A stretch of DNA of 30,034 nt from positions 1 to 30,034 of the IMG/VR virus record IMGVR_UViG_3300046011_000902, one strand, 5' to 3'. A program made the translations under genes and the position numbers. Of the stretch, positions 1-30,034 are shown piece by piece; within the stretch, counting starts at the first letter, position 1; every line of letters begins with the position of its first letter. The notes under the pieces were generated by a model, which was not told the DNA's origin, did no database searches, and saw only the letters and a list, made by a program, of their open reading frames with translations. This DNA comes from a virus.

Positions 1-76
1 CAACCCGCGCTCGATGATTATTGGACAACTTCAGACTATACAGAGAAATAAAACCACACGATCTAGCATAAAACAG

Positions 77-105
77 TTGACATTGATACGAAACAGTGCT
101 ATAAT
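77..105 (+). promoter_or_regulatory. Perfect sigma70 promoter with extended -10
   Basis: TTGACA lies at 77-82, followed by a 17-base spacer and TATAAT at 100-105. A TG at 97-98 makes an extended -10 (TGnTATAAT). All 12 core positions match the bacterial consensus, so start of transcription is expected near 112. It would drive the DUF3150/AAA+/VWA cassette, probably as an early promoter read by the unmodified host polymerase. The last point is inference; the hexamer match is seen directly. Confidence 0.9.
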
Positions 106-145
106 GTAGTTTGTAGTGAGTGAAGTAGTTCAAACCCTGAACCCT

Positions 146-163
146 GTTAGTCGACCGACTAAC
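146..163 (+). repeat. 8-bp inverted repeat in the leader of gene 1
   Basis: GTTAGTCG (146-153), a 2-base loop and CGACTAAC (156-163) form an inverted repeat in the 5' leader, six bases before the AAGGAG ribosome site (169-174). A related 18-mer recurs at 1095-1112. It may be an operator dyad for a DNA-binding protein, or an RNA hairpin next to the ribosome site. The two-base loop is tight for RNA, which favours a DNA-level site or a shorter stem. Confidence 0.6.
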
Positions 164-180
164 AACCCAAGGAGCTAAGC

Positions 181-1095
181 ATGAATCACCCTGCCAATAT
201 CTCAGCGCCCAGCATCGCATCCTCTGCGGTGCTCATCGACCTCTCAATCAGCACGTGGACAGGCCGTAAGTTGGACAAGCGTGCAAGTAACGATGTGACT
301 GCACAGAACAACGCAGCCAAGGGTGTGGCTGCCGTGACCAAGCGACTGCTCGGTGACTGTGCCGAGCTGGAAGCAATCCAGAAGTTCGCAGCGAACGCTC
401 GGAACACACACTATGCGATGACGATGCCGTGGTCGGACCTCGGGCTGCGGTTGTGCACGACGGTGATGTACGTGGGGACATCTCAGCGTGACGGGTACGA
501 GACTGTGATGACTGATCTGCAAGCCGAGTTCCACCGGCTGACCGAGCAGTTCCTCAGTGCCTACGACTGGGAGATTCAGAACGCGCAGCTAAAACTTGGC
601 ACGCTGTTCAACGCCGACGAGTATCCGACGAGGGATGCGGTAGCAGATAAGTTCAAGTTCCGGTTCGCAGCCATGCCGCTGCCTGATGCGGGTGACTGGC
701 GACTCGACATCAACAACGAGGCGATGGCGTCAATGCGTACGCAGTATGAGCACTTCTACAGTGAGCAGTTGAAGGATGCCATGGGCGACATCTGGCGGCG
801 TGCATACGATGCGTTGTCCAAGATGTCCGAGCGGCTCGACTACGCCGACGACGCTACGAAGAAGGTGTTTCGTGACTCGCTGGTCACTAACGTGCAGGAG
901 ATCATCAACCTGCTGGAAGCGTGCAACGTGACAAACGACCCGGCGATGGTCGACGCACACCGCAGGCTGGATGCTGCGATGCAGGGGATTACGCCGGATG
1001 CGCTGCGTGACGATGCACACCTGCGTGCCGAGACTAAACGGCAGGTCGACGCCGTGAAGAAGATTATCGACAACCTGCCCGGGCTGGGGTTCTAG
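181..1095 (+). CDS. DUF3150-like protein
   Basis: This 304-residue protein has no catalytic motif that I recognise. Residues about 16-32 (hydrophobic LIDLSIS then W-T-G-R-K) match what I remember of the start of the DUF3150 family, which in plasmids and phages sits beside CobS-like AAA+ genes, as here. The rest looks mostly alpha-helical and charged. The start is set by AAGGAG at 169-174, six bases upstream of the ATG. It is the first gene after the strong promoter, and the AAA+ gene follows after 46 bases. A role as adaptor or partner of the ATPase and VWA protein is inference from gene order. Family assignment is from memory of the N-terminal pattern; no function is established. Confidence 0.72.
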   Translation: MNHPANISAPSIASSAVLIDLSISTWTGRKLDKRASNDVTAQNNAAKGVAAVTKRLLGDCAELEAIQKFAANARNTHYAMTMPWSDLGLRLCTTVMYVGTSQRDGYETVMTDLQAEFHRLTEQFLSAYDWEIQNAQLKLGTLFNADEYPTRDAVADKFKFRFAAMPLPDAGDWRLDINNEAMASMRTQYEHFYSEQLKDAMGDIWRRAYDALSKMSERLDYADDATKKVFRDSLVTNVQEIINLLEACNVTNDPAMVDAHRRLDAAMQGITPDALRDDAHLRAETKRQVDAVKKIIDNLPGLGF

Positions 1096-1112
1096 TTAGC
1101 CCGCCGACTAAC
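1095..1112 (+). repeat. Imperfect second copy of the 18-mer leader dyad
   Basis: GTTAGCCCGCCGACTAAC matches the 146-163 dyad at 15 of 18 positions and keeps the GTTAG and CGACTAAC ends. It begins at the last base of the DUF3150-like stop codon and precedes the AAA+ gene. Both copies are followed by AACAAC or a near match and then a ribosome site, so the repeat marks the leaders of two successive genes. It could be an operator pair or a processing/translation signal. Confidence 0.55.
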
Positions 1113-1141
1113 AACACATAACACAACCCACGGAGTAAACC

Positions 1142-2233
1142 ATGACTACTGCAACAACACTGTATGCCCTGTCGCTCGACCAGATCGAGCAAGCCATCGC
1201 CACGGGGGGTAACAAGCGGACAATCCTCGTGCAAGGTCACATGGGCACGGGCAAGTCCTCACTTCTCAAGGCGCTTGCCAAGCGGTTCCCCACGCACACA
1301 CCGTGTTACTTCGACTGCACAACTAAAGATCTCGGTGACATCATGATCCCCCAGTTGTTGACAATCGACGAGGAGGGGTGCGTGCGGCTGGTGCCTAACG
1401 AGGAGCTGGGCCTGCACCTGAAGAAGCCGATCATCCTGATGATCGACGAGTATGGCAAAGCCAACCCGTCGGTGAAGAACGCGATGCTGCGCATCATGCT
1501 GGAGGGCAAGATCGCAGCATACGAGAAGCACCCTGACTCGATCATCTTTGCGACAACTAACCTCGGGGCCGAGGGGGTAGGTGACATCCTGCCACCTCAT
1601 GCACGCAACCGGATCTCAATCGTGACGGTGCGTAAGTCTACGAACATGGAGTGGATCGAGTGGGGTATCAACCATGGCGTCGATCACACGCTGCTTGGTT
1701 GGTGTAAGGACAACCCGCAGTTGTTCGCATCGTTCGAGGACGTGAAAGACCCGGAGAACAATCCGTACATTTTCCATCCCAAGTCTGCGCGAACATCGTT
1801 TGTCACACCCCGGTCACTTGAAGCTGCGTCTGACTGGCTGAAGGTGCGGGCAGACATGGATGACCAGACGCTCACTGCGTTGTTGATAGGCACCATCGGT
1901 GAGCGCGGTGCGATGGACCTGATGGCGTTCGTCAAGCTCGCTGATCAGTTGCCCTCGCTGGAGTCCATCAAGAAAGATCCGATGCAAGCCAAGGTGCCCG
2001 AGTCGGATGCTGCGGTGTGTATGGTGGTCTACCGCACGCTGGCTGTGATCGAGGCCGGGTGGGTTTCCGCGTGGATGGACTACATGCAGCGGCTGGACAA
2101 GGAGGCACAAGGTCTGTTTGCCAACGGCGTGCGTAACAGCAAGTACGACCGGCAAGCGGTGGTGATGCAGAACAAATCGTTCCGTGACTGGGCGCTGGCT
2201 AACAACTTCATGTTCGCAGCGGACAAGAAGTAA
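1142..2233 (+). CDS. MoxR/CobS-like AAA+ ATPase
   Basis: This 363-residue AAA+ ATPase carries a Walker A at residues 32-40 (GHMGTGKSS, K38), a Walker B near 98-103 (ILMIDE, D102 and E103), a sensor-1-like ATTN further on, and an arginine-rich HARNRI segment that could be the arginine finger. The fold order fits the MoxR/CobS group, whose members remodel or insert metals into partner proteins together with a VWA protein. Here the VWA partner is the next gene, 10 bases downstream, and a DUF3150-like gene precedes it. The ATG follows CGGAG with six bases of spacing. The substrate cannot be read from the sequence. Cobalamin synthesis is unlikely because no other cobaltochelatase gene is present. 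Confidence 0.9.
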   Translation: MTTATTLYALSLDQIEQAIATGGNKRTILVQGHMGTGKSSLLKALAKRFPTHTPCYFDCTTKDLGDIMIPQLLTIDEEGCVRLVPNEELGLHLKKPIILMIDEYGKANPSVKNAMLRIMLEGKIAAYEKHPDSIIFATTNLGAEGVGDILPPHARNRISIVTVRKSTNMEWIEWGINHGVDHTLLGWCKDNPQLFASFEDVKDPENNPYIFHPKSARTSFVTPRSLEAASDWLKVRADMDDQTLTALLIGTIGERGAMDLMAFVKLADQLPSLESIKKDPMQAKVPESDAAVCMVVYRTLAVIEAGWVSAWMDYMQRLDKEAQGLFANGVRNSKYDRQAVVMQNKSFRDWALANNFMFAADKK

Positions 2234-2243
2234 GGAGAACAAC

Positions 2244-3455
2244 ATGCTGATGATCGGTAAACAACTGACCGCTGAGCAGCGGCTGACCAAGGGTGTCGTG
2301 GACATCATGGGTAATCTGAAGTACGTGGCACTCGCAGGCGTGCTCATGGTGGGTAAGCGTGAGGTGAGTGAGACGGTGCCGACCGCCTGCACTAACGGGC
2401 GTGACGAGATGTATGGACGTGCGTTCGTCGATGAGTTTGGGGATGCCGAGCTGCGGTTCGTCGTGCTGCACGAGTGCTATCACAAGTTGTACAGGCACCT
2501 CACCACGTGGCGTCATCTGTACGACGAGAACCCGCGCCTTGCGAACATGGCATGCGACTACGTGATCAACATCAAGCTGGTGGATGACAACAAGGACGGG
2601 TTCGCTCGGATGCCCATGCGTAACGGCAAGCCTGTGGGTCTGATCGACGAGCGGTTCCGTGGCATGAACGCTGCACAGGTCTACAAGATCCTGAAGGATG
2701 AGAACGACGACGATGATGGTGGTGGCGGGGGTGGTGAGAGTGGCGACAACGGGCTCGACTCGCACGACTGGGAGGGTGCCGAGGAGATGAGCGACGAGGA
2801 GCGCAAGACCCTTGAGCGTGACATTGACGAAGCCATCCGGCAGGGTGCGTTGATCGCAGGAAAACTTGGCACCGGTGGGGATCGTGACATTGAGGCACTC
2901 CTCAACCCCAAGGTCGATTGGCGCGAGGCGCTGCGTGAGTTTGTCACGGCAACCTGCGCAGGTAACGATTACTCCACGTGGAAACGACCCAACCGTCGGT
3001 TCATCGGTGCGGGGATATACATGCCATCCGGCGTGAGTGAGAAGGTGGGCGAGCTGGTGATTGCCATCGACACGTCGGGCTCCATCGGTAGCCGTGAGCT
3101 GTCCCGGTTCTTGGGCGAGGTGCAGGGTATCTGTGCAACCGTCAAGCCTGATGCGATCCGGCTCCTCTACTGGGACACCGAGGTGTGTGCCGACGAGAAG
3201 TATGTGGATGCAGAGATCGAGAACTTGGCCGCAAGCACCAAGCCTGCGGGGGGTGGTGGCACCCGTGTGTCCTGCGTACCCAGATATATCACCGAGCATG
3301 GCATCAAGGCGCAGGCAGCGGTGGTGCTGACAGATGGTCATCTGGGTGGGGACTGGGGCTCATGGTCCATGCCCGTGCTCTGGTGCATCGTCGATAACAA
3401 ACACGCTCACCCTGACTGTGGGAAAGCAGTGCACGTGAATGACTTGAACGATTGA
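2244..3455 (+). CDS. Metallopeptidase-VWA protein (DUF2201/CobT-like)
   Basis: This 403-residue protein has two parts. The N-terminal part holds HExxH at residues 76-80 (HECYH), followed by another H and R and by an N-x-A-C-D-x-x-I-N segment near 101-109, as in the putative metallopeptidase half of DUF2201. A glycine- and Asp/Glu-rich linker (about 153-190) follows, like the acidic linker of CobT. The C-terminal part is a VWA-like domain with an intact MIDAS motif D276-T-S278-G-S280. The start chosen is the ATG at 2244, because AAGGAG (2232-2237) precedes it. An in-frame upstream start at 2184 lies inside the AAA+ gene. It is the likely partner of the AAA+ ATPase. Peptidase activity is predicted, not shown. 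Confidence 0.88.
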   Translation: MLMIGKQLTAEQRLTKGVVDIMGNLKYVALAGVLMVGKREVSETVPTACTNGRDEMYGRAFVDEFGDAELRFVVLHECYHKLYRHLTTWRHLYDENPRLANMACDYVINIKLVDDNKDGFARMPMRNGKPVGLIDERFRGMNAAQVYKILKDENDDDDGGGGGGESGDNGLDSHDWEGAEEMSDEERKTLERDIDEAIRQGALIAGKLGTGGDRDIEALLNPKVDWREALREFVTATCAGNDYSTWKRPNRRFIGAGIYMPSGVSEKVGELVIAIDTSGSIGSRELSRFLGEVQGICATVKPDAIRLLYWDTEVCADEKYVDAEIENLAASTKPAGGGGTRVSCVPRYITEHGIKAQAAVVLTDGHLGGDWGSWSMPVLWCIVDNKHAHPDCGKAVHVNDLND

Positions 3456-3478
3456 GATAACACAACTGGAGAACCAAC

Positions 3479-4462
3479 ATGGCATACGGACATAAAAGCG
3501 TCGATGAGATTGTTTACAGCACGAAAGGCGCTATCGAAAACCAAGCGGGTATAGCTGCGCGGTATGAACACACCCCGTCGGCAGCAGAGCTTGACGGTGT
3601 GTACGTGATACGGGAACTAGCGCACTTCTGTACTGAGGTGCGGCGCTACCATCGGAAAATAAAGTTTGGCGTGCACAGCAGTGCCACTGGGTATGACTAC
3701 AAGGAGGCGAGCGACGGCTCGGGCTCGGCGATTGTGTTCAACGAGATGTGGGCGTACTTTGATGGGGACGATTACGCTGTGATGCGGCTGGGCTACGCCG
3801 ATTACAACGTCGGGCCGTCTGCAAAACCCACGTTTGGTGTGTACTCACGTCTTATCAGAAATGAGAAGTACGACAAGGGGCGCAGGCAGTACCACATGGC
3901 GACGACCGAGCACCTCCCTCGGGCGGTCAAGAACGTGCAGAAGTACATGAAGCCATACACGTTGGCCGAGCGTGCGGGGTTGACGTATGACGACTTCAGG
4001 TATGCGGTGGACCATCAGATCTCGGTGCCGCACAACATGTTCAACAAGAGTCTGTCCTCGGTGTGGCACCACAGTGCGCTCACAAGCGAGCTGACCGCGC
4101 TGATCCAGAGCGGGTACACGTTCACCGATGCGTCATTCCACAACACCGTGATGAGTCTGATCGAGGCGCAAGCTACACGCACGGCGATGGCAGCTAAGCA
4201 GCACCACGGGTGGTATGTCACGGTGCGGGAGAGTAACGCGGCACAAGTGTTTGACGTGCTGTCGATATACGACATCAAGCGCACGTCGCTGACCGATGTT
4301 GTCCGCAGCGCCGGTACGAGGACATACGCGATGGACGAGCTGGACGCCGAGCACCCGGAGTTGTTTGGCAAGATCGCTGCGCTGTCTATGGTGGACAAGG
4401 GCACGCTCATTGAGGACGTGGGTATGCGGGTAGCTGACAATGCGTTCTGGGTGCTGCGATGA
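3479..4462 (+). CDS. Unrecognised 327-aa protein of the MoxR-VWA cassette
   Basis: I do not recognise this protein. It is soluble, with many Tyr, His and Arg residues and no transmembrane segment. Its last 40 residues (P-E-L-F, then A-A-L-S-M, then E-D-V-G-M-R and N-A-F-W-V) align with the C-terminus of the next gene product, suggesting a shared small domain. The ATG follows TGGAG with a usual gap and lies 23 bases after the VWA gene. The downstream gene starts inside its stop codon (ATGA). Position and spacing put it in the same transcript as the AAA+/VWA genes, so it may be a substrate or accessory factor. That is inference. Confidence 0.75.
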   Translation: MAYGHKSVDEIVYSTKGAIENQAGIAARYEHTPSAAELDGVYVIRELAHFCTEVRRYHRKIKFGVHSSATGYDYKEASDGSGSAIVFNEMWAYFDGDDYAVMRLGYADYNVGPSAKPTFGVYSRLIRNEKYDKGRRQYHMATTEHLPRAVKNVQKYMKPYTLAERAGLTYDDFRYAVDHQISVPHNMFNKSLSSVWHHSALTSELTALIQSGYTFTDASFHNTVMSLIEAQATRTAMAAKQHHGWYVTVRESNAAQVFDVLSIYDIKRTSLTDVVRSAGTRTYAMDELDAEHPELFGKIAALSMVDKGTLIEDVGMRVADNAFWVLR

Positions 4463-4875
4463 ACACAATCACACTTCCTCCGGCGCAGACCCCTGACAAG
4501 GCAGTACGGGAGATTGTCACAGGACAGAGCGGGCCATCAGCCCGAGCAGTCATCCTGCACTACGTGATGCAGTTCGATACGAATCTTGCATCCGCAGGTA
4601 AAGAAGTTTTGACGATGATTGATGATGATCGCGTCTATCGGGTGAGTATCTTTCCTGATGGTGTCGATGTTGTCTGTTTTGGACTTAGTAGTATTGACTC
4701 TAAGTTGGAAGGTCACTATGATCGTGTAGACGATCTACCCAACTGGGTCAAAGAACGCCTTGCTGTTTTGAACATGATGCCGCCCAAACCTCCGACGAAC
4801 ATTGTCGAGGGGATCGGTCGTCGGATTTCTACCAACGTGTACTGGGTATACAACTCAGACATTGCTAACTCTTGA
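4459..4875 (+). CDS. Unrecognised 138-aa protein with shared C-terminal tail
   Basis: The function is unknown. The start ATG overlaps the previous stop (ATGA), indicating coupled translation. Residues about 90-133 resemble the C-terminus of the 327-residue protein upstream: P-N-W-V-K-E-R-L-A-V-L-N-M, a short spacer, then V-E-G-I-G-R-R and N-V-Y-W-V. The N-terminal half lacks a visible motif. From about 4600 the base composition looks more AT-rich and the codon choice less biased than in the neighbouring genes, which may mean a separate origin. It ends the cassette that begins at the strong promoter. Confidence 0.7.
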   Translation: MNTITLPPAQTPDKAVREIVTGQSGPSARAVILHYVMQFDTNLASAGKEVLTMIDDDRVYRVSIFPDGVDVVCFGLSSIDSKLEGHYDRVDDLPNWVKERLAVLNMMPPKPPTNIVEGIGRRISTNVYWVYNSDIANS

Positions 4876-4886
4876 AGGAAAGAACC

Positions 4887-5237
4887 ATGCCACGCACTCG
4901 CAGTCGTACAGCCAAGATCCGCCGCATGATCGAAGAAGGCCACGACACAAAAACAATCGTCGCCAAGCTGCGTTGTAAACCGCAGCACGTCTACAACGTG
5001 CGCTACAAGATCAAGGTGAAAGAAGGACTGGGATCTCTTGCCCCGTCCACGCCCATGCCAAACGAAGGCATAGGAACTGGTATCGCTTCTGCGCCGCCCA
5101 TAGCCGAGGTCCCGCCCACATTTCGATTTGATCCTGCACCGGTCAAAGCCGAAGGCGCACCGATCCCCGGGGCCATCATTGAGATCGAGCCGCCCAAGCC
5201 CACGCTGTGGCAACGCATCAAGGGGTGGTTCAAATGA
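4887..5237 (+). CDS. Small helix-turn-helix-like protein
   Basis: This 116-residue protein has a basic N-terminus (R-T-R-S-R-T-A-K-I-R-R-M-I) and then a predicted helix-turn-helix at about residues 8-40: I-E-E-G-H-D-T-K-T-I-V-A, turn, Q-H-V-Y-N-V-R. This resembles the resolvase/transposase-type HTH used for DNA binding. A Pro-rich linker (about 50-105) leads to a short basic, aromatic tail (L-W-Q-R-I-K-G-W-F-K). The ATG at 4887 is preferred over a TTG at 4872 because a GAAGGAAAG ribosome site lies just before it. It could be a transcription regulator for the early genes; no target is known. Confidence 0.72.
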   Translation: MPRTRSRTAKIRRMIEEGHDTKTIVAKLRCKPQHVYNVRYKIKVKEGLGSLAPSTPMPNEGIGTGIASAPPIAEVPPTFRFDPAPVKAEGAPIPGAIIEIEPPKPTLWQRIKGWFK

Positions 5238-5425
5238 GTGTATGCAGCAACTGCGGAAGCTGGAAGTCGCAGGTGAAGGAGAGCCGCAGGGACACTAGGT
5301 ACGGCTGGAAGTGGCGATTACGAGACTGCTCGGAGTGTGAGCACCGGTGGAGCACCTACGAGGTGCCCGCTGAAATGTTATCGGTCGACGGTGAAGGCGA
5401 CCCGAACGGGAGGTTGGAGCGATGA
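5234..5425 (+). CDS. NrdR-like stand-alone zinc ribbon
   Basis: This 63-residue protein has paired cysteines C4-x2-C7 and C32-x2-C35, with R-L-R-D-C-S-E-C and then R-W-S-T-Y-E. The pattern closely follows the N-terminal zinc ribbon of the ribonucleotide reductase repressor NrdR (CxxC, basic strand, ReCxxC, RFTTYE). The ATP-cone domain that completes NrdR is absent, so it is at best a DNA-binding module. The ATG overlaps the previous stop (ATGA). Whether it acts on host nrd promoters or on phage promoters is unknown. Confidence 0.78.
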   Translation: MSVCSNCGSWKSQVKESRRDTRYGWKWRLRDCSECEHRWSTYEVPAEMLSVDGEGDPNGRLER

Positions 5426-5646
5426 ACCGAGACGAGATCCTGAAGATCGCTGCTGAGGCCGGAGCGTTTCCAGAACTGTCTGAGACGCCAGAAAAAGATA
5501 TGGCATTTCTGATGCGCGTTGTAGAGCGTGTTGCAGCCTACGAGCGTGAGCGGTGCATCCTGATGCTGGAGCGCCTGCACGAGCAGGTAGGTGATCGGCA
5601 CAACTACTACTTGCACGCAGCCAAAGTGCTGAAGGGGGAGATATGA
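5422..5646 (+). CDS. Small phage protein, unknown
   Basis: The product has 74 residues and is predicted mostly helical and acidic at its start. No domain with an assigned function is recognised. The N-terminal pattern (M-x-R-D-E-I-L-K-I-A-x-E-A-G) and the R-V-A-A-Y-E-R-E-R segment are common in small phage early proteins as I remember them. It is coupled to both neighbours by ATGA overlaps, and GGAG lies in the upstream gene at a suitable distance. Confidence 0.75.
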   Translation: MNRDEILKIAAEAGAFPELSETPEKDMAFLMRVVERVAAYERERCILMLERLHEQVGDRHNYYLHAAKVLKGEI

Positions 5647-5774
5647 CCGAATCTTTCTTCATCGGCTGGGCCGTGGGCATCGTGCTTGGCTATGTGATCT
5701 GGGCACCTGAGACACGGTTCAAGAAGAACTTTGTTGACGGTCTGACACTGCGGTTTTTGTGGAGACGGAGATGA
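5643..5774 (+). CDS. 43-aa single-pass membrane peptide
   Basis: ATG at 5643 overlaps the previous stop (ATGA) and TGA at 5772-5774 overlaps the next ATG, so the frame is tiled exactly between two genes. The peptide has one hydrophobic segment (residues about 5-21, FFIGWAVGIVLGYVIWA) followed by a basic C-terminal tail ending W-R-R-R. This suggests an inner-membrane peptide with the positive tail in the cytoplasm. Function is unknown. It could be a membrane-acting early protein; a holin is unlikely this deep in the early region. Confidence 0.65.
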   Translation: MTESFFIGWAVGIVLGYVIWAPETRFKKNFVDGLTLRFLWRRR

Positions 5775-5965
5775 GGCACCACCGTCTGTACTACGTCATG
5801 CTCGACAAAGCCCGCAAGTTTTCGTTTGGCTACAGCAACTTCATCGTCACGCCGTATCTAGGTCGGGCGCGGTACTACGCGAAGCGGCTGAAACGGAAAG
5901 ACCGGCAGATTGATGTACGAGAGCGTGGTAAACGTGGGTATGTATTGAAAGGGAGTTGGCTATGA
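5771..5965 (+). CDS. Small basic protein, unknown
   Basis: This 64-residue protein is strongly basic (R/K-rich around residues 30-58) with several Tyr residues, consistent with nucleic acid binding, though no named domain is recognised. The ATG at 5771 overlaps the upstream stop and is preceded by GGAGACGGAG. The GTG at 5759 is a less likely start. It ends at an ATGA overlap with the next gene. Confidence 0.7.
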   Translation: MRHHRLYYVMLDKARKFSFGYSNFIVTPYLGRARYYAKRLKRKDRQIDVRERGKRGYVLKGSWL

Positions 5966-6351
5966 GCATCGAGGTAATGCGACAGGCGCTGGAGGCGTTG
6001 GATCATGAAGCCAACAAAGGCAACGACAACGCATATCAGTGTGAACGTGATGCCCTCCGCGCTGCCATCGAGCAGGCTGAGAAGCAGGAGCCGGTGGCGT
6101 GGATGTACGACTTTTTGTCAGACAACCGAGACGAAGTGATTCGAAATTGGGTTACGCAATCGCAGGATGACATCACACGAGAGAACGGTTTCAACGTTCG
6201 ACCGCTCTACACTGCACCGCGCGAATGGGTCGAACTGACGGACGACGAAGCGCGCGCGCTGGTTAATCGAGCGACGTTCGGCGATAGAACAAACTGGCAA
6301 GCGTTGGTTTACATGGTCGATGCAAAGCTAAAGGAGAAGAATCATGGCTAA
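5962..6351 (+). CDS. Phage early protein with PVAW and EWVxLTDxE motifs
   Basis: This 129-residue protein has an N-terminal helical part (M-R-Q-A-L-E-A-L ... A-L-R-A-A-I-E-Q-A), a central E-P-V-A-W-M-Y motif, a P-L-Y-T-A-P motif and the C-terminal E-W-V-E-L-T-D-D-E-A. This architecture is common in small early proteins of tailed phages and has no known function. The C-terminal part is shared with the next gene. The ATG at 5962 overlaps the upstream stop (ATGA), with AGGGAG before it. Confidence 0.8.
   Translation: MSIEVMRQALEALDHEANKGNDNAYQCERDALRAAIEQAEKQEPVAWMYDFLSDNRDEVIRNWVTQSQDDITRENGFNVRPLYTAPREWVELTDDEARALVNRATFGDRTNWQALVYMVDAKLKEKNHG
6322..6341 (+). repeat. 20-bp direct repeat, copy 1 (codes AKLKEK and carries a ribosome site)
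   Basis: An identical 20-base run occurs at 6322-6341 and 6533-6552. It encodes the end of each of two successive small proteins and at the same time contains the AAGGAG used by the following gene. It is therefore a duplicated gene-end/ribosome-site cassette. Confidence 0.75.
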
Positions 6352-6559
6352 GCCCATGACCCGTGTCGAGTGGGAGAACTGGGTTGAGAAGGCGTGGGCC
6401 ACGGCTCAGGAATCAGCGAAAGAACCAAAGGAATGGGTCGGGCTGACGGATGAGGAGATCAAAGAGATCATCGGCCCGTGGGGTGATACACCAATTAAGG
6501 GCTATACAAGAAAGTTATTCGATCAGATCGAAGCAAAGCTAAAGGAGAAGAACACATGA
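6344..6559 (+). CDS. Small paralogue sharing the EWVxLTDxE module
   Basis: This 71-residue protein repeats the C-terminal module of the preceding product: E-W-V-G-L-T-D-E-E-I and the ending A-K-L-K-E-K-N. It lacks the PVAW and PLYTAP part, so it appears to be a trimmed duplicate. The start overlaps the upstream gene by eight bases with AAGGAG at 6331-6336, and the stop overlaps the VRR-NUC start (ATGA). Function is unknown. Confidence 0.75.
   Translation: MAKPMTRVEWENWVEKAWATAQESAKEPKEWVGLTDEEIKEIIGPWGDTPIKGYTRKLFDQIEAKLKEKNT
6533..6552 (+). repeat. 20-bp direct repeat, copy 2
   Basis: Identical to 6322-6341. Here the AAGGAG serves the VRR-NUC gene starting at 6556. The 211-base distance is close to one gene length, as expected from tandem duplication of a small gene. 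Confidence 0.75.
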
Positions 6560-6840
6560 CCCCGGAAGCCAAGGTCAAGCGACGAGTTGTCGCGCAACTC
6601 AAGACACTCGGTGCCTATTACTTCTACCCCGTCACGGGTGGATACGGCAGTAGCGGGGTGCCTGACATCGTAGGGTGCTACGACGGAAAGTTTTTTGCCA
6701 TCGAATGCAAAGCGGGGAGGAACACACCGACTCCGCTGCAACAGAAGAACCTATCTGACATCACCGCCCAAGGTGGTGCAGTGCTGGTCGTTAATGAAGA
6801 CAACCTAGAAGGAGTTACACCGTGGATCAACTCACTATGA
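6556..6840 (+). CDS. VRR-NUC domain nuclease
   Basis: This 94-residue protein is a minimal VRR-NUC (PD-(D/E)xK superfamily) nuclease. An N-terminal helix (E-A-K-V-K-R-R-V-V-A-Q-L) leads to G-V-P36-D37-I-V-G and then A-I-E50-C-K52-A-G, the catalytic D...ExK set, followed by T-P-L-Q-Q and a final strand-helix. Stand-alone phage VRR-NUC proteins are thought to act in replication or recombination, possibly as Holliday-junction or flap nucleases; the exact substrate is not evident here. The length is normal for the family. It is coupled to the gene before by ATGA, and the next gene overlaps its end. Confidence 0.93.
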   Translation: MTPEAKVKRRVVAQLKTLGAYYFYPVTGGYGSSGVPDIVGCYDGKFFAIECKAGRNTPTPLQQKNLSDITAQGGAVLVVNEDNLEGVTPWINSL

Positions 6841-6998
6841 AGAAGCCCAAGGGTCGGGTAAACCCGCCTTACGACACAGGCAAGGTAAAGATTGGCTGGG
6901 CGTACACGCCTCGCCCACCGCTTTACAACGACCGCGATGCGGATCGTTTGCAGACTGCACTTCTCAACACCACACCCCGTAAAGCTGGAGGCCGCTGA
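6822..6998 (+). CDS. Small unknown protein with GTG start
   Basis: A 58-residue frame starts at GTG 6822, with AAGGAG at 6809-6814 and seven bases of spacing inside the VRR-NUC gene. An ATG at 6837 is possible but has no comparable ribosome site. The product is basic and rich in Pro, Tyr and Arg, with no recognised domain. The stop TGA shares its A with the next ATG, so the gene is tiled between neighbours. Confidence 0.6.
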   Translation: MDQLTMKKPKGRVNPPYDTGKVKIGWAYTPRPPLYNDRDADRLQTALLNTTPRKAGGR

Positions 6999-7177
6999 TG
7001 GAAAACCAAGAAGACAACAAACTGGACCCCGAGTACGAGCGTGGGTTCATCGATGGCATGAAGACGCAAGCCCAACGCCAAGCCAATTCAAACGACGCAT
7101 ACGTTGCCGGGTGGAATGCAGCGATAGAAGTAGCAACGACGCAGGTTGCGATGTTCTTGCGGAGCATGCGCAAATGA
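6998..7177 (+). CDS. Small unknown protein
   Basis: A 59-residue protein with E-Y-E-R-G-F-I-D-G-M then A-Y-V-A-G-W-N-A-A. The "Y.rGf.dG" and "aGWNaA" patterns are common in small phage proteins, which supports a real gene. GGAGG lies six bases before the ATG. It is coupled downstream by an ATGA overlap. Confidence 0.7.
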   Translation: MENQEDNKLDPEYERGFIDGMKTQAQRQANSNDAYVAGWNAAIEVATTQVAMFLRSMRK

Positions 7178-7422
7178 CAATGAAGGATGAAATCGAACTT
7201 GATTTGATGGTGGCCGAGTTGGAGCACGAAAACAAACAACTGAAGGATGAGAATGAGCAACTTAGACAAGCCCTTGCCGGAGCCAGCGCAGCAAATAGCC
7301 GACTCCAAGATGCGCTGGAACGCATCCTTGCCGTATCCCGCATGGCCCTTTGGGGAAGTGGACCCGAAGGAGTTAGCCAAATGGGGGCGCAAGCACGAGA
7401 AAAAACACGCAACGCCGGATGA
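7174..7422 (+). CDS. Small coiled-coil protein
   Basis: The 82-residue product has a clear heptad-like coiled coil at about residues 10-50 (VAELEHENKQLKDENEQLRQ and onward). The ATG overlaps the upstream stop (ATGA) and GGAG lies nine bases before. Its last 170 bases are also covered by another plausible gene in a different frame (7253-7444). The coiled-coil part is mostly before that overlap, which supports this frame at least in its first half. Function is unknown. Confidence 0.6.
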   Translation: MTMKDEIELDLMVAELEHENKQLKDENEQLRQALAGASAANSRLQDALERILAVSRMALWGSGPEGVSQMGAQAREKTRNAG

Positions 7423-7444
7423 TGTGGAGGAGGCGCTATGGTAG
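7253..7444 (+). CDS. Small unknown protein overlapping out of frame
   Basis: A 63-residue frame starts at ATG 7253, with AAGGA at 7243-7247. It overlaps the coiled-coil gene for 170 bases in another frame. The product (D-K-P-L-P-E-P-A, then P-Y-P-A-W-P-F-G, then K-W-G-R-K-H) looks like a genuine small phage protein, and its stop overlaps the DUF3310 start, as expected in this tiled cluster. Function is unknown. Confidence 0.6.
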   Translation: MSNLDKPLPEPAQQIADSKMRWNASLPYPAWPFGEVDPKELAKWGRKHEKKHATPDDVEEALW

Positions 7445-7692
7445 AGAAGACGCTGGCTGAGATCATAGCCAAAGCAGATGACACGCAGGTGGGTGGCTCA
7501 CATTACAAAGACATGGCGGTGCAGCCGTGGACGGTGATGGAGGCCGTGCTCACGCACGAAGAGTTCATCGGATTCCTCAAGGGCAACATCATCAAGTATT
7601 CGATGCGCCAAGGCCGTAAAGGGGACGACGATGGAAACAAAGCACTGCACTACATACAGAAACTGAACGAGATGGAGAACCGCTATGCTTGA
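7438..7692 (+). CDS. DUF3310 family protein
   Basis: This 84-residue protein matches the DUF3310 pattern: G-G-S-H-Y (residues 19-23), then Q-P-W-T-V, then F-L-K-G-N-I-I-K-Y-x-M-R-x-G-R-K and a final helix K-A-L-H-Y-I-Q-K-L. The family is widespread in phages and has no firmly assigned role, despite occasional annotation as a nucleotide kinase. GGAGG at about 7426-7431 sets the start. It overlaps both neighbours by a few bases. Confidence 0.9.
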   Translation: MVEKTLAEIIAKADDTQVGGSHYKDMAVQPWTVMEAVLTHEEFIGFLKGNIIKYSMRQGRKGDDDGNKALHYIQKLNEMENRYA

Positions 7693-8068
7693 TGATCGTA
7701 TCGAGCGGGAATTCCTGCGCTTTGACGCAGACAACCCGTGGGTGTACACGCACTTGCGTGGTATGGCCCTACGACTGAAACGCACCGGGCGTGATTCGTA
7801 TGGGATCGCTGCGCTGTTTGAGGTGCTGCGCTATGAGCACGCAGTGCAGACTATCAGTGACGACGGGCTCAAGTTAAACAACAACTACCGTGCGCTGTAT
7901 GCACGCAAGCTGGCGCAAAACGAACCGGAGCTGCGTGAGTTCTTCAAGTTCCGCGTGCGCCGCCCCCGATACGACCCCGACCAGATCAGCATGGCCGGAG
8001 ACACCCCTGCCCCTGCGGTTGATGCGTGGGACAAACCCATCCGGAAAGAAGCACCATCATGGACCTGA
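7685..8068 (+). CDS. Conserved phage protein, unknown
   Basis: This 127-residue protein is predicted alpha-helical up to about residue 85 (F-D-A-D-N-P-W-V-Y, then S-Y-G-I-A-A-L-F-E-V-L-R-Y, then N-N-N-Y-R-A-L-Y-A-R), with a Pro-rich tail. I remember similar sequences beside phage polymerase genes, with no known function. The start overlaps the DUF3310 end by eight bases and GGAG precedes it. The DNA polymerase starts within its last ten bases. Confidence 0.75.
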   Translation: MLDDRIEREFLRFDADNPWVYTHLRGMALRLKRTGRDSYGIAALFEVLRYEHAVQTISDDGLKLNNNYRALYARKLAQNEPELREFFKFRVRRPRYDPDQISMAGDTPAPAVDAWDKPIRKEAPSWT

Positions 8069-9885
8069 TCACGATTGATTTCGAAACGTACTACGACAGG
8101 GACTATTCACTGTCAAAGATCACAACCGAGGAGTACGTACGCAGCCCGCAGTTTGAAGTGATCGGCGCAGGTGTGAAAGTAAACGACACACCTGCGCAGT
8201 GGGCGAGCGGAGAACCCGAAGACGTTAAGCGGTGGTTGCAGACATCGTTCAACTGGGTCGACTCGTTTGTCCTTGCGCACAACACAATGTTTGACGGTGC
8301 CATCCTCGCATGGCATTTCGGCATTCATCCTCGCGGTTGGCTGGACACCCTGTGCATGGCACGTGCCCTGCATGGGGTAGAGGTGGGGGGTAGCCTTAAG
8401 GCGCTGGTCGAGCGGTACGGGTTAGGCGAGAAGGGGACTGAGGTCATCAACGCCATCGGTAAGCGTCGCATGAACTTCAGCGAGGCCGATTTGAGTCGGT
8501 ACGGGGACTACTGCTTGAACGACGTGAACCTGACGTACAAGTTGTTCCAGAGGATGTCTAAGAAGTTTCCGAAGCAAGAGCTGCGGATCATCGACCTGAC
8601 CCTGCGCATGTTCATTGAGCTTGTTCTTGAATTAAATAAGACGTTGCTGGAGGAACATCTTAACGAGACGGTTGCTCGCAAAGAACGACTACTGCTCGAC
8701 TGTGCAGCGGACCGTGAGGACCTGATGAGTAATAACAAGTTTGCCGAGCTGCTGCGAGGGTATGGGGTGGAGCCGCCGATGAAAGTCAGTCCGGCCACAG
8801 GCGAGCAGACTTACGCGTTTGCCAAGAACGACGAGTCATTCAAGGCGTTGGCCGAGCACCCAGACGAGCGGGTGCAGGCGCTCATTGCGGCTAGGCTGGG
8901 TAACAAGTCAACGCTGGAGGAGACCCGCACGCAACGGTTCATCGAGATCGCATCGCGTGGCAACTTGCCTGTGCCCATCCGCTACTACGCTGCGCATACA
9001 GGTCGGTTCGGTGGGGACGACAAGATCAACATGCAGAATCTGCCGAGCCGTGGGGAGAATGCGAACAAGTTGAAGAAAGCCATCGTCGCACCGCCCGGGC
9101 ACACATTGATCGACGCAGACTCATCGCAGATTGAAGCGCGGGTGCTGGCGTGGCTGGCCGAGCAGGACGATTTGGTGGAAGCGTTCGCCAACAAGGAGGA
9201 CGTGTACAGAAAGATGGCAGCGGCGATCTACGGTGTGGCTGAAGATCAGATTACTAAAGATCAACGGTTCATCGGTAAGACCACAATTCTCGGTGCAGGG
9301 TACGGCATGGGGGCGGTGAAGTTCCAAGCGCAGCTAAAGACGTTTGGCGTGGACATGGAGCTGGACGAAGCCCGACGCATCATCGACATCTATCGGCGCA
9401 CCAACGACAACATCACGCGACTGTGGCGACAAGCCCAGAATGTGCTGGTCAACTTGTCACGGGGTGACCCCGCACCGTTGGGTCGGGCCGGAGTGTTGGA
9501 GGTGGTGCCTGCCGAGACAGCGATACGACTACCCAGTGGGCTGCTGATGCGGTACGATGACTTGAAAATTTCTGAGGGTGAGAAGGGTATCGAGTTTCAC
9601 TATCAGACCCGCAAGGGACGCACGCGCATTTACGGGGGCAAAGTAATTGAGAACGTGTGCCAAGCCATCGCACGCTGCATCATTGCTGAGCAGATGTTAC
9701 GTATCCACAAGCGGTACAAGGTGGTGCTGACTGTACACGACGCCATCGCCGTGTGCGTGCGAGATGTGGACGTGGAAGACGCCCGGGCCTACGTCGAGGA
9801 GTCGATGCGTTGGGTGCCTGACTGGGCCAAGGGATTGCCGGTTAACTGTGAATCAGGAGTTGGGAAATCGTATGGAGACTGCTGA
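8059..9885 (+). CDS. Family A DNA polymerase with 3'-5' exonuclease
   Basis: This 608-residue replicative polymerase has an N-terminal DnaQ-like exonuclease: Exo I D7-F-E9, Exo II N75-T-M-F-D79, Exo III Y151-x3-D155. The C-terminal polymerase domain has motif A D354-S-S-Q-I-E359, motif B R403-x3-K407-x7-Y415-G416 and motif C H560-D561. All catalytic acidic residues are present, so proofreading and synthesis should both work. There is no 5'-3' exonuclease domain and no insertion between the two domains, as in many compact phage enzymes. The ATG at 8059 begins the exonuclease strand directly; an upstream in-frame start at 8026 adds residues outside the domain. It likely works with the primase-helicase at 14668. 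Confidence 0.96.
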   Translation: MDLITIDFETYYDRDYSLSKITTEEYVRSPQFEVIGAGVKVNDTPAQWASGEPEDVKRWLQTSFNWVDSFVLAHNTMFDGAILAWHFGIHPRGWLDTLCMARALHGVEVGGSLKALVERYGLGEKGTEVINAIGKRRMNFSEADLSRYGDYCLNDVNLTYKLFQRMSKKFPKQELRIIDLTLRMFIELVLELNKTLLEEHLNETVARKERLLLDCAADREDLMSNNKFAELLRGYGVEPPMKVSPATGEQTYAFAKNDESFKALAEHPDERVQALIAARLGNKSTLEETRTQRFIEIASRGNLPVPIRYYAAHTGRFGGDDKINMQNLPSRGENANKLKKAIVAPPGHTLIDADSSQIEARVLAWLAEQDDLVEAFANKEDVYRKMAAAIYGVAEDQITKDQRFIGKTTILGAGYGMGAVKFQAQLKTFGVDMELDEARRIIDIYRRTNDNITRLWRQAQNVLVNLSRGDPAPLGRAGVLEVVPAETAIRLPSGLLMRYDDLKISEGEKGIEFHYQTRKGRTRIYGGKVIENVCQAIARCIIAEQMLRIHKRYKVVLTVHDAIAVCVRDVDVEDARAYVEESMRWVPDWAKGLPVNCESGVGKSYGDC

Positions 9886-10063
9886 CGTTTTCATGGACTA
9901 CGCGCACCCGGTGTTGCAGGCCGAGCGGGCATTGAAGGCATTACACAATGCAATGCTCTCGCACGATCATCGCGGTGCAATCGAGGCGGGCTATCAAGCT
10001 ATCGTCGAAGTTCGGATGGCTATCGCAGCCATACGTGAGGATCAGGTGAAAACTTCATGGTAA
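9872..10063 (+). CDS. Small helical protein, unknown
   Basis: This 63-residue protein is Ala-rich and predicted helical (A-E-R-A-L-K-A-L-H-N-A-M, then A-I-E-A-G-Y-Q-A-I-V-E). It starts within the last 14 bases of the polymerase gene, with AGGAG at 9854-9858, and overlaps the nuclease start by seven bases. No family with a known function is recognised. Confidence 0.65.
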   Translation: METADVFMDYAHPVLQAERALKALHNAMLSHDHRGAIEAGYQAIVEVRMAIAAIREDQVKTSW

Positions 10064-10731
10064 CTATACCCGCATGGTCCTTCTCGTCGATTAAGACATT
10101 TGAACAATGTCCGAAGAAGTTTTATCACTTGAAAGTCGCCAAAGATTTTGAGGAAGACCACAACGCTGAGCACTTGCTCTATGGCACACGTTTCCATGAA
10201 GCCGCCGAGTTGTACATACGTGAAGGTGAACCGCTACCGCCGGAGTTTGCTTACGCACAGAATGTCTTGGACAAGTTGAACAAGCTGCCCGGTGTGAAGT
10301 TATGCGAGTACGAGATGGGGCTGACCGCTGATCTTGCACCGTGCGGGTTCAAAGATCCCAATGTGTGGTGGCGCGGTATCGCTGACCTGATCATCATTGA
10401 CGATGAGGGCATGGCGCGGGTGCTTGACTACAAGACAGGTAAGAGCGCCAAGTACGCCGACAAAGGCCAGTTGGAGTTGATGTCGCTGGCCGTATTCAAG
10501 CACTTCCCCGAGGTGTTGTACGTCAAGGCAGGGTTGTTGTTTGTGGTGGCCGGTGCGTTCATCCGCGCCGAATACACCCGCAACAGCGAGGGCGAGATGT
10601 GGGAGAAGTGGTTGACCGATTACGGTCGCATGAAGGCCGCATACGAGACAAACGTATGGAACCCTCGCACGTCAGGATTGTGCAAGAAGCATTGCGTCGT
10701 TTTATCATGCCCGCATAATGGGAGAGCGTGA
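10057..10731 (+). CDS. RecB/Cas4-like PD-(D/E)xK nuclease
   Basis: This 224-residue protein has the PDDEXK_1 pattern: an N-terminal S-F-S-S-I-K-T-F-E-Q-C-P-K-K-F box, then G-T-R-F-H-E, then G-I-A-D110-L and L-D124-Y-K126-T-G, followed by the motif-IV-like Q-L-E-L-M-S-L. One Cys lies in the N-terminal box (Q-C-P) and three near the C-terminus (C-K-K-H-C, then S-C-P), the arrangement that binds an Fe-S cluster in Cas4/AddB-type nucleases. A cluster is therefore plausible but not proven. It probably processes DNA ends during replication or recombination. No CRISPR array is nearby. Confidence 0.9.
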   Translation: MVTIPAWSFSSIKTFEQCPKKFYHLKVAKDFEEDHNAEHLLYGTRFHEAAELYIREGEPLPPEFAYAQNVLDKLNKLPGVKLCEYEMGLTADLAPCGFKDPNVWWRGIADLIIIDDEGMARVLDYKTGKSAKYADKGQLELMSLAVFKHFPEVLYVKAGLLFVVAGAFIRAEYTRNSEGEMWEKWLTDYGRMKAAYETNVWNPRTSGLCKKHCVVLSCPHNGRA

Positions 10732-11018
10732 TGGAAGAAGTTACTCAAGACACCGCAACTCTCGCGTTGATGATGGAGCGTGAGGTAGACAAGCGCGTAG
10801 TGATGTCCCTGATGCGGCTGATCGATCCGACCGAAGACGAGCGAATCCACCAGTTGAACCTGCGTATGGCCGAACAGACCATGGACAGTCGTGACCGTGG
10901 AAAAATTCAACAAATGGTTGCTGGTCTAATCGTAAACATCTTGCTGCGTGATGGTTCCCTGATGCACGAGGTCAGGAGTAAACTCACTCAGATGAAACAA
11001 AAACATATCGTGGAGTAA
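10731..11018 (+). CDS. Small unknown protein
   Basis: A 95-residue helical protein with many Met and charged residues (L-M-M-E-R-E-V-D-K-R-V, R-L-I-D-P-T-E-D, then a hydrophobic V-A-G-L-I-V-N-I-L-L). It shares one base with the upstream stop, and GGGAGAG serves as ribosome site. No domain is recognised. Confidence 0.65.
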   Translation: MEEVTQDTATLALMMEREVDKRVVMSLMRLIDPTEDERIHQLNLRMAEQTMDSRDRGKIQQMVAGLIVNILLRDGSLMHEVRSKLTQMKQKHIVE

Positions 11019-11021
11019 GTT

Positions 11022-11318
11022 ATGCCTTACACCAAATCACCACGCCCGTACAAGGCTGAGTATCAGAAGCAGCTTGCCCGTGGCGAACACGCCGACCGTA
11101 TGGAACGCCAGCGAGCGCGTCGCGCAATGGATGCCAGTTCTCCTGATAAAGACAACGACGGGACGGCAGACAAGCGTGAAGGCAAAGACATCGACCACGT
11201 GAAGATGTTATCTAAAGGCGGGTCAAACAAGACCGGCCTGCGCCTTCAGACCCCTGCGAAAAACCGGGCACGCAATGGTCACAGCGTGCGCGAACCGGGC
11301 GGCAAAAAACCCTCTTGA
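11022..11318 (+). CDS. HNH-like endonuclease-fold protein
   Basis: This 98-residue, very basic protein has D58-H59-V-K-M-L-S-K-G-G-S at residues 58-68 and a later K-N81-R-A-R-N. This follows the HNH pattern D-H-x-x-P-L-S-K-G-G ... N-x-x-K, but the usual central Asn-Leu is replaced by G-L, and there are no zinc-binding cysteines. It may be a small nicking or DNA-binding protein with an altered site. GGAGTAAGTT precedes the ATG. It ends just before a promoter-like site. Confidence 0.65.
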   Translation: MPYTKSPRPYKAEYQKQLARGEHADRMERQRARRAMDASSPDKDNDGTADKREGKDIDHVKMLSKGGSNKTGLRLQTPAKNRARNGHSVREPGGKKPS

Positions 11319-11343
11319 CCTGTGCCGGGTAACCGGCTACATT
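11315..11343 (+). promoter_or_regulatory. Sigma70-like promoter for the SNF2 helicase
   Basis: TTGACC (11315-11320), a 17-base spacer and TACATT (11338-11343) match the consensus at 5/6 and 4/6 positions. It starts at the end of the HNH-like gene and would give a leader of about 60 bases before the helicase ATG. It is weaker than the promoter at 77. Confidence 0.65.
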
Positions 11344-11365
11344 GAAGATTCGATGCAGCGCGAGC

Positions 11366-11411
11366 GAGTGGGGAAGCCACTCCGCTCCGCATACGCATCT
11401 GCGGAGAACTG
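11366..11411 (+). promoter_or_regulatory. Leader hairpins that can hide the helicase ribosome site
   Basis: Stem 1 is GAGTGG (11366-11371) with CCACTC (11377-11382). Stem 2 pairs CTCCGC (11385-11390) with GCGGAG (11401-11406), which is the ribosome site of the ATG at 11412. A second overlapping CTCCGC copy at 11380-11385 shares bases with stem 1, so stems 1 and 2 can either coexist or compete. Translational control is an inference from the base pairing. Confidence 0.5.
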
Positions 11412-12950
11412 ATGAAGATTATAGATAACAAGGCGCTGCTGCTGCGGGTACGCAACCCCCAGCAGATAACGACCGTCATTCCTAAAAGTAAAGAGCTGCC
11501 CGGTAACGAGGTTGTCGTTCACTGGGGCCTCGACGAAGCACAAGTGCTCCGCAATCTGCGTATCAAGAACGTCCCCTCCCCCATCCTCGGGCGCTACGAC
11601 TGGCCCGGCCAATACAGACCCTTCAATCACCAGCGCACCACGGCTGCGTTCCTCACGATGAACCGGCGTGCGTTCTGCTTGAATGAGCAAGGCACCGGCA
11701 AGACAGGCTCCGTCATCTGGGCCGCTGACTACTTGATCCGAGCAGGCCGAATCAAACGCGTGCTGGTGATCTGCCCGCTGTCAATCATGGACTCAGCATG
11801 GCGTGCTGACTTGTTCAAGTTTGCCATGCACCGCTCAGTGGACATCGCCTATGGTGCCAAGGACAAGCGCCGTGCCGTGATCAACGGCCCCGCCGAGTTC
11901 GTCATCATCAACTATGACGGTGTTGAGATCGTCGCCGACGACATCGCACGGGGTGGGTTTGATCTGATTGTGGTTGATGAAGCCAACGCCTACAAGAACG
12001 CTCAGACCAAACGCTGGAAGGTGCTCAACTCGCTCCTCAAAGCGGACACGTGGCTCTGGATGTTGACGGGCACGCCCGCTGCGCAGTCGCCGCTCGATGC
12101 GTATGGGCTGGCAAAGCTGGTCAATCCGCAAGGCGTGCCGAAATACTTCACGTCTTTCCGCGACATGGTGATGACCAAGTTGACGAACTTCCGATGGATA
12201 CCCAAAGAGAACGCAACACAGACGGTATACAACGCGCTGCAACCTGCCATCCGGTATACCAAGGACGAGTGCCTTGACCTGCCTGAGATGACCTACACCC
12301 GGCGCAACGTCGAGCTGACCAAGCAGCAGCAGAAGTATTACGACCTGCTGAAGAAACGCATGGTGATCCAAGCCGGAGGCGAAGAGATCACGTCGGTCAA
12401 CGCTGCCGTCAACATGTCCAAACTCCTTCAGATCAGTTGTGGTGCCGTGTACTCCGATACGGGCGAGACACTGGAGTTTGACATCAGCAAACGGTACGAC
12501 GTACTGACCGAAGTCATCGACGAGTCAAGTCAGAAGGTGTTGATCTTTGTCCCGTTCAAGCACGTTATCAGCATCCTGTCCCAGAAGCTGACCGCAGACG
12601 GGTACGAAAATGAAATCATTAGTGGTGACGTTTCCGCAGGTAAGCGCGCTGACATCTTTACACGCTTTCAAAACGAAGCTAACCCCCGGGTGCTGATCAT
12701 CCAGCCCCAAGCTGCCGCCCATGGCGTCACGCTGACTGCGGCCAACACGGTGGTGTGGTGGGGGCCAACTGCGTCACTGGAAATCTATTCGCAAGCCAAC
12801 GCCCGGGTGCATCGAAGCGGGCAACATCACCCTTCCACGGTGGTTCAACTTGCTGGTTCAGGTATAGAAAGACACGTTTACAACTTATTGGATAAGAAAA
12901 TCGACGTACACGCGAAAATTGTTGATCTTTACAAGGAGCTGCTTGCATAA
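11412..12950 (+). CDS. SNF2-family DEAD-like helicase
   Basis: This 512-residue superfamily 2 ATPase has a Walker A E-Q-G-T-G96-K97-T98, motif II D189-E190-A-N (DEAN instead of DEAH), motif III L-T219-G-T-P222, and motif VI A464-R-V-H-R468-S-G-Q471, the Q/R-x-H-R-x-G-Q signature of SNF2 proteins. Two RecA-like lobes fit within residues about 70-240 and 330-490. There is no extra DNA-binding domain, so it is a compact phage type that may act in recombination, replication restart or displacement of bound protein. It could work with the VRR-NUC or RecB-like nuclease. The start is fixed by GCGGAG five bases upstream. Confidence 0.94.
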   Translation: MKIIDNKALLLRVRNPQQITTVIPKSKELPGNEVVVHWGLDEAQVLRNLRIKNVPSPILGRYDWPGQYRPFNHQRTTAAFLTMNRRAFCLNEQGTGKTGSVIWAADYLIRAGRIKRVLVICPLSIMDSAWRADLFKFAMHRSVDIAYGAKDKRRAVINGPAEFVIINYDGVEIVADDIARGGFDLIVVDEANAYKNAQTKRWKVLNSLLKADTWLWMLTGTPAAQSPLDAYGLAKLVNPQGVPKYFTSFRDMVMTKLTNFRWIPKENATQTVYNALQPAIRYTKDECLDLPEMTYTRRNVELTKQQQKYYDLLKKRMVIQAGGEEITSVNAAVNMSKLLQISCGAVYSDTGETLEFDISKRYDVLTEVIDESSQKVLIFVPFKHVISILSQKLTADGYENEIISGDVSAGKRADIFTRFQNEANPRVLIIQPQAAAHGVTLTAANTVVWWGPTASLEIYSQANARVHRSGQHHPSTVVQLAGSGIERHVYNLLDKKIDVHAKIVDLYKELLA

Positions 12951-12971
12951 ACCACAAAATGCCACTATAAT
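12943..12971 (+). promoter_or_regulatory. Sigma70-like promoter before the coiled-coil/HTH/SSB genes
   Basis: TTGCAT (12943-12948) and a perfect TATAAT (12966-12971) are separated by 17 bases. The -35 matches at only 3/6 positions. It overlaps the helicase stop and precedes the GTG at 13000 by 28 bases. The perfect -10 makes it a likely second internal promoter. Confidence 0.6.
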
Positions 12972-12999
12972 GACTATTCCATTCCCCAAGGAGAACAAC

Positions 13000-13404
13000 G
13001 TGACTGAAGAAGCACCCCCCATCCCAGTTGAAAAGCTGGTCAAGGTTTACCTCAAGATGAACGGCAAGTTGGGCGAACTCCGAGCAGCGTACGAAGCCGA
13101 GGAGAAGGCGCTCAAGGAGCAGATGACGACAATCAAGTCGGCGCTGCTGGCGTACTGCAAAGAGCAGAACGTGGAGTCGGTGCGAACCGGCGAAGGTTTG
13201 TTTTATCGCGGCGTGTCTACGCGCTACTGGACAAATGATTGGGAGGCGATGGGCAAGTTCGTGGTCGAACACAACGTGCCCGAATTGCTGGAGAAGCGTC
13301 TGCATCAAGGCAACATGAAGCAGTTTCTGGAAACAAACCCGGACGCGCTGCCCCCGGGCCTGAACGTGGACAGCGAGTACACCATCACAGTAAGGAGAAA
13401 GTAA
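13000..13404 (+). CDS. Coiled-coil phage protein (Gp157-like arrangement)
   Basis: This 134-residue protein has a helical coiled coil (about residues 12-58: L-R-A-A-Y-E-A-E-E-K-A-L-K-E-Q-M), then a beta-rich part starting V-E-S-V-R-T-G-E-G, and a C-terminus N-P-D-A-L-P-P-G-L-N-V-D-S-E-Y-T-I-T-V-R. The arrangement resembles Gp157/Gam-like phage proteins, which have been linked to host nuclease inhibition or phage resistance, but no motif proves it. The GTG at 13000 is chosen because AAGGAG lies before it; an in-frame ATG at 12970 lies in the promoter. Confidence 0.7.
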   Translation: MTEEAPPIPVEKLVKVYLKMNGKLGELRAAYEAEEKALKEQMTTIKSALLAYCKEQNVESVRTGEGLFYRGVSTRYWTNDWEAMGKFVVEHNVPELLEKRLHQGNMKQFLETNPDALPPGLNVDSEYTITVRRK

Positions 13405-13658
13405 TGAGCACGCTTGAGCGGCTCGTGCCGATTGAAGATGTAGCCAAGCACTTCACGGTGTCTATTTCAACGGTACGTGCGTGGGTCCGACAGGGGCTCA
13501 TTCCTAAAGAGACGTACATACGGATAGGTAACACCTATCGGTTCAGCATCCCCAAAATTCTGGAAGCCGTAACGAAGAACCCCACCGAGGAGCCGACGCC
13601 AAGCCAACTCCCGGTACAACTTGAACTTGATCTTGGCAACCCTGACAAAGACCTTTAA
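13404..13658 (+). CDS. MerR/excisionase-type HTH protein
   Basis: This 84-residue protein has a winged-helix N-terminal part: I-E-D-V-A-K-H-F-T-V-S-I-S-T-V-R-A-W-V-R (residues about 10-29), then Q-G-L-I-P, R-I-G-N-T-Y-R-F. This is the HTH_17/excisionase layout. The tail is Pro/Glu-rich. TAAGGAGAAA lies before the ATG, which shares one base with the upstream stop. It probably regulates transcription or directs DNA architecture. An excisionase role is unsupported because no integrase is present. Confidence 0.85.
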   Translation: MSTLERLVPIEDVAKHFTVSISTVRAWVRQGLIPKETYIRIGNTYRFSIPKILEAVTKNPTEEPTPSQLPVQLELDLGNPDKDL

Positions 13659-13668
13659 GGAGAACTTC

Positions 13669-14604
13669 ATGTCGAACGCTATGACTCTGTTTGCTAATCA
13701 ATCGTCGTCCGCCTTGGCCCTGCTGCAAGGCATCGAGGACAACCTGACCGATAAGATCGCGGGATCTGGCGGTAGCCGCCGTATCAGCATTGAGGGCAAT
13801 GTTTTCCGCGAAATCATCGGCGGTAAAGAAGTCCGTATCTCGGAAGACCGTGCACTACAAGTTGTGATCGTAAACGCAGCCCCCGTGTCCCGCACCTTCT
13901 ACGCAGGCACCTACATCAAAGGCCAGAAGTCGAAGCCCACATGCTGGTCAAGCGACACACAGTCGCCGGATGCAGCAGTGCCCGAAGATCAACGGCAGTC
14001 GAAGTTTTGCAAAGACTGCCCCCAGAATATCCGAGGCTCTGCTGCACAGGGTGATGGACGTGCATGCCGCTTTGCACAACGGATTGCCGTGGCACTGGCA
14101 AGTGATAGCGGTGTAGATGACAAGGTATATCAAGTCAACCTGCCTGCTACCAGCGTGTTTGGCGATTCGGATGGTCAGAAGATGCCGCTGCAAGCCTACG
14201 GTCGGCACCTCAAAGCGCATAACACGCATGTGATCAGCGTGGTAACGGAGATGCGTTTTGATCCTGCTGGTCAGATGAAGCTCGTGTTCAAGCCGGTGCG
14301 TCCGCTGAACGATGAAGAACTGAAGACCGTGATCGGCTTGCGTGAGCACCCCGATGCCATCAAAGCAATCACCATGACAGTGAGCCAGATGGACACGGAC
14401 GAAGCAGCGCCGGAATCAGCACCGGCACCCGTTGCGAAAGCCGCGCCCAAGGCGGAGGCTAAACCTGAACCCAAAGCCGCGCCAGTGGTGGAGGCCAAGC
14501 CAGAAGTAGTAGAAGAACCCAAGAAGGTGGTGAAGAAGTCTGCTGCGCCGGAACCGACGGAGAAATCGGATTTGGCAGACATCGTAGGTGAGTGGGACGA
14601 CTGA
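13669..14604 (+). CDS. Putative zinc-containing ssDNA-binding protein
   Basis: This 311-residue protein has an N-terminal domain (residues about 15-235) with four cysteines, C92, C114-x2-C117 and C133, which could bind zinc as in T4 gp32. A linker of Ala, Pro, Lys and Glu (about 240-295) leads to an acidic tail ending D-L-A-D-I-V-G-E-W-D-D. A flexible linker plus acidic, aromatic tip is the usual partner-binding end of phage and bacterial SSBs. It sits between the helicase and the primase. The assignment rests on architecture; a fold search is needed. AAGGAG lies seven bases before the ATG at 13669. A strong terminator follows. Confidence 0.6.
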   Translation: MSNAMTLFANQSSSALALLQGIEDNLTDKIAGSGGSRRISIEGNVFREIIGGKEVRISEDRALQVVIVNAAPVSRTFYAGTYIKGQKSKPTCWSSDTQSPDAAVPEDQRQSKFCKDCPQNIRGSAAQGDGRACRFAQRIAVALASDSGVDDKVYQVNLPATSVFGDSDGQKMPLQAYGRHLKAHNTHVISVVTEMRFDPAGQMKLVFKPVRPLNDEELKTVIGLREHPDAIKAITMTVSQMDTDEAAPESAPAPVAKAAPKAEAKPEPKAAPVVEAKPEVVEEPKKVVKKSAAPEPTEKSDLADIVGEWDD

Positions 14605-14615
14605 GTTCCAGTTTA

Positions 14616-14646
14616 GGGTGGGGTCGCTCCCCACCCTTTCTTTTTT
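14616..14646 (+). terminator. Rho-independent terminator after the SSB-like gene
   Basis: GGGTGGGG (14616-14623), loop TCGCT, CCCCACCC (14629-14636), then a ten-base T-rich tract (TTTCTTTTTT). The stem is a perfect 8 bp and nearly all G-C. It lies 11 bases after the SSB-like stop. No promoter is visible before the primase gene 22 bases further on, so the primase probably depends on read-through. Confidence 0.92.
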
Positions 14647-14667
14647 CAGTTACCACGACACCTACGA

Positions 14668-17547
14668 ATGGCAGCTATGGACACAAAAACATTTTTGGGG
14701 TCGATGCTGGGAGACGAAGGGACGTTCTGCTTGTTCGCTGTGCGGGATCGCACAAGGAAGCAGGAGTTTTACACGGACCTAGACGCCCTGATCCAAGCTG
14801 CTCACAGGCTGGACAATGAAGCATACGATGCGTATTTTGCGCTGGGGACATTTGATTCGGCAGGCTCTCGCGGTGCCGATAACGTCGTTCAACTCAAAGC
14901 GTTCTTCCTTGACCTAGACTGTGGGCCATCTAAAGACTACTCAACACAAAGCGAGGCACTGCACGGCCTTCAACTTTTCTGTAAACAATCGAAGCTGCCA
15001 CGCCCTACGGTTATCAACTCAGGGCGCGGGATACATGCGTACTGGCAGTTGGTATCCCCGGTGCCACGCAGCGAATGGCAACCGGTAGCGAATCAATTCA
15101 AGAGCCTATGCAAGTCCTTGGGGTTGCGAGCCGACCCCGCAGTCACCGCAGACGCAGCGCGGGTGTTGCGTATACCCGGGACACACAACTACAAGGACAA
15201 GCCCCCGACAGAAGTTTGTATGGTTGGAGCTGCCGGTGCGCCGATTGAGTTTGATTTGTTCTCTAAACTGGTCTTCACGGATAACCTGAATGATGTGATA
15301 ACCAGCGCGCCAAAAATTGTCGCCGCCGAACGGGATGCGATGATGGATGCGCTGGCAGGCAGCTACGTCAGTCGGTTCCGAACGATCATGATGAAGACCG
15401 TCAACGGCAAGGGGTGTGCACAACTAGCCAAAGTTATAACAAACCAAGCGGAAATATCCGAGCCACTTTGGCGTGCAGGACTGTCGATTGCGAAGTTTTG
15501 CGTTGACAACGACAAAGCTATACATCGTATCTCGGAGAAGCACCCGGACTACGACCCGCAGGTTACAAACGCGAAGGCGGCGCTGATCAAAGGACCGTAT
15601 CTGTGTGAGCGGTTCAATGAGTTTCAACCCGACGTATGCCCCACGTGTTCTCATTGGGGGAAAATCAAGTCACCCATTGTCCTCGGGCGTGAAGTTGAAG
15701 AAGCTAGCGAAGAAGACAACATCGTTGTACAGAAGCCGATTGGTATTGCTAACGCGGAACCCATTCAGTATGTGATCCCCAAGTACCCGCACCCGTTTTT
15801 CCGTGGTAAATCGGGAGGAGTATTCAAGCGCGGGAAGAAAGTTGTAAACGAAGATGGGGAAGTTGATGAAGAGGCCGCAAAGGACAAGTTGGTCTACTTC
15901 AACGACCTGTACGTTGTACGAAGATTAAAAGACTTAGAACTGGGTGAGCTGCTGGTCATGCGGCTACACCTGCCAAAAGACGGTGTGCGTGAGTTCACTG
16001 TTCCCCTGACCATAGTTGGTTCAAAAGACGAATTCCGCAAAAGCCTTGCGATGCAGGGTGTAGCGGTTCTCAACGTCGCAGAATTGATGGAGTACACCAT
16101 GAAGTGGGTTACTGAGTTGCAGTTTAAGGCGGAGGCTGAAGAAGCCTGCCGACAGTTTGGGTGGGTGGATGACACAGGCGAAGCGTTCGCTGTAGGGAAC
16201 ATGGTCATCTACAAAGATCGTGTCGAAGCCAATGCACCGTCCAGTGCAACGGTAGGGCTTTTCCCTCGGTTCCAGCCTAAAGGCACGCTGGATGGTTGGA
16301 AGGAGACGATGAAGTTCTACAACCGCCCCGGCATGGAAGCGCATCAGTTTATGGTGGGCTTATCGTTTGGGGCCGTGCTGATGGAGTTTCAGCCCATCAA
16401 CGCAGCGGCGTTTCACATGTACAGCAAGGATAGTGGCTACGGCAAAACCACGGGCATGTTGGCGGGCACGTCGGTGTGGGGCGACCCTGACCTGTTGATG
16501 ATGCAGGAACGGGATACGATCAACGCAAAGATGAACCGCGCTGAAGTGTACAAGAACTTGCCCTGCTACATGGACGAGCTGACTAACACTAAGCCGCAAG
16601 ACTTGTCAGACTGGGCGTATCAATTACCAAGTGGTTTGCAGCGCAACCGCATGGGGCCGAAAGGCAACGTCGAGAGGGTGCGGGGTAAGCCGTGGAAAAC
16701 GTTGTTTGGCACGACCGGCAACACGTCAATGATTGAGCGTATCTCGCTGTACAAGGCACTCCCTAAAGCTGAAGCGCAGCGGATCTTGGAATACCGGGTT
16801 GAGAAAGTATCGTTCTCTTCCAAGTCAGAGACAGACGAGTTTGCAACCGCTGTCAAGGAAAACTACGGCCACGCCGGTGTGCCTTACGTTCAGTACGTGA
16901 TGAACAATCTTGCGGCGGTGAAAGAGTTAGCAGACGCCACACAACGCAAGATTGACGCGCTTGCGGAACTGTCGGCGGAGAATCGGTTCTGGTCTGCGCT
17001 GGTGTCTCGCACCATAACCGGGTTGTTGGTAGCCAAGAAAGCCGATTTGATTGATTGGAAGATTGCACCCATCGTGGAGTGGTCGGTGCGGGCGATGCGG
17101 CTTGCACAGACTACCGTGCGCGAGATGAACGCAGATGCCGAAGAAGTGCTCACCAACTACTTGGCCGAACACTACGGGAGTATCTTGCGTATCAAGTCTA
17201 CCGATGATGCACGCAAAGCAGCCAGCGGGCTTGATCATCTGATCGTGCCGGAAGCTACGCCTCGGGGCAACACATTTGTTGCTCGGTACGAGTACGACGT
17301 GAAGAAGCTGTATTTACTCCCCAAACCGCTCAAGGAGTGGTGTGGGGCACAGCAAATCAACTACGCTGGATTTGTTGATGGGTTGAAGACCGGACGCACC
17401 AGAGCCACCAAAGCCAAGATGCGGCTATCACGAGGCACCGCCATGAACCTGCCGCCTACCGATGTACTTGTCCTTGACTGCGCGGAATTCATGAACGATG
17501 AAACTGAACAGGCTATGGCTACAACAGCCGCGCTTTTCCAAAAATAG
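14668..17547 (+). CDS. RepB-type primase fused to DUF927-like helicase
   Basis: This 959-residue protein combines two enzymes. The N-terminal primase (about 65-200) has D82-L-D84, S118-G-R-G-I-H123 and D162-A-A-R165-V-L-R-I-P-G-T-H-N, the archaeo-eukaryotic primase motifs of RepB_primase. A cysteine cluster C-x10-C-x2-C (about 312-326) may bind zinc. The C-terminal half has a Walker A S-K-D-S-G-Y-G592-K593-T594, a Walker B C-Y-M-D636-E637, then L-P-S-G and G-T-T-G-N as in DUF927 helicases. It should unwind the fork and lay primers for the family A polymerase. ATG 14668 is weakly supported by its ribosome site; ATG 14677 is an alternative. Confidence 0.92.
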   Translation: MAAMDTKTFLGSMLGDEGTFCLFAVRDRTRKQEFYTDLDALIQAAHRLDNEAYDAYFALGTFDSAGSRGADNVVQLKAFFLDLDCGPSKDYSTQSEALHGLQLFCKQSKLPRPTVINSGRGIHAYWQLVSPVPRSEWQPVANQFKSLCKSLGLRADPAVTADAARVLRIPGTHNYKDKPPTEVCMVGAAGAPIEFDLFSKLVFTDNLNDVITSAPKIVAAERDAMMDALAGSYVSRFRTIMMKTVNGKGCAQLAKVITNQAEISEPLWRAGLSIAKFCVDNDKAIHRISEKHPDYDPQVTNAKAALIKGPYLCERFNEFQPDVCPTCSHWGKIKSPIVLGREVEEASEEDNIVVQKPIGIANAEPIQYVIPKYPHPFFRGKSGGVFKRGKKVVNEDGEVDEEAAKDKLVYFNDLYVVRRLKDLELGELLVMRLHLPKDGVREFTVPLTIVGSKDEFRKSLAMQGVAVLNVAELMEYTMKWVTELQFKAEAEEACRQFGWVDDTGEAFAVGNMVIYKDRVEANAPSSATVGLFPRFQPKGTLDGWKETMKFYNRPGMEAHQFMVGLSFGAVLMEFQPINAAAFHMYSKDSGYGKTTGMLAGTSVWGDPDLLMMQERDTINAKMNRAEVYKNLPCYMDELTNTKPQDLSDWAYQLPSGLQRNRMGPKGNVERVRGKPWKTLFGTTGNTSMIERISLYKALPKAEAQRILEYRVEKVSFSSKSETDEFATAVKENYGHAGVPYVQYVMNNLAAVKELADATQRKIDALAELSAENRFWSALVSRTITGLLVAKKADLIDWKIAPIVEWSVRAMRLAQTTVREMNADAEEVLTNYLAEHYGSILRIKSTDDARKAASGLDHLIVPEATPRGNTFVARYEYDVKKLYLLPKPLKEWCGAQQINYAGFVDGLKTGRTRATKAKMRLSRGTAMNLPPTDVLVLDCAEFMNDETEQAMATTAALFQK

Positions 17548-17761
17548 AGTACGGTTCCATGACCTTGCACCAGACGGGGTTTGTATCCGGGTCGATTGGG
17601 ATAAGTTTGTGCCCGGGGCGTCGCTGTTCGTCCCGTGCATTAACAGTGTGGAGTGCGTGCGGCAGGTGCACGAGATCGCGTCCCGCCACGATTGGGTGTG
17701 GGAATGCCGCATTCACATAGAAGGGGGTAGGTGGGGGGTACGCTTTTGGCGCATCCTGTGA
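17498..17761 (+). CDS. Small conserved phage protein ending WGVRFWRIL
   Basis: This 87-residue frame overlaps the primase end by 50 bases. Residues about 32-87 look conserved: V-D-W-D-K-F-V-P-G-A-S-L-F-V-P, then W-E-C-R-I-H-I-E-G-G-R-W-G-V-R-F-W-R-I-L. Similar small proteins occur in many phages, function unknown. The ATG at 17498 is the only in-frame ATG upstream of this conserved part and has no clear ribosome site, so the true start is uncertain. It is the last rightward gene before the terminator at 17805. Confidence 0.6.
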   Translation: MKLNRLWLQQPRFSKNRVRFHDLAPDGVCIRVDWDKFVPGASLFVPCINSVECVRQVHEIASRHDWVWECRIHIEGGRWGVRFWRIL

Positions 17762-17804
17762 TACCATGAAATCTGCTTCATGGTTCTCCTTCAGGGAATG
17801 GTTG

Positions 17805-17832
17805 CCCCCGGCTTGCCCGGGGGTTCTTTTTT
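17805..17832 (+). terminator. Rho-independent terminator at the convergence point
   Basis: CCCCCGG (17805-17811), loop CTTGC, CCGGGGG (17817-17823), then TTCTTTTTT. It ends the rightward transcript. Its last bases overlap the stop codon of the leftward giant gene (17831-17833). On the opposite strand the hairpin has no T tract downstream, so it looks one-directional. Confidence 0.9.
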
Positions 17833-20800
17833 AATCCTCGCTGAAAATCGAGACATCCCGGTCAAACTCCGCCGCGTTGCGCAACAACTCATCGCGCAAC
17901 AGCTTGTTCAACGTGATGCCGTGGTACATCGTTGCCGACGTGCGCATGTGCTGAGCCATTGAATTCAAAATAGTTTCGGCAGTGACAAGCCCCGGGCGCT
18001 TCACATTCATCTTCAACAAGTCTTGCATGTACTCTGACGCACCCTCAGAGTCTCCCATGCGGGTCGCCACGTAGAACTGTTTGAGCAGCTTTGTACGCTT
18101 CTCAAGTACGCTGCGCTCAATGTTCTTCTCAACGGCGTTGACTTCCAACTGACGAATGTACTCCGCAGGAGCGAACCCGAAGGCTTGCGCCAAGGAGTGC
18201 CCTACGCCAATGTCGCCAACAATCGGATCGCCACGTAGGGTGTTGGCGCCCTCGCTTGCAAAGCGGTAGCCCTTCATTACATTACCCGCTGCCGCAGGCA
18301 CCACCTGCTCCAGCCCACGCTGAACTTCCCCCTCCGAGATAAGTTTTGCGCCGCGTATCATGCGATCCGCCACGCCGTACACCGGACCCCCGACCAACTG
18401 CAAGAAGCTAAGGATCTCGTTGTCTTGGCTGCGATAGCCGGTGCTGTGAAAAAGCAGGTCGGTCAGACCGATCCGGCTGGCAATCGCAGTGCCGGTCAGG
18501 TAGTTGAGTGCACCGTTGAACAGGCCCTCACCCGTGTACTTCCGAACGGACGTTTCGAAATCGTCTTCGTCGTCTTCTTTCAAAAACAAGTTATAGAGCG
18601 CCGCTAGGATGCCAAACATTGGCACGCCTTGAACTCCGGCCAGCAAAGCGGACATCCCATAGACCCCGGCAATCTGACGTTTGGCCGCTGCTCGTACGTC
18701 TTTGTCTTCTGATGCGATGGCATCCCGCGTTGTCTTGAACAGCATGTAGTACATCGATACGCCGTATCGCTTGTACATGAAAACCATTTTGCCTAGTGAG
18801 TTCTTAGCAAGCAACGGCGCACTGTTGGCAGAGGCTCCACCGTTCAAAAGTTCAGTCAACTCCACTGCCTTACGTGCAGCCGCTTCACGATCTTCAGCGG
18901 TCAGCTTGGGGTTTTCTTTACGCATCCGGTCAAGCTCAAGCCGGTACGCCGCGATCAGCGAAATCTGCCGATTCATCCGTTCGCCGTGGTGAAACACAAA
19001 CCCCGACCATGCGTTGACTTTGGCTAACGGAGAATCAGCGGTGCCCGATTCAAGCACGTCGCTGGTCATGGAACGACTCAACAGCCCATACGAACTTGCC
19101 AGATCAGAAAGCTCACGCATCTCAAGGATGTCTGGCGACATTCCCAACTTCTCCGCCATCTTGAGCCGCTCAGCTTCAGTCGGTTGCCGCCCAAAGCGTT
19201 TGACATGCGCTTCAACTTCCTTGTCAAAGTCAAGGTATGGATAGTTGTCGATTGAGTATCCCGCTTTGAGTTCTGCCGGATCACCTCCGCCTACGGTCTT
19301 TGCCTTGCGCTTCAGACCGCTACCAAAAAACAATCGTGTTGCTGCACCGATTGCCTTGTTTGCTTGGCCGTAGCCGTATTGCCCGCCCAAATACGGCATG
19401 ATGACCAGCGGTAACTGTGTGGTGTTGACCAGCGCCGACGATATATTGAAGCCCAGCGTAAACCCAAACGCGGTAGAAGTTGCCGCTTTAGCAAACGGAG
19501 AGATGTTAGGCGACACCATTGATTTGATGTGCCCATCCAACACGTCAAACACCATCCGCGTCTGTTCGTTTTCCGTTTGCTTTTTAACGTGTTCCTCCAT
19601 TCGATCCCGCAGCTTGTACATCTTGGCGCTGTACTCAAGATTGGCGAGCTGATGCGCCATGCTCATGGACTTTTTGTAGAACACTTCCGACGCATCGGTC
19701 ATGAAGCCCAGCGTACCCAAGCGTTTGCGGAACGACTGCGCGAACGATGATTCAGGCAGCGTGTCAAGAAACACCCGCATGATCTCATCTGTCACATTTG
19801 GAGCAACGCCGTTTGCATCAAGCACCTTCAGCACACTGTTCACAAACGACGTGGAGGGTGCCGACTTGTAATCTTGTTTCGCGGTAGGCGCAGACTTCTG
19901 AATGGTCTTAGCATCAACCCCGGGGGTCACTGCCAACTCTTTCATTGCACGGTCGCGTTCAACCGACGTGCGAAACGCCATCTTGTAGTATTCCAAGTTA
20001 CCGTCCGGTCCCTTGGCGTGGAATGTAACCCAGTGATCACCTTGCCGCATCAGCGGGAAGTACGGTTCAATCTTTCCTTTTATCGCCAACCGTTGATAGA
20101 CCTCGTTGCGGAGCTTGGTCACCTCAGCCGGATCTTTGACTGACGCACTGATGCGGCTAAAAAGTAGATCGATCAGCTTCTCGTGTGACTCCGCATAGCT
20201 GTCACGCAACTGCTTGTAGATGGCTTGCCCATCCGGGCCAAGCGCCTTCCAATCCGTTTGTAGTTTGTCCCACACTACTTGCTTGTCTTCATTGCCTTTG
20301 GTCTGCTTGTCTTTGTAGTTGCTGCGGGGCTTGCTTGGGTCAACTTCATCCAGCGTGGACTCAGAGATCATTTTGTTGAGTAACGCTTCCTTAGCCGGGT
20401 TGCCCTTGATCCATTTCTGTAGAACGCTATACGTGGCATCGACTGCACGGCGGCGCTCGTCAATTGCTCCGTTCCACTGCTTCTCTAGAGTGTCGAGTTC
20501 CTTTGCCATCGGAATGCCGTTGTCTTGCGCAACGTCCGTCAGCGCATTGACCGGCAAACTCTTTAGCACGATGTTTTTTGTGGCGTTCGGCACCGTGCTG
20601 CGTAGGAAGTTATAGAAGTTGGCAACGAACTGATTGCCCATACCGGGCATCGTTAAGATGCGATCATCCATTGCACGGAAGACATTCTTCGCTGTGCCAA
20701 GCACCGACGCTTCGTACATCGAGCCGTTGATCGCCATCCCCGGCGAAATGACCTGCATGATGAGAACATCTGCAACGTCAAGCGCGGACCCCACGCTCTT

Positions 20801-23800
20801 GGATGGCATACCAATCATGCGCCGCAGGAAGTTACCCACCGCGTTGAAGAATTGCCGCATCGCACTGAGCGGACCACCCATCGGATTGATCTGTGACAAC
20901 TTCTGCTGGAATTCAGGATTGCTGAACACCTCGGACACAAACTCATCCAACGACTTTGCGCCGTACGCCGTATCAAGCGATCCCTTGACGCTGTTAAACA
21001 AATTTGTCAGTTGTTTAGTGAGGGGGTGACTCTTATTGCTAAGAACTTTATGCACGGCAGCGTGCACGGCTTCATGCAACAGCGCATGAGCGTTCATCCC
21101 ACGCTCAGCATCCAAGCGGATTGTGTTGGTCGTGGGGTTATAGTCTCCGGCAAGACTGGCACCGGACGGTGCACGCAGGTCTTTGACGATCTCAACCTTG
21201 ACGCCACCCAACGCCCCCGCAAGTGCCCGCGCAATCTGCGCGTTCCGGCCTAGCAAGTTGCTGGCAAACTTCATGAGTGCATCAACAAGATTGTTGGCCT
21301 TCAACGCCTGCTCGACTCGTGGATGTAGTGGCCGGAATACACGCACCGCTTCAGCCGCCAACTCGTCGTTCTCAAACGACTGCTTATATCGAACTTCGTA
21401 TTGCGCCGTGTTCAGTGCATCTACAAACCCAGCCGATCCAATCTCTTGCTCCAGAAACTTTTTATAGTATTTGAGGAACTTCTCGGTTTGTTCTTTGGAC
21501 AACGACTTGTAGTATTGCTCGGCAAACTTGCCGTTCGTGCCCGGGCCGTTAGCGTTTGTTTTACCAAACTTGAAGTCTGGCATTTTGCCTTCAGCAAGTA
21601 GATTGAGGTGCCGCCCCGCCTCAAGATGCCCACGAGCATCGGGCATCGATGCGTAGTAAATGTCTGCGGCGAGCATCTCAAGCGCGGTATCAACACCTGT
21701 GCCGGTATCGTTGAAGTCTTCGGCTAGTGCAACATAGGTGTTTGCAGCGCGGTCAGCGGGCGCTTCGCCTTTCGGCTTGACTTGCTTAGCCCCTGCGGGT
21801 TTACCTTCGCGGAACACGCGCCCTTGCGGCGTTTCCTTCAGTGCACCCGGCTTACGCCCTTCTCCCACTCCAGCGACACCAGCAGGTTTGCCACGATCTC
21901 CCACTCCAGATGGTTTAGGTGCTTCAGTTCGGGCGGCACCAGCAGCAGTTCCAGCCGCCCTTGATTCTCGCTTGCCTTCTTTGCCACCTTCAGCGCCAGC
22001 TCCAGCTCGTGCACCGACATCTCCCGTGTCCGCACCACGTCCTCGTTCTTGTCCACTTGGCTCTCCACGTTCAGCCTCCTTTTTTGTAGCCTTCTCACCT
22101 TTGGGGGGTGTCGGCGTAACGCCACCGCGTGGCCCAAACATTTCACGTTGCTTTGCCAACCCACCAAACGCTTGCATAGCCATCCGCTCGATGGCGTCTT
22201 TGGTGTTCTGCGTTACGTTGGGGTTGGCGCGGACCTTGGCAAAGATGTTTGCAATCGCAGGTTGCTGATTGGGATCAGCCATGTCCATGCCCAGCAATTG
22301 CTTGTAGAACCCAGATTGCTTCGGCAACCCCGTACTGTCAAGCACATCCGCAGTCAACTTGGTGGCAAACGGTTTCTCTTCTTGCGCGGCCAACTCCTCC
22401 TCGGAGAAGGCTTGGGGCGCTGCACCCTTGGGCTTGCCCATACCCGGGAACCCGATCTGCTCCGGCTCGCGTGTTTCTTTCTTTTCGGGGATGGCAGCTT
22501 CCATCTCTGCCGATTCGGCAGGCGCAGTGGGCTCCGCTTCAGGGGCGGGCTTTTCCATCAACCGCAAGTCATAAGCACGGTTGATAAGGTTGCGTTCTCG
22601 CTCAGTCAAGTTCGGTCTAACGAACCCTTCAAGTTTGAGCTTTTGTACAAACGCTTTTGGTATGTTCTGTACGTCTGACTCGATGATCGGCAGCAGCACT
22701 TCAAGCCGCCTATCTTGTGATGTTTTCTCACGTGCAGCCTGCAATCGTGCGTCGGTTTCGGCCAAGTCAGATTCAAACTTTAGCCGCTCACGTTCAGCTT
22801 TTGCCTTCGCCGCGTCGGCTTTTGCCCGCTCGGCACGAGCTTCAGCATCTCGCGCATCCTGCGCATACATATCGTTGATGAGGTCATCAACGGTCATGCC
22901 GCCTTGGAGATCAAGGCCCAACTGTTGCGCGGTGTCCACAGGTTCTTCTGCGCGAGTGGGTTCGGCTGCACGCGCTTCTTCACGCGGACCGCCGCGTTCA
23001 AACGGCATTTCGATTTGCCCCGGCTCAGCGGGATACAGCAGTCCAGCTTCACCTTCGCGTGCACCTGCAAACGTTTCGGTCAGACCCGCCTCTTTACCCC
23101 GCCGCATAAGATCTAACGTAACGGGATCAACCCCTGCAAACCGGTCAGACGTACGCAAATCGGCTTCGCGTTGGCGTTGTACCCGCGCTGCCTCAAGTTC
23201 TGATTGTGCGGCTTCTTTACCCTTCTGCTTGCTGTACTCGTCAAACTCTGCCTGCGTAGTTATGACAGAGCCGTCCGTTGCCACGAACGGAGTGAACGGT
23301 TGCTTCTCGTAGCCAAGAAGAAGTGGGGACTTTGATTCTTCTTCGGTAGGTGTAGTGGGTGCGGTAGGCGTAGTTGGTTGAGCCCCGGCACCACGTCGTC
23401 CGGGGATTGCCATATCAAGAAGCAAGCTGGCGATGACACCAACCCCTGCGCCCGTGGCCCCCGCTTCGCCTGCACCAGTAAGAAGTTCCTGCTCAGGCTT
23501 ATACACCCCCTTGGCGATTGCGTTTTGTGCAACTTCCTGCGCTGCCTCAGTAGCGCCTTCGATGCCGCCCGAGATCAATGCACGTCGAATGAACCCAATT
23601 GCCCTACCCGCACCGCCCGGAAACGCCGCAAGCGCCATGTCAATGGCCGCGTCAAATCCACCGGGGATGACACCCAACCCTGTTGCAGCGCGTCTCTGTT
23701 CTTCTGTTGCACCACCACGCTCTGCGCGTTCGCGGGCTTCGCCTGCACCGGCGGCAAGACCTACACCGACACCTGCCGCGATACCCGCTGGGCCGAGGAA

Positions 23801-24253
23801 CGCCAGCGGTGCCATAGGAAGTAAGGAGCCCACACCTTCACCGAGGCGACGGCCCACAGATTCTTCATACCCCGCACCTGCCTCAAACGGTTTCTTCGCA
23901 GCACCTGCAACGCTCTTTATCTTCTCCCGCGCTGCCCGCTCGGTTTCCTCCGGCAGCATGGCTGCGATACCAGTTCCTGCGGTTTCTGCAAGGCCAATGG
24001 CACCGGGGACGACGCCTTTGAAGAATTCCTTGACGTTGCCACCGACCGTGGTTTCAGGTTTGACCTGCGGCTCTTCGGGAGGGGGTTGTAGCGCAGCGCG
24101 CTGGCGTTCACGTAACTGCCGCAAACGATCCGCAGCGGGGGTAGGCTCGACCTCCTGCAATGACTCTGCAATTTGTGCTAAACGACGCGCTGCGGATACG
24201 TCACCTGCTGCGTCTGCGTTACGCAGCGCAGCCAACACATCTTGAAGATTCAT
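17831..24253 (-). CDS. Giant polyvalent-type virion protein with metallopeptidase motif
   Basis: This 2140-residue protein is probably packaged in the virion and ejected with the DNA. The N-terminus (L-R-N-A-D-A-A-G-D, then A-A-R-R-L-A) resembles starts I remember from other large phage proteins. Gly/Ala-rich hydrophobic stretches follow (about 130-300), then a charged coiled coil (460-515) and a low-complexity Pro/Gly/Lys region (705-840). A zincin site H1060-E-A-V-H1064 in A-L-L-H-E-A-V-H-A-A-V lies mid-protein. The C-terminal third (about 1580-2000) has N-R-Q-I-S-L-I-A-A-Y and a hydrophobic segment (1862-1888) typical of the LPD38-like domain of polyvalent proteins. AAAGG before the ATG and a 5-base gap to the upstream gene indicate one operon. 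Domain naming beyond HExxH is from memory. Confidence 0.82.
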   Translation of the reverse strand: MNLQDVLAALRNADAAGDVSAARRLAQIAESLQEVEPTPAADRLRQLRERQRAALQPPPEEPQVKPETTVGGNVKEFFKGVVPGAIGLAETAGTGIAAMLPEETERAAREKIKSVAGAAKKPFEAGAGYEESVGRRLGEGVGSLLPMAPLAFLGPAGIAAGVGVGLAAGAGEARERAERGGATEEQRRAATGLGVIPGGFDAAIDMALAAFPGGAGRAIGFIRRALISGGIEGATEAAQEVAQNAIAKGVYKPEQELLTGAGEAGATGAGVGVIASLLLDMAIPGRRGAGAQPTTPTAPTTPTEEESKSPLLLGYEKQPFTPFVATDGSVITTQAEFDEYSKQKGKEAAQSELEAARVQRQREADLRTSDRFAGVDPVTLDLMRRGKEAGLTETFAGAREGEAGLLYPAEPGQIEMPFERGGPREEARAAEPTRAEEPVDTAQQLGLDLQGGMTVDDLINDMYAQDARDAEARAERAKADAAKAKAERERLKFESDLAETDARLQAAREKTSQDRRLEVLLPIIESDVQNIPKAFVQKLKLEGFVRPNLTERERNLINRAYDLRLMEKPAPEAEPTAPAESAEMEAAIPEKKETREPEQIGFPGMGKPKGAAPQAFSEEELAAQEEKPFATKLTADVLDSTGLPKQSGFYKQLLGMDMADPNQQPAIANIFAKVRANPNVTQNTKDAIERMAMQAFGGLAKQREMFGPRGGVTPTPPKGEKATKKEAERGEPSGQERGRGADTGDVGARAGAGAEGGKEGKRESRAAGTAAGAARTEAPKPSGVGDRGKPAGVAGVGEGRKPGALKETPQGRVFREGKPAGAKQVKPKGEAPADRAANTYVALAEDFNDTGTGVDTALEMLAADIYYASMPDARGHLEAGRHLNLLAEGKMPDFKFGKTNANGPGTNGKFAEQYYKSLSKEQTEKFLKYYKKFLEQEIGSAGFVDALNTAQYEVRYKQSFENDELAAEAVRVFRPLHPRVEQALKANNLVDALMKFASNLLGRNAQIARALAGALGGVKVEIVKDLRAPSGASLAGDYNPTTNTIRLDAERGMNAHALLHEAVHAAVHKVLSNKSHPLTKQLTNLFNSVKGSLDTAYGAKSLDEFVSEVFSNPEFQQKLSQINPMGGPLSAMRQFFNAVGNFLRRMIGMPSKSVGSALDVADVLIMQVISPGMAINGSMYEASVLGTAKNVFRAMDDRILTMPGMGNQFVANFYNFLRSTVPNATKNIVLKSLPVNALTDVAQDNGIPMAKELDTLEKQWNGAIDERRRAVDATYSVLQKWIKGNPAKEALLNKMISESTLDEVDPSKPRSNYKDKQTKGNEDKQVVWDKLQTDWKALGPDGQAIYKQLRDSYAESHEKLIDLLFSRISASVKDPAEVTKLRNEVYQRLAIKGKIEPYFPLMRQGDHWVTFHAKGPDGNLEYYKMAFRTSVERDRAMKELAVTPGVDAKTIQKSAPTAKQDYKSAPSTSFVNSVLKVLDANGVAPNVTDEIMRVFLDTLPESSFAQSFRKRLGTLGFMTDASEVFYKKSMSMAHQLANLEYSAKMYKLRDRMEEHVKKQTENEQTRMVFDVLDGHIKSMVSPNISPFAKAATSTAFGFTLGFNISSALVNTTQLPLVIMPYLGGQYGYGQANKAIGAATRLFFGSGLKRKAKTVGGGDPAELKAGYSIDNYPYLDFDKEVEAHVKRFGRQPTEAERLKMAEKLGMSPDILEMRELSDLASSYGLLSRSMTSDVLESGTADSPLAKVNAWSGFVFHHGERMNRQISLIAAYRLELDRMRKENPKLTAEDREAAARKAVELTELLNGGASANSAPLLAKNSLGKMVFMYKRYGVSMYYMLFKTTRDAIASEDKDVRAAAKRQIAGVYGMSALLAGVQGVPMFGILAALYNLFLKEDDEDDFETSVRKYTGEGLFNGALNYLTGTAIASRIGLTDLLFHSTGYRSQDNEILSFLQLVGGPVYGVADRMIRGAKLISEGEVQRGLEQVVPAAAGNVMKGYRFASEGANTLRGDPIVGDIGVGHSLAQAFGFAPAEYIRQLEVNAVEKNIERSVLEKRTKLLKQFYVATRMGDSEGASEYMQDLLKMNVKRPGLVTAETILNSMAQHMRTSATMYHGITLNKLLRDELLRNAAEFDRDVSIFSED

Positions 24254-24258
24254 AGCAC

Positions 24259-26187
24259 TTACCTTTTGTATTTGTCAATGAGCGCCCTGTCCGCTGCGCT
24301 GAGTGACACACCCCCAGCTTCACCACCGCCCCCACGCATCATCATATTAAGGCGTTCACGACTTGCGTCAAAGATTGTGCGTATGGCGTCGCGCTGCTCC
24401 TCCAACTCTCGTTTTAGGTTTGCAAGCTGAGTCTTCTGAGCAGGCGTAAACGCGCTTTCGTTCATTGCGCGAAGCTGTTCAAGATTAGCAATAGCTTTTG
24501 CGGTCGGACCATTATTAAGCCCGCGAATTTCCACTTGTTCAGCACGATCATAGTCACGGATCAAGCTCTCGCGGCGCTGTAGCAAGTTACCTTCACGCAT
24601 TGCTTTGTTAGTTTCGCTTTGTAGGCGTGCGCTTTCAGCCGCAATACGTTCACGAGACTGCCGATCAAGAGTTGCAGTCGCAGCTTGTTGCTCACGGTTA
24701 AGACCTTGCTGCAACGCACCGCTTTCCGTCGAGTATTGTGTTGCTCCGGACGCCATCGCTTGACGCCGCCGCTCTTGTTCTTTTTCATACGCGGATTGGC
24801 CCCCGGCGATCCCTTTTTCGACTGCACCTTTTTGAAGGCTAAAGATGCCTTGACGCATTTCTTCTAAGCCTTTAGCACGCTCCAGTTGTTGTCTACGCTG
24901 TGCCTCGTCATACCCCATGGCAGCACCAGCGCCAGCGCCAAACTCACCGTAGCGTCGTCCACCTGCACCGATCAAGAACCGCTTCAAACCTTCCTGTCGT
25001 TGACGCTCTGGATCGAACTCCTGTTCATACATACGTTGCATTAAATCAACTTGTTGTTGCCGACGCCGCTGTTCTTCGGGGAACGCTAACAAGTCACGTT
25101 GTCGTTTTTCTTCCGCTAGCCGTACAGCTTGTGGATCAGTGGTCATTCCCGCTGTGGCTTCTCTACGAAGAAGTTGCGCAAGCGGATCAGTAGGCGTCCC
25201 AGCAATAGCGGATTCCCCCGCTGGTAAATTGAGCGAAGCAAGCCCAGTAGCGAGAGCCCCTCCCGTAGCAGGGGGCGGCATCTCGGCCCGAGCGGCAGGA
25301 GAAGCAGGAGCAGCGGGAGCACCGGGACCAGCGGCAGCGGGCGGAGGGGGCGGAGCGGGCGGAGCAGACGGACCAGCGGGAGCGGCCCCTTGGGCAACTG
25401 AAACCCCACGCAACGCTTGTTCTTCACGCGGATCGGCGACCCCCGGTGCAATCGGTTCCCTAGGTTCCGGTAACGGTGCACGCTCCAAAAATGGACTAGG
25501 TGGAATAACTTCACCACGTTCCGCAAGACGCCGTTGACGTTCCGCTTCGCTAGTTTGACGCCGCTGCTGGTCACGTTCGCGCCGCAGTTGGGTATCAAGT
25601 TCCATCATGCGTCTACGATAGTCCATAAAAGACTCGCCTTCGCGTCGTGCACGGCGGGGGTCCTCTACTGGATCTCCTTCCTTAAACGCAACGATCCCAC
25701 CCGCAGCCATCATTCGAGGTTGCGCCGCAGCCGCAGCCCCGGGAGCTTGAGCAATCCCGCTCAACAACTTCTTCATGTTGTCTTGCTGTTGCTGCTGTTG
25801 TTGTCCCGCCGTCTCGCCACGCTGCTGTGCAAGCTCAGTCTTGGTCAAGTCCATGACTTCTTTTTCGCGCTGCTGAGCAACAGTCATAGGCGCTTGACCT
25901 TCTGCGACTTGCTGTTGAGCCATCTGCATCTGCATCTGGCGTGCAGCCGATTCACGCTCTGATTTGATCTGCTGAAGCGCAAGCAAATCAAGCAGGTCTT
26001 GCGACATGGCGTAACGATCCTCAAGCGGCTTCGAATTACCGCGATAGGCAGCTACACGATCTTCTACCGAACCGAGACCCGCCATGGGGCTGGCTTTCAT
26101 AGGAGACGGCATCGGGGGTTGTCCGGGCTGGGGGGCTCGCCCTTGAGCCATAAGTCCCATAAGACCTTGTGCGTTAGGTGCCATCAT
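24259..26187 (-). CDS. Gln/Pro/Ala-rich coiled-coil virion protein
   Basis: This 642-residue protein is mostly low-complexity and helical: a Met/Gln-rich segment with a run of seven Gln (about 127-135), an Ala-Gly-Gly-Ile-Val motif near residue 162, a Pro/Ala-rich segment (about 270-305), and long Arg/Glu/Gln coiled coils to the end. No enzyme motif is visible. Position between the ejection-like and giant proteins suggests an internal or ejected virion protein, comparable in place to T7 gp15. AGGAGG lies seven bases before the first of two tandem ATGs, overlapping the upstream stop region. Confidence 0.7.
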   Translation of the reverse strand: MMAPNAQGLMGLMAQGRAPQPGQPPMPSPMKASPMAGLGSVEDRVAAYRGNSKPLEDRYAMSQDLLDLLALQQIKSERESAARQMQMQMAQQQVAEGQAPMTVAQQREKEVMDLTKTELAQQRGETAGQQQQQQQDNMKKLLSGIAQAPGAAAAAQPRMMAAGGIVAFKEGDPVEDPRRARREGESFMDYRRRMMELDTQLRRERDQQRRQTSEAERQRRLAERGEVIPPSPFLERAPLPEPREPIAPGVADPREEQALRGVSVAQGAAPAGPSAPPAPPPPPAAAGPGAPAAPASPAARAEMPPPATGGALATGLASLNLPAGESAIAGTPTDPLAQLLRREATAGMTTDPQAVRLAEEKRQRDLLAFPEEQRRRQQQVDLMQRMYEQEFDPERQRQEGLKRFLIGAGGRRYGEFGAGAGAAMGYDEAQRRQQLERAKGLEEMRQGIFSLQKGAVEKGIAGGQSAYEKEQERRRQAMASGATQYSTESGALQQGLNREQQAATATLDRQSRERIAAESARLQSETNKAMREGNLLQRRESLIRDYDRAEQVEIRGLNNGPTAKAIANLEQLRAMNESAFTPAQKTQLANLKRELEEQRDAIRTIFDASRERLNMMMRGGGGEAGGVSLSAADRALIDKYKR

Positions 26188-26190
26188 GGT

Positions 26191-27072
26191 TTAACCTCCT
26201 GATGCGGGCGGCGTAGCGGGCGGCGTAGCGGGTCGTGTACCAAACAGTCGATCATACAAATCCATGATGCCTCCCGCCTGCGTAAGCATGCTGGAAAGCG
26301 CGCTAGGTTGTGAATAGGAATAGGTTTGCGCTGCCACCGGCAATCCCTGCAATAGTGACTGCATGTACTGCACTTGCTTGTACGGATAGTCGCGTTCTTC
26401 TTTGAACTGACCAATATCCGCTTCAATCCCCTGCTGCTCGATGGCGCGTTGTTGTGCACCGAAATCGGCCTGTCTTTGAAGCGCAGCCAACCCAAAATCT
26501 TGTGCTGCACGAGTGGCTTGTAGTCCTTGTTCTTGCTCACGGTTGAACTGCGCCATAGCTTGATCGTAGGCTTGGCGGTATCCCTGCCCTGTGATGTTGG
26601 CAAGGTTTGAGGATAAGTTCCGTTGCCCTTCTAACTCCATCAACGTACCGCGACCGCCACCAAATGCACCGGCCCGAGTCACCGCCGTGCGGTTTGCAAG
26701 ATTTTGAATTGCGGCTTGGCGTTGGGCTTCGGCAATCTGCGGCTCTAAAGATGCTTGGAGGTACGGATTCATCAACCGTTGTGCATCTGCCGTAGAGAAC
26801 TGGGTCGGCGTAAATGCCTTCATTTGATCGGTTGGAATCGTCAACCCAGCAATGCCTTGAAAGGCTTGAGATTGAACAGCCGAGGGACCTGCGGTCAGCG
26901 GTCCGGTGTAGGCTTGATACGGTTGACTTGCGAGCGCCTGCCCCCGACCCAACATTTCCGTGACGTAAGGCCCCGCCCAGTTGGAAAGGGAGGATTCGGT
27001 GCCGGTCTGTTGCCCAACTCCGGTTTGAGTTGAACCTGCACTTCCGCCAGTGGTTGTGGTTCCGTTGCTCAT
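26191..27072 (-). CDS. Ejection-protein-like helical virion protein
   Basis: This 293-residue protein has a Ser/Thr/Gly-rich N-terminus, then Y-x-A-Y-T-G-P-L-T-A-G, F-S-T-A-D-A-Q-R-L-M-N-P-Y-L-Q, a G-A-F-G-G-G-R-G-T-L-M-E-L-E-G motif (about 136-150) and a long Gln/Ala/Arg helix. I remember this layout from proteins of environmental podo-like phages taken to be internal or ejection proteins. The role is inferred from that and from its place in the operon. GAGGT precedes the ATG. Confidence 0.7.
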   Translation of the reverse strand: MSNGTTTTGGSAGSTQTGVGQQTGTESSLSNWAGPYVTEMLGRGQALASQPYQAYTGPLTAGPSAVQSQAFQGIAGLTIPTDQMKAFTPTQFSTADAQRLMNPYLQASLEPQIAEAQRQAAIQNLANRTAVTRAGAFGGGRGTLMELEGQRNLSSNLANITGQGYRQAYDQAMAQFNREQEQGLQATRAAQDFGLAALQRQADFGAQQRAIEQQGIEADIGQFKEERDYPYKQVQYMQSLLQGLPVAAQTYSYSQPSALSSMLTQAGGIMDLYDRLFGTRPATPPATPPASGG

Positions 27073-27080
27073 GCTTTACC

Positions 27081-27989
27081 TCACGCGGGCAAAAATTTGT
27101 TGGGGGTAATCTGTTTGCCCTGTTTAGCGGTACCGGTGCGGGCTTTCCGAATACGGTCCATCATAGTGTAAAGGCGTTGCGCCCCAGCTTCTGAGTTGCC
27201 GTTACCAAGGTGGCTTACTACGTCGGCGGGGATGACAAACTCCCCATGAGACAGTCGTGCTTCTTGCGCACCATCTATGTTAGCCGGAATCTTGTCCGCC
27301 ATACCATCGGTTGCACCGTTGAGGTACCGACCCTTGGCAAGATTGGCGATCCCACCATACGCATACTTCGGCACTGGCACTGTTTTGATAACGTCGGAGG
27401 CATCCGTCCCCTCACGTACTTCTTGGGACTCCGCACCTTTGGCAGCGGCTTCTTCTGTTGCCGCGCGGCCTTCTCGCGCTGGGTTACTGCGATTCAAGGC
27501 TTCCAACCCGGCAGCTTCTGATTTTGCCGCTTCCCGAGCTGCGGTCATGGCTTCAGCGTCAGTAGGCACGGCGTATCGAACATCTGAAAAATACCGCTGT
27601 CCGCCACTACCGGGGCGACGTGTAGGATCGTACTGACTGCCGGATACCGTTTCTCGCACCGCCGTGTACGACGGAATTTTTCCTTGGTACCCAACTTTTT
27701 CTTGCGGGCGACCGGATTGATAGAGCCCGTATAGACCCCCCGCAGCGGCAGCAACCTTACGCCAGTCAACGTTTTCGTCTTTATCTAAAAACAGTGCAGC
27801 AACGCCGCGTCTAACCAAGTCACCCCACGTATTAGATATGCCATGAATTTGGGTGGGTGTGTACCCAAGGTTCGCCATTCCGGCAATATCAGTTGCGGTG
27901 ACTTCTGGGTGGATATTTGCGAGATCTTCCCAATAGGTGTAATCCCCAGCAGGGTCCCAGCTTCCAAAACCAGTGTCAAAATCGTCCAT
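27081..27989 (-). CDS. Conserved environmental-phage virion-operon protein
   Basis: This 302-residue protein has V-G-Y-Q-G-K-I-P-S-Y-T-A-V-R near residue 100 and a conserved C-terminal part (about 205-285): Y-A-Y-G-G-I-A, D-G-M-A-D-K-I-P, H-G-E-F-V-I-P-A-D-V-V-S-H-L-G-N-G and Y-T-M-M-D-R-I-R-K-A-R-T-G. I recognise this block from many uncultured marine and freshwater phages, where it has no assigned function. GAGGGG lies before the ATG. It is tightly packed between neighbours, so it is probably co-expressed as a structural or assembly factor. Confidence 0.75.
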   Translation of the reverse strand: MDDFDTGFGSWDPAGDYTYWEDLANIHPEVTATDIAGMANLGYTPTQIHGISNTWGDLVRRGVAALFLDKDENVDWRKVAAAAGGLYGLYQSGRPQEKVGYQGKIPSYTAVRETVSGSQYDPTRRPGSGGQRYFSDVRYAVPTDAEAMTAAREAAKSEAAGLEALNRSNPAREGRAATEEAAAKGAESQEVREGTDASDVIKTVPVPKYAYGGIANLAKGRYLNGATDGMADKIPANIDGAQEARLSHGEFVIPADVVSHLGNGNSEAGAQRLYTMMDRIRKARTGTAKQGKQITPNKFLPA

Positions 27990-27990
27990 A

Positions 27991-30034
27991 TCAACCCCTC
28001 AAAATTTTCAGCAATTCACTGTTAGCTGCCAACGGGTCTTTAACAGGCCCACCCTCTGCATATGGCGTTGCAAACATTTTTTCCTGCTGGGGGTTGGCGA
28101 AGATGCTACCCCAATCATAGACGTATCCGAGCTTCAGTGGATCCGGCGCTTTAACGGTAACTTGTTGCCCTGCAACATCAGGTGACTGCCCCAACATCTG
28201 CATCATGGTGTTCAGGTTGCCCATCCGCTGATTGCGTAATGCCGCCGCTTGATTGGCAGCGCGAGTGGCCTCTGCTTCGTCTGCAATCTGTTTCTGTAAC
28301 GCCGCCTGCCCGGATGCGAGTTCCCCAAACAACCCCGTAGGTGCCCACCGAGACGTTGCAGCAGGAAGAAATGGAGCGATCTCTCCGACCGTACCTTCTG
28401 GTGCACCCGGAGGAGGAGCCCCCGGAACCCGCATGATGTAGTTGTAGATTGCCAGTCGATCAGCTTCGTCAACCTTTTTGTCGCCGGTTACGTCATAGGT
28501 AACGTCTGGCGTCTGCCCCGCTGCAAGGGTCTGAGTGATGTAGTCAAGATCTGCCTGCGTAGGCTCAGCACGGGGGCGGCCAATAACTTGTTCTATCCCG
28601 GTCAACCTACCAGTTAAGGCTTGTTCAGTTGTCCCTAACTGGGTGGCAACGTTGCCAATCGCCAACTGAAGGGCTTGATCTCTGGACAGCCCCGCTTTCT
28701 CGTACTCTCCCATCAACCTGATGACAGCATCTTGTGATGCCTGCACATCCGCCCGGGTCGTCTCGATTGCGGAGTAAACGCCAGTAGCTGGCTTGGCTTC
28801 GTTCTGCGGCGTATTGGGGTCGTCTTGTACAGACGGCGTTCCAATCGTATCGCCAAACGCCCGCTGAAGCGCATCGTCTCGGGCTATGCCAGCGTCCTCG
28901 TATTCACCCAGCCGACCGAGAATATCCAGTTCCAGTCCGGCCACATCATCGCGGGTTAGACCAAGTTCCCGATACAGCCCGGTAGCCGGTTTGGCTTCGT
29001 TCTCTGGAGTAGCCGGGTCATCCTGTACGGCAGGCGTACCCAAGACATCCGCGAGCAGATCTCGCGTGTCGGCAATGTTTTGGTCTGTGCGCTCTAATGC
29101 TTCATAGATCCCTGTGGCCGGTTTGGCTTCATTAGCCGGGGTAGAAGGATCGTCGGCGACAGAAGGCGTACCAATAAGATCGGTGATTCTCTGTTCGCTA
29201 AGGCCAAGCTCATCTGCCAAATCCGAGATCGCCAAACCGATAGCATCGTCTCTCGCAATACCGGCAAGCTCATACTCTCCGAGCTTTGCCAGTACGGCAT
29301 CCTTAACGTTGCCCAGACCAGTGGTGACATCTTCCTTGGTTGCATACGTGGTCAGCGCGGTGCTGATAGCATCCTTAACACCTTGAGTAGTCGCCAACCC
29401 CGAAACCGCGTCACCAATTTTTCCCGCAACCTGTTCTAACGTCAGCCCCGGATTCTTCGTCATGTAATCCGTTATGGCCTTAGTAACGTCTTCCTTGCTA
29501 AGTCCGGGTGGGAACTTGATGTTTGCAATAGCAGTATTGATATCTGCTGTAGTGGCGTAACCTTTCAAAGCATCGCCAATTGCAGTCTTCACCGCTTCGG
29601 TAGTCGCCAGACCTGCCGTAGCATCGGTAATCTTCGTAGCTACCTGTTCTAACGTCAGCCCCGGATTCTTCGTCATGTAATCCGTAATCGCTGTCGTTAC
29701 GTCTTCTTTGCTAATCCCCGGCGGAAACTTGATGTTGGATATTGCCGTGTCAATATCAGCCTTAGTAGCGAACGTCTTGGTGGTTTCTGTAAACGCTGCC
29801 GTAATATCGGCAATCGTAGGTGCAGCCGGTAAGAGCTTAATTGCAGCGTCAACCACTCCTTGAACGTCGGCCTTACTAAGCCCCGGATTGGCGTCGAATG
29901 CGTTTTGTACGATTGTTGATACGTCTTCTTTGCTGATTCCAGCCGGGAACTTGATGTTGGAAATTGCTGTATCAATGTCCGCCTTGGTTGCTTTGCCAGC
30001 AATCTGCTCTTGGGACAAGTTGTATAACGCTATG
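27991..30034 (-). CDS. Repeat-rich stalk-like virion protein, 5' part outside window
   Basis: The reading frame stays open to the right edge of the window, so the N-terminus is missing; a TTG at 30018 is only the first possible start inside the window. At least 675 residues are visible. It has 71-74-residue repeats (A-D-I-D-T-A-I-S-N-I-K-F-P-x-G, then N-P-G-L-T-L-E-Q-V), three copies of a G-T-P-S-V-x-D-D-P ... N-E-A-K-P-A-T-G block and three L-G-E-Y-E-x-A-G-I-A-R-D-D-A blocks, a dockerin-like EF-hand (D-V-T-G-D-K-K-V-D-E-A-D), and a C-terminus with Y-D-W-G-S-I-F-A and Y-A-E-G-G-P-V. It may be a fibre, stalk or tape-like protein; no receptor-binding domain is visible. Confidence 0.78.
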   Translation of the reverse strand, partial: IALYNLSQEQIAGKATKADIDTAISNIKFPAGISKEDVSTIVQNAFDANPGLSKADVQGVVDAAIKLLPAAPTIADITAAFTETTKTFATKADIDTAISNIKFPPGISKEDVTTAITDYMTKNPGLTLEQVATKITDATAGLATTEAVKTAIGDALKGYATTADINTAIANIKFPPGLSKEDVTKAITDYMTKNPGLTLEQVAGKIGDAVSGLATTQGVKDAISTALTTYATKEDVTTGLGNVKDAVLAKLGEYELAGIARDDAIGLAISDLADELGLSEQRITDLIGTPSVADDPSTPANEAKPATGIYEALERTDQNIADTRDLLADVLGTPAVQDDPATPENEAKPATGLYRELGLTRDDVAGLELDILGRLGEYEDAGIARDDALQRAFGDTIGTPSVQDDPNTPQNEAKPATGVYSAIETTRADVQASQDAVIRLMGEYEKAGLSRDQALQLAIGNVATQLGTTEQALTGRLTGIEQVIGRPRAEPTQADLDYITQTLAAGQTPDVTYDVTGDKKVDEADRLAIYNYIMRVPGAPPPGAPEGTVGEIAPFLPAATSRWAPTGLFGELASGQAALQKQIADEAEATRAANQAAALRNQRMGNLNTMMQMLGQSPDVAGQQVTVKAPDPLKLGYVYDWGSIFANPQQEKMFATPYAEGGPVKDPLAANSELLKILRG
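28784..29177 (-). repeat. Three protein repeats GTPxVxDDPxTPxNEAKPATG
   Basis: Copies lie at about 28784-28847, 28981-29044 and 29118-29175 on the minus strand, alternating with three L-G-E-Y-E-x-A-G-I-A-R-D-D-A helical blocks. The Pro/Asp-rich blocks look like exposed linkers between helical stalk segments. The DNA copies differ at many silent sites, so they are older than the 44-bp repeat. Confidence 0.75.
29429..29472 (-). repeat. 44-bp perfect direct repeat, copy A
   Basis: Identical to 29642-29685, 213 bases (71 codons) apart. It encodes the D-Y-M-T-K-N-P-G-L-T-L-E-Q-V part of two successive protein repeats. Nucleotide identity with no silent change suggests recent duplication or gene conversion. 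Confidence 0.85.
29642..29685 (-). repeat. 44-bp perfect direct repeat, copy B
   Basis: Second copy of the 29429-29472 repeat. Recombination between the two copies would remove exactly one 71-residue unit and keep the frame. Confidence 0.85.

Follow-up and report, generated by a model that had tools for sequence, protein, structure and literature searches.

A constant five-gene cassette encoding a MoxR-like ATPase, a DUF3150 protein, and a metallopeptidase-VWA protein in uncultured phages, and related gene trios on plasmids

A five-gene cassette follows a consensus promoter

The window analyzed here is a stretch of 30,034 nt (positions 1-30,034 of IMG/VR record IMGVR_UViG_3300046011_000902). 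At 77-4875, it carries a cassette of one promoter followed by five genes on the + strand, g1 to g5. The promoter (77..105, +) is a sigma-70 promoter with an extended -10: TTGACA at 77-82 and TATAAT at 100-105 are separated by 17 bp, and TG lies ahead of the -10. It matches the consensus at 12 of 12 positions and, as a previous sequence-only reading had claimed, is a perfect site; it is also the sole site scoring ≥11/12 on either strand of the window. Markov-simulated sequence contained, per strand, 0 sites at 12/12 and 0.07 sites at ≥11. In relatives, the best site within the 250 bp upstream of g1 scored a mean of 10.1/12, compared with 8.3 in shuffled sequence, and 19 of 43 relatives had a site of 11-12/12. 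The presence of near-consensus sites at the equivalent place in relatives indicates that the cassette promoter did not arise by chance.

A sequence scan placed the first strong terminator-like hairpin downstream of the promoter at 14615..14637 (+). Since no strong + strand hairpin of this kind precedes 14615, the cassette probably heads a long early or replication transcript, which would probably run on through genes for a VRR-type nuclease, a DNA polymerase, a RecB-like nuclease, and an SNF2 helicase. The polymerase is a family A enzyme with a 3'-5' exonuclease (8059..9885, +; PF00476, E = 3.3e-40) that is encoded downstream of the cassette in the same orientation, and a Pfam search identified the RecB-like PD-(D/E)XK nuclease at 10057-10731. 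In the window, we identified no single-strand annealing protein. Early expression of the cassette would fit this arrangement, with the reservation that promoter class alone is no proof of timing. Elsewhere in the window, 17831-24253 (-) encodes a protein of 2,140 aa. Its C-terminal part has a match to a DarB-like antirestriction family (phrog_10089, E = 2.8e-77), and it may be one of the polyvalent proteins that are injected together with the DNA.

The three core proteins retain intact active sites

The first gene, g1 (181-1095, +; 304 aa), encodes a DUF3150 protein. It matches PF11348 with an E value of 9.9e-6 and 25.5 bits, above the curated cut-off of 24.9, with partial coverage (3-158 of 257). 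AlphaFold predicts long helices and a small beta part (mean pLDDT 83.9), and a fold search with the DUF3150 protein returned generic helical bundles only (best E 0.36, Z about 10), none of them informative as a structural relative. A scan of a genome collection for DUF3150 yielded two contigs of metagenome-assembled genomes (MAGs), one of them with phage terminase and portal clusters, and our literature search found no paper on DUF3150.

The second gene, g2 (1142-2233, +; 363 aa), encodes a MoxR-like AAA+ ATPase that matches phrog_1297, named "ATPase" (E = 3e-40). The top solved-structure match of its profile is midasin (E = 2.6e-29). Its key residues are K38 of Walker A, D102-E103 of Walker B, N140 of sensor-1, R157, and R224. 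In an alignment of 28 sequences, G37, K38, D102, E103, and N140 are invariant, and the Walker and sensor-1 residues and the two arginines are unchanged even in relatives of 20-22% identity from N4-like, Rhizobium, coliphage, and plasmid records.

The third gene, g3 (2244..3455, +; 403 aa), probably starts at the ATG at 2244; the GTG at 2184 is the start of the open frame only. The protein belongs to DUF2201 (PF13203 and PF09967), with matches to the DUF2201_N putative metallopeptidase (E = 1.7e-23), the DUF2201 VWA-like domain (E = 1.9e-14), and phrog_1314 (E = 1.5e-85). Its N-terminal zincin-like domain contains HECYH at 76-80, with D105 as a possible third ligand, and its C-terminal VWA domain contains a complete MIDAS, composed of DTSGS at 276-280 (D276, S278, S280), T340, and D364. 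The HExxH, the downstream N101/D105/N109 triad, and every MIDAS residue are invariant among 44 aligned family members, and the Walker, HExxH, and MIDAS residues are kept down to phages at 20-33% identity. The PHROG name for phrog_1314, "HNH endonuclease," was rejected for g3, as Pfam and the motifs identify a zincin and a VWA domain; many phage records bear this label.

The sequence-only reading had assigned these three domains and had named K38, D102-E103, the HExxH at 76-80, and the MIDAS at 276-280. Pfam and PHROG matches bear out the assignments, and the residues are exactly at those positions and invariant in the family alignments. The profile searches that it suggested recovered PF11348 above its cut-off, the AAA+ family by phrog_1297, and both DUF2201_N and the DUF2201 VWA-like domain.

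AAA+/VWA pairs generally resemble CobS-CobT, and viral cobS and cobT genes have been given a role in cobalamin synthesis in archaeal tailed viruses (PMC8651126), a reading echoed for other phages (PMC11288001, PMC9503304). By analogy, the cassette could act as a viral CobST that aids the host in inserting cobalt into cobalamin. However, no NCBIfam CobS or CobT equivalog matches g2 or g3, g3 is a DUF2201 protein and not CobT, and the cassette sits with polymerase genes, all of which make a role in metal chelation very improbable. Among 19 related phage records, CobN was found in none, a count that covers phage records only and leaves a host CobN possible, and the same 19 records also lacked any ribonucleotide reductase with a potential requirement for B12. 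These results agree with the previous view that the target is not cobalamin.

g4 and g5 share a domain

The two remaining genes, g4 (3479..4462, +; 327 aa) and g5 (4459..4875, +; 138 aa), overlap by 4 bases at the end of g4. Neither matches a family in Pfam, PHROG, NCBIfam, or PADLOC. The C-terminal domain of g4 (~242-327, the last ~85 residues) is homologous to g5 (hhalign 96.9%, E = 1.6e-10), which points to a shared domain that probably arose by duplication. AlphaFold gives g4 a confident fold (pLDDT 90.7), for which comparison with the PDB found no match (Foldseek best E 0.17, TM 0.11; VIA best Z 6.1, for one helical stretch). In BFVD, g4 has three matches only, all from uncultured phages, and tblastn searches of INPHARED with g4 and a g5 relative gave no match. 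The sequence-only reading had listed g4 and g5 as two unknown proteins; it was right that they match no family and missed that they are constant members of the cassette, present in 32 of 32 sufficiently long loci.

A small protein, g6 (4887..5237, +), is loosely associated with the cassette; it has weak HTH matches and occurs in a subset of loci. Most relatives also carry a conserved gene of ~310-385 aa between the VWA gene and g4 (L012:8556-9488 and 17 other loci) that has no Pfam or PHROG match; the window is without it.

The cassette and its neighborhood are constant in related phages

Scans of IMG/VR viral contigs returned 304 related stretches for the ATPase, 73 in a first scan for DUF3150, at least 519 with a DUF3150 profile, and 164 for the VWA protein. 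Homologues were gathered by seed patterns, which biases the sample to closer relatives, and IMG/VR records may be fragments; for locus counts, duplicates were removed and only loci with enough room were considered, among the matches listed. Within these limits, ATPase and VWA genes adjoin DUF3150 in 94/94 DUF3150 loci, DUF3150 is present in 88/88 ATPase loci, and a VWA-seeded survey, which was a separate start, found both DUF3150 and the ATPase in 56/56 loci. A random distribution of the three genes, proposed earlier as one finding that would count against the cassette, is thus not what these loci show. The entire five-gene set is present in each of the 32 loci that are long enough, again among the matches listed. 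All genes lie on one strand, in the order DUF3150-ATPase-VWA in 113/115 loci and ATPase-DUF3150-VWA in 2/115.

The carriers are a group of uncultured aquatic phages whose longer records span roughly 58-67 kb. The VRR nuclease and DNA polymerase genes typically follow the cassette in the same order as in the window, and the terminase, portal, and GroES-like genes lie upstream on the opposite strand. One GroES-like co-chaperonin gene at the head genes of these phages is at L166:1145-1516 (-) (PF00166, E = 2.3e-6). The fixed trio and five-gene set, together with intact active sites, support the previous claim that the cassette is a real functional unit. Its position next to replication genes, and the plasmid versions of the trio described below, were missed by that reading.

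Related genes occur in other phages and on plasmids

Hundreds of phage records contain the ATPase family, and hundreds contain the VWA family. The pair occurs in the N4-like phage SBP1, in the Vequintavirinae phage 4MG (genes apart), in Rhizobium phage TM3_14A, and in E. coli and Acinetobacter plasmid records of phage-like appearance. One of these, the 75-kb A. baumannii plasmid record pRBH2-3 (L159), carries a DNA-directed RNA polymerase gene along with the pair and resembles an N4-like phage that was deposited as a plasmid. A position in the replication module recurs in unrelated phages. In SBP1, a helicase and a DNA polymerase directly follow the pair. TM3_14A carries the ATPase, metallopeptidase, DNA polymerase I, RecB, VRR-NUC, SNF2 helicase, and an "integrase" in nearly the order of the window, and this "integrase" matches the window's primase-like protein. 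Judged by DNA polymerase, the next relative is KPP25, in which the stretch examined had no ATPase or VWA match.

The pair has been described before. N4 gp24/gp25, a core pair of N4-like phages (PMC2784036, PMC7650795), and their Schitoviridae homologues belong to the same two families as g2 and g3 (phrog_1297 and phrog_1314) at 20-32% identity; the N4-like locus examined (SBP1) yielded no DUF3150 relative. A MoxR-like AAA+ gene beside a VWA gene with an N-terminal metallopeptidase domain, as in the cassette, was published in 2021 for group 2.2 jumbo phages, with a proposed role in virion assembly (PMC7824862). Unlike that pair, the cassette always includes DUF3150 and two further proteins; it also has a host-type promoter and sits in the replication module. 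In the 65 kb Synechococcus phage MinM2, MoxR, DUF3150, and VWA genes are together and annotated as such, and the phage also carries an Erf-type recombination protein. A tblastn search found its DUF3150 in two Planktothrix phages as well, Pag-Yong1 and Pra-JY27. The MinM2 trio differs from the cassette in its order (ATPase-DUF3150-VWA), its interspersed small genes, and a DUF3150 that is 27% identical, and no relative of g4 or g5 was detected with it.

DUF3150 is also carried by 41 plasmids, and the DUF3150-containing trio is found on about 40, mostly from Burkholderiales. On Burkholderia, Cupriavidus, Rhodovastum, and Variovorax plasmids, the "hypothetical protein" flanked by MoxR and VWA genes scores 147-170 bits against the phage DUF3150 profile. 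Among the matches listed, DUF3150 is nearby in 28 of the 29 VWA plasmids compared, in 27 of them within 1 kb. The three families are adjacent, as in the cassette, in the order ATPase-DUF3150-VWA, and neither g4 nor g5 was detected with the trio on these conjugative or large plasmids. The Variovorax VWA protein (L239:7956-9254) has lost HExxH and kept the MIDAS DxSxS, suggesting that some members may do without peptidase activity. On a Cupriavidus plasmid, a PRTRC-system ThiF gene (L237:1-594) lies ~5 kb upstream of the trio, a possible link to plasmid maintenance modules.

The IncC plasmid pAR060302 carries a non-contiguous cluster of a CbbQ-type AAA gene, an unknown gene, the DNA recombination genes ssb, bet, and exo, DUF3150 (305 bits), and a VWA gene with CobT and HExxH signatures, so that ssb-bet-exo has the AAA gene on one side and the DUF3150 and VWA genes on the other. 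Because its AAA (CbbQ_C, of the CbbQ/NorQ type) and VWA (CobT-like) proteins belong to other subfamilies, what connects the IncC cluster to the cassette is DUF3150 together with the shared layout.

These distributions bear on whether the cassette encodes a virion assembly chaperone that also processes structural proteins, the role put forward for the jumbo-phage pair (PMC7824862). ATV p618/p892 is a reported precedent for assembly (cited in PMC7824862 and PMC7159879), and the GroES-like gene lies beside head genes in the phages studied here. However, the cassette is on the strand opposite the terminase, portal, and GroES-like genes and starts the replication transcript from a host-type promoter, and conjugative plasmids, which form no virions, carry the trio too. 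We therefore regard a role in virion assembly as improbable.

Discussion

NorQ-NorD, CbbQ-CbbO, RavA-ViaA, and midasin each combine an AAA+ ring motor with a VWA/MIDAS partner. They belong to other subfamilies and have other targets, and the cassette proteins likely share their mechanics. To our knowledge, none of these systems is associated with a DUF3150 protein. In NorQD, a finger of the VWA partner is inserted in the AAA+ ring and turned by it, and the partner levers the target, which is perhaps held through the MIDAS (PMC13036017).

We favor, with somewhat less than even confidence, a model in which the cassette encodes an AAA+/VWA machine of the NorQ-NorD/CbbQ-CbbO/midasin type whose role, early in infection, is to remodel or clip a DNA-bound protein complex. 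The proteins would be made early from the host sigma-70 promoter that opens the replication transcript. g2 would form a hexameric ring motor on which the VWA domain of g3 docks, with the g3 MIDAS holding the target. The g3 zincin domain would bind zinc and might cut the target, or it may be solely structural. DUF3150 would serve as a dedicated third subunit, either an adaptor or a regulator, and g4 and g5 would be adaptors or substrates specific to this phage lineage. The likely target would be a DNA-bound complex of host or phage, involved in replication, recombination, or DNA protection, and loosening or clipping it would allow incoming DNA to replicate or recombine.

A target on DNA is favored because what the phages, Burkholderiales plasmids, and IncC have in common is mobile DNA, in several cases with replication or recombination genes adjoining. 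The early promoter, the position in the replication module, the absence of CobN and ribonucleotide reductase from the 19 phage records, and the plasmid trio together argue against B12 synthesis and virion assembly. Nevertheless, neighborhood is not function, as early phage operons mix unrelated genes.

The same early AAA+/VWA-protease complex could instead dismantle or cut a host defence or regulatory complex and thereby shield phage or plasmid DNA. The consensus host-type promoter, the conserved active sites with a peptidase-like domain, and a cassette core common to phages and conjugative plasmids, which face the same defences, are consistent with host takeover or counter-defence. MoxR-vWA-peptidase conflict systems have been published, so that this type of machine can serve conflict (PMC7159879, PMC12839542); in the ternary systems the third component is a VMAP or iSTAND sensor, and that of the cassette is DUF3150. 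However, no PADLOC family fits, with two weak AAA-type matches only (≤20 bits), a result that also fails to support the earlier suggestion of a phage defence as target. The AAA proteins are ~70% identical across much of the g2 family. Counter-defence genes usually diverge fast, and a cassette that is constant across the whole lineage suggests a basic role. We rank this explanation second, as possible but unlikely.

Overall, the observations of the sequence-only reading were confirmed and its interpretation was supported in part. It had called the cassette an uncharacterised system. The unit is real, but this description was overstated, given the published MoxR/VWA pair (PMC7824862, PMC2784036, PMC7650795) and the annotated MinM2 trio. 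The core pair is not new; both the pair itself and the metallopeptidase-VWA fusion have been described before, and DUF3150 is already a Pfam family. According to the literature searched, what is new is the constant five-gene unit, the domain shared by g4 and g5, the conservation of the promoter, and the link to plasmids.

More tentatively still, MoxR-DUF3150-VWA may represent an unrecognised kind of AAA+/VWA machine that is neither a chelatase nor a virion chaperone. Phages and conjugative elements would share this machine, which would remove or cleave proteins on DNA during replication or recombination, with g4 and g5 as a new lineage-specific module. Phage MoxR-VWA pairs, present in hundreds of sequenced phages, are usually labelled as cobalamin genes, HNH endonucleases, or assembly chaperones. 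The DUF3150 link to plasmid clusters, one of them around ssb-bet-exo, gives a testable alternative reading with two tractable models, an IncC plasmid and, for the pair alone, coliphage N4.
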